From assembly GCA_003224055.1 (NCBI GenBank), contig QHYE01000057.1, forward strand, positions 1 through 46,973: DNA of 46,973 bases. Reading direction: 5' to 3'. Of this stretch, positions 1 through 46,973 are shown piece by piece (position 1 is the first letter of the stretch; each line of letters starts with the position of its first letter). The position numbers and the translations under genes were made by a program. The notes beneath the pieces are model-generated. The model was not told where the DNA came from, searched no databases, and worked only from the letters and a program-made list of their open reading frames with translations. Origin of the DNA: Acidobacteriota bacterium. Its GTDB lineage: Bacteria; Acidobacteriota; Terriglobia; Acidiferrales; UBA7541.

Positions 1-28
1 TGAATCTAGTCCGCCGGATGGGCCTTAA

Positions 29-1072
<1,044 letters not shown>

Positions 1073-1145
1073 GCGCGAACCATTGTGTTCTGTGGCTGCA
1101 TTACGTGCCGGACATGAGATGGAAATGATTCCACTTGCCTTGCCG

Positions 1146-2135
1146 CTAGGCGTAGTAGGAGGCCAGCATGGTTCTTTCGCGCACGGGGAAGTGCTCACCG
1201 TACCGGCAGATCCGCGAGAACTTCAACCCCACGGACGCATCGAGCCAGCCGTTCTCGGCTTCGCTGAAAAGAATCTGCAATGCTTCCTCGGGAGGGAGGG
1301 CTCCCCGGTAGGGCCGGGGGGTGGTCAATGCATCGTAGATATCCGCGACCTGTAGAATTCTTGCTTTCAGCGGAATGTCCTCTCCGCGAAGGCCATCCGG
1401 ATATCCGCTACCATCCATTTTTTCGTGATGATGCCGTATCACGGGGAGGATGCGGCGAAGCGACTTGAGAGGCTTGCACATATTTTCTCCAGTAACGGGA
1501 TGCTCGCGCATGATTCTTGTCTCTTCCGCGTCCAGAGGCCCGGGTTTAAGAAGGATGCTTTCCGGCACGCCAATTTTCCCTATGTCATGAAGCCAACTGG
1601 CGATGCGGAGTTCCTGCAAGTCTTCCTCTCCAAAGCCAAGGCTTTCTCCCAATTGCTCCACGTATGCCGCCAGATGCTCCGAGTGGCCATTCTTCAAGTT
1701 ATGCTTCGAGTCGACGCTCCGCGCCAGCGAGAATACGGCGGACTTCGCCTGCTCATCCATGTACCTCTTGAGGCGCAAGAGCATCTGGATGCGCCCGAGC
1801 GCATCCCAAAGCGATGGAGGGGTAGCCCAAATATCGATTGCGCCGGCTTCCCGTCCACGATAGATGTCCCATTGATCTGGGGAGGGTTTCAGCAAAACAA
1901 CCGGGGTGAGTTGATTGAGAGGATCTTTCTTCATCAGGCGGCAAAGGTCGAAACTGCCGATGTCCGGCAGACTATCGTGTAGAAGAACTAAATCCGGCTG
2001 CATCTGCAGGCAGCATCTGACTGCGGATTCGCCATCTGCCGCCGTAGCTACATCGCACTTCTGGTTCTGCAGGAAAGATTTCAATTCTTCGCGGTTCGCC
2101 GAAGCAACATCCACAAGCAAGATGGCCGGATTCAT
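1146..2135 (-). CDS. HD-GYP response regulator with degenerate receiver
   Basis: 329-residue two-domain protein. Residues 1-125 are receiver-like and residues 140-320 are an HD-GYP domain. HD-GYP domains hydrolyse cyclic di-GMP. The metal-binding dyad is His183-Asp184 (WLHDIGK), followed by RHHHEKMDGSGYPDGL (234-249) carrying the GYP signature, so the output domain looks catalytically intact. The receiver is unusual: after DLVLL the phospho-acceptor position is His53 (LLHDSLPD), and the conserved Lys near position 105 is Thr (DIWATPPS). It may therefore not be phosphorylated in the normal way. Asp54 could be a shifted acceptor. A run of G residues and GAAGC directly before the ATG provides the ribosome site. 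No kinase gene is adjacent. Confidence 0.9.
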   Translation of the reverse strand: MNPAILLVDVASANREELKSFLQNQKCDVATAADGESAVRCCLQMQPDLVLLHDSLPDIGSFDLCRLMKKDPLNQLTPVVLLKPSPDQWDIYRGREAGAIDIWATPPSLWDALGRIQMLLRLKRYMDEQAKSAVFSLARSVDSKHNLKNGHSEHLAAYVEQLGESLGFGEEDLQELRIASWLHDIGKIGVPESILLKPGPLDAEETRIMREHPVTGENMCKPLKSLRRILPVIRHHHEKMDGSGYPDGLRGEDIPLKARILQVADIYDALTTPRPYRGALPPEEALQILFSEAENGWLDASVGLKFSRICRYGEHFPVRERTMLASYYA

Positions 2136-2751
2136 GCTTCCCCCCTCGATTTGTCCGCACGAGGAGGGATAAACACACCACTCCGCGAGCGAGACAGTAA
2201 GTTTTTGATGGATTGGTCCTGCTTGTGTTCTCCAATCCCTGTGTTCGGAGGATGCTGCCTCCGCTTACCGGGGACGAGAAGGAATGAGGTGGCTTGGCAG
2301 GTAGTTGTAATGCTCATGGGATACCAAAAGAGGCGGACGCGTAAGTGACTATAAACTCGGGTTTTGCGGCGCGGTGAGTGGGGGGTGGCCGGGAATAATT
2401 TTCATAGCGCCCGCAGTGTTTACCTGATGCCGTGTCTGATCCCTTCCTTTCGATCCCTCTTCGCTACCTGGAATGAATTGACTCTTGCGGTTTCACCGCG
2501 GACAAGTCGTGTAATCGAAAGCCTGAAAGCCTACGGAGGGGGTAGCACCTGAAAAAATCGTGGCGGGTTAGGCCCCAAGCCTTTCCGCCTTCGAGCAAGT
2601 TCGCCGCAAATACTTTCTCTACAAATAAAACAGGCGCACCGGGCAACCGCGAGATGCAGCCCGGGGGCGTTGTTCGCTTCGGAAGCCTTGACTTGAACTG
2701 ACTTGGGCACTAAACTTGCGGCTCAGACGTTCCCTCCCTAGGAATAGATCT
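2136..2751. other. Intergenic region without recognised gene
   Basis: This 616-bp gap between the divergent HD-GYP and TPR genes must hold both promoters. No open frame in it has convincing codon use or a family match. The stretch around 2520-2570 (repeated AAGCCT, then a G-run and GGTAGCACC) looks faintly like part of a c-di-GMP-I riboswitch but lacks the defining core segments. TTGACTTGAACTGACTTGG near 2689-2706 is a possible -35 area for the TPR gene. Confidence 0.5.
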
Positions 2752-3990
2752 GTGAGCCCACGCATGCGCATCTTCGTCCAGCTGGCGCTAGCAATGGGCC
2801 TTCTGGTACCAGTCGCATTGGCGCAGAAGCCCCCGGCTCCTGCGCCTCCGCCTCCCACACCCCCGAGCCATCCTGCGACTCCCACTCCCTCGAGTACGCC
2901 GCCAGGTGAACGGAGAGAGGATCTTGTGATGTTTCTCCTAGGACGCGTTGCCACCGATGACGGGACACCTGTCCCACACGATGCGTTGGTTGAGCGCGTC
3001 TGCAACGCCAGGGTACGTCAGCAGGTGTATGCAACTTCCCGCGGCGACTTCAGCATGGAATTGGGATCGATGGCCGATTCTTACCTTGACGCCAGCGGGG
3101 ACAGGTCTCCGGAATATGGCCAGTCTAGCAAGGTTCCGGGGACGGGAATTTCACGACTCGAGTTAACAAATTGTGAGCTACGGGCCACGGTTTCTGGTTT
3201 TCATTCCAGTGTCATCAGCCTTATGGATCTCACTCCCGGCAGCAGCAGCATGGATGTCGGCGCCATTGTGGTGCACCGAGCTACAAAGATCAAAGGCATG
3301 ACGCTGAGCGCCGCTCCCTACAAAGCACCGAGAGATGCCAGAAGAGCGTATGAGAAAGGCCTAGAGGCCGAGAGGAACGGCAGACTTGCCGATGCACGGC
3401 AATACTTTGAAAAAGCAGTAGAGATCTATCCGAAGTACGCGAACGCCTGGTTCCAGTTGGGGTTTGTTTTGCAGAATCTAGTCCAGAAGGAATCGGCTCG
3501 CGCGGCGTATACCCACGCGACGACGATCGACAGAAAGTTCCTGCCGCCTTATCTGTCGCTCGCGTCAATGGCCTACGAGGCGGAAGATTGGACCCAGGTC
3601 CTTAACCTTACTAATCAGGTCTTGGATCTCGATCCGTTGAAATACGCCAACGTCACCGGTTACATTATGGATCTCGATCCACTGGATTACGCCAAAGCTT
3701 ATTTCTATAACTCGGCCGCAAATTACAAGCTCAACAAGATCGAAGACGCTGAAAAGAGCGGGCTCAAGGCGGAACGCCTGGACGTGCGCCCGCGTTTTCC
3801 GCAACTGCATCTCTTGCTGGCTGAAATATTTGCTCGAAAAAACAACTATGCCACGGCAATCTTAGAGACAAAAATTTACTTGGAGTTAGCTCCGCATGCG
3901 AAAAACGCGGGTCAGGTACGGGAGTGGTTGGCAAAATTGGAGAAGCTGAACGGTCCAGTGTCAAGCAGCGAAAAAACCGATCAGAAGTGA
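2752..3990 (+). CDS. Secreted TPR protein with N-terminal carboxypeptidase-regulatory-like region
   Basis: About 412 residues. The N-terminus is a Sec signal peptide (MRIFVQLALAMGLLVPVALA) followed by a Pro/Thr/Ser-rich linker (PPAPAPPPPTPPSHP). Next comes a beta-rich segment (about residues 60-185) that reads like the carboxypeptidase regulatory-like domains common in Acidobacteriota exported proteins. From about residue 195 there are at least three to four tetratricopeptide helices, for example ARRAYEKGLEAERNGRLADA and KYANAWFQLGFVLQNL. The GTG at 2752 has AGGAA seven bases upstream (2740-2744); the ATG at 2764 is the alternative. A partner-binding role in the periplasm is inferred from TPR content. 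The specific function is unknown. Confidence 0.85.
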   Translation: MSPRMRIFVQLALAMGLLVPVALAQKPPAPAPPPPTPPSHPATPTPSSTPPGERREDLVMFLLGRVATDDGTPVPHDALVERVCNARVRQQVYATSRGDFSMELGSMADSYLDASGDRSPEYGQSSKVPGTGISRLELTNCELRATVSGFHSSVISLMDLTPGSSSMDVGAIVVHRATKIKGMTLSAAPYKAPRDARRAYEKGLEAERNGRLADARQYFEKAVEIYPKYANAWFQLGFVLQNLVQKESARAAYTHATTIDRKFLPPYLSLASMAYEAEDWTQVLNLTNQVLDLDPLKYANVTGYIMDLDPLDYAKAYFYNSAANYKLNKIEDAEKSGLKAERLDVRPRFPQLHLLLAEIFARKNNYATAILETKIYLELAPHAKNAGQVREWLAKLEKLNGPVSSSEKTDQK

Positions 3991-4098
3991 GTACCCGAGG
4001 CAGCTTTCGGTTAGGGCTGATTTCGACCTAAGGCTTTCTCTTCGTGTTCCTAGTTCTCGCTCTTCGTCAGTCTTGCAGATGTGATACATTCCTCGTCT

Positions 4099-5037
4099 AT
4101 GCGCATCGTTTCGCTGCTTCCATCGGCCACAGAGATTCTGTTTGCGCTCGGGTTCGACCGCGAGATTGTGGGCGTCAGCCACGAGTGCGACTTTCCGCCG
4201 AAGGCCCGCACGAAACCGGTGGTGATTCATTCGCGGATGCCGCACGATGCTTCACCCGCGGAGATTGATGCGCTCGTCCGCGAGTACGTTCATCGCGGCG
4301 AGAGTTTGTATGCGGTGGATGCCGGAGTGTTAGAGACGCTGGCGCCGGATCTGATCGTGACGCAGGATTTGTGCCACGTCTGCGCCGCTTCTCCCGACGA
4401 TCTTGCAACCGCGCTTACGCGGTTCGACCGGCGGCCGGAAGTCCTGTGCCTCAACCCGCAGGATTTGGGCGACGTGTGGCGCGACATCCTTTGGGTGGGG
4501 GAAGAAACCTGCCACGGGCCGCAAGCGGAGGCTCTGCTGGAGAAAATTGGCGTTCGGCTCGGGGTTCTGGAACAGCAGATAGACTCTTCGAAAGAGCGCC
4601 CGCGCGTCGCGTTTCTCGAATGGCTGCAACCGTTCTACGTGGGCGGCCACTGGGCTCCGGAAATGATTCAACGCGCGGGCGGCGAAGATCTGTTCGGGCG
4701 TGCACGCACTCCGTCTTTCCGGATCACTACCGAACATGTGAGGGAAGCCGCGCCTGAAATCCTGCTGATCGCGCCGTGCGGGTACAGCGCCGAACAAGCT
4801 CGCGATGAATACCGGTCGATGAGTTTTCCGGAAGAGTGGAACACCATTCCCGCGGTTCGCAATGGCCGGGTATATGCGCTGGAAGCCAACAGCTATTTTT
4901 CGCGACCCGGCCCGCGCCTCATTACCGGGATCGAAGCGCTCGCCAAGCTGTTCCAGCCTGCCGTCGAAGTAAGTCGCGAGGCGGAGTCGGCCGTTCTTCC
5001 TATCGCCGCCGCGGCTACGCGAAGCGCCTCCGCCTAG
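4099..5037 (+). CDS. Cobalamin/heme-type ABC substrate-binding protein, no signal peptide
   Basis: 312 residues of the periplasmic-binding-protein family of BtuF/FecB type: MRIVSLLPSATEILFALG at the N-terminus, a TQDLCHVCA motif in the middle, and the C-terminal lobe VRNGRVYALEANSYFSRPGPR. The paired cysteines in LCHVC are, from memory, typical of the BtuF-like subgroup annotated as cobalamin-binding protein. No signal peptide or lipobox is visible from either the ATG at 4099 or the GTG at 4081, and no permease or ATPase gene is adjacent. It therefore looks like an orphan, possibly cytoplasmic, corrinoid-binding protein. No cobalamin riboswitch was seen upstream. Confidence 0.8.
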   Translation: MRIVSLLPSATEILFALGFDREIVGVSHECDFPPKARTKPVVIHSRMPHDASPAEIDALVREYVHRGESLYAVDAGVLETLAPDLIVTQDLCHVCAASPDDLATALTRFDRRPEVLCLNPQDLGDVWRDILWVGEETCHGPQAEALLEKIGVRLGVLEQQIDSSKERPRVAFLEWLQPFYVGGHWAPEMIQRAGGEDLFGRARTPSFRITTEHVREAAPEILLIAPCGYSAEQARDEYRSMSFPEEWNTIPAVRNGRVYALEANSYFSRPGPRLITGIEALAKLFQPAVEVSREAESAVLPIAAAATRSASA

Positions 5038-5086
5038 CCGGGCCGAGGCAACCCTTGTTTTTTTGGACACCTGCCCTCACGTGCAG

Positions 5087-5126
5087 TTGACAATTCTTTT
5101 TGTATATATAAGAATCTTACATGTAA
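5087..5126 (+). promoter_or_regulatory. Promoter and palindromic operator of the PadR unit
   Basis: TTGACA (5087-5092) is followed by an AT-rich tract with TATAAG/TAAGAAT (5107-5115), giving a plausible but not ideal sigma-70 promoter. A perfect 10-bp palindrome, TTACATGTAA (5117-5126), sits just after it and touches the ribosome site AAGGGAG (5125-5131). PadR-family repressors commonly bind ATGT/ACAT inverted repeats and repress their own genes, so autoregulation is the likely function. This is an inference from the site and its position. Confidence 0.55.
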
Positions 5127-5137
5127 GGGAGCGACCT

Positions 5138-5473
5138 ATGATTCGAGCAGGAGTCAAGCGCGGAACTGCGGAGCTGGCGGTGCTCAGCATTCTGGAAGAC
5201 GGCCCGCTCCACGGCTATGAGATGGCGCGGCGCATCGAAGAGCAAACCAAGGGCGCGCTGCGGTTCACACTCGCCGCCTTGTACCCGATGCTTTATCGCA
5301 TGGAGCAACGCGGCTGGATTCGCGGCGCCTGGGAAACCAGCAGCAGCAGCGGCCGGCGCAGGCGTTGTTACCGTCTCACGCCCGCCGGGAAGAAAAAACT
5401 GTCGCCCTTGCGGAAGGAATGGGCGGAACTCTTCGGCGCACTGAGGCGGCTGACCAAGGTGGCCCATGCCTGA
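5138..5473 (+). CDS. PadR-family transcriptional regulator
   Basis: 111-residue winged-helix repressor: GTAELAVLSILEDGPLHGYEMARRI (helix-turn-helix region), LAALYPMLYRMEQRGWI, then the wing RRRRCYRLTPAGKKKL and a short C-terminal helix. This is the short PadR-s2 type frequent in Acidobacteriota. AAGGGAG six bases before the ATG fixes the start. Its last 8 bases overlap the next gene, so the two are probably translationally coupled. PadR proteins often control the membrane protein or transporter encoded beside them, which fits here. Confidence 0.92.
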   Translation: MIRAGVKRGTAELAVLSILEDGPLHGYEMARRIEEQTKGALRFTLAALYPMLYRMEQRGWIRGAWETSSSSGRRRRCYRLTPAGKKKLSPLRKEWAELFGALRRLTKVAHA

Positions 5474-6155
5474 TTGGCAAAAGCTGGTCCGGCGGCGACT
5501 CTCGGGTCTCGCGGTCGATTTCACCGAAAGGGAAGAAATCCACACCGAGCTTGCCGCGCACTTGGAAGAATCGTACGAATCGCTGCGAACAAAAGGTCTA
5601 CCGGAACAAGCAGCCATGCAGCAAACGCTTGCGCAAGTTGCAGATTGGCAGGATTTGCGCCGAAGGATTCAAGTCGCCAGAACAAGGAAGGAGAACATCA
5701 TGAACGATCGCGTCAGGCAATTGTGGCTCCCCGGTTTGCTCACCTTCGTGCTATCGATGGGCTTGCTTGAGCTGGTTCAGAAGTTCGGACCACGCCCATT
5801 CGTTCTTGATTTGGACAAGGGGACTCCGGTTCTTATGTTTTATACGAGTTGGTTGCTCACGTTACCTCTGGCTGGCGCAATGGGTGCACTGTTATCGAAG
5901 CGCGCCGGGGGCTCTCCGAGGATCTTGGCTATCTCGAGCGTGTTTCCTGTTCTGCCATTCGGGGTTGTATTCTTGATTGCCATTCCTGCGGGACTGCTGA
6001 TTGGCCACAGTCTGGCGCACCATATTGTGGCCGCGGCCTTTCTCACCATGATGTTTGGATGGGTTTTGGTTCCCGGCGTGGCGCTCCTTTCTGGAGGACT
6101 TCTCGTACAACTTCTTTCGCGCCGTTCAAGCTCTCCCGGCGTCACTATGAACTGA
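5466..6155 (+). CDS. Permease-prefix-domain membrane protein
   Basis: 229 residues. The first 75 (PDWQKLVRRRLSGLAV through DWQDLRRRIQ) resemble the helical prefix domain found at the N-terminus of acidobacterial orphan ABC permeases. The remainder holds about five hydrophobic segments (LWLPGLLTFVLSMGLLELV, WLLTLPLAGAMGALL, VFPVLPFGVVFLIAIPAGLL and others) but not the MacB/FtsX permease core. The protein is therefore a prefix fused to a small membrane domain rather than a full permease. It overlaps the PadR gene by 8 bases and is probably its regulated target. Its 3' end overlaps the convergent amino-acid permease gene by 30 bases. Function unknown. Confidence 0.8.
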   Translation: MPDWQKLVRRRLSGLAVDFTEREEIHTELAAHLEESYESLRTKGLPEQAAMQQTLAQVADWQDLRRRIQVARTRKENIMNDRVRQLWLPGLLTFVLSMGLLELVQKFGPRPFVLDLDKGTPVLMFYTSWLLTLPLAGAMGALLSKRAGGSPRILAISSVFPVLPFGVVFLIAIPAGLLIGHSLAHHIVAAAFLTMMFGWVLVPGVALLSGGLLVQLLSRRSSSPGVTMN

Positions 6156-7550
6156 GACCGACCGGTTCCAGCGGCGATAGAAGGGGAGTCCCGCAAGAAT
6201 GAGCAGCAAACCAATTGAAGAGCGGCCGGGGCGTTGGAGCCAGATGTTGAAGGTGAGCGCGAGGGCGCCGGCGACGAACAGGCCGGGAACCCAGGGATAG
6301 CCCCAGCAACGGTAGGGGCGCGGAAGATCCGGTTCTGTTTTGCGCATGCGAAAGAGAGCGACGACGGCGAAGCCGTAGAAGATCCAGCCCGCGAAGATGA
6401 AGAGATTCGTAAGTTCTTCGAAGGTGCCCGTGAGCGCCATCAAGCTTGCGAGAATCCCCTGAAAAATAAGCGCTCGAGCCGGGGTGCGATACTTCGGATG
6501 AATGCCGTCGGCAATTTTGAAGAAAATTCCGTCGCGGGCCATGGCGTATCCTACGCGCGCGCCGCTCAACACCGAAGAGTTCATGGAGCCGAGCGCGGAA
6601 ATCACCATCGCCCAGGTGATCCAAGCGGCAGCGCCGAATCCCGCGATCCGCGCCACGACGTCGGAAGCGATGTGGAGCGATGAGGCCACACTGGAGAACG
6701 GCAACACTTTCAAACAGGCAGCGCTGAAAAGAAGATAGATCACGGCGACAAATCCAACGCCTCCGACAAGTGCGCGCGGAAAATTCTTTTGCGGGTTTTC
6801 GACTTCGGAGCCGACCAGATTCAAATCCTCCCAACCGTCGTAGGCCCAGAGCGCAGCCGCAAGGGCGGCGAGAAACGCAGTCAAAATGGCGCCAACGCTC
6901 GAGCTTATATCCGGCCAGAAAGGGTCCGGCGGACGCGCGGCCGGTGCGGGCGAAAAAAATGCGACCGCGATCACGATGACAACGGACATGATCTTAATGC
7001 TGGTCAGGAAAACCTGGACGGCTCCGCCGAGCCTCACACCTAAGTAGTTCACACCGGTCATGATGAGAATCCACAGCACGGCGAGCGGCTGGGCCCAGGT
7101 GACGACAAAATCGTAAGGCTTGAGCCATCCGGTGAGGCCGGGGATGGCGATGTGCACGGTAAATAGCGGCGCGGCAACAACCGGGAAGATAAAGCTGAGG
7201 AAGCGCATCATGCCGGCGGAGATTGAAGCCAGGGAACTGGGCCGCCCGACGATGGAATGCGTCCAGCCGAAGAGAAATCCATAGACCGGCCCGAATCCGC
7301 GGCGCAGATAGGCGTATTCGCCGCCCGCTTCCGGAATCATGGAACCGAGTTCGGCGAACGAGAACGCGCCAAAAATCGAGAGAATCGCGCCGATAATCCA
7401 CGCGGCAAAGACAATGGAAACGCTTTTGCCTTCGCGCGCCATTTCCGCGGGCTTCAGGAAAATGCCCGTGCCGATCATAGTGCCGACAACGATAGCCGCG
7501 GAGGCCCAAGCTCCCAGACCGCGCACCAATTCCAGGCGTTTTTCGCTCAT
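6126..7550 (-). CDS. APC-superfamily amino acid permease
   Basis: 474-residue polytopic transporter with about 12 membrane segments. The N-terminal hallmark WASAAIVVGTMIGTGIF carries the GxG unwound helix 1 that binds the substrate amino/carboxyl groups. SFAELGSMIPEAGGEYAYLRRGFGP follows, then YDGWEDLNLVGSEVENPQKNFPRA, typical of the LAT/SteT exchanger branch. Substrate is not predictable beyond amino acids. It starts 25 bases after the symporter stop on the same strand, so both are likely cotranscribed from the promoter near 9078-9106. Confidence 0.92.
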   Translation of the reverse strand: MSEKRLELVRGLGAWASAAIVVGTMIGTGIFLKPAEMAREGKSVSIVFAAWIIGAILSIFGAFSFAELGSMIPEAGGEYAYLRRGFGPVYGFLFGWTHSIVGRPSSLASISAGMMRFLSFIFPVVAAPLFTVHIAIPGLTGWLKPYDFVVTWAQPLAVLWILIMTGVNYLGVRLGGAVQVFLTSIKIMSVVIVIAVAFFSPAPAARPPDPFWPDISSSVGAILTAFLAALAAALWAYDGWEDLNLVGSEVENPQKNFPRALVGGVGFVAVIYLLFSAACLKVLPFSSVASSLHIASDVVARIAGFGAAAWITWAMVISALGSMNSSVLSGARVGYAMARDGIFFKIADGIHPKYRTPARALIFQGILASLMALTGTFEELTNLFIFAGWIFYGFAVVALFRMRKTEPDLPRPYRCWGYPWVPGLFVAGALALTFNIWLQRPGRSSIGLLLILAGLPFYRRWNRSVSVHSDAGRA

Positions 7551-7575
7551 CGCTCCTCTGTAGGGGCAGTCCTTT

Positions 7576-9030
7576 TCAGGCCCGCTCCCTTTCTTCTGGT
7601 GGCTTATCGCGCGCGCTGAACCGGCTCGCGACAGACCCAGTCACAAACGTGACGATCGCGCCAATCATGAAGTACCAGGTATACGCCACGCTCGTGAACT
7701 GGAATACGAATAAAATTGTGGCGAGCCCCACAATCATTCCGGCCAAGGCGCCGCGGGCGTTGGCGCCGCGGTCGAACGTGCCGAGAAGAAAGAGGCCGAG
7801 CAGGCTGCCGTAGGGCAGCGACGCCACGGTCAGCCCGGTTTCAAGCAGCGGGCCCCACTTCACCAGGCCGAAGCCCATCAGCACCAGGCCCCACGCGAGC
7901 GTCATGCCTCGGGCGAGGCGCAGGAAGCGGGCGGGGTCGGCGCTTTGCCCGCGCAGTTTTGCAAAATCGAGCACGCTCGACGCGGCCAGAGAATTCAGCG
8001 AGCCGCTGGCATTGGACATGGCCACGGCCACGATCGAAGCGAGCAGCAGGCCGGCCAGTCCCACGGGCATTTCGCGCACCAGAAAGAGCGGCAGGATGCG
8101 GTCGGTGCGTTCGCCGGGCGCCAAGAGCGGAGAATGCTGCGCGAACACATAAAGGAACACACCAATCAGCAGAAACACTGTGAATTGGACAAGCACGATG
8201 GCGCCGCTGGCGAGCAGGGCGCGGCGGCTGTCGCGCTCACTCTTCGCCGCGAGGAGGCGCTGCACGATGATCTGGTCGGTACCGTGGGTGGCCATGGTGA
8301 GAAAGGCGCCGCCGATGAGTCCGGACCAGAAGGTATATTTGGTGGCGAGATTCCAGGAAAAATCGAATAGTTGGAGTTTGTGACCGGCCGCGGCTGCTAC
8401 CTGGACCACTTCGCTCCAACCGCCGGGAATGCGGTGCAGCAGAACGAGAAACGTGACCGCGCTTCCGGTCAGATAGATCAGCAACTGCGCCACGTCGGTC
8501 CAAATCACGGCTTTCATGCCGCCTTCAAACGTGTACAAGACCGTGAGCGCGATGACGATGACGACCGCGAGCTTTTCCGAGGTCCCCAGAACGACGCTGA
8601 CCACCAGGGCGATGGCAGAAACGCGGACGCCTTCGGCGATGGCGCGGGTGACGAGGAAAGTGCTGGCGGCGACTGCGCGCATCTTCTGGCCAAATCGCTT
8701 TTCGATCAAGGCGTAAGCGGTGAAAAACTCGCCGCGAAAATAGCCAGGCAGCAATAAGAGCACAATGAGCACGCGGCCGATCAGGTAGCCGAAGACCAGT
8801 TGAAGGAAGGTGAGGTTTCCACCGTAGGAAATGGCCGGCGCGCCGATGATGGTGAGCGTTGAAGTTTCCGTGGCGACGATGGAGAACGCGAGGGCCCACC
8901 AGGGGGCGGTCCGGCCGCCAAGAAAATAATCGCGCGCATCCTTCTGTCCGCGGCGGAAGCGAATGCCAAGGGCCGTCACGCCGAGCAGGTAGGCGATGAC
9001 AATTGCCAGGTCCAATGGATGAATGCGCAT
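7576..9030 (-). CDS. Sodium:solute symporter (SSS family)
   Basis: 484-residue inner-membrane symporter of the LeuT fold, about 13 membrane segments: HPLDLAIVIAYLLGVTALGIRF at the start, DYFLGGRTAPWWALAFSIVATETSTLTIIGAPA (SSS signature), and TDVAQLLIYLTG further on. It should couple inward sodium movement to uptake of a sugar, amino sugar, carboxylate or similar solute. The ATG at 9030 is preferred over the GTG at 9051 because homologues begin just before the first membrane helix. A strong promoter lies 45-75 bases upstream. It faces a BadF-type kinase gene, suggesting uptake followed by phosphorylation. Confidence 0.92.
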   Translation of the reverse strand: MRIHPLDLAIVIAYLLGVTALGIRFRRGQKDARDYFLGGRTAPWWALAFSIVATETSTLTIIGAPAISYGGNLTFLQLVFGYLIGRVLIVLLLLPGYFRGEFFTAYALIEKRFGQKMRAVAASTFLVTRAIAEGVRVSAIALVVSVVLGTSEKLAVVIVIALTVLYTFEGGMKAVIWTDVAQLLIYLTGSAVTFLVLLHRIPGGWSEVVQVAAAAGHKLQLFDFSWNLATKYTFWSGLIGGAFLTMATHGTDQIIVQRLLAAKSERDSRRALLASGAIVLVQFTVFLLIGVFLYVFAQHSPLLAPGERTDRILPLFLVREMPVGLAGLLLASIVAVAMSNASGSLNSLAASSVLDFAKLRGQSADPARFLRLARGMTLAWGLVLMGFGLVKWGPLLETGLTVASLPYGSLLGLFLLGTFDRGANARGALAGMIVGLATILFVFQFTSVAYTWYFMIGAIVTFVTGSVASRFSARDKPPEERERA

Positions 9031-9077
9031 GGAGCGGCTTTCCCGCAGCACGCGGTGCGCCGCGGAAAAGTGCGATG

Positions 9078-9106
9078 AGGATAGTGGCCTTGCATTGACC
9101 CGTCAA
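9078..9106 (-). promoter_or_regulatory. Sigma-70 promoter for symporter/permease operon
   Basis: On the minus strand TTGACG (9106-9101), a 17-bp spacer and TATCCT (9083-9078) match the housekeeping consensus well. Transcription would start near 9071, about 40 bases before the symporter ATG. A perfect palindrome AGAATATTCT (9126-9135) lies upstream in the divergent region and could be an operator for either direction. Confidence 0.6.
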
Positions 9107-9194
9107 GGAATCACGGCGCCGGATCAGAATATTCTCGTAACCCTGGCGGCGTAGAATCCATTCCAAACGGGCATTTTTCACGTATGCTTTTTGC

Positions 9195-10097
9195 GTGGAA
9201 TACGTGCTGGGGTTCGATGGGGGCGGAACGAAAACGGAATGCGTGTTGATGGATTCCGCGGGAGGAATCGTCGCGCGGAGTATCGCGGGGCCCTCCAACC
9301 CGACGCGAGTGGGCGTGGAGGCGGCGACGCGTGAAATTGAGAAGGCAGCGGAGTTGGCGTTGCGGGAGGCTGGAGTAGAGCGAAGGGCGGTCGTCGCGTT
9401 GGGCGCAGGATTGGCAGGTACTGCGCAGCCAGAGATGAAACAACAGATGCAAGCGTCATTGGAAGGAGCATTCCCCGGAATCGCTGTGACGATACTCACG
9501 GATTTGGAAGCAGCATTGGCAGCCGCCGGGAATGGAACTGCGATCCTGCTGGTGGCGGGAACCGGGTCCGCGGCCCTCGCTCGCGACGAGCAAGGAAAAA
9601 TCTGGCGAGCCGGGGGTTACGGCCCGCCGTTCAGTGATGAAGGGAGTGCTTACGATATCGGCAGCCGGGCCGTGGCGAGAGCGATGAAAGAACGTGAGGA
9701 GCAGGGGGCGGAGTCAGTTTTGGGAAAGAAGATTCTCGAACGGTTCGGATGCAACGCGTGGCCTGAGCTGCGGAAGCGCGCCAGCGCGCAGCCGGATCAA
9801 GTCTTTCCGATGATATTCCCGATTGTGGCCGCGGCGGCAGATGCCGGAGATTCAGCGGCGCGCGAGATTTTGCACGAAGCGGCCCGTCATCTAGCCGCTC
9901 TGGTGGAAATGGTCGCAACTCATGCGGGCCTGCGCGGAGAGAATTTGGGAATCGCGAAAACAGGGGGAACGGTGGGCCGGTCCGCGTTTTATGACGCGCA
10001 AGTGGATGAGGCGCTAAAGCGAGCCGTGCCGCGCGCGAAAGTCGGCGCGTTGCAAATGTCGCCAGCGGAGGCGGCAGCACGCGCTGCGAGATATTAG
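9195..10097 (+). CDS. BadF/BadG/BcrA/BcrD-family kinase, N-acetylglucosamine-kinase-like
   Basis: 300-residue ASKHA-fold protein. Phosphate loop 1 is GFDGGGTKTECVL (6-18), then TDLEAALAAAG, a second loop LVAGTGSAALARD and GYGPPFSDEGSAYDIG. In the single-chain bacterial and eukaryotic GlcNAc kinases these bind ATP and the sugar. A sugar or amino-sugar kinase is more likely here than the enzyme activator subunits of the same fold, because the 4Fe4S cysteine motif of those is absent. GTG start at 9195 without a Shine-Dalgarno; TATGCT (9183-9188) six bases upstream suggests a leaderless transcript. Stop is one base before the next ATG. Confidence 0.85.
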   Translation: MEYVLGFDGGGTKTECVLMDSAGGIVARSIAGPSNPTRVGVEAATREIEKAAELALREAGVERRAVVALGAGLAGTAQPEMKQQMQASLEGAFPGIAVTILTDLEAALAAAGNGTAILLVAGTGSAALARDEQGKIWRAGGYGPPFSDEGSAYDIGSRAVARAMKEREEQGAESVLGKKILERFGCNAWPELRKRASAQPDQVFPMIFPIVAAAADAGDSAAREILHEAARHLAALVEMVATHAGLRGENLGIAKTGGTVGRSAFYDAQVDEALKRAVPRAKVGALQMSPAEAAARAARY

Positions 10098-10098
10098 G

Positions 10099-10926
10099 AT
10101 GTCCGAGGCGACGACAACTCGCGAACGCGCACTGGTCGCTGCCGGCGAGGAGCTTGCAGCGCTCCTGCACCATCCGTCGGCGGACGTGCTGATGGCGCTG
10201 CTGGACAATCCCGCGCTCGATGAAACGAAACTTTGTTTGCTGCTCGAAAGAAAGGATCTGCCGGGCGAAATTCTGGAAGAGGTGGGGCGGCGGAAACATC
10301 TGTTGAAAAATTACAGGGTGAAGCGGGCGCTGGCGTTTCATCCGCGGGCGCCGCGACTGATCAGCTTGCGGCTGCTGGGGGATTTATACCTGATGGACCT
10401 GGTGCAGTTGACGCTTTCACCCGGCGTCCTGGCAGAATTGAAACGCAGCGCGGAAGAACAATTGCTCGCGCGGCTGCCGCAGCTTCCTCTGGGACAGAAA
10501 ATCACGTTGGCGCGGCGCGGGCCGGCACGAGTGGCGGGCGCGCTGCTCGCCGATGGCCACGCGAAGGTGATTCCCGTCGCGCTGGACAACCCAAACGTGA
10601 CGGAAGCGCAAGTACTCAAAGTTCTTTCACGCGAAAAACTGCCGACTGCGCTGATTCCTGCGATCTCGCATCATCGCAAATGGTCCGTCAGTTACAATGT
10701 GCGTCTCGCGCTAGTCCGCCACCCGTTGTCGCCGCTGGCGACAATTCTTGCGTACCTGCCGCACATCACGGTATCGGATTTGCGTGAACTCGCCGCGCCG
10801 GGTATCGTTCCCGAGAGCCTTCGAAAATATTTGCAAGCCGAAGTGCAGCGCCGGATGCGCACCGGCGGAAGAGGGGAGAAGCAGAGTGCTGCCTCGGAGG
10901 ACCCTTCCGCGTCCAAGTCAGAATGA
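10099..10926 (+). CDS. HEAT/ARM-like helical repeat protein of unknown function
   Basis: 275 residues, no signal peptide and no membrane segment. The chain is a series of amphipathic helix pairs with recurring patterns such as LMALLDNPALDETKLCLLL, VIPVALDNPNVTEAQVLKVL and VRLALVRHPLSPLATILAYL, which resemble leucine-rich-variant or HEAT-like solenoids. A scaffold or binding role is inferred. It begins one base after the kinase stop codon, so expression is almost certainly coupled. The charged C-terminal tail (about 25 residues) looks disordered. Not assigned to a named family with confidence. Confidence 0.8.
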   Translation: MSEATTTRERALVAAGEELAALLHHPSADVLMALLDNPALDETKLCLLLERKDLPGEILEEVGRRKHLLKNYRVKRALAFHPRAPRLISLRLLGDLYLMDLVQLTLSPGVLAELKRSAEEQLLARLPQLPLGQKITLARRGPARVAGALLADGHAKVIPVALDNPNVTEAQVLKVLSREKLPTALIPAISHHRKWSVSYNVRLALVRHPLSPLATILAYLPHITVSDLRELAAPGIVPESLRKYLQAEVQRRMRTGGRGEKQSAASEDPSASKSE

Positions 10927-11085
10927 GAGGCGCTTATTCCCAAAATGCAATTGCCGGGAACAAAACATCCGCGACCGGCGTCGTATGTGTTGTGAGGAAA
11001 GATAGCGTATGCTTGGACGCAAGGAACGGCGATTCTGTCCCGGCGCCGCGGTATGTAATCCCTGGCAGGGGGTTGCACGAGAACT

Positions 11086-11424
11086 ATGGGCAGTGGGGAT
11101 CATCCGGACCGGCGTCTCGAACGGCGCTGGGCGACGCGGTACTCGTTTCGCGCCGACCTCGAGATCGAGTGGGGTTCCGCGGTACTGCGCGCGAGCACGC
11201 GCGATATCAGCGCCAATGGAATGTTTATCGAAGCCGTGGATCCCCTCTGGATCGGCGCGGGCTTCACGGCGCACTTGAATCTCAAGCAGCCGTTAAAGGT
11301 CGATTGCTCCGTGAAACGAATCGAACCGGGGCGCGGGATGGGCGTTTCCGTGGCACTTGCCGAATCCGAAAGCCAGAAACTCTACCAGGATCTTCTTTCC
11401 TCGCTCTCCGCGACCGGCGCTTGA
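11086..11424 (+). CDS. PilZ-domain c-di-GMP receptor
   Basis: 112 residues, essentially a lone PilZ domain. The c-di-GMP-binding elements are visible: an arginine-rich RxxxR region at the N-terminus (RRLERRWATR) and DISANGMF, which fits the D/NxSxxG motif. These bind the guanine and phosphate groups of the dinucleotide in characterised PilZ domains. No partner domain is present, so it would act by protein-protein contact. There is no convincing Shine-Dalgarno before the ATG at 11086. Another PilZ protein is encoded at 16626. Confidence 0.88.
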   Translation: MGSGDHPDRRLERRWATRYSFRADLEIEWGSAVLRASTRDISANGMFIEAVDPLWIGAGFTAHLNLKQPLKVDCSVKRIEPGRGMGVSVALAESESQKLYQDLLSSLSATGA

Positions 11425-11479
11425 CAGCGATTTATACTAGAGCCGGGCGCTGCCTGGATGGCGTCCAGCCTGGGGAAGA

Positions 11480-12073
11480 ATGACACGCTGCCTTGATTGC
11501 GGTTCCGAGCGCACGGCGGACCAGTGCTCCGCGTGCGGGCTGACTTCGGCGGCTGCCGAAGTGATGTTCCGCCGGCGATTCCTGAAGCGCACGATATTTT
11601 TTCTTGCCGGGTCGTTGGCGTTTCCCTATGTCAGCCAAATTTATGCGCCGCTCGATCTAGACTTGATGCTGGTGTTCTTCGGCGTAATTTTTTTCATAGC
11701 GCTGGCGATTGCCGTGCTGCTCGACCGGTGGGCACGCAATCGCCAGGACCTCGAAGTGCTGAAGCGCATCTACGCGGGTTTCATTCCACTGCCATGGATT
11801 CTGGCTGCGACCTTGTTCCTCAACGGAAAATTGGATTCGCCAAAAAAATTGACTTACCACGCTACAACGGTGGTCGGCCGCTACAACATGCCTGGAGTTG
11901 TGCGCGGCACGCGACGGGTCTTCGTGCGCTCGTGGCGCGAGGGACAGAAGTACGAGCGGCTGGCGGTGGATGCCGACGATTACGATCGTTTTCAGTCGGG
12001 CGATTCCGTGGTCGTGGGAGTCGCGCCGGGGGCGCTTGGGATACCCTGGTACTACGGCGTGTACCGGCGCTGA
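11480..12073 (+). CDS. Zinc-ribbon membrane protein, hypothetical
   Basis: 197 residues. A short zinc ribbon at the extreme N-terminus (CLDCGSERTADQCSAC, residues 4-19, CxxC-x9-CxxC) precedes a basic stretch. Two membrane helices (TIFFLAGSLAFPYVSQIY and LMLVFFGVIFFIALAIAVLL) and a third weaker one follow. The soluble C-terminal beta-rich half (about 120-197) ends VVVGVAPGALGIPWYYGVYRR. GGGGAAG seven bases or fewer before the ATG is a reasonable ribosome site. Function unknown. It follows the PilZ gene by 55 bases on the same strand. Confidence 0.8.
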   Translation: MTRCLDCGSERTADQCSACGLTSAAAEVMFRRRFLKRTIFFLAGSLAFPYVSQIYAPLDLDLMLVFFGVIFFIALAIAVLLDRWARNRQDLEVLKRIYAGFIPLPWILAATLFLNGKLDSPKKLTYHATTVVGRYNMPGVVRGTRRVFVRSWREGQKYERLAVDADDYDRFQSGDSVVVGVAPGALGIPWYYGVYRR

Positions 12074-12118
12074 GGACCGGTAACTAGAAATTTGAAACTG
12101 GAAACTGTAATCGGGCTT

Positions 12119-12559
12119 TCAATAGACCGGCTTGCCGTCGGGTTTCAAAGGGATCTGCAGCTCCAGGATGTGACCGTCCTTGCCGAGGCGGAAAGACACG
12201 CGCAGCAATTGCCCGACGTTGCGCTCTTTCCATTCTGAGATTTCCAGGGGCTGATCCGGCGCGTCGGAATTGGACCACTCGACGCTTTCGCCACGCGGCT
12301 TTACGGTTTGCGGATCGATTTCGCGAACCTCTTGCTCTTTCATATCGAGGAGCAAGTAGCGCTTCCAGAGATGCACCAAGAGGAGGCCCTTCTTCTCCGA
12401 GTGATACATGTTCCACGATTTTGGCGCCTCGCCATTGAATTTCACGATGGCGAAAGCAACGGGCTTCCAAAGTGTCTTTTCGCCGGCCTGCAAGCCGATA
12501 CTCAAGGAAAGACCCAACAACAGTATCCCGGCGGCGGAAATCAAACGATGGAATCTCAT
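12119..12559 (-). CDS. Small secreted protein, hypothetical
   Basis: 146 residues with a Sec-type signal peptide (MRFHRLISAAGILLLGLSLSIGLQAGE, cleavage likely after LQA). The mature part of about 120 residues is beta-rich and charged (WNMYHSEKKGLLLVHLWKRY, EISEWKERNVGQLL) without cysteines or known catalytic motifs. Convergent with the zinc-ribbon gene. No family recognised. Confidence 0.7.
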   Translation of the reverse strand: MRFHRLISAAGILLLGLSLSIGLQAGEKTLWKPVAFAIVKFNGEAPKSWNMYHSEKKGLLLVHLWKRYLLLDMKEQEVREIDPQTVKPRGESVEWSNSDAPDQPLEISEWKERNVGQLLRVSFRLGKDGHILELQIPLKPDGKPVY

Positions 12560-12982
12560 GACTCAGGTAGATGCTCTTTTTCCATTTGGCGGCGGAATCT
12601 CCCGCAATCCGTACAAGATTGGTCACTCAGTCCCGGTATTTCGAGTGTACGGAACGGGGCGGCGAAAGTCGACTATAGGCGATGAGGGCGCCTCGTGAAG
12701 TTTGAAACAATTCAGTGACACTAGTGTTGCAGTATTTTTGCTTGCCCTGAGGGGATTCACGCGTTACCCTCCCCCTACCTGCCGGACTAAGCCACCCCAA
12801 TGGGACGAAATTGCGGGAAAGGCCCAACGAGAGTCCAAAGACGAGTCGAGTTTCGCGCAAAGGACGAGGTTGCGCGAGCGAGTGGTCCGTGCAAGTCGAG
12901 ACGGATACGGCGATAGTCTCGTCCCGAACGACCGCGGCCACCCCAGGTTCCCAGGGAATTAAACTCTTTCTGGAGGAAGATC
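12560..12982. other. Divergent intergenic region
   Basis: 423 bp between the secreted-protein gene and the CHRD gene. It must contain two divergent promoters. The only sharp element is ACACTAGTGT (12718-12727), a perfect palindrome in a locally AT-richer stretch. No convincing open frame is present. Confidence 0.45.
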
Positions 12983-13567
12983 ATGAAAAATCTCGGATAC
13001 AAGATCGCAGTTGCGACAGCCCTCGCGCTCGCGACGGGTTTCGTTGCGAGTGTGAACGTGCGCGCGCAGAATGATGACCGGCCGCACCGCTTCTCCGCCA
13101 AACTTTCGACCTTTAATGAGGTGCCCCCCAAGGGCACGGGCGCTACGGGAACTTTCCAGGCCAGACTCAGCGAAGACGGAACGACCCTGAATTGGACCTT
13201 CACATGGTCGGGATTGACCGGCCCACCCCTTTTTGCGCACATTCACTTTGGCCAGCGCGGCGTTAACGCCAACGTAATGACCTTCTTCTGCGGCGGACCC
13301 AAGGGAAGCCTGGTTAATCCGCAAAAGCCCGACTGCCCGCAAACCACGTCCGGCTCGATCACCGGCTCGACCACTGCGGCCGACATCGTCGCGCTGAATT
13401 CAGGCACGACAGACCAAGGTCTGGACGCAAATGACTTCGCGACCTTCCTCCGCGCCATCCGCTCCGGCGACGGCTATTGCAACATGCATACCACGCGGTT
13501 TCCCGGCGGCGAAATCCGCGGACAGATTGCGGTCCATCGCGGCGACGTGGACGACGACGAGAATTAG
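12983..13567 (+). CDS. CHRD-domain secreted protein
   Basis: 194 residues. Signal peptide MKNLGYKIAVATALALATGFVASVNVRA, then a CHRD domain: FSAKLSTFNEVPPKGTGATG, LNWTFTWSGLTGPPLFAHIHFG and FPGGEIRGQIAVH are the usual landmarks. The name comes from chordin, whose repeats resemble it; bacterial copies are exported and of unknown role. Two cysteine pairs are possible within the mature protein. GGAGGAAG six bases upstream fixes the ATG. The acidic tail DVDDDEN may bind cations. Confidence 0.88.
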   Translation: MKNLGYKIAVATALALATGFVASVNVRAQNDDRPHRFSAKLSTFNEVPPKGTGATGTFQARLSEDGTTLNWTFTWSGLTGPPLFAHIHFGQRGVNANVMTFFCGGPKGSLVNPQKPDCPQTTSGSITGSTTAADIVALNSGTTDQGLDANDFATFLRAIRSGDGYCNMHTTRFPGGEIRGQIAVHRGDVDDDEN

Positions 13568-13638
13568 CTCACGACCAGGCTGGAAGAAAAAGGGACGGAC
13601 AAAGTCCGGCCTCTACGTAGCCAGGCCGATGCCGGCGA
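13568..13638. other. Small hairpin after CHRD gene
   Basis: CGGAC-AAA-GTCCG (13596-13608) can form a 5-bp hairpin shortly downstream of the CHRD stop. It lacks a T-tract, so it would be a weak terminator at best. It may instead be a short repetitive palindrome of the kind also seen at 35377-35392, since both are followed by a CTACG sequence. Confidence 0.3.
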
Positions 13639-13761
13639 TCAAGGCTTCGGGGTCGGGGGCTTGTACGAGATCTGTGTGACAGTTTGATTCACGACATGCT
13701 TCGGCGGTTTCTTCTTCGGCGGCTTCCTGACTTCGCGTCTTCGTGCGTCTTTGTTACCCAT
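13639..13761 (-). CDS. 40-residue Lys/Arg/Pro-rich small protein
   Basis: A 40-codon frame with ATG at 13761 and TGA at 13639-13641. The product begins MGNKDARRREVRKPPKKKPP and ends ISYKPPTPKP. The sequence is strongly basic and composed almost wholly of Lys, Arg, Pro and polar residues. Its codons are G/C-ending as in neighbouring genes (AAG, CCG, GTC). The opening (MGNKD, then basic residues, then KKP/PKKK) recalls, from memory, short basic proteins that recur unannotated in Acidobacteriota and other soil bacteria. No clear Shine-Dalgarno is present. A nucleic-acid or ribosome-binding role would suit the composition but is inference only. Confidence 0.5.
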   Translation of the reverse strand: MGNKDARRREVRKPPKKKPPKHVVNQTVTQISYKPPTPKP

Positions 13762-13965
13762 GGCCAACAGCTTGCCACAGGTTGCTGAGCATAGCTAGTT
13801 CCGCGTTGCGGTATTGCTCGTTGTTCAGAGTGTGGGTCCATAAACTGAACTCTTGCCCGTATTGAAGATGACAACTTAACGAAGTACTTAGCGAAAAAAT
13901 ATGGGTTTACCTTAAGATGTCTATACACCCCCGGAGCGGAAGTTTTTGGCTAGCAAGAGGAACGG
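13762..13965. other. AT-richer leader upstream of GGDEF gene
   Basis: Roughly 200 bp upstream of the diguanylate cyclase. The part from about 13840 to 13930 is noticeably AT-richer than its surroundings, including GCGAAAAAATATGGG and TCTATACAC, as expected of a promoter region. No well-spaced -35/-10 pair stands out. AGAGGAA (13952-13960 area) is the ribosome site of the next gene. Confidence 0.4.
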
Positions 13966-16404
13966 ATGGGTCTGGACTCCGATCACCCCCAGGAAGAACC
14001 TCGCCTGACCGAAGACCGTTTGTCTGTTTTTGACAAGCGCCTCATGGGGCGTCATGTGATTTTCTCCTTAGCCGTTGTCTTGGTATATCTCCTTCTTAAT
14101 CGGCCCGAAGTCATCATGGTGTCTCAGCTTGGATTCACTGTCTGGTTTCCAGCCACGGGACTGGTCCTGGCGGTCATGCTCGGCGTCAGCCCTCGGTATT
14201 TTCCGCTAACAGTCTTTGCCGATGTGCTTGCCGGGGCAGCGATCTATCACCAGCCCTTGCGGTCCTGGAGCGCAATAGTGGCTTCCTTTCTCGGAATAGG
14301 CGGTTATGCAGTGGCGGCCTATTTATTGCGGGGCCCGCTGAAGATCGACGCGGGGTTACGAAGACGGAGAGACGTGGTGCGGTACGTTTCGATACTGCTG
14401 GTAGCAGCCGTTTTCGCTACTGCCATCGGAGTGGCCAGCCTGGCAGCGGACCATACCATTTCGTGGAATCAATACTGGAATTCGGCCTGGGGATGGTACG
14501 TCGGTGATGTAGTCGGCCTGGTTGGTTTTGCTCCGTTCCTGCTCATTCACATTCTTCCACGGGTTAGAAGAATGCTATCGCTCCCTCGAGAAAGGACCTT
14601 CCAGAAAGAACGGAGAATAAGGGATGCAGAACCGATAAGGCCGGTAGATGTGCTGGAAGCAATCGGACAACTAGCCAGCATTATCTTGGTGCTCTGGATC
14701 ATGTTTGGGCGAACACTGGGATACAAACAACTCTATTATTTGGCATTCGTTCCAATCATCTGGGTCGCCATGCGCCATGGGATAAAGCGTGTCGTGACCG
14801 GCTTGGTTATCTTTAATTTCGGCATTGTCATCGCATTGAAACTTTTGCCGGTGCCGCCAGACTCGCTGACCAAAATTGGTTTGCTGATGCTAACAGTCTC
14901 AGGGACAGGATTGATCGTAGGGGCGGCAGTGACCGAGAGGCACCGGATGGCAAAGCAACTGAGCGAGCGGACAGCTTTTCTGAACTCGCTCATTGAGAAC
15001 AATCCTTTGGGCATTGTCGTTCGCGATCAAGCGGGCCGCGTGCAACTTTGCAACGAAGCGTTCGCAAACCTCTTTCTCTACAGGCGGGAAGAGATTGTCG
15101 GACATTCCCTTGATTCGCTGATTTCTCTGCCCGGCGAAGCCGGTGAGGCCAATCCATTGTCAAAACACCCCACTCCGGGGCAACCGGTGCATCAGACCAT
15201 AAGCAAAAAACGCAAAGACGGAAAGACGCTGGATCTGGAAATGCACGCTATTTCCATTGCTTTGGATGGCCAAATGGAAGGTTCGTACGCGATTTACAAA
15301 GACATTTCTGAACAAGTGAAAACGGCTGCGCAAGCACGGGACCATTCCGAGTCGCTTAATCGCCTGGTAAACGAACTCCAACTCCGCACCACGCAAATGA
15401 CACTGCTCAATGAAATGGGTGATTTGTTGCAGTGCTCGTCGAGCAGTATGGAGGCACATGCAATCGTCGCGCAGACGGCAAGAAAACTCCTGGTAGCTTC
15501 CACCGCTGGTGCGCTCTACGTATTTAAGTCGTCCAGAAACTTGCTCGAGGTGGTGGCCCCCTGGGGAGAGTGTTCAATCTCGAGACAACCGTTTGCTCCG
15601 GATTCCTGCTGGGCGCTTCGCCGGGGACAACCGCACTGGAGCGAGCATCCTGGCGGGAGCGCGATCTGCCCGCATCTGGAGAATCCCGCTCCAGCAAGTT
15701 ATCTGTGCGTTCCTCTGGTGGCCCAAGGCGACACTTTGGGCGTGTTGCATGTCCAATACAACCGAATCGAGAGCAACAACAGAACAGAGGCTTTCGAAAG
15801 CTTGCAGGAATCCGAGCAGCGGTTGGCCGTCGCCGTGGGTGGGCGCGTTGCGCTCTCCTTGGCAGGCCTGCTCCTGCGGGAAACACTGCGTGATCAGTCG
15901 ATTCGTGATCCTCTAACGGGGTTATTCAACCGCCGGTTCATGGAGGATACTCTCGGCCGGGAGCTGCAACGGGCGAAGCGCAGGAGTCAACCTCTCGCCG
16001 TTGTGTTTCTCGATCTCGATCACTTCAAGCGATTCAATGACATTCACGGCCACGATGCAGGGGATGCTGTATTGCGATCCATGGCCGGGCTCTTCCAGCA
16101 GCACTTCCGTGGTGAGGACGTAGTTTGCCGTTTTGGAGGAGAGGAATTTGCGATCATTCTTCCAGAAGCCTCAGCGAAGAACGCAGCCATGCGCGTAGAA
16201 CAGCTGCGCCAGACGGCCAAAAAGTTCAAGGTTTCCCACAAGGAACAGATACTAGACACCGTTACGTTTTCCATTGGCATCGCCGCCTATCCAGAAGACG
16301 CATCGAGCGGCGAGGAATTGCTGCAGATCGCCGATGCATGTCTCTACGAATCCAAAGCGAAAGGACGTGATTGCGTTACAATCGCGGGTCTTCATAAGGC
16401 TTGA
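13966..16404 (+). CDS. MASE1-PAS-GAF-GGDEF diguanylate cyclase
   Basis: 812-residue membrane sensor that should make cyclic di-GMP from two GTP. Residues about 25-320 hold eight or so hydrophobic helices of MASE1 type (GFTVWFPATGLVLAVMLG, YFPLTVFADVLAG). A PAS domain follows (about 333-445, FLNSLIENNPLGIVVRDQAGRV), then a GAF domain (about 470-630, YLCVPLVAQGDTLGVLHVQ) and the GGDEF domain (about 650-805). The active-site loop is GGEEF at 724-728, preceded by DLDHFKRFND. The product-inhibition site RxxD is kept (RGED, 715-718), so feedback inhibition is expected. There is no EAL domain. The ligand sensed is unknown. It is 222 bases upstream of a PilZ gene on the same strand. Confidence 0.93.
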   Translation: MGLDSDHPQEEPRLTEDRLSVFDKRLMGRHVIFSLAVVLVYLLLNRPEVIMVSQLGFTVWFPATGLVLAVMLGVSPRYFPLTVFADVLAGAAIYHQPLRSWSAIVASFLGIGGYAVAAYLLRGPLKIDAGLRRRRDVVRYVSILLVAAVFATAIGVASLAADHTISWNQYWNSAWGWYVGDVVGLVGFAPFLLIHILPRVRRMLSLPRERTFQKERRIRDAEPIRPVDVLEAIGQLASIILVLWIMFGRTLGYKQLYYLAFVPIIWVAMRHGIKRVVTGLVIFNFGIVIALKLLPVPPDSLTKIGLLMLTVSGTGLIVGAAVTERHRMAKQLSERTAFLNSLIENNPLGIVVRDQAGRVQLCNEAFANLFLYRREEIVGHSLDSLISLPGEAGEANPLSKHPTPGQPVHQTISKKRKDGKTLDLEMHAISIALDGQMEGSYAIYKDISEQVKTAAQARDHSESLNRLVNELQLRTTQMTLLNEMGDLLQCSSSSMEAHAIVAQTARKLLVASTAGALYVFKSSRNLLEVVAPWGECSISRQPFAPDSCWALRRGQPHWSEHPGGSAICPHLENPAPASYLCVPLVAQGDTLGVLHVQYNRIESNNRTEAFESLQESEQRLAVAVGGRVALSLAGLLLRETLRDQSIRDPLTGLFNRRFMEDTLGRELQRAKRRSQPLAVVFLDLDHFKRFNDIHGHDAGDAVLRSMAGLFQQHFRGEDVVCRFGGEEFAIILPEASAKNAAMRVEQLRQTAKKFKVSHKEQILDTVTFSIGIAAYPEDASSGEELLQIADACLYESKAKGRDCVTIAGLHKA

Positions 16405-16625
16405 ATTTTCGTCCACGTCCGATGGAGCTTGCGCCTCGTGCGCGCAACGCGCGTTTCTTGAATGGTCGATCACCATGTAAAGCACGTCGATATCTCCTTG
16501 GAGTCCCTGAAGAGCCCCTGGGTTAGCGGTCACCGCAGAGGAGCGTAATGCCGGGCTTTAGCCCTCGAGTACTGTGCATTTTCTCTGCCAATTCCTTCTG
16601 AAACGTTTCATGGCCTTTTGACACT

Positions 16626-17048
16626 ATGTTTATGCCACAGACCAGTCTCGGTGTTGTGATTTACCAAGGCGAGTCCACAGGGTTCAAAGAGCAAGCTGTG
16701 CGACAACTGACTTCCCCTTCAAGAAGGTTTACCTCGCGAGTCGAGGCCCCCGAGGACGTGTGGGTTTACTGGCGCTGCGATGGACTAGACGATGTCTCGC
16801 ATGTTCAAAATATCAGCTTAGGGGGTTTGTTTATCGAAACGCCGAGGCGAACAGCAGAGAGTACTTCCGTTAGCCTGAGTTTTCTCGTTCGGGAAGGACA
16901 AGTCCGTGCCGATGGTATCGTGCGACACGCGATTCCGGGCACGGGAATCGGACTCAAATTCAGGGCCGTGAGGGAGGAAGAGCGGCCGTACCTGGCGGCC
17001 TTGATGGCAAGGGTTCGTGCAGAGCCCCGAACGCGAAGCGAATCCTGA
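16626..17048 (+). CDS. PilZ-domain protein
   Basis: 140 residues. After a 30-residue N-terminal tail, the PilZ domain shows RRFTSR (RxxxR type, residues 33-38) and NISLGGLF (D/NxSxxG type), so c-di-GMP binding is likely. Start uncertain: ATG at 16626 or 16632, with no good Shine-Dalgarno. It lies directly downstream of the GGDEF gene, in the same direction but with a 221-bp gap that has a short GGGC-TTTA-GCCC hairpin. It may read out the c-di-GMP made by its neighbour; this is inference. Confidence 0.85.
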   Translation: MFMPQTSLGVVIYQGESTGFKEQAVRQLTSPSRRFTSRVEAPEDVWVYWRCDGLDDVSHVQNISLGGLFIETPRRTAESTSVSLSFLVREGQVRADGIVRHAIPGTGIGLKFRAVREEERPYLAALMARVRAEPRTRSES

Positions 17049-17277
17049 GCGGACAACCCATGCGCGGGCCATTTCCGAGGCCACGGGCAAGGGACGTCGC
17101 AGCATTCGGTTCTTCAAAAATACTTTCTCTGCGAGGACGGTTTTTCCCCTCTGGAACCCCGCGCAAATTCTCTCCAATTCAAGCTACCGATACCTCATCC
17201 GCACAGGCGCAAGGAGCTTCTCTCCCAATGATTTGCTAAAGTGACTCTCTGGCCCCGGCGACAGGCGAAGAGGTACA

Positions 17278-17934
17278 GTGGTCGCATTGTGCAGTGAGAC
17301 CGTCTTGCAGGCGAACATTCATCTTCGGCTTGCCATTCCTGGCGATATTCCTGTTTTGCAGGCGCTCATCGCTGCGTCCGTACGCGGCTTGCAGGCGCAG
17401 GATTATACGCCGGCGCAGATTGAAGGTGCGCTCAAGACCGTTTTTGGAGTGGATAGCCAATTGATTGCCGACGGGACGTACCTCGTCGCGGAGGCAGTAC
17501 CTAGCGGAAGTGAGAGCCATGAACCAGAGTATGACGGAGCCGCGAGTCTGATTGCCGGTTGCGGCGGCTGGAGCAAGCGCAAGACTCTGTATGGCGGTGA
17601 CCGCTGGACGGGCAGAGAAGACGAGCTTCTCGATCCCCTTCACGATGCCGCAAAGATTCGCGCGTTTTTCATCCATCCGGCCTGGGCGCGGCAGGGCATC
17701 GGCGGAATGATTCTGGAAGCCTGCGAATCGGCCGCGCGGGCGGCGGGATTCACGCGATACGAGATGGGTGCGACGCTGACGGGGGCAAAGCTCTTCGGCG
17801 TGAAAGGTTACGTCGCCGTGAAACCGATCTCCATTCCACTCATGAACGGTGAAGTGCTCCCGGTGATCCACATGGAGAAGCGAGTGTCCGGCACGCCATT
17901 GGATTCGGACACGCGCAGGTTCCGGCGGGTATAA
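17278..17934 (+). CDS. GNAT-family N-acetyltransferase
   Basis: 218 residues. Begins HLRLAIPGDIPVLQALIAASVRGL, the usual GNAT strand-1/helix-1 pattern. The acetyl-CoA pyrophosphate loop is RQGIGG inside RAFFIHPAWARQGIGGMILEACESAA. The C-terminal YEMGATLTGAKLFGVKGYVAV completes the fold. Substrate unknown. GTG start at 17278 with AAGAGGT close upstream. The gene is followed after 9 bases by the YihY gene, whose probable promoter -10 (TATAAT) overlaps this stop codon. Confidence 0.88.
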   Translation: MVALCSETVLQANIHLRLAIPGDIPVLQALIAASVRGLQAQDYTPAQIEGALKTVFGVDSQLIADGTYLVAEAVPSGSESHEPEYDGAASLIAGCGGWSKRKTLYGGDRWTGREDELLDPLHDAAKIRAFFIHPAWARQGIGGMILEACESAARAAGFTRYEMGATLTGAKLFGVKGYVAVKPISIPLMNGEVLPVIHMEKRVSGTPLDSDTRRFRRV

Positions 17935-17935
17935 T
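17906..17935 (+). promoter_or_regulatory. Promoter for YihY gene, possible leaderless start
   Basis: CGGACA (17906-17911), an 18-bp spacer and a perfect TATAAT (17930-17935) lie inside the end of the GNAT gene. Transcription would begin within a few bases of the YihY ATG at 17944, and no Shine-Dalgarno is present there, so a leaderless or near-leaderless message is plausible. Confidence 0.45.
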
Positions 17936-17943
17936 GCCGGGCG

Positions 17944-18786
17944 ATGATTTCAGCGGCTGATTTCTTGCGGCGAGTGTATCGCACGCTTGGGCGAGTATTC
18001 CCGCGATGCAGCATGATTTCGCAGGCGATTGCGTACAACCTGTTCCTGGCATTTTTCCCGGCGTTGCTGGTCGCGGTGGCGCTGGCCACGAGCCGAATCG
18101 GGGGCAAGACCAGTCTGCTTGACCTGATTACGGATTTGACGCGGTTCTTGCCGCCGGGAAGCCAGGCCATCGTTTCGGAGTTCCTGGTGAAGCGCGGCCC
18201 GGACACGTGGAAGATCGCGGCCTTGGGCTGGACTGGGACGTTGCTTGCAGGCTCGCAAGTAATGAAGCTGGTCATGCAAGGAATTCACAGCATCTACGGA
18301 GATAAGGAGCCGCTGGGATTTCTGCACCGGCAAGTGCGCGGTTTGATGCTGTTGCTGGTGACTATCGCGCCGCTGCTGGGGGCCGCGATACTCGGGATTC
18401 TTGGAAAGCCGCTGCGGCGATGGATTGCGCTGGAAATCGGAAAACACACGAATCTGCAAGGCTGGTGGAATTTCTTTTTTCCAGCGATGGCGATTGTGCT
18501 GGCGATGATGGCTTTGACGGTGATTTATCGCGTGGCGCGGCCGCGAGAGCACAGTCTGCGAAACGTCCTGCCCGGAGCCATGCTTGCGACGCTGCTATGG
18601 TGGCTGGCGAATGTATTGTTTGGCATTTACGTTCGGCGCGTACCGTACAACGTAGTATATGGTGGGCTGGCGGCGGTGATCGGTCTGATTATCTGGATGC
18701 AGCTTTCGGCGGTGATTATTTTCCTTGGTGCGGCCTGGAACGCGGAGCTGGCGGAAAGCCGGGAAGCGGTGCGAACTCGTGGCTGA
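17944..18786 (+). CDS. YihY/BrkB-family inner-membrane protein
   Basis: 280 residues with about six membrane helices. Family landmarks: SQAIAYNLFLAFFPALLVAVALA near the N-terminus, the central VTIAPLLGAAILG, and the C-terminal VYGGLAAVIGLIIWMQLSAVIIFLGAAWNAE. Once mis-called ribonuclease BN, the family is of unsettled function (envelope or transport roles have been proposed). The 3' end overlaps the next small gene by 8 bases. Confidence 0.92.
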   Translation: MISAADFLRRVYRTLGRVFPRCSMISQAIAYNLFLAFFPALLVAVALATSRIGGKTSLLDLITDLTRFLPPGSQAIVSEFLVKRGPDTWKIAALGWTGTLLAGSQVMKLVMQGIHSIYGDKEPLGFLHRQVRGLMLLLVTIAPLLGAAILGILGKPLRRWIALEIGKHTNLQGWWNFFFPAMAIVLAMMALTVIYRVARPREHSLRNVLPGAMLATLLWWLANVLFGIYVRRVPYNVVYGGLAAVIGLIIWMQLSAVIIFLGAAWNAELAESREAVRTRG

Positions 18787-19012
18787 GCAGATCGTACGCG
18801 TAGCGTGCTATTCCGGATACAAGGGCGATGAGCGTCCTGTGCGTCTATACTTTCGCGAGAAAGCCCTCGAGATCGTGGAGACCGAAGATCGCTGGTATTC
18901 GCCTGGCGCGACGTTCTTCCGTGTGGTCGTGGATGGCGGCGACCGCTACGTTCTCCGCCACGAAGAGGCGCAGGACGTGTGGAGCCTGATCGGGTACCGG
19001 GCGATTGCCTGA
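18779..19012 (+). CDS. Small conserved-type protein coupled to YihY
   Basis: 77 residues from a GTG at 18779 that overlaps the YihY stop (GTGGCTGA arrangement), implying translational coupling. The sequence is beta-rich: VRVACYSGYKGDERPVRLYF, IVETEDRWYSPGATFFRVVVDGGDRYVLRHEEAQDVWSL. It resembles, from memory, short uncharacterised proteins of the same pattern in other soil bacteria. No catalytic motif visible. The start at 18725 would run deep into YihY and is less likely. Confidence 0.75.
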   Translation: MAEQIVRVACYSGYKGDERPVRLYFREKALEIVETEDRWYSPGATFFRVVVDGGDRYVLRHEEAQDVWSLIGYRAIA

Positions 19013-19042
19013 TTGACACAAAAATTAACGAAAGCGTATAGT
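19013..19042 (+). promoter_or_regulatory. Sigma-70 promoter of VWFA operon
   Basis: TTGACA (19013-19018), an 18-bp AT-rich spacer and TATAGT (19037-19042) give one of the best housekeeping promoters in the window. It is immediately after the small-gene stop codon. A start near 19049 would leave a leader of about 75 nt before the ATG at 19124. Confidence 0.7.
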
Positions 19043-19123
19043 CAAGGCACTAATCTGCAGTAAGGCATCCCCAAGCGCCGGGCCTCGCGGCCACCGAGGG
19101 ATGCGGGTGCCAGAAGGGCAGTG

Positions 19124-20950
19124 ATGTCTCACCCAGGTTTCTTCCAGGTCTTCCGGCGTCTCACCATCCTGAGCCTCCTTTGCTGTGCATTTTTTCCCGG
19201 CAAGCGTGTGATTGCTCAAACACCCGCGCCAGCCCCATCTGCACAAGACACACAGGCCCAGCCAGATGCGACCGGCAAACCCGCTCAGCCGCCGCCATCT
19301 ACTGACAATCAAGAGGTGTCGAGCCGCGATACCCCGACGACGTTCAAAGTCAGAGTCAACCTGGTGCTCGTGCGCGTGGTGGTCCGCGATGCGAGTGGCA
19401 AGGTTGTCAGTGGACTAAAAAAGGAAGATTTTCAACTGTTTGACAACCGGAAGCCGCAAACGATTTCGTCCTTCAGCCTGGAGACCCCGGAAACCCGCAC
19501 GGCTTCCGCGGTGACTTCCCCCGGGGCTGCAGGGTATTCGTCAAGCGCCGATCCCATTGCCGGGAAGGCCATTGTTTTGCCGCAGCGATTTGTGTCCATG
19601 GTTTTCGATGATGTCCATCTCTCGATGGAGGATTCGACGTTTGTGCGCGACTCCGCCACGCGCTTTTTTGGCTCGCTTGCGCCCAGTGACCGCGTGTCGA
19701 TGAACACCACTTCCGGACAGTTTGCCCAGGAGTTCACGGATGACCACGAGGCGTTGAAGAAGGCGCTGTTCGGGATTATTCCGCGGCCGCTCGGTGCCAA
19801 CGGTTTTCATGATTGCCCGGACGTAGGCTATTACCAGGCAGACCTGATCGTGAACAAGTCCGATGGGCAGGCGCTTGCCGTGGCCACCGAAGATGCCGTG
19901 CAGTGCGCATTTGGCGGGGATGAGCGCATGGCGGCCCAGGCACAAAACTTGGCGAGAGCTGCGGCCTTTCGGGCCGTTTCAGCGGGAGACGCCTCGTCAC
20001 AGTATGCCTATCGGCATTTGGAGGATATAGTGCGGCGGCTGGCGAGCATGCCGGGGCAAAGGGTGCTGGTATTTGTCTCGCCGGGATTCCTGCAGACCAC
20101 GATTCAGTCCGAGGCTTCGGAGCTCGTGGATCGTGCGACGCGCTCAAACATCGTAATCAATACGATTGATGCGCGCGGCCTTTATGTGCCCGACGTGATG
20201 GGGGACATTTCCAGCCCAGCACATGACGCGTTTAGGACCGCAGGCTACAAGGCTTCTTACCGAGTGGCCGCGCAATCCGCACAAGACGACGTGATGGCGC
20301 AATTGGCGGATGGAACGGGCGGGACGTTTTTTCACAACCGCAACGACGTAGATGAAGCCATGCGAGAAGCGGGCGCAGCGCCGGCGCTCTCCTATTTATT
20401 GGGTTTTTCTCCGCAGAACCTGAAAATCGACGGGCGCTACCACGCGCTGAAAGTCTCGCTGACAAACAAGGAAAAATTCAAGATTCAGGCCAGGCACGGG
20501 TACTTTGCGCCGCGGTCGATCGCCGATCCCGCGGAGGCAACCAAAGAGGAGATCCGTGAAGCGTTGTTTTCGCAAGAAGAGATTCGCGACCTGCCCGTCG
20601 AATTGCAGACGCAGTTTTTCAAGAAAGACGAAGCTGAAGCGCGGCTCGCGGTCTTGACGCATCTGGACGTAAAGGGCATCCGCTTCAAGAAAGCGGAAGG
20701 CCGCAACAACGACAAATTGACAATCGTCACGGGAATCTTTGACGAGAATGGGAACTATATTACGGGCGGAGAGAAAATTATTGAGATGAAATTGCGGGAC
20801 ACAACGTACGATCGGCTGAGCCGTTCGGGGTTCACGGTGAAGTCGAGTTTTGACATAAAGCCGGGGACGTATCTGGTGCGGCTCGTCGTGCGCGACAATG
20901 AAGGCGCGCAGATGGCCGCCCGGAATGGGGCAGTGGTCATACCTTACTAG
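19124..20950 (+). CDS. Secreted VWFA-domain protein (acidobacterial type)
   Basis: 608 residues. Signal peptide (LTILSLLCCAFFPGKRVIAQ), Pro/Ala linker, then FKVRVNLVLVRVVVRDASGKVVSGLKKEDFQLFDN, the lead-in typical of acidobacterial VWFA proteins. The VWA domain spans about 150-430, with the metal-site strand VSMVFDDVHLSMED; the MIDAS motif is imperfect. It closes with IVINTIDARGLYV and QLADGTGGTFFHN. A C-terminal beta domain follows. ATG at 19124 is preferred over the overlapping GTG at 19121 because AGAAGGG (19112-19118) is correctly spaced. Exported binding or adhesion role inferred. It is first of a tandem pair with the gene 35 bases downstream. Confidence 0.9.
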   Translation: MSHPGFFQVFRRLTILSLLCCAFFPGKRVIAQTPAPAPSAQDTQAQPDATGKPAQPPPSTDNQEVSSRDTPTTFKVRVNLVLVRVVVRDASGKVVSGLKKEDFQLFDNRKPQTISSFSLETPETRTASAVTSPGAAGYSSSADPIAGKAIVLPQRFVSMVFDDVHLSMEDSTFVRDSATRFFGSLAPSDRVSMNTTSGQFAQEFTDDHEALKKALFGIIPRPLGANGFHDCPDVGYYQADLIVNKSDGQALAVATEDAVQCAFGGDERMAAQAQNLARAAAFRAVSAGDASSQYAYRHLEDIVRRLASMPGQRVLVFVSPGFLQTTIQSEASELVDRATRSNIVINTIDARGLYVPDVMGDISSPAHDAFRTAGYKASYRVAAQSAQDDVMAQLADGTGGTFFHNRNDVDEAMREAGAAPALSYLLGFSPQNLKIDGRYHALKVSLTNKEKFKIQARHGYFAPRSIADPAEATKEEIREALFSQEEIRDLPVELQTQFFKKDEAEARLAVLTHLDVKGIRFKKAEGRNNDKLTIVTGIFDENGNYITGGEKIIEMKLRDTTYDRLSRSGFTVKSSFDIKPGTYLVRLVVRDNEGAQMAARNGAVVIPY

Positions 20951-20985
20951 AACACCAGGACGCGGTGGTTCAGGCGGAGGTTCTC

Positions 20986-23421
20986 ATGAGTACGAATAGC
21001 AGCTGGAACCGAAGAATTCAAATAGGCGCGTGGTTAGCTGCCGGTTTGGCGTGTGCAATTCCCTTGGCGGTGCGCGCCCAAGAGCAGCCCGCGCCGCCAC
21101 CGCCGCAGGCGGCCCCGCCGGCTGCGCCGCAGCCCGGAGTGATGATCAAGAAGGAGTCGAAACTCGTGCTGGTCGACGCCGTCGTGACAGACAAGAAGGG
21201 AAACTACGTCCACGACTTGTCGCAGGCCGATTTCAAAGTTTTCGAAGATAACAAGGAGCAGCAGGTTTCTTCTTTCTCCGCGGGTGTGGATGCGGCTGCC
21301 CAAGCGAACGGGCAGCGGCGCTATCTGATTCTTTTCTTTGACAATTCGACGATGGCCATGCCGGACCAGATCCAGGCGCGTGGCGCGGCGAAGAAATTCA
21401 TCGAGGCCAATGCCGGTCCGGATCGCATGATGGCGGTGGTCGATTTTGGAGGTTCGCTGCGCATCGTGCAAAATTTCACGGCGAACGCAAATTTGCTGCA
21501 AGCGGCAGTCTCGGGAGTGAAGAGTTCTTCCGTGGATCCCAACGCGCCGTCGTCGGATGTGCCCGTCACGGTGGCGTCCGCGGGTCTGCCCTCTCTTGGG
21601 AATGCCGCGGCGGACTTTGGCGCGCGAAGCATGCTGCTAGCGGTCCGCAGCCTGGCGAAAAACCTGCGAGGTATCCCGGGCCGGAAAATGGTCGTGCTCT
21701 TCTCCGGCGGATTTCCGCTGACATCCGAAAACCAATCGGAGCTGACGGCGACCATCGATGCTTGCAACAAATCGAACGTCGCGGTGTATGCACTGGATGC
21801 CCGCGGATTGACTGCGCCGGTCCCTGGCGGGAGTGCTCGGAGAAACACCGCGGCAGGCAAGACGCACGCAGTTTCGAATCGGGCGTCGAATCGCAGGGCT
21901 TCCGCGCGGCCGCGGATTTTGCTGGCGGCGTTTCCGGCGAGTGCCATGCCTGATCCGCAGCGGCCGGGCGGCGGCGGTACCGGAGGTGGCGGAACGGGTG
22001 GTGGCGGGGGAGGCGGTGGCAGGGGCGGAGGCGGTGGGACAGGTGGTGGCGGTACCGGTGGTGGAGGCAGAGGCGGCGGGGGTGGTACTGGAGGAACTGG
22101 GGGCGGCACCGGAGGAACTGGTGGTGGGGGCAGAGGCGGCGGTACGGGCGGAACGGGTGGTGGCACCCGGGGTGGGACCGGCGGCGGAACTGGCGGAGGC
22201 ACGCGCAGCGGGGGCTTCAATCCCGGTTCCAATTACAACAACTCTCCTTTTAACCGGCCGCGAACGATCGTGCCGCAGTTTCCAACTTCGGCTTCGTCGA
22301 ATCAGCAGATTCTTGCTGCCCTCGCGGAAGGAACAGGCGGATTCACGATCTTCAATACCAACGATTTGCTCGGCGGCCTGGAGCGCATCGGTCGGGAGCA
22401 GAATGAATTTTACATTTTGGGATACGTGCCGGCGGACACGCCGGAAGGCAGCTGCCACACGATAAAAGTGAAGCTGAATCGCGGCGGATTAAGTGCGCCT
22501 CGCTCGCGCAGCGGTTACTGCAATACCAGGTCGACAAACGTATTGGAAGGCAAGCCGCTCGAAAAACAGCTCGAAGCGCACGCGGCAGGCTCCCAGACCG
22601 GATCCATTCATGGAGCGCTCCAGGCGCCGTACTTTTATACCGCGCCGAATACGGCGCGCGTGAACCTGGCGATGGAGCTTCCCCCGGATACCGTGCAATT
22701 CAACAAGGAAAAAGGAAAGTATCACGCGAACCTGAACGTCCTGGGCATCGCTTACCGGCCGGATGGGACCATCGGCGCGCGATTTAGCGACACCGTGAAC
22801 ATGGACCTCGAGAAGGATGAATGGAAGGACTTCACCAGGACACCGTATCACTACGAAAACCAATTCGATGCCGCGCCAGGGACGTACAAGCTCACCGTGG
22901 TCCTGAGCGCCGGCGGCGACACGTTCGGTAAGTTCGAGAAGCCGCTGATGATCGATGAGTACGACGGAAAACATTTCAGCCTGAGCGGGCTGGTGCTGGC
23001 GAATTCCTTGCAGAGGCTAACCGACATTCCTGCCGGGCTGGATTCCGCGCTGCTTGAGGATCGCACACCGCTGGTCGTGAAGGGCGTGCAGATTACTCCT
23101 TCCGGCAGCAACCGTTTCAAGAATACGGACAACGTGGTGGTCTATACGGAGATTTATGAGCCACTGCTGGCCTCCGCGAACCCTCCGCTGGTCGGCATGG
23201 CGTACACGATTCTCGAACGAGAGAGCAATAAGAAACTGTTCTTCACGGATGTTCAGCGCGCTGATGAATTCGTCCAGAAGGGAAATCCAGTAATCCCCAT
23301 CGGGCTGAAGGTCAAAGTGAACGATCTGAAGCCTGGCTCGTACCGCTTGCTGATGCAGGCGGTCGATAGCGCCAAGAACAATGCACCGAGCCGAATCGTG
23401 GATTTTGACATCGGGGAGTAG
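20986..23421 (+). CDS. Secreted VWFA-domain protein with long Gly-rich insert
   Basis: 811 residues, paralogue of the preceding gene. Signal peptide (IGAWLAAGLACAIPLAVRAQEQ), a Pro/Ala linker, KLVLVDAVVTDKKGNYVHDLSQADFKVFEDN, and a VWA core with LILFFDNSTMAM at the metal site and VAVYALDARGL. Residues 328-410 (21967-22215) are a tract of Gly with scattered Thr and Arg, inserted in the VWA domain before ILAALAEGTGGFTIFN. A long beta-rich C-terminal part follows (LEGKPLEKQLEAHAAG onward). GGAGG five bases before the ATG at 20986 fixes the start. It is cotranscribed with the gene upstream. Role inferred as surface or periplasmic binding. Confidence 0.9.
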   Translation: MSTNSSWNRRIQIGAWLAAGLACAIPLAVRAQEQPAPPPPQAAPPAAPQPGVMIKKESKLVLVDAVVTDKKGNYVHDLSQADFKVFEDNKEQQVSSFSAGVDAAAQANGQRRYLILFFDNSTMAMPDQIQARGAAKKFIEANAGPDRMMAVVDFGGSLRIVQNFTANANLLQAAVSGVKSSSVDPNAPSSDVPVTVASAGLPSLGNAAADFGARSMLLAVRSLAKNLRGIPGRKMVVLFSGGFPLTSENQSELTATIDACNKSNVAVYALDARGLTAPVPGGSARRNTAAGKTHAVSNRASNRRASARPRILLAAFPASAMPDPQRPGGGGTGGGGTGGGGGGGGRGGGGGTGGGGTGGGGRGGGGGTGGTGGGTGGTGGGGRGGGTGGTGGGTRGGTGGGTGGGTRSGGFNPGSNYNNSPFNRPRTIVPQFPTSASSNQQILAALAEGTGGFTIFNTNDLLGGLERIGREQNEFYILGYVPADTPEGSCHTIKVKLNRGGLSAPRSRSGYCNTRSTNVLEGKPLEKQLEAHAAGSQTGSIHGALQAPYFYTAPNTARVNLAMELPPDTVQFNKEKGKYHANLNVLGIAYRPDGTIGARFSDTVNMDLEKDEWKDFTRTPYHYENQFDAAPGTYKLTVVLSAGGDTFGKFEKPLMIDEYDGKHFSLSGLVLANSLQRLTDIPAGLDSALLEDRTPLVVKGVQITPSGSNRFKNTDNVVVYTEIYEPLLASANPPLVGMAYTILERESNKKLFFTDVQRADEFVQKGNPVIPIGLKVKVNDLKPGSYRLLMQAVDSAKNNAPSRIVDFDIGE
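21964..22215 (+). repeat. Low-complexity GGC/GGT/ACC coding tract
   Basis: About 250 bp made almost only of GGN codons with interspersed ACN and CGN, encoding the Gly-rich insert of the second VWFA protein. The units are irregular (GGGGT, GGTGG, GGRGG) rather than an exact tandem array. Length variation between strains is likely. Confidence 0.85.
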
Positions 23422-23623
23422 GGGACGGCAGGCCGATCGCCTGATTTCGGAACCCCTGCGCGGTTGAAGAGTCATTGAGTCTCAGCGTAAGTCCTTTCCT
23501 GGCTGCATGGTGTTAGTCGTACGCTTGAGGCACGCCCGCCAGGCTTCCGCAACTTATTTTCCACGCCAGGGTTATCCTATGGATGAAGGACCAGCTCCCG
23601 AACACGCCTGACAGGAGAATGTC

Positions 23624-25654
23624 ATGAGGCTGCAACAACGCCCCGCCTCGCCGTTTTCCCCGAAAATTGCCGCGATGACGAGATCTTTCCTTGCCATGGC
23701 CCTTTCGTTCGCACTCGCGTTTTCGCTTGGCTTCGACGTCTCGGCGGCCGCCGCGACGTCCGCGGCTGCAAAAGACAAAAAGTCAAAGCAGGACCCCTCG
23801 CTGAAGGGATTGCCGATTTCCGAACTCAGTCCGGATGAAGCGATTCTTCATGCCTTGAACCGCCTCGCCTATGGTCCGCGGCCCGGGGACGTGGAACGCG
23901 TCCGGCAGATGGGCCTGCCCAAGTGGATCGAAGAACAACTGAATCCCGGTTCCATCGACGACAAGGCGCTGGAAGCGCGCCTTCAGAACTACCCGACTCT
24001 CCGGCTGTCCACCGGCAAATTGATTGACGAATATCCACAGCCGAAACAGGCCGCGAAGCTCGCTGGGTTGACGAAAGAGGAGTTCAAAGAGCAGCAGGCC
24101 GAGAAGCGCCGCGCAAATTCTGCGGCGGAGACGGTTGAGCGCGATATGCGCGCTGGACAGGGGCAAGCACCGGCTGGCGGCGATGGTGAAGCGCCGCAGC
24201 AGAATGTCGAAGGCTCTCCGGCAAAACAAGAAACGAACGATACCGCTGCGCCTATGAAGATGGATCAGCCGCGCGGCAATCTTGCGACGAACGGCGGAGG
24301 CGCGCGCAACGCGCTTGGCGGGGGTGATCCAAACAACGTGCCGCGTGCGATCGCCGACGACAGCAAAAGGCCGCAGCGCATCGTGGCTGAACTGGGGATG
24401 GCCAAAGTTACGCGCGCCATTTACAGTAACCGCCAGTTGCAGCAGGTGATGGACGATTTCTGGTTCAACCACTTCAATGTATTTGCTGGCAAGGGCGAGG
24501 ATCGCTACTACCTGACTTCCTACGAACGCGACGTGATTCAGCCGCACGCGCTGGGGAAATTCAAAGATCTTCTGACCGCGACGGCGAAAAGTCCGGCGAT
24601 GCTTTTTTACCTGGACAACTTCCTGAGCGCCGATCCGAAGGCCGCGCAGCGCGCTACGCGGCAGCAGAGGCGCCGCGGACGATTCGGCGGGCCGTGGCCG
24701 CCGCGTCCGGCGCCAAATCCGCAGCAAGCCGCGAAGAAAAATGAGCGCGGGCTCAACGAAAATTATGGACGCGAATTGATGGAACTGCACACACTCGGTG
24801 TGGACGGCGGCTATACGCAGAAAGACGTCACCGAAGTCGCGCGCTGCTTCACCGGCTGGACGATGGACAAGCCGAGGCAGTACGCGGATTTCAAATTCGA
24901 TGAGAGGCTGCATGATCCGGACCCAAAGTATGTGCTCGGGAAAAAGATTCACGTCGGCGGCATGAAAGACGGCGAGCAGGTCATCGAGCTGCTCGTGCGT
25001 CATCCGAGCACCGCGAAATTCATTTCAACAAAATTGGCGCGCCGTTTTGTTTCGGACAATCCGCCGCCGTCGCTCGTGAATCGCATGGCGGAGACTTTCA
25101 AATCCGGCGACGGCGACATTCGCGCGGTGCTGAAGACCATGATCTGGTCGCCGGAGTTCTGGTCGCGCGATGCGTACCGCGCGAAGATCAAGACGCCGTT
25201 CGAACTCGTGGTGTCCGCGGCGCGCGCCACCGGCTCGGATGTGGACTCTCCGCTGCCGCTGGTGCAGTGGATTGGACGAATCGGCGAGCCGCTTTATCAA
25301 TGCCAGCCGCCGACCGGCTACGCGGACAAGGCTGAAGCGTGGGTGAATACCGGCGCCCTGCTGAACCGCTTGAATTATTCCCTGGCTCTTGCGGGAAACA
25401 AGATGCGCGGCACTCGCACGGATGTGACTTCGCTGCTGGGCATGGATTCGTCAGCGGATGCGAAAGTGGCGCTCGACCGTGCCGTGCAGGTTTTCCTCGG
25501 CGGTCACGCGGCGCCGACGACGGTCGAGACGCTCCAGAAACAGTTGGAAAACCCGCAGGTTCTCCAGGCCAAGCTCGATGATCCGCCAAAACAAGTGGAT
25601 CTCGGCGTGGTTGCGGGGCTGGTGCTGGGCGCGCCGGAATTTCAGAGAAGGTGA
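23624..25654 (+). CDS. DUF1800-family exported protein
   Basis: 676 residues. A signal peptide lies after Met18 (SFLAMALSFALAFSLGFDVSAAAA). The family core starts ILHALNRLAYGPRPGDVERVRQMG and contains MDDFWFNHFNVF, NYGRELMELHTLGVDGGYTQKDVTEVARCFTGW and KLARRFVSDNPP. A Gly/Gln/Pro-rich low-complexity insert lies at about 175-245. AGGAG before the ATG at 23624 supports this start. DUF1800 and DUF1501 genes are nearly always paired, as here (10-base gap). Their function is not established; exported or cell-surface roles, sometimes linked to polysaccharide use, are proposed. Confidence 0.93.
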   Translation: MRLQQRPASPFSPKIAAMTRSFLAMALSFALAFSLGFDVSAAAATSAAAKDKKSKQDPSLKGLPISELSPDEAILHALNRLAYGPRPGDVERVRQMGLPKWIEEQLNPGSIDDKALEARLQNYPTLRLSTGKLIDEYPQPKQAAKLAGLTKEEFKEQQAEKRRANSAAETVERDMRAGQGQAPAGGDGEAPQQNVEGSPAKQETNDTAAPMKMDQPRGNLATNGGGARNALGGGDPNNVPRAIADDSKRPQRIVAELGMAKVTRAIYSNRQLQQVMDDFWFNHFNVFAGKGEDRYYLTSYERDVIQPHALGKFKDLLTATAKSPAMLFYLDNFLSADPKAAQRATRQQRRRGRFGGPWPPRPAPNPQQAAKKNERGLNENYGRELMELHTLGVDGGYTQKDVTEVARCFTGWTMDKPRQYADFKFDERLHDPDPKYVLGKKIHVGGMKDGEQVIELLVRHPSTAKFISTKLARRFVSDNPPPSLVNRMAETFKSGDGDIRAVLKTMIWSPEFWSRDAYRAKIKTPFELVVSAARATGSDVDSPLPLVQWIGRIGEPLYQCQPPTGYADKAEAWVNTGALLNRLNYSLALAGNKMRGTRTDVTSLLGMDSSADAKVALDRAVQVFLGGHAAPTTVETLQKQLENPQVLQAKLDDPPKQVDLGVVAGLVLGAPEFQRR

Positions 25655-25664
25655 TGAAGACGCC

Positions 25665-27035
25665 ATGAGCTACAAATGTTGCGAAGGCGTACGAGGCCTC
25701 AAATTTTCGCGGCGCTATTTTTTGAAGCAGGGCGGAGTGGCCATGGTGGGCCTGAGCGCGATGCCGGCATTTTTGCAGCGCGCCGTAGCGGCGACGCCCA
25801 TGCCGAACAAAAAACAGCTTGTCGTTCTGTTTCAGCGCGGTGCTGCAGATGGCCTGAATATCGTCGTGCCGTTCGGCGAGCCAAACTACTACCGGCTGCG
25901 TCCTTCGATTGCGATCCCCCGACCCGGTCGGGGCGCGGGAGATGCGGCCATCGACCTTGACGGATTCTTTGGTCTGCACCCGAGCTTCGCGCCTCTAGAA
26001 CCTCTTTTTCGCAAGAACCAGCTCGCGATCGTCCACGCGGCAGGCTCACCCGATCCGACGCGCTCGCATTTCGATGCGCAGGATTTCATGGAATCAGGCA
26101 CGCCCGGCTTGAAATCGACGGAAGACGGCTGGCTCAATCGCGCGCTCGAAAGCGTTCCGGAGGAAAATGCTTCGCCGTTCCGGGCCGTGGCGATGGGGCC
26201 GAATCTTCCGCGCATGCTGCACGGCAGCGCACCGGCCATCGCATTGCCGGATCTGAAGCAATTCAAAGTGATGGCGCAAGCGCCGGGAACCGGCCAAATC
26301 GTCGAAGGGGGCTTTGAAGCCATGTACGCGCAGACCGTGGATCACGCGCTGCACGGCACGGGCACGGAGACGTTTGAAGCGATCGATCTTCTGCGCAAAG
26401 CCGACCCCGCGAAGTATCAGCCGGAAAACGGCGCGCAATATCCAACGAGCCGCCTGGGACAGAGCTTGCAGCAGATCGGCCAGCTTCTCAGATCCAACAT
26501 CGGCGTGGAAATTCTGTTTGTCGATTGCGGCGGCTGGGACAGTCACGTCAACGAAGGCGGCGTGCAAGGCCAACTTTCCAATTTGCTGAAAGATTTGGGT
26601 TCCGGCCTGGCGGCGTTTCACCAGGACATGGGCGACCGCATGCAGGACGTCGTCGTTGTGACCATGAGCGAATTCGGCCGCACAGCGAAAGAAAACGGCA
26701 ACCGCGGCACGGACCACGGCCACGCGAACTGCATGTTCCTGATGGGCGGCGACGTGAAGGGCGGCCAGGTCTACGGCAAGTGGCCCGGCCTGAATGATCA
26801 CCAGCTCAACGAAGGACGCGACCTCGCGCTCACGACCGACTTCCGCTCCGTCATCGGCGAAGTTCTCTCCAAACACATTGGTGTGAAAGAACTGACGCCG
26901 GTCTTCCCCGGCTTCGACAACAATCCCCGCAAATTCCCGGGATTGATAAAGACTCAGGCCGAGACGAAAATTCTCCAGCGGGGGATGAAGTCTTCAAGAG
27001 TTTTTTCTCCCTCGCCATGCCCATTTGTGCTTTGA
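25665..27035 (+). CDS. DUF1501-family Tat-exported protein
   Basis: 456 residues. A clear twin-arginine signal, SRRYFLKQGGVAMVGLSAMPAF, predicts folded export. The alkaline-phosphatase/sulfatase-like core shows KQLVVLFQRGAADGLN, SHFDAQDFMESG, DCGGWDSHVNEGG and the family signature TMSEFGRTAKENG followed by GTDHGHANCMFLMGG. ATG at 25665 is 10 bases after the DUF1800 stop, so the pair is an operon. The last 16 residues (MKSSRVFSPSPCPFVL) look like an extension past the conserved end. Part of a second DUF1501 gene survives at 28075-28203. Confidence 0.93.
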   Translation: MSYKCCEGVRGLKFSRRYFLKQGGVAMVGLSAMPAFLQRAVAATPMPNKKQLVVLFQRGAADGLNIVVPFGEPNYYRLRPSIAIPRPGRGAGDAAIDLDGFFGLHPSFAPLEPLFRKNQLAIVHAAGSPDPTRSHFDAQDFMESGTPGLKSTEDGWLNRALESVPEENASPFRAVAMGPNLPRMLHGSAPAIALPDLKQFKVMAQAPGTGQIVEGGFEAMYAQTVDHALHGTGTETFEAIDLLRKADPAKYQPENGAQYPTSRLGQSLQQIGQLLRSNIGVEILFVDCGGWDSHVNEGGVQGQLSNLLKDLGSGLAAFHQDMGDRMQDVVVVTMSEFGRTAKENGNRGTDHGHANCMFLMGGDVKGGQVYGKWPGLNDHQLNEGRDLALTTDFRSVIGEVLSKHIGVKELTPVFPGFDNNPRKFPGLIKTQAETKILQRGMKSSRVFSPSPCPFVL

Positions 27036-27090
27036 CACTTCTGCCCGTCACGGGTAGTCTTGCGCCAGCGGTTGCCGGAGGCGCGGCTCC

Positions 27091-28002
27091 ATGAGAACGA
27101 CGCGGCGAGAATTCGCGAAGGGGATCACTGGCGCGGTGATGGCCGTCACATTTGCACGCGCTGGGGAACCAGGACGTCTTCCGATTGCGTTTTCAACTCT
27201 GGGCTGCCCTGCCTGGGATCTGCAAAAAATTCTGAACTTCGCGGGGGAGCACGGTTTCGCCGCCATCGAATTGCGCGGATTGCAAGGCAACCTCGACTTG
27301 CCCTCTCACCCGGCATTTGCGGCTGAACGCATCGCTCAGACGAAGCGCGATATTCTCTCTCGCAGTCTTCGGATCGCCTGCGTCAGCAGTTCCGCCAGCC
27401 TGCACGAGTCCGATCCTGAGAAGCGTTCCAAAATTCTGGCGGACGCCCGGCGATTCATCGACCTGGCTTCTACACTCGATGCGCCCTACGTGCGCGTGTT
27501 CGGTGACAGCCCTGACTCCGGGCATCCCGTCGTTCCGAGTGACGATTTGAAGGCGCGTGTTGCGGCTGGGTTGCGCGAATTGGGCGACTATGCGGGCCCG
27601 CGCAAAGTTACCGTGATCATCGAATCGCATGATGATTTTACCGCTTCGGCCTCGCTCGCTGACGTCCTGCATCGTGCCGATTCCAAATCGGTCGGACTCT
27701 TGTGGGATGCTCACCACACGTTTGCGGAATCAAGCGAGGACCCGAAATTCACGGTGCAGCAGCTCGGGCCGTGGATCCGGCACACGCACCTGAAGGACTC
27801 AGTGGGCCAAGCTGGTGATCGCAAGTACGTGTTGACTGGCCGCGGAAACGTTCCGATCAAGAAGCAAATCGATGCCTTGCGCTCCGTGGATTACAAGGGC
27901 TTCTACTGTTTCGAGTGGGAAAAGGTCTGGCACCCCGATCTGGAAGATCCCGAGATTGCCATTGCGGACTATGCCCGCGTCATCGCCAGTTTTCTTCGCT
28001 AG
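27091..28002 (+). CDS. Tat-exported sugar phosphate isomerase/epimerase-like TIM barrel
   Basis: 303 residues of the xylose-isomerase-like TIM-barrel family. N-terminal Tat motif TTRREFAKGITGAVMAVTFA suggests export. Barrel landmarks: PIAFSTLGCPAWDLQKIL, GFAAIELRG, and probable metal ligands in VIIESHD, LLWDAHHTF, HTHLKDS and FEWEKVW. Substrate unknown; related proteins act on sugars or inositols. GGAGG nine bases before the ATG. It follows the DUF1501 gene by 55 bases in the same direction and may share its transcript. Confidence 0.88.
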   Translation: MRTTRREFAKGITGAVMAVTFARAGEPGRLPIAFSTLGCPAWDLQKILNFAGEHGFAAIELRGLQGNLDLPSHPAFAAERIAQTKRDILSRSLRIACVSSSASLHESDPEKRSKILADARRFIDLASTLDAPYVRVFGDSPDSGHPVVPSDDLKARVAAGLRELGDYAGPRKVTVIIESHDDFTASASLADVLHRADSKSVGLLWDAHHTFAESSEDPKFTVQQLGPWIRHTHLKDSVGQAGDRKYVLTGRGNVPIKKQIDALRSVDYKGFYCFEWEKVWHPDLEDPEIAIADYARVIASFLR

Positions 28003-28074
28003 AAACCAGCTAGCAGACGAGCGGCGCGTAGTCGAGCAATTGTAGCAAGAGAGTAAGACCGTAAGACCTCGGCC

Positions 28075-28203
28075 CGCGACCTCGCGCGGAATACTGATTT
28101 CCGCTCGATCTCGGCGAACTCTTGACCCAAATACATCGGCGTGAAGGATCTCAAGCCGGTTTTCCGGGCTTCAACAGTAGTCCGCACAAATTCCCGCAGC
28201 CAC
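28075..28203 (+). pseudogene. Remnant of a second DUF1501 gene (3' end)
   Basis: The translated segments match the last part of the intact DUF1501 protein in order, but in two alternating frames: RDLARNTDFRS, then LGELLTQ, then YIGVKDLKPVF, then PGFNSSPHKFP. The intact gene has RDLALTTDFRS, IGEVLSK, HIGVKELTPVF and PGFDNNPRKFP. At least three frame changes and an in-frame TGA separate the pieces, so this is decayed, not functional. Everything upstream of about codon 385 of the ancestral gene is gone. It begins 72 bases after the TIM-barrel gene, suggesting that an insertion or deletion removed the body of a neighbouring DUF1800/DUF1501 copy. Confidence 0.75.
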
Positions 28204-28772
28204 TAACGAGTACGCCAGATTCTGCGGTAGAGCTTTGCGATGTCCTTTCCAAGGCCAATCAGCAGGGCAATGGACACAAATATGGGAAACAAGTACCAAT
28301 ATCGCCCGCTCATGAATTTTCTTCCGAGCCTTTCACTCCATTTCTCTGCGACATTCTCACGTCCCTCGTACTCAGGCCGGTGAACACGATGGATGTGGTG
28401 GCCCCGCTCGTGAAAGAGAACCTCTGATAGTTCCATGTCGCGAATGAATCCTACCCGTAGCCAGCCGCGACCCCACCGCCTCTCAAGATTGTCCACAAGA
28501 ATTGTGATGTGCGCTGGCTCTCCCCGCCATTCCTGGCTGTAGTAGCCAAGAGCCTTGCCTAACGCGACGCGACGACGTCCCCACGTTTTGCGATCGCGCT
28601 CTTTGCGGGAGAGGGCAGAGACATTTGTGAGCACGATTGTATGCAGTCCACGTAGGAATTTTGGTGGAACATCCCGCAACATTCGGCGAACGGCCCTTTC
28701 CGCATCGAACGGCGGAGTGTAATTCTGGAAGGCCACAATTATCTCCGGGCCGGGATGCATCTCTTCAGCCAT
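28203..28772 (-). CDS. HExxH-motif protein with C-terminal membrane anchor
   Basis: 189 residues, no N-terminal signal. HERGH at 121-125 is a perfect HExxH zinc-protease motif in a helix (LSEVLFHERGHHIHRVH). A third ligand could be His131, Glu136 or Glu143. One hydrophobic helix near the C-terminus (YWYLFPIFVSIALLIGLG) is followed by basic residues, giving a tail-anchored layout. The N-terminal half is alpha/beta (IIVAFQNYTPPF, HTIVLTNVSAL, ITILVDNLERRWG). Minimal metallopeptidase activity is inferred; no family was recognised. Base composition is a little less GC-rich than its neighbours. Confidence 0.7.
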   Translation of the reverse strand: MAEEMHPGPEIIVAFQNYTPPFDAERAVRRMLRDVPPKFLRGLHTIVLTNVSALSRKERDRKTWGRRRVALGKALGYYSQEWRGEPAHITILVDNLERRWGRGWLRVGFIRDMELSEVLFHERGHHIHRVHRPEYEGRENVAEKWSERLGRKFMSGRYWYLFPIFVSIALLIGLGKDIAKLYRRIWRTR

Positions 28773-28804
28773 CCCTCACGTAATCCGGTGTGGGCCAGAG
28801 CGCA

Positions 28805-29581
28805 TCACTCCCCTGCTTTCAATTCCCGAATCCAAATATTGCGGAAGCGAATCGGGTTGCTGTGATCCTGAAGAGCGAGCGGCAGTTTCTCGGGCTGCGG
28901 CGAATACGGAGGACGCGCCTTATGCGCCGTCGGGCCAGAGAGTTCGACGTTGTCCTGCACCAACACGCCGTTATGCAGCACGGTCACTCGGGCGGGGCGA
29001 AGGAATTTTCCAGCGCTGTCGAAGCGCGGGCCATGAAAAACGATGTCGTAACTCTGCCATTGGCCCGGAGGACGCGCGGCGTTGACCAGCGGCGGATACT
29101 GGCCGTAAACGGCGGCCGCTTGACCATCTGCATAGGTCTTGTTTTCGTAGGAATCCAGGACTTGAATTTCATACAGGCCCATCAGAAAAACACCACTGTT
29201 GCCGCGCCCTTGGCTTTCGCCCTTGGGCGGGACCGGCTCGGCAAATTCGACGTGTAACTGGCAATCGCCGAACGCCTCCCGCGTGTAGATGTAGCCGGTT
29301 TTCGGAACGGTCTCGAGATAGCCGCTCTCGACTCTCCATTTTGCGGAGCTGCCGTCCTTGTGTGCCCATTTCGAGAGGTCCTTGCCGTCAAAAAGCACGA
29401 CGGCATCGGAGGGAGGACGCCCCGGCGAGTCCTGGGTGCTCGCTGTTCCCGGATCAACGATTGCAGGGAGCGGGCGATCGGGATCGTGAATTTTCCATTT
29501 CGGATCCACTTGCGCGCTGCAGAACGTTGAGAGGCATGACAGAAGAAGAATGCCGATCGAATGGAATAGAAGTTTTCTCAT
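28805..29581 (-). CDS. DUF1080 (3-keto-disaccharide hydrolase-type) secreted protein
   Basis: 258 residues with a signal peptide (MRKLLFHSIGILLLSCLSTFCSAQ). The concanavalin-like DUF1080 domain shows VLFDGKDLSKWAHKDG, AKWRVESGYLETVP, FGDCQLHVEFAEP, GNSGVFLMGLYEIQVLDSYEN, and the C-terminal PLALQDHSNPIRFRNIWIREL. Characterised members hydrolyse 3-keto-glycosides; others are untested. ATG at 29581 is chosen because the signal peptide begins there. It is downstream of hppA on the same strand with a 133-base gap. Confidence 0.9.
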   Translation of the reverse strand: MRKLLFHSIGILLLSCLSTFCSAQVDPKWKIHDPDRPLPAIVDPGTASTQDSPGRPPSDAVVLFDGKDLSKWAHKDGSSAKWRVESGYLETVPKTGYIYTREAFGDCQLHVEFAEPVPPKGESQGRGNSGVFLMGLYEIQVLDSYENKTYADGQAAAVYGQYPPLVNAARPPGQWQSYDIVFHGPRFDSAGKFLRPARVTVLHNGVLVQDNVELSGPTAHKARPPYSPQPEKLPLALQDHSNPIRFRNIWIRELKAGE

Positions 29582-29714
29582 GGTTTCACCCCGTCTCGGA
29601 AGCGGTGGGATTCTACCGCAAATTGAAACAATAGAGGACCGGCTGGAGGCGGCCCCACTTTCGTTTTCTTCAATTTCTGACTTTAGACCGTCGACATGGA
29701 TTCTCGAACAAGTC

Positions 29715-32171
29715 CTACGCGGCCGAACCCCGGATGCGCATGCCGTAGAACGAGCGGTAGACGAAGACAAAAGAGACGGCAAAGAAAGCGGCCGCGAGGA
29801 CGTGCGTCAAGTTGGAGCCTTGGGTGGCGGTCATTTGGACGGCGAGTTCGACGGCGAGCAGGCCGAAGAGCGTCGTGAACTTGATCACGGGATTGAGCGC
29901 GACGGAAGAAGTGTCCTTGAAGGGATCGCCGACCGTGTCGCCGATGACGGTGGCGTCGTGGAGGGGCGTGCCCTTCTGCTTCATCTCGACTTCGACGATT
30001 TTCTTGGCGTTGTCCCACGCGCCGCCGGCGTTGGCCATGAAGATGGCTTGATACAAACCGAAGATGGCGATGGAGAAAAGATAGCCGATGAAGAAGAAAG
30101 GTTCGACGAAGGCGAAGGCCAGCGTGGCGAAGAAGACGGCGATGAAAATGTTCAGCATGCCCTTCTGCGCGTATTTCGTGCAAATCTCGACGACTTTCTT
30201 GCTGTCGGCAATGCTGGCCGCTGCGGCATTTTCCAGCTTGATGTTGGCTTTGATGAACTCAACGGCACGATAAGCGCCGGTGGTCACGGCCTGCGTCGAA
30301 GCGCCGGTGAACCAGTAGATCATGGCGCCGCCGGTGACCAGGCCGAGCACGAAAGGCGCGTGCAGGAGCGAGAGGTTGTTCACGTTTTCGGAGAGGCCTT
30401 TGGTGAGTGCCATGATGATGGAGAAAATCATCGTGGTAGCACCAACGACTGCCGTGCCGATGAGCACCGGCTTGGCGGTGGCTTTGAACGTGTTGCCCGC
30501 CCCATCATTGGCTTCGAGCATTTCCTTGGCGAGCTCGAAGTTGACGTTGATGTTGTAATCCTTCTTCAGCTGCTGCTTGATGCCGGGGATTTGCTCAATT
30601 AACGATAATTCGTAGACCGATTGCGCGTTGTCCGTCACCGGGCCGTAGGAATCCACGGCGATGGTGACCGGCCCCATGCCGAGGAAGCCAAAAGCGACCA
30701 ACCCGAAGGCAAACACCGCCGGTGCGAGCATCTGTCTCTCGAGTCCCATGGTGCTGATCAGGTAGCCGGCGGACATCAGCAACACCATCGCCAGGCCGAT
30801 GTAGTATGCAGAAAAGTTTCCGGCAACGAAGCCCGATAGAATCCCAAGCGATGCGCCGCCCTCTTCGGCGGAAGTGACCACTTCCTTGACGTGGCGGGAC
30901 TCCGTCGAGGTAAAGACTTTGACCAGTTCCGGGATGAGCGCCCCTGCGAGCGTGCCGCACGAGATGATCGTCGCCAGCTTCCACCACTGCGAAGAGTCAC
31001 CGCCAAGCGTCGGGATGATCTGCGAAGAGATCACGTACGTCAGGGCGATCGAAACGAAGGAGGTGATCCAGACCAGAGAAGTGAGTGGCGCCTCATAATT
31101 CATCTTGTCGGCGTTGCCGTATCTCGCTTTGGCGATGAAGCCGTTGATGAAGTAGGCGGCGGCGCTGGCGATGAGCATCACGATGCGCATCACAAAAATC
31201 CACACGAGCAACTGGATTTGCAAGGTCGGATTCTTGACCGCGAGCAAAATGAAAGTGATCAACGCGACGCCGGTCACGCCGTACGTTTCAAAGCCGTCGG
31301 CGCTGGGCCCCACGGAATCGCCGGCGTTGTCGCCGGTGCAGTCCGCGATGACGCCGGGGTTGCGCGCGTCATCTTCCTTGATCTTGAAGACGATCTTCAT
31401 CAAGTCGGAGCCGATGTCGGCGATCTTGGTGAAAATGCCGCCAGCGATGCGCAGAGCAGCCGCGCCAAGCGATTCGCCAATCGCGAAGCCGATGAAGCAC
31501 GGGCCCGCGTAGTCGCCCGGAACAAAAAGAAGAATGAACAGCATCATCAGCAGCTCGACGCTGATGAGCATCATGCCGATGCTCATGCCGGCCTCAAGCG
31601 GCGTGTGATAAATCGGATAGGGCTTGCCGCGCAGCGAAGCGAACGCTGTACGCGAGTTCGCGAAAGTGTTCACGCGAATGCCGAACCACGCGACGCCGTA
31701 ACTGCCGGCGATGCCAACCAGACTGAAGACGAGAATGATGGGAAGAGTGACTGCCGTCGGATGGACGGGAGCCAGCCAGCCGAAGTAGAGCACGATCACG
31801 ACGGCGATAAAAATCCACAAGACCATAAGGAACTTGCCCTGGGTAATCAGATAAGTTTTGCAGGTCTCGTAAATGAGCTCCGAGATGTCGCGCATGGATT
31901 TGTGGACGGGCAGATTTTTCAGCCGCGTGTAAATCACCAGGCCGAAAATCAACCCGAACACGCAAATGACGATTCCGAAAAGCAGGAGCTTGTGGCCGTC
32001 AACCCCGAGGAAGGTGACCTGAGAGAGGTCCGGGAGCTTCAGGCCAGCCTCTCCGCCGGCTTCTTGAGCGAGGGACGAAGCCGCGGTGAGCAGCGTTAAG
32101 ACGGCGCCAGCTAGGCCAAACTTGGTGAGTCTACAGCCGAGAGACCAGGCATTTGCAAGCCAGGTGCGCAT
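29715..32171 (-). CDS. hppA: Membrane-bound ion-pumping pyrophosphatase, divergent subtype
   Basis: 818-residue integral membrane pyrophosphatase (about 16 helices) that couples PPi hydrolysis to proton (or sodium) pumping. DARNPGVIADCTGDNAGDSVGPSADGFETYGVTG and DTVGDPFKDTSSVALNP are the PPi/Mg sites. Lys in GNTFKATAK, where K-dependent enzymes have Ala, points to the potassium-independent class. The first motif is odd: DIGSDLMKIVFKIKEDD lacks one residue and the Glu of canonical DX7KXE. The N-terminus has an extra hydrophobic segment ending AASSLAQEAGG. ATG at 32171 has GGAGG seven bases upstream. Similar divergent proteins are known in other phyla, so this is a subtype rather than a broken gene. 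Confidence 0.93.
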   Translation of the reverse strand: MRTWLANAWSLGCRLTKFGLAGAVLTLLTAASSLAQEAGGEAGLKLPDLSQVTFLGVDGHKLLLFGIVICVFGLIFGLVIYTRLKNLPVHKSMRDISELIYETCKTYLITQGKFLMVLWIFIAVVIVLYFGWLAPVHPTAVTLPIILVFSLVGIAGSYGVAWFGIRVNTFANSRTAFASLRGKPYPIYHTPLEAGMSIGMMLISVELLMMLFILLFVPGDYAGPCFIGFAIGESLGAAALRIAGGIFTKIADIGSDLMKIVFKIKEDDARNPGVIADCTGDNAGDSVGPSADGFETYGVTGVALITFILLAVKNPTLQIQLLVWIFVMRIVMLIASAAAYFINGFIAKARYGNADKMNYEAPLTSLVWITSFVSIALTYVISSQIIPTLGGDSSQWWKLATIISCGTLAGALIPELVKVFTSTESRHVKEVVTSAEEGGASLGILSGFVAGNFSAYYIGLAMVLLMSAGYLISTMGLERQMLAPAVFAFGLVAFGFLGMGPVTIAVDSYGPVTDNAQSVYELSLIEQIPGIKQQLKKDYNINVNFELAKEMLEANDGAGNTFKATAKPVLIGTAVVGATTMIFSIIMALTKGLSENVNNLSLLHAPFVLGLVTGGAMIYWFTGASTQAVTTGAYRAVEFIKANIKLENAAAASIADSKKVVEICTKYAQKGMLNIFIAVFFATLAFAFVEPFFFIGYLFSIAIFGLYQAIFMANAGGAWDNAKKIVEVEMKQKGTPLHDATVIGDTVGDPFKDTSSVALNPVIKFTTLFGLLAVELAVQMTATQGSNLTHVLAAAFFAVSFVFVYRSFYGMRIRGSAA

Positions 32172-32602
32172 TCGCAATCCTCCGTGCATCAGTTGTTTGT
32201 GGAGCAAGAATTTCCCCGGTGAGTCCATTCCGGCACACTCTCTCGACCGAGCGCCCTGCAGCGCAACCGCATTTCGAATTGTTCTCATTCCACCGGGAAG
32301 AAGCCGCCGCACGCCGGTCTGAGATTACCCCTAAAACCGCCGGCGAAGCACCCTGAACACAGGGTGCAAGGGCTGGCACAAGACGCAGATTTATAACATT
32401 TCGCGGAGCGGCAGGTCAAACCGGCTACTAGGCGTGGGCAGGCCTTTATCGTATCGCCTCGGATACGCTGCCATCGCGTTCCTGCAAACCGATGGTAACA
32501 TTCCAAAGTCCTTAGGGGCCGAGCGATCCATTCCAGACGGGGGTCCATGGGTAACATGCAATTGGTAGAAACGGCGCCGAGCGCGTCAGCAGCGGAGTGC
32601 GC
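32172..32602. other. Divergent hppA/bioD intergenic region with hairpin
   Basis: 431 bp with no supported gene. It contains a perfect 8-bp stem with a 4-base loop, GCACCCTG-AACA-CAGGGTGC (32348-32367). TATAAC (32392-32397) may be a -10 element in the bioD direction but has no matching -35. No BirA or BioR operator was found. The region must contain promoters for both genes. Confidence 0.5.
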
Positions 32603-33238
32603 ATGAGGCACCATTTTTTCATCACCGGCACGGACGCGGGCGTCGGGAAGACGACGTTATCGGCTCTGCTATGCGCTGCGCTGGACGCCGTTTATTGGAA
32701 ACCGATCCAAACCGGCACGCTCGAAGGCTCAGACCGTGTGACGGTGATGCGGCTGGCGGGAATCGGCACGGATCGAACACTCGATGAGGTGTACAAATTC
32801 GTTCCGCCGGTTTCGCCGGACCTGGCGGCGCGTTGGGCGGGAGTGGAGATTGATCTCGGGCGCATCAATATGCCCAGTAGTTTGATCAACGACTGGCTGA
32901 TCGTCGAGGGCGCGGGCGGGGTGCTGGTGCCCATTAATCAGAAACAGTTCATGCTGGATCTGATGGTGAAATTTAAGTTGCCGGTGATTGTGGCGGCGCG
33001 GAGCGGGCTGGGCACGGTGAATCACACGCTGCTGACGCTGGCCGCGCTTCACGCTGCGGAACTGCCGGTGCATGGCGTGGTGCTGATCGGCGATCAGAAC
33101 CGGGAGAATCGCGAAACGATCGAGCGCTTTGGCCATGTCCGCGTGATCGGGGAAATTCCCAAGCTGCCGAATCTCCATCGGACGGCGCTGATGCAGGTTT
33201 TCATGAATCATTTCGATCGCGCTGCCTTCTCGCAGTAA
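32603..33238 (+). CDS. bioD: Dethiobiotin synthetase
   Basis: 211 residues. Converts 7,8-diaminopelargonate, CO2 and ATP into dethiobiotin, the penultimate biotin step. The P-loop is FITGTDAGVGKTTLSALL, then YWKPIQTG (substrate Lys) and WLIVEGAGGVLVPI (Mg-binding Glu). The C-terminal half shows VIVAARSGLGTVNHTLLTL. ATG at 32603 has GGAG (32594-32597) upstream; the GTG at 32597 overlaps that site and is rejected. No other biotin gene is in the window, so it is detached from bioBFA here. It abuts the VTT-domain gene. Confidence 0.92.
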   Translation: MRHHFFITGTDAGVGKTTLSALLCAALDAVYWKPIQTGTLEGSDRVTVMRLAGIGTDRTLDEVYKFVPPVSPDLAARWAGVEIDLGRINMPSSLINDWLIVEGAGGVLVPINQKQFMLDLMVKFKLPVIVAARSGLGTVNHTLLTLAALHAAELPVHGVVLIGDQNRENRETIERFGHVRVIGEIPKLPNLHRTALMQVFMNHFDRAAFSQ

Positions 33239-33322
33239 TTGCACGCGCGATTTTCTTCGGCTTCACCGAAGGCAAATGCTACTCCCCTGCATATTTTGAG
33301 AAACGGACTGGAGAAAATATCT

Positions 33323-33937
33323 TTGCCATCGAACTTGAGCGGATGGAAGCAGAAAGTTGTGGCGTTTGCGACAGGGCTGGGGGCGCCGGGGCTTTTTCTT
33401 ATCTCTTTTCTGGATTCTTCCGTGCTGACATTTCCGGTGATCAACGATTTGCTGCTGATCGAGCTGTCCATCCAGCGTCCGGCGCGGATGCCGCTCTATG
33501 CGTCGATGGCGGCGCTGGGGTCGGTACTTGGATGCGTACTTCTTTTTTTCATTGCGGAAAATGGCGGGGAAGCGCTGTTTCACAAGCACGCGGGCAAAAG
33601 AGCTCAGGCCATCCATAACTGGGTGGTGCACAACGGATTTGCCGGCATGCTGGTCGCGGCGCTCCTGCCCCCGCCGACGCCCTTCAAGATTTTTGTGGTC
33701 GCGGCGGGCGTGTTTGAAGTGCCGTTGCTCAGCTTTATCTCAGCCATCACGTTGGCGAGGCTGATCCGGTACTTCGGCATCGGCTACCTGGCGATCCGGT
33801 ATGGAGCGAATGCGCTGCCCTATCTGGCGGCACACAAATGGCGGGTGACAGCAGTCGCGATTGGGCTCGTTGTAGCGAGCTATGTGCTTTCTCGTCTGAT
33901 ACTTAGGCGTCGGCCGGGTCCCGAATTGAAAAAATAG
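33323..33937 (+). CDS. VTT/DedA-like membrane protein
   Basis: About 204 residues from a TTG at 33323 with GGAG ten bases upstream; a longer TTG start at 33239, right after the bioD stop, is possible but adds a tail that looks non-conserved. VTT-domain landmarks: GAPGLFLISFLDSSVLTFPVINDLLLIELSI, VLLFFIAENGGEALFHKHAGKRAQ, and LLPPPTPFKIFVVAAGVFEVPLLSF with the re-entrant proline motif. The family scrambles or transports lipids in characterised cases. Four to five membrane helices. Probably cotranscribed with bioD. Confidence 0.85.
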   Translation: MPSNLSGWKQKVVAFATGLGAPGLFLISFLDSSVLTFPVINDLLLIELSIQRPARMPLYASMAALGSVLGCVLLFFIAENGGEALFHKHAGKRAQAIHNWVVHNGFAGMLVAALLPPPTPFKIFVVAAGVFEVPLLSFISAITLARLIRYFGIGYLAIRYGANALPYLAAHKWRVTAVAIGLVVASYVLSRLILRRRPGPELKK

Positions 33938-34259
33938 TTCGTCATTACCCCCCACCCCCGGGCATTTGGATGGTTATCAAACCAAAGGACTTACGGGAGG
34001 GGCAGTTTGGAACTGTATCAAAGTAAAGGACTTGCAAAACGTTATTTTGCGAGGCTTTCGTAAGGATATCAAAAAAAAAGGTTTAGCGGTTGGGCGACAG
34101 GCGGTCCGGCTAACCTAAGGCTTTATGGCTAGGCGACCGACGTAAGCCAAGAAAAGCGGCAGTAGGGCTGCCGCACTCCCAATTCTTCCTGTTAAAGATA
34201 TTAAGGCGAAAAAAAAGTTCGGTCAAGAGGCAGATTGCGCCGACAAATGGGACGCTGAG
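33938..34259. other. Structured AT-richer gap between convergent genes
   Basis: 322 bp between two genes that end toward each other, so it is not a 5' leader of either. Three imperfect copies of TATCAAA-N2-AAAGGACTT start at 33975, 34016 and 34067. Hairpins follow: GCAAAA-CGTTA-TTTTGC (34034-34050), nested GGTC/GACC and CCTA/TAGG arms (34103-34138), and GCGGCAG-TAGGG-CTGCCGC (34156-34174). A run of nine A lies at 34071-34079. The structure suggests a small RNA or a bidirectional termination zone. It does not match a riboswitch class that I can name. Confidence 0.5.
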
Positions 34260-35279
34260 CTATTCCCACCAGAATTCCCGTGAGACCGGATTCCAGGTGA
34301 GCTGCTGGGAGAGGATTTTGCCTGCAACATCTGTGTCGATGGTGGCTTGAACGCGCAAGCCGGACCGTACGTCGCGGGTGTAGGGAAAATCGCGCAAGGT
34401 AATCTGGAAGCCATCGGAAGTTTTCTCGACGCTGGCTTTGGGAAAGCGCGCGGCCTGCAGGAGCCGACGGGCGACGGCGGTGTTGCGGGCGGCGTCCAGG
34501 GCGGGCGAAGGTTCGGGCTTATAGGATGTCCGGGCGGAATCCGGATCGAACTTTGCAGCGGGCCCGACTTCGACTTCCACTTCATGAAGGGCGCTTTCGG
34601 TTTCGATGATGCCGTGCCAGCGGAAGGGCGAGCCGGATTCCGCAAAGGCTGCGACCCTGCGGGGCGATTCGCCGCGATAAGTGCGCGATTGAGCTGCCGC
34701 CACGGCGTTGCTGTGGAGGATGGCGCGCGCCCCGAAGTACAGGAGCATCGCTGCGAGGGCGACGGATGCACCGATCCTTCCTTTCGGACCTTTTGACTTG
34801 GCGCCGATTTCATCGGTGACTAACCCACTGAGTGTCGGGAGAAGGATTCCGGCAAGAAGAATTCCCAGGACCCACAAGTCGAGGTGGGCGACCCAGTCCA
34901 GAGCAAAGCGGCGCGGGGAGAAGGGCCAAAGGAGTTCCACGCCTGCGCTTTGGCAGAGATCCATGAGCAAATGAAGAACGGAAGCGCACAGCGCGGCGAG
35001 AAAGATGGCGGACGGCGAGGTTTGTTTTTCGGCTGAAGGCGGCTTGCGCAGGAGAAACGGAACCGTTGCGAGCAGAGAGAAGAGAATGGCGGCAAGGAGG
35101 GAATGAAAGTAGGTGCGATAAAAGGTGAGGAAGGCGGAAGGGCCGAAACGAGCGCTCTGGCCATCGAGGTCGGCGATCGTCCCCGCAACCAGCATGGCGA
35201 GCGTGGCTGGGCGAGCGAGGCGGGGGAATGCCGCGCGCTTCAAGACGTAGGACGCGAGGCCGTGCGTGATAGGATCCAC
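34260..35279 (-). CDS. DUF457/YdjM-like membrane-bound metal-dependent hydrolase
   Basis: 339 residues. Begins MDPITHGLASYVL and has GTIADLDG, YRTYFHSLLAAIL and LHLLMDLCQSAG, the His/Asp positions that define the YdjM family of putative membrane metal hydrolases. About five helices occupy the first 190 residues. The last 150 residues form a soluble beta-rich domain (RWHGIIETESALHEVEVEVG and after). Reaction and substrate are unknown. Same strand as the lipid kinase upstream (117-base gap). Confidence 0.85.
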   Translation of the reverse strand: MDPITHGLASYVLKRAAFPRLARPATLAMLVAGTIADLDGQSARFGPSAFLTFYRTYFHSLLAAILFSLLATVPFLLRKPPSAEKQTSPSAIFLAALCASVLHLLMDLCQSAGVELLWPFSPRRFALDWVAHLDLWVLGILLAGILLPTLSGLVTDEIGAKSKGPKGRIGASVALAAMLLYFGARAILHSNAVAAAQSRTYRGESPRRVAAFAESGSPFRWHGIIETESALHEVEVEVGPAAKFDPDSARTSYKPEPSPALDAARNTAVARRLLQAARFPKASVEKTSDGFQITLRDFPYTRDVRSGLRVQATIDTDVAGKILSQQLTWNPVSREFWWE

Positions 35280-35376
35280 GGGTAAAGTTATCTCATGAAT
35301 TTAGGGAACTGGGCGACGGATAGGGTCGCGACCCGAGAAGACTTGCCGCGCTCCAAGTGGCGGCTCCTACAAAGCA

Positions 35377-35392
35377 CCGGTCTGAAGACCGG
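35377..35392. repeat. Short palindromic element, possible REP or terminator
   Basis: CCGGTCTGAAGACCGG forms a 6-bp stem with a TGAA loop (7 bp if G-A is left unpaired). It lies four bases beyond the stop codon of the lipid kinase. The surroundings (AAGCACC before, GGCACTACG after) resemble, from memory, a short sequence dispersed in intergenic regions of Acidobacteriota genomes. A second palindrome with the same CTACG flank is at 13596-13608. Confidence 0.4.
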
Positions 35393-35395
35393 GCA

Positions 35396-38450
<3,055 letters not shown>

Positions 38451-38459
38451 TGGGAAAAT

Positions 38460-39092
38460 CTACTCCGTATCCTTTTCATCTTCCTTCGGTCCAAAAAAGC
38501 GGAACGTCCGTTCTGCGAGCCAACCCACCGCGATTCCTACCCGACGTGGAAAGAAGAATCCAGCAAGAACAATCGTAATGAAGATTCCAAAAAGGACGTG
38601 CCAATGAGCTTGGGAAGTTTCTTGGAGCCATCGCCATTGTGGTCCAAGTTTCTCTGCAATAAAGAAAACTACAAACGCAAGCGCAATTATGCCCAGGGAC
38701 GAGGCCAGGAGTTTCAGCGAATCGCCAGGGGACCTCTCGCCGGGTGGAGCTAAGTCCCACATCACCATCAGATAATGATCGCCACGGCGCAAGCATCTGA
38801 TGGCAAGGTCCCAGTTCTTGCGAGCTGCATCGTTCTCTTTGCGCAGACGATAATAGGCGTGACGGAGAAGCCGCGAAATTTTGACCTCATACTCGTCTGT
38901 GTCATATTCCGCCTCAAATTCATCGTTCAGCTTGAGTGGATCTTCGGGAACGTAGCCGCTTTCGGTGAAATACATCATCCGTTTTTCAAGATCGGATAGA
39001 GGTACACCTTCGAGAGCAGCCTGCTCCGCAGTTTGCGCGACGAGAAGATCCTTGGCTTCGCGAGCCCGCATCGGCTGGATTGTAGGTTTCAT
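38460..39092 (-). CDS. Two-helix membrane protein, hypothetical
   Basis: 210 residues. The first 125 are soluble and mostly helical, acidic and charged (LEKRMMYFTESGYVPEDPLKLNDEFEAEYD, then KISRLLRHAYYRLRKENDAARKNWDLAIRCLRRGDHY). Two membrane helices follow (LLASSLGIIALAFVVFFIAEKL and HVLFGIFITIVLAGFFFPRR), with a charged C-terminus (FFGPKEDEKDTE). ATG at 39092 or TTG at 39113; neither has a good Shine-Dalgarno. Not assigned to a family. Divergent from rnpB. Confidence 0.7.
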   Translation of the reverse strand: MKPTIQPMRAREAKDLLVAQTAEQAALEGVPLSDLEKRMMYFTESGYVPEDPLKLNDEFEAEYDTDEYEVKISRLLRHAYYRLRKENDAARKNWDLAIRCLRRGDHYLMVMWDLAPPGERSPGDSLKLLASSLGIIALAFVVFFIAEKLGPQWRWLQETSQAHWHVLFGIFITIVLAGFFFPRRVGIAVGWLAERTFRFFGPKEDEKDTE

Positions 39093-39133
39093 TTCTGGTT
39101 GGAACAAGTACAAATTCTGTATGTTCTCCGATG

Positions 39134-39139
39134 TATAAT
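39134..39139 (+). promoter_or_regulatory. rnpB: -10 element of rnpB promoter
   Basis: TATAAT ends seven bases before the first base of the predicted RNase P RNA (39147), which is ideal spacing for transcription initiation. The -35 box is poor (CAAATT at 39111-39116). Confidence 0.6.
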
Positions 39140-39146
39140 AAGAACT

Positions 39147-39712
39147 GGCGGGCGGGCCGGGTGATCGCTGGCCTGGTCATCGCGAGATGGCTGGGCGGGA
39201 GGAAAGTCCGGACACCGTCCTGAGGCACGCTCTTCACTTTGTGAGGGGCGGAACTCTTGACAGGGCAACGCGCCTGGTAACGCCAGGGGGCTTGCCACGC
39301 AGGGTCTGCCGGAAGGCAGAGTTACACGCTTCGGCGTGTGGCGCCGGGTTCAACCCGACGCGGTGCGGCTGAGCTACGGAAAGTGCCACAGAGAATAGAC
39401 CGCCGGCGGAGCGCAGCACGGTGGCATCGCGCAGGGAAACCTGCGAGACGTCTTCGAAATGCACGCAACGTTTGGCAAGGGTGAAAAGGTGGGGTAAGAG
39501 CCCACCGCTCCGGTGGCGACACCGGAGGCACGGAAAACCCCGCGTGGTGCAAGGCCAAATAGGAGGGGAGAGCCGGCCCGGCTCGTCAGAACCCTCGGGT
39601 AGGCTGCTGGAGTCACGGTGCGAATCGTGACCTAGAGGAATGATCGCCGCGATACGCAGTTCGCTTCGCGAATTGCGCGCCGCACAGAATCCGGCTTACA
39701 GGCTCGTCCGCC
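39147..39712 (+). ncRNA. rnpB: RNase P RNA, bacterial type A, enlarged
   Basis: Catalytic RNA that removes 5' leaders from tRNA precursors. Conserved blocks in order: GGGAGGAAAGTCCGGAC, CTGGTAACGCCAGGGGG, GCCACAGAGAATAGACCGCC, AAGGGTGAAAAGGTGGGGTA with AGAGCCCACCGC, GGTGCAAGGCCAAATAGG, GGGTAGGCTGCTGGAGTCAC, TAGAGGAATGATCGCC and ACAGAATCCGGCTTA. Both ends were placed by P1 pairing: 39147-39158 with 39701-39712 (two G-U pairs). The length of about 566 nt is well above the usual 350-450. The extra sequence lies largely in P12, where three local hairpins occur (39305-39320, 39324-39339 with a TTCG loop, 39345-39357). Confidence 0.93.
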
Positions 39713-40112
39713 ATTCTTCTTTTATTTTGAGACAACGTAGCTTGACTACGGCCCTCGTAGCGCCCAGATAGCGTCCACTCCGCGAAAAGACTTTGCAATC
39801 GTCGATCAGTTCCCTGAACTTCTCCGCGCCCGCGCATCTCCTAAGCGATGTCCAGATCCTTCCAAGCAATTGACACCATGCCCGCGGTTCGACATGTGCA
39901 CCTCCGGTTCTAGGGCGCAGGTCAGCCCGCTCTCCGCTTTTATGCTCCTCGTTATCAGTGCTTTGCATCGACTCTTCGCTCTCCTCGCAAAAAGGCATGC
40001 GGCGTGCTTTCTCAACGGAGCGAGCAGCAGCTTGCAAGAAATCGAAAGTGATGCGGATCACCGCTGCGTTCGCGAAATAGAGTGTGGAGCCCGAGTTCCA
40101 TATCAACTCCAT
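39696..40112 (-). CDS. Doubtful hypothetical protein
   Basis: An open frame of 138 codons (MELIWNSGSTLYFANAAVIRITFDFLQ at the start) in the 465-bp gap between rnpB and the dehydrogenase gene. It overlaps the 3' end of rnpB by 17 bases. It has no Shine-Dalgarno, and its composition is mixed, with scattered cysteines and charged residues. An opposing frame at 39870-40181 is equally unconvincing. It may be a lineage-specific gene or a chance frame. Confidence 0.25.
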   Translation of the reverse strand: MELIWNSGSTLYFANAAVIRITFDFLQAAARSVEKARRMPFCEESEESMQSTDNEEHKSGERADLRPRTGGAHVEPRAWCQLLGRIWTSLRRCAGAEKFRELIDDCKVFSRSGRYLGATRAVVKLRCLKIKEEWRTSL

Positions 40113-40138
40113 GAGCGAGGATCCGTGAAAATAAGCCA

Positions 40139-40154
40139 ACTGAACTCGTTCAGT
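40139..40154. promoter_or_regulatory. Perfect inverted repeat, likely operator of dehydrogenase/AKR operon
   Basis: ACTGAAC-TC-GTTCAGT: two perfect 7-bp arms with a 2-bp centre, ending 23 bases before the ATG at 40178. The size and the TGAAC/GTTCA half-sites are typical of TetR/AcrR-type operators. No TetR gene is in the window, so the repressor would be encoded elsewhere. Function is inferred from position and symmetry. Confidence 0.6.
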
Positions 40155-40177
40155 CCTCGGCGAAAGGCCAATTCAGC

Positions 40178-41125
40178 ATGAATGCAATCACGTGGGAAAA
40201 AAATAAGCTCGGATTTATCGGAGTCGGCTACATGGGCCGGCCGATTGCGCAGAGGTTGCTTGAATCCGGCTTCAAGCTGACCGCTTATGACCGCAACCGC
40301 GGCAAGGCGGAGGAGTTAGTTCGATACGGCGGTACCGTCGCGGAAAGTGTTGCGGGCCTTTCCTCCAGTTGCAACGTTGTGTTGTCGTGCCTTCCGAGCG
40401 ACGAAACTGTCCTGAACGTTTACAAAGAACAGGACGGCGTATTCGCCAATGCGCATCGCGGCTCACTGGTCATCGACCTAAGCACGGTGTATCCCGAGAC
40501 CTCGCAAGAACTCTCGAGACTAGGTTCAGAGCGGGGAGTTGAGGTTCTCGACGTGACTATATCGGGGAGCACTCCTGCCGCCGAAAGGGGGTTGCTGACT
40601 TTGTTCGGCGGTGGTGACAAAGCATGTTTTGAGGCCGCTGAGCCGATTTTTCGCGCGATCGCGCAGAAGTATTTTTATCTGGGGCCGAGTGGTTCCGGAG
40701 CGACGATGAAGCTTGTGGCGAACACCCTGCTGGGAATTGGAATGCAGGCGATTGCCGAAGCCGTCGCACTCGGTGAGAAGGCTGGACTTGATCGCAATCG
40801 CTTGCTCGATGTGTTGTCCCAGACTGCGGTGGTTGCTCCAGCGCATATGGGCAAACTGCAAAGAGCGATGAAGAGCGACTACAGCCCGCAATTTCCGTTA
40901 AGGCTCATGAACAAGGATTTCGGGTTGATTCTCAATCTCGCGGCTGCCGTTGGCGCGCGAATGCCCGCAGCGGGAGCTGCTTTTGAGATCAATGCGAGGC
41001 AATCGGACGAAGGAGCGGAGCAGGATTTTTCGGCGGTGATTCTGCGGATGGAAAAGGAAGCCCATTTGGATTTTACGGGCGAAGGGCGGATTCGAAAAAT
41101 TGCAAATAAGGGAGGTCAATCATGA
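40178..41125 (+). CDS. NAD(P)-dependent beta-hydroxyacid dehydrogenase
   Basis: 315 residues of the 3-hydroxyisobutyrate/tartronate-semialdehyde/GLYR family. Rossmann motif LGFIGVGYMGRPIAQRLL (11-28), substrate loop DVTISGSTPAAERG (the DxxxSGG-like motif, with a variant SGST), catalytic Lys in GSGATMKLVANTLLG, and NKDFGLIL in the C-terminal domain. It may reduce aldehydes such as succinic semialdehyde or oxidise beta-hydroxyacids. It overlaps the next gene by 4 bases (ATGA), so the two form an operon. Confidence 0.92.
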   Translation: MNAITWEKNKLGFIGVGYMGRPIAQRLLESGFKLTAYDRNRGKAEELVRYGGTVAESVAGLSSSCNVVLSCLPSDETVLNVYKEQDGVFANAHRGSLVIDLSTVYPETSQELSRLGSERGVEVLDVTISGSTPAAERGLLTLFGGGDKACFEAAEPIFRAIAQKYFYLGPSGSGATMKLVANTLLGIGMQAIAEAVALGEKAGLDRNRLLDVLSQTAVVAPAHMGKLQRAMKSDYSPQFPLRLMNKDFGLILNLAAAVGARMPAAGAAFEINARQSDEGAEQDFSAVILRMEKEAHLDFTGEGRIRKIANKGGQS

Positions 41126-42000
41126 ACAAGAAAGAGCTTTCTGCAAGTGGGGCTGGAGACGTTTCGCTCGGCGAGGAAATTTCTGTGCATCGTCTCGGAT
41201 TCGGGGCGATGCGCCTAACCGGCGAAGGCATCTGGGGGGCGCCAAGAGATCGCCAAGGAGCGTTAGCGGTTCTTCGCCGAGCCGTGGAGCTTGATATCAA
41301 TTTCATTGATACCGCGGATTCTTACGGGCCAAACGTAAGCGAGGAACTCATTGCCGAAGCGTTGTTTCCTTACCCGGCTGGCCTTGTGATTGCCACCAAG
41401 GGAGGCTGGAACCGTCCCGGCCCGAATCAGTGGACCCACGATGCAACCCCCTCGCACCTTCGCAAGGCAGTCGAGGGGAGCCTGAAGAGACTACGCTTGG
41501 ACCGCATCGACGTTTATCAACTGCACATTCCGGACCCTGTCGTCTCGTTTGAGGCATCGGTGGAAGCCCTGGCTCGGATGCGAAAGGAAGGCAAGATTCG
41601 CCTGGTCGCGTTGTCCAACGTCACACAAGAGCACATCGAGCGAGCGCGTAGAATCGTTCCTATCGTCTCCGTGCAGAACCGCTATAGTTTTGCCGACCGC
41701 GAATGGGACTACGTGGCGGATTATTGTGAGCGCAATGAAATTGCTTTTATTCCCTGGTTCCCACTGGGGGCAGGCAAAGTTGCCGGCGAGGTGCTCAATC
41801 GAATCGCGCAAGCACGCCGTGCGAGCCCCACGCAAATAGCGCTGGCCTGGCTCCTGCGGCGATCCCCCATTATGCTGCCCATCCCAGGGACTTCCTCGAT
41901 CGAACATCTCGAGCAGAACGTTGCGGCCGCTTCCCTGCGCCTAGCCGAGGAAGAATATAAACAGCTCTCTCGCGTTCCCGAGCTGGTGGCATCACGGTGA
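41122..42000 (+). CDS. Aldo/keto reductase
   Basis: 292 residues. Tetrad Asp63, Tyr68 (DTADSYGP), Lys93 (IATKGGW) and His135 (YQLHIPDP); the C-terminal PIPGTSSIEHLEQN binds NADPH. Starts inside the stop of the dehydrogenase gene (ATGA) with GGGAGG six bases upstream. The pair could detoxify or interconvert carbonyl compounds under one regulator. Only loosely similar to the aldo/keto reductase at 80-1072. Confidence 0.93.
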   Translation: MNKKELSASGAGDVSLGEEISVHRLGFGAMRLTGEGIWGAPRDRQGALAVLRRAVELDINFIDTADSYGPNVSEELIAEALFPYPAGLVIATKGGWNRPGPNQWTHDATPSHLRKAVEGSLKRLRLDRIDVYQLHIPDPVVSFEASVEALARMRKEGKIRLVALSNVTQEHIERARRIVPIVSVQNRYSFADREWDYVADYCERNEIAFIPWFPLGAGKVAGEVLNRIAQARRASPTQIALAWLLRRSPIMLPIPGTSSIEHLEQNVAAASLRLAEEEYKQLSRVPELVASR

Positions 42001-42052
42001 TAGAAAAGGTCTGGTGACTTCTACCACGGGCGAAACAGAGAGGTCTTCGAGT

Positions 42053-43216
42053 TTACCATGCGACGCACGGCAAGCCTTCCGGAGGGAGCGTCACGGCAGG
42101 CCCTTCTACGAATTTCCCAGTACGCGCAGGAGCGGATCGCACCGGTGCCGCCGGTTCGAGGCAGCGAGCCGGCATCGCAAGATCTTCGCCTTCTCGAATG
42201 AAAGTCAGGCGGTCCCGACTGTGATCCCAATCGATGTAGACCAAGTCGCCAGGATGTACTTGATCCGTGGCAAGCAGATTGGCAAGAGGAGAGACAACAT
42301 GGCGCTCAATGGCCCGCTTGAGATGCCGCGCACCATAGCGCTGGTCCGTACCTTCCTGAAGTAAGAATTCCCTGCCCGGACCTGTTACCCGAAGGAGAAA
42401 TTGTCCCTTGGCAGTTTCGAATACTCGCTGCTGGACCTGAGCCAGCTCGATCTCCAGAACTTGTTCCAAGTGATCCCTCCGCAAGGGGTGAAAAACAACC
42501 ACCTTGTCCAGGCGGTTCATGAATTCGGGCGAAAATTTGCGCCGTGCAGCTTCTACGGCGGCACGCTTCACCTTCAGGTCCAATCCCGTAACGGGCTTAT
42601 CGTTTGGCTGAACGAAGCCCATCCCGCCGCTCATGAGTTCCGAGATTTCGCTCCCACCCAGATTGGAGGTCAGGAAAATAACCGTCCGGGACAAATCTAC
42701 ACGGCGATTGTCGCCCAAAGTCAAAGTCGCCTTGTCCAGCATGCCCAGCAGAAGCTGCCATAGAGCATCGGAAGCCTTTTCAATCTCGTCAAACAGCAGG
42801 AACGACAGCTTCAACTTATCCGTGTGGCTCTGTGCCAAGGCTTCCTGGGTGATAAGAGGATGTGTTTCACGATGACCTAAATAGCCCGGAGGTGAACCGA
42901 TCAGCTTGGCAATTTCGTGGGAATGCTGAAATTCGGCGCAATCCACCTTAATTACCGCGCTGGCATCACCGAAGAGAATCTCCGCGGCCGCTTCGACAAC
43001 ACGCGTTTTGCCCGATCCGGTGGGCCCCAAGAACAACAGGTTGCCGACTGGCCGTCCCTGCGAGTTCAATCCGGCGCAAAAGACCTGATGTAGGTCCACC
43101 AGCGCCTGAACTCCTTCTTCCTGCCCGATGATCTTGGCCCGCATGGAACCGTGGAAGTCACGTGTTACCTTGCTGCGGATTGTCAGGTCCAATTGCTGTC
43201 TGGCCGCGGCTCTCAT
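42053..43216 (-). CDS. Solitary ClpB-D2-like AAA+ ATPase
   Basis: 387 residues equal to one AAA+ module of the ClpA/B type plus the D2-small domain. Walker A is GPTGSGKT (64-71), the pore loop SPPGYLG (108-114), Walker B LLFDE (140-144) with EIEKA. A sensor-1 segment FLTSNLGG follows, then the arginine-finger region FSPEFMNRLDKVVVF and a sensor-2 segment TDQRYGARHLKRAI. The N-domain, first AAA domain and ClpB middle coiled coil are absent, as is a ClpP-binding loop of ClpX type. ATG at 43216 has GGGAGG seven bases upstream. Probably an oligomeric unfoldase; partner unknown. Preceded by a sigma-54-type promoter. Confidence 0.88.
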   Translation of the reverse strand: MRAAARQQLDLTIRSKVTRDFHGSMRAKIIGQEEGVQALVDLHQVFCAGLNSQGRPVGNLLFLGPTGSGKTRVVEAAAEILFGDASAVIKVDCAEFQHSHEIAKLIGSPPGYLGHRETHPLITQEALAQSHTDKLKLSFLLFDEIEKASDALWQLLLGMLDKATLTLGDNRRVDLSRTVIFLTSNLGGSEISELMSGGMGFVQPNDKPVTGLDLKVKRAAVEAARRKFSPEFMNRLDKVVVFHPLRRDHLEQVLEIELAQVQQRVFETAKGQFLLRVTGPGREFLLQEGTDQRYGARHLKRAIERHVVSPLANLLATDQVHPGDLVYIDWDHSRDRLTFIREGEDLAMPARCLEPAAPVRSAPARTGKFVEGPAVTLPPEGLPCVAW

Positions 43217-43268
43217 TTCGTGCCTCCCTGCGTCCGGCCCCCGGCGGGCGAGACTCAACCTTTGACAA

Positions 43269-43284
43269 TGCATGGGTAGTGCCA
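43269..43284 (-). promoter_or_regulatory. Sigma-54-type promoter of AAA+ gene
   Basis: On the minus strand TGGCACTACCCATGCA matches the -24/-12 consensus, with GG and GC exactly 10 bases apart. Transcription would start near 43258, leaving a leader of about 42 nt before the ATG at 43216. An enhancer-binding activator would be required; none is encoded in the window. Confidence 0.6.
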
Positions 43285-43385
43285 TTCCTTTAGCGACGAA
43301 ATGCGATTGAAAACCGCGCAAAGTGGTTTGTTTGGGGATATTCCTCGGGCAGAGATGCTGGCTATGCGTTGACACTGTCACGCGG

Positions 43386-43412
43386 TTGACAGAAGACCTC
43401 TGATGTTAAGAT
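43386..43412 (+). promoter_or_regulatory. Candidate promoter of sensor kinase gene
   Basis: TTGACA (43386-43391) with TAAGAT (43407-43412) at a slightly short 15-bp spacing. A second TTGACA at 43369 overlaps an inverted repeat TGACA-C-TGTCA (43370-43380). A leader hairpin CAGGG/CCCTG (43421-43437) follows. Confidence 0.35.
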
Positions 43413-43455
43413 TTTGATTGCAGGGATCAACACCCTGTAATGCCGGAGTAGAAGT

Positions 43456-44643
43456 ATGCCTAGTTCCAATCCTCTTCTGTGGCCCAGGCCGCCTGTAACT
43501 TGGGGCTATGGGATTGCGGTTCTATCGGTCATCGCAGCACTGATCATTTCACGGTGGCCGGCGCTTCATTTGCAAGATGCTCCCGTGTCGCTGTTTCTTT
43601 GCGCCGTCATATTAAGCGCGTGGTTCGGTGGAGCCGGGCCGGGATTGCTCGCTACCGCTCTATCCGCTTTCGCCTTCTACTATTACTTCCTGCCTCCGAT
43701 CTATTCCTTGGGTGCAAAGCCCGGGGAGATCCCACGCTTTCTCGTGTTCACGGTGTCAGTCTTGTTTGTCGGGTCGCTGAGCGCTGCACAAAGGAGCGCC
43801 ATGGAATCGCTTCGGCGCGCCCGCGATGACCTGAAAGAGACAGTTCAAGAGCTCCAGAGAACCAACGAGGCGTTGCAAGCAGAAAGTCGGGAACGCAAGC
43901 GGGCGGAAGAGGCTTCGCGCCAGGCGCAGGCGGATCTAGCGCACGTCAGCAGGGTGACCACCATGGGAGAGCTGACTGCCTCCCTGGCGCACGAAGTGAA
44001 CCAACCGATTGGCGCCGCCGTCACCAACGCCAACACCTGCATTCGCTGGCTGGCGCGCGACACCCCAAATGTGGAAGAAGCGCGCGCGGCGGCCATGAGA
44101 AGCGCGAAAGACGGAATGCGTGCGGCGGAAATCGTCAGCCGGATTCGGCTGCTCTTCAAGAAGGGTACTCCGCAACGGGAGTTCGTAGACATAAACGAAG
44201 TCGTTCGAGAGATGATCGTCCTCCTGCGCGGCGAGGCGACGCGACACAACATATCCGTCCGGACAGAGCTGGCGGCAGAGCTTCCCCCGGTCCTGGGAGA
44301 TCGCGTGCAATTGCAACAGGTGTTGATGAACCTCATGCTCAATGGCATGGATGCGACGAAGGATGTGGATGGGACGCGGGAGCTCGCTATCAAGTCGCAG
44401 CGAGCGGAAAACGAGCAAGTTGTGGTGACCGTCAGCGATACTGGAGTGGGGCTGCCCGCGCAGCAGGCGGACCAGATCTTTAAGGCGTTCTTTACCACCA
44501 AGCCTCACGGCACGGGTATGGGACTCTCCATCAGCCGGTCGATCGTTGAGTCGCATGGCGGCCGCCTGTGGGCTACCGACAACTCTCCGCGCGGAGCCAG
44601 TTTTCATTTCGCCCTGCCCACCAAAGCCGAGGCAAAGGAATGA
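43456..44643 (+). CDS. DUF4118-type sensor histidine kinase
   Basis: 395 residues. Residues about 15-110 hold four membrane helices of the DUF4118 (KdpD-like) type, including AWFGGAGPGLLATALSAFAFYYYFLPP. A coiled coil follows (about 115-160), then the dimerisation/phosphotransfer helix with His179 in SLAHEVNQPIG, and the ATPase domain (NLMLNGMDA, SDTGVGLP, GTGMGLSISRSI). No receiver or regulator is adjacent. Bases 43942-44107 are identical to 46808-46973 in the next kinase. Confidence 0.92.
   Translation: MPSSNPLLWPRPPVTWGYGIAVLSVIAALIISRWPALHLQDAPVSLFLCAVILSAWFGGAGPGLLATALSAFAFYYYFLPPIYSLGAKPGEIPRFLVFTVSVLFVGSLSAAQRSAMESLRRARDDLKETVQELQRTNEALQAESRERKRAEEASRQAQADLAHVSRVTTMGELTASLAHEVNQPIGAAVTNANTCIRWLARDTPNVEEARAAAMRSAKDGMRAAEIVSRIRLLFKKGTPQREFVDINEVVREMIVLLRGEATRHNISVRTELAAELPPVLGDRVQLQQVLMNLMLNGMDATKDVDGTRELAIKSQRAENEQVVVTVSDTGVGLPAQQADQIFKAFFTTKPHGTGMGLSISRSIVESHGGRLWATDNSPRGASFHFALPTKAEAKE
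43942..44107 (+). repeat. Direct repeat copy 1 (kinase core)
   Basis: 166 bp with no mismatch to copy 2 at 46808-46973 (offset 2866). It covers the histidine-phosphotransfer helices. Bases just upstream differ (GATCTAGCGCAC versus GATCTCGCACAC), so the left edge of identity is sharp. The right edge lies outside the window for copy 2. Confidence 0.95.
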
Positions 44644-44734
44644 ACTCTGCAGACGCTCGCTGGTATCAGGGAGACGGTTAGTTTCTAATTGAAGCGCGGC
44701 GCGACTGTTCCGCGCGGCAACCGGATGGAGTCAC

Positions 44735-46973
44735 ATGGCTGCCGTGAACTTGATTGGCTCGTACAACTACCCACTCGTGGCGCTTTCGGTGTTGATCGCC
44801 ATCTTTGCGTCATACGCTGCTCTGGATCTTGCAGGTCGTGTAACGGCCACAAGCGGTCGGACTCGGGCGGTTTGGCTGCTGGGCGGGGCCGGCGCGATGG
44901 GGACTGGCATTTGGTCCATGCACTACATTGGGATGCTGGCCTTCATCCTACCGATTCCTGTGGCCTACCATTGGCCAACCGTTCTGCTGTCACTGTTTGC
45001 GGCCATTCTCGCTTCGGTCGTTGCGCTGGGCGTGGTGAGCCGGCGGAAAATGGGTTGGTTCCGAGCGCTCGTCGGAAGTGTCCTGATGGGTGCGGGTATT
45101 GCAAGCATGCATTACATCGGCATGGCCGCCATGCGTTTACCTGCCATATGCCAGTTTAATTCCTTTCTCGTTGTCCTGTCCGTCGTGTTCGCGGTTCTGA
45201 TTTCTCTCGCCGCGCTGTGGATTACCTTTCACTTCCGACATGAGAAAACGGGGATCGGGTGGGAAAAGTTAGGCGGAGCCGTCGTGATGGGTGCCGCGAT
45301 CCCCGTCATGCATTACACCGGCATGGCTGCCGCCAGTTTCACCCCCTCCGGCATGCCGACGGACCTGTCCCATGCCGTGAGCATCTCCACGATTGGTACC
45401 GCCGGAATTGCCGCCGCCACCTTTATCGTCCTCGGGCTGGCTCTGCTGACGTCCTTGGTGGATAGGCGATTCGCTGCCGAGATCTTGGAACTGCAGGAAG
45501 AGAAGCTGCAGCGAAGCGAGGCGTACTTGGCGGAAGCGCAGAGGCTCACGCATACGGGGAGTTGGGCCTGGCGGGTGACGGGAAGAGACGTCTTGCATGT
45601 GTCCGAGGAATGGTACCGCATATATGGCTTCGATCCAGAAAAGGGCATGCCGGGTTGGGAAGAACGGCTCCGGCGCGTTCATCCAGAGGATCGAGCCAAG
45701 TGGCAACGGGCAATCGATCGAGCAATCGGTGAGAAGTCGGGTTACCAAGTGGAATTCCGAATCCTTCTTCCGGACGGCACGGTCAAATACATCCACACCG
45801 TCGGCCATCCTGTTTTGAACGCATCCGGGGATTTAGCGGAATTCGTGGGTAGCGCGACGGACATCACCGACCGAAAACGGGCCGAGGTGCTGCTGGCCGG
45901 GGAGAAACGGCTTCTCGAGATGATAGCCAGGGGCGATTCTCGCGCTCTCATCCTCGAGGGCGCATGCCGGCTCGTCGAAGAACTGGCCAGCGGTTCTCTG
46001 TCTTCGATACTTCTGTTGGACCCGAGCACCAACTGCCTTCGGCACGGCGCAGCGCCCAGCCTGCCAATAAACTACGCTGAGGCAATCGATGGTTTGGTCA
46101 TCGGTGCGTCTGTGGGTTCGTGTGGGACGGCCGCTTACCGGGCACAGCCAGTGATCGTCTCAGATATCGCCACTGATCCGCTGTGGGCCGATTTCCGCGA
46201 TCTAGCGTTGGCGCATGAGCTGCGCGCGTGCTGGTCCACGCCGATACTTTCCTCAACAGGCAGGGTGTTAGGGACCTTCGCGACCTACTATCGCGAAGCG
46301 CGTAGCCCCAGTTCGCAAGAGCATAATGTCGTAGAGCGGATCACCCATCTTGCGAGTATAGCCATCGAGCGCAAGCAGGCGGAAGAGAAGCTGCGGCAGA
46401 GCGAGGCCTATTTAGCGGAAGCCCAGCGGATGACCCGGAGTGGAAGTTGGGCTTGGAACGTGCGTACAGGTGCTGTCTTCTGGTCGCAAGAGACCTTTCG
46501 CATTTATGAATGTGACCCCGAGAAAACTATCCCCTGTTGGTCGTTCATTCTCGAAAGGGTCCACCCGGAGGATCGGTCAGGAGTCGAGCAGAGAGCAAAA
46601 AGGGAGTCCACACGAAAGGACATGCTGAATTCCGAGGGTGATTTTCGAATTGTTTTTCCGGACGGAAGGATAAAGCACCTTCACTCTATTGCTCACCCTG
46701 TGATGAATGAGGCGGGCGAGATCATCGAAGTTGTCGGCACCACCATGGACATCACCGAGCGCAAGCTAACGGAAGAGGCGCTTCGTCAGGCGCGGGCGGA
46801 TCTCGCACACGTCAGCAGGGTGACCACCATGGGAGAGCTGACTGCCTCCCTGGCGCACGAAGTGAACCAACCGATTGGCGCCGCCGTCACCAACGCCAAC
46901 ACCTGCATTCGCTGGCTGGCGCGCGACACCCCAAATGTGGAAGAAGCGCGCGCGGCGGCCATGAGAAGCGCGA
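44735..46973 (+). CDS. MHYT-PAS-GAF-PAS sensor histidine kinase (3' end outside window)
   Basis: Open from the ATG at 44735 (GGAG four bases upstream) to the window end, 746 codons without a stop. The N-terminal membrane part carries three MHYI/MHYT motifs (62-65, 125-128, 192-195), the repeat of MHYT sensor domains thought to bind copper and sense O2, CO or NO. PAS1 lies at about 260-375, GAF at about 385-545 and PAS2 at about 556-672. Each PAS is introduced by SEAYLAEAQR and an [L/M]T(H/R)(T/S)GSWAW segment, a sign of internal duplication. The phosphotransfer His is residue 708. The ATPase domain must lie beyond the window. It follows the DUF4118 kinase by 91 bases. Confidence 0.9.
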   Translation, partial: MAAVNLIGSYNYPLVALSVLIAIFASYAALDLAGRVTATSGRTRAVWLLGGAGAMGTGIWSMHYIGMLAFILPIPVAYHWPTVLLSLFAAILASVVALGVVSRRKMGWFRALVGSVLMGAGIASMHYIGMAAMRLPAICQFNSFLVVLSVVFAVLISLAALWITFHFRHEKTGIGWEKLGGAVVMGAAIPVMHYTGMAAASFTPSGMPTDLSHAVSISTIGTAGIAAATFIVLGLALLTSLVDRRFAAEILELQEEKLQRSEAYLAEAQRLTHTGSWAWRVTGRDVLHVSEEWYRIYGFDPEKGMPGWEERLRRVHPEDRAKWQRAIDRAIGEKSGYQVEFRILLPDGTVKYIHTVGHPVLNASGDLAEFVGSATDITDRKRAEVLLAGEKRLLEMIARGDSRALILEGACRLVEELASGSLSSILLLDPSTNCLRHGAAPSLPINYAEAIDGLVIGASVGSCGTAAYRAQPVIVSDIATDPLWADFRDLALAHELRACWSTPILSSTGRVLGTFATYYREARSPSSQEHNVVERITHLASIAIERKQAEEKLRQSEAYLAEAQRMTRSGSWAWNVRTGAVFWSQETFRIYECDPEKTIPCWSFILERVHPEDRSGVEQRAKRESTRKDMLNSEGDFRIVFPDGRIKHLHSIAHPVMNEAGEIIEVVGTTMDITERKLTEEALRQARADLAHVSRVTTMGELTASLAHEVNQPIGAAVTNANTCIRWLARDTPNVEEARAAAMRSA
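46808..46973 (+). repeat. Direct repeat copy 2 (kinase core), runs to window edge
   Basis: Identical over all 166 visible bases to 43942-44107. Identity at synonymous positions shows recent duplication or gene conversion rather than protein-level constraint. Confidence 0.95.

Follow-up and report, generated by a model that had tools for sequence, protein, structure and literature searches.

Homogenised transmitter cores in neighbouring FixL-type kinases with unrelated sensors: probable gene conversion at an acidobacterial locus

The kinase locus and its surroundings

The stretch of DNA considered here (the window) comprises bases 1–46,973 of a 50,903-base contig from an acidobacterial genome assembly of 4.53 Mb in 136 contigs. 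At its 3' end lie two neighbouring histidine kinase genes, A and B (Table 1), which share a transmitter block but have unrelated sensor halves, DUF4118 in A and MHYT-PAS-GAF-PAS in B; on this point Pfam agrees with the first-pass annotation, which had been made from the letters only. In kinase A, DUF4118 occupies residues 18–121, HisKA 170–236 (27.7 bits, against a cut-off of 26.9) and HATPase_c 281–390 (86.8 bits); no Pfam PAS match was found in it at E 0.001, whereas B and C have PAS domains. The contig was earlier thought to end at base 46973, which is not the case: 280 N (46974–47253) directly follow the window, and beyond them kinase B resumes and reaches its stop near contig base 47481, followed by a gene for a solute-binding protein and by a third kinase, C. 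The latter is a HAMP-PAS-HisKA-HATPase_c protein (HisKA 34.2, HATPase_c 45.4 bits) that lies 5 kb downstream and runs off the contig end at base 50903. Pfam reported neither HisKA nor HATPase_c for kinase B, since the gap cuts its core.

Table 1 Features of the kinase locus and of other genes in the window
Feature	Position	Strand	Basis or remark
Receiver and HD domain protein (HD-GYP-like)	1149–2264	−	Only receiver detected on the contig
Dehydrogenase-like and aldo/keto-reductase-like genes	40178–42000	+	Synteny anchor upstream of the kinases
ATPase with AAA_2 and ClpB_D2-small domains	42053–43381	−	Adjoins kinase A
Kinase A, DUF4118 membrane sensor and FixL-type transmitter, complete, 395 aa	43456–44643	+	ORF, Pfam
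Kinase A sensor half (DUF4118), orthologous to first kinase of related loci	43456–43890	+	Amino acid identity
Kinase A transmitter core: linker, DHp and ATPase domain	43891–44643	+	Block common to B and C
Identical tract, kinase A copy	43942–44107	+	166 bases; H codon 43990–43992
Kinase B 5' part, MHYT-PAS-GAF-PAS sensor and transmitter start	44735–46973	+	ORF, Pfam
Kinase B MHYT membrane sensor region	44735–45580	+	Pfam MHYT
Kinase B PAS-GAF-PAS span	45593–46753	+	Pfam residues converted to bases
Kinase B PAS	45593–45853	+	Pfam
Kinase B GAF	45950–46369	+	Pfam
Kinase B second PAS	46433–46753	+	Pfam
Kinase B transmitter core, 5' part	46757–46973	+	Cut by gap from contig base 46974
Identical tract, kinase B copy	46808–46973	+	166 bases; H codon 46856–46858

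The best solved matches of kinase A are FixL fusions (4gcz_A, E 4e-49, residues 140–392). The entries 4gcz, 8a3u and 8a7f range from E 4e-49 to 6e-49, and the next one, 9jfj (1.7e-28), is about 1e20 times worse. Since these fusions match A from residue 140 onward, the shared block is, by similarity, a FixL-type transmitter with its linker, and it is only the transmitter that we assign to FixL. No further DNA-level copy of the core was found in the genome outside A, B and C, and the nearest other kinase of this genome has 35% amino acid identity to A. A search of the assembly for the missing end of kinase C found no other DNA copy either.

The two genes 5' of kinase A, starting at 40178 and 41122, we take to be dehydrogenase-like and aldo/keto-reductase-like. 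Between them and kinase A, on the other strand, an ATPase gene is found in which no match to an N-terminal Clp domain was detected.

An identical tract at the edge of the assembly

The perfect identity of 166 bp claimed for A and B was recovered in full (166/166 bases, synonymous sites included), and it does span the phosphotransfer histidine, as the H codon (CAC) of the motif SLAHEVNQP lies within both copies. The enclosing block of 217 bases (43891–44107 and 46757–46973; 94% identical) is the sole direct-repeat family detected in the window at a minimum length of 30 and a seed of 20. When polymorphic columns were shuffled, with a break placed at the gap, a run as long as that between A and B appeared in 5 of 100,000 shuffles, and the length of the run is not due to chance. 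It is also the longest exact run among 91 related cores (15 same-locus and 4080 other pairs). Run length alone is nevertheless no proof of conversion, since similar shuffles gave small p values for several between-genome control pairs as well, for example for the second copies of loci L063 and L064 (p 0.0006; in this version of the test the A/B run passed over the gap, at which the 100,000-shuffle version breaks). Run-length (GENECONV-like) shuffles were for this reason dropped as proof of conversion.

On the right, the boundary of the tract coincides with the limit of the known sequence and is not a measured end of identity. Past the gap, for which homology with A predicts a size of 306 bases that would keep B in frame, kinase B is identical to C over 110/110 bases, as far as the contig extends. 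Thus both perfect stretches abut assembly breaks, the one of 166 bases at the 280-N gap and the one of 110 bases at the contig end. With N following the first stretch and B equal to C up to the contig end, the length of 166 appears to be set by the assembly, as a lower bound or a graph boundary rather than a biological length. Extension of the contig, proposed as a way of finding where identity ends, does lead past 46973, but the gap hides that end. Between A and B, 217/231 bases (94%) agree after the gap and homology stops at the stop codon; A and C agree at 543/633 bases. Both assembly breaks, the gap as well as the contig end, are located inside transmitter cores.

This position raises the suspicion, voiced already in the first-pass annotation, that the end of B was extended with A sequence, and its 3' end with that of C, so that the identity would be chimeric. 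The coincidence of both exact stretches with breaks is what such an artefact would produce, and the contig is indeed broken exactly there. However, an assembler would have no cause to break at or mix copies that differ at 1 base in 10, and real exact repeats exceeding the assembler's word length would probably cause just such breaks. Furthermore, A and B are 94% identical over the 231 bases outside the exact tracts, where they are also sisters (SH-aLRT 99), and a related locus without any N, L067, has the same homogenisation. We consider an artefact unlikely.

Relatives carrying the kinase pair

A core match at E 1e-60 was obtained in 35 of 151 genomes, and among the 89 genomes of the family the MHYT region occurs in 19 (E 1e-60) and the DUF4118 region in 12 (E 1e-25), the window's own genome being counted each time. 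The MHYT region is 86–90% identical in seven other genomes, with the next best at 69%, and by this measure the seven form a clear orthologue group. A locus scan retained 76 loci, mostly from acidobacterial MAGs, and in five of them (L060, L062, L063, L064 and L067) a DUF4118 kinase is followed by an MHYT kinase. The sensor of kinase A has 81–82% amino acid identity to its counterparts in L060, L063, L064 and L058 and 68% to that in L067; for the MHYT region of B the values are 85–90% (L060, L063, L064, L067). The two genes upstream of A recur together 5' of the DUF4118 kinase in L063, L065 and L066, and the second of them, the reductase gene, recurs alone in L060 and L064.

These relatives bear on the possibility that one kinase was recently duplicated in tandem and that one copy then captured a different sensor. 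Passages of two papers (PMC8895600, PMC4603909) treat domain shuffling as the usual explanation for the diversity of sensors among kinases, and L066, where the second kinase is of PAS-PAS type and stands apart behind two opposite-strand genes, could be an example of it. For the window a recent duplication is very unlikely, as orthologous DUF4118 and MHYT sensors stand in the same order in the five loci mentioned, which makes the window pair older than the likeness of its cores. Of the two processes that the annotation had offered, conversion or domain shuffling, fresh shuffling therefore fits less well, and its description of the process as being in progress holds only insofar as identity is complete in one part of the core and 94% elsewhere in it.

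Cores and flanks with different histories

The DNA identity between the cores of A and B is 94%, as compared to 80–81% between A and the first-kinase cores of L058, L060, L063 and L064, which are 88–92% identical among themselves. The two copies of L067 share 89% with each other and 70–80% with the other cores tabulated. Slow evolution of a constrained transmitter that tolerates no change could be considered, and some identity runs do recur between genomes. It is hardly credible for the window, where synonymous sites are identical too and where the orthologous first-kinase cores of these four loci differ from A at 19–20% of the bases.

In a tree of 67 cores, A and B group together (support 100/99) and are joined by C (99/96), the pairs of L067 and of L066 are each recovered with 100/100, and the first-kinase cores of L058, L060, L063 and L064 form a clade of their own (100/100). 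Placing A in this first-kinase clade by constraint was rejected (AU p 1.7e-5), as was placing L067 copy 1 there (1.5e-6), and uniting all six first-kinase cores was rejected as well (p 0.001). Grouping with the MHYT cores of L060, L063 and L064 was likewise rejected for B (AU p 1.1e-63) and for L067 copy 2 (2.0e-6); the clades used in the AU tests were chosen after the identity table had been seen. The three MHYT reference cores are themselves not united in the best tree (AU p 0.077), so that orthology of the second-kinase cores is less clean.

A comparison of divergence from L064 separates the cores from their surroundings. For the DUF4118 sensor, DNA identities to L064 are 85% (window), 85% (L060) and 84% (L063), for the MHYT sensor 92, 91 and 89% in the same order, and for the reductase gene 85% (window) and 83% (L063). 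The first core, in contrast, is at 80% in the window and at 90% in both L060 and L063; the second core is less odd than the first, with 80% against 82 and 87%. Thus, on these identities, the sensors and the flanking gene diverge as orthologues should and the first core of the window does not. With core 1 ten points further from L064 and the sensors and reductase normal, core 1 is most likely the one that was replaced, by B or C. That paralogous cores are closer than orthologous ones, while the flanks follow orthology, was found both for the window and for L067.

Separate trees were also made for three segments of the core, for the window from the first 217 and the last 227 bases, as the middle of B falls in the gap. 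A and B are sisters in both (SH-aLRT 99 each). For L067 the two copies pair as sisters with a support of 100 in both the middle and the last segment; the best tree of the first 217 bases separates them, although sisterhood is not rejected there (AU p 0.40). The L066 pair is recovered in each of the first two segments (99 each), and for the last segment the held tree was better than the free tree. Tract boundaries would thus differ between loci, as fits conversion tracts.

Frequency of homogenisation

Among 91 cores, two copies from the same locus are each other's nearest row in 3 of 13 multi-core loci (the window, L066 and L067), and the other ten loci are not homogenised. Same-genome pairs on other contigs were mutually nearest in none of 16 cases. 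The difference leans, weakly, towards an effect of nearness, in a set of loci picked by likeness to A. Homogenisation is not general among tandem kinase loci, and in L058, L060, L063 and L064, which are orthologous to the window locus or partly so, cores that are only 77–79% alike precede one regulator. Homogenisation thus seems not to be needed for sharing a regulator.

Ten further stretches yielded one more tandem pair, L212, which was left out of the 13-locus count. Here another core is followed by an MHYT kinase and two receiver ORFs, and the cores, with 490 identities, 151 mismatches, 6 gaps and a longest run of 29, are not homogenised. Two N are present within the first core of this pair (L212:5701–5702).

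A regulator predicted from gene order

The first-pass annotation held that the repeat implies one shared regulator and expected it downstream. The repeat does not imply this, since in four orthologous loci clearly divergent cores also stand in front of one regulator. On this contig, which ends inside kinase C, no FixJ-type regulator adjoining the kinases was found, and the only receiver domain lies 42 kb away in the HD-domain protein. Among the relatives, 8 of 10 loci with two same-strand cores have two successive kinases without a receiver between them, then a FixJ-type regulator directly 3' of the second kinase and, after it, a lone receiver; in the remaining two the regulator stands between the kinases (L078) or one follows each kinase (L124). 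The eight include all five DUF4118/MHYT pairs, each of which is thus followed by a single FixJ-type regulator and a single lone receiver. The regulator ATG overlaps the kinase TGA in 6 of 8 loci checked (L058, L060, L062–L065). In L060, L066 and L067 the regulator was confirmed to combine a receiver with a GerE domain; for L060 the lone receiver was confirmed too. Because two opposite-strand genes lie between the kinases of L066, that pair is not one transcription unit. A narrow rule, by which a FixJ-type ORF had to stand where the last core ends, was satisfied by 15 of the 76 loci and not by 52, while 9 ended too soon; in some of the 52 the regulator lies upstream or is part of a longer ORF that escaped the rule.

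Close relatives of the two L060 regulators were not found in the assembly of the window genome, where the best matches have 33 and 35% amino acid identity. As these regulators are kept at 71–90% and 70–98% identity among eight relatives, they are taken to be unassembled rather than absent. We predict them to lie 3' of kinase C, beyond the end of the contig, and gene order in relatives makes it likely that A and B share one regulator.

Proposed course of events and known systems

Ectopic gene conversion quite probably homogenised the cores of the tandem kinases A and B, with C also involved, and left the sensors in place; conversion as the mechanism is what we infer from comparison of sequences. 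A and B would be neighbouring FixL-type kinases with unrelated sensors, long arranged in tandem. Their homologous transmitter halves would have recombined and the cores thereby become homogenised within this genome, kinase C taking part, and the sensors, which share no homology, would have been left untouched. Copying was probably mostly from B or C into A. Going by gene order in relatives, both kinases would pass their phosphoryl groups to a single FixJ-type regulator, encoded 3' of the last kinase, and several inputs would feed one output.

A wider role can be envisaged, although we regard it as doubtful: conversion could keep unrelated sensors wired to one output, with transmitter copying restoring the match after the surface of the regulator has drifted. 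If this were true, the locus would be a sensor array with a common engine that is updated by recombination.

The arrangement resembles FixL-FixJ in that the best solved matches of the transmitter are FixL and in that a receiver plus LuxR/GerE regulator adjoins the last kinase in relatives. FixL-FixJ has one haem-PAS kinase, whereas here two or three kinases have DUF4118, MHYT or HAMP-PAS inputs, and a lone receiver follows the regulator in relatives. Convergence of several kinases on one regulator is known from KinA–KinE, which act on Spo0F, and from NarX and NarQ, which act on NarL. There, too, different inputs are joined to related transmitters and one regulator (predicted for the present locus, where sharing is probable); unlike in those systems, the transmitters here are nearly identical, apparently by recent homogenisation, and the genes adjacent.

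Gene conversion acting on a two-component gene is reported for ntrX of Ehrlichia ruminantium Senegal (PMC9937504). In that case the gene encodes a response regulator and the segmental duplication is inverted; here conversion would concern the transmitter halves of tandem kinases whose sensors differ. Among the matches listed, conversion between kinase transmitters was not found in titles and abstract beginnings of open-licence PMC papers; neither DUF4118 together with MHYT nor Acidobacteria with FixJ and kinase domains was found in the open-licence PMC literature.

The event is taken to be real and of an ordinary kind, that is, recombination between tandem paralogues, situated at an assembly break. 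If so, such loci provide a natural series of transmitter swaps between unrelated sensors, made at the linker that protein engineers use, as well as the chance to compare one orthologous locus with and without homogenisation, and it could be tested with them whether recombination, besides point mutation, sets the partnership of kinase and regulator. They also carry a warning, since kinases of this kind are places where assemblies break and windows end.

Cores with 64–80% amino acid identity to A were seen in nine further loci (L068, L080, L101, L069, L081, L090, L104, L116 and L125), which include MAGs labelled Rokuibacteriota, Gemmatimonadetes, Alpha- and Deltaproteobacteria and Caulobacteraceae. 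The cores of L068 (Acidobacteria) and L080 (Rokuibacteriota) have 95.7% DNA identity, and the occurrence of such cores under distant labels may reflect mis-binned contigs or recent transfer.
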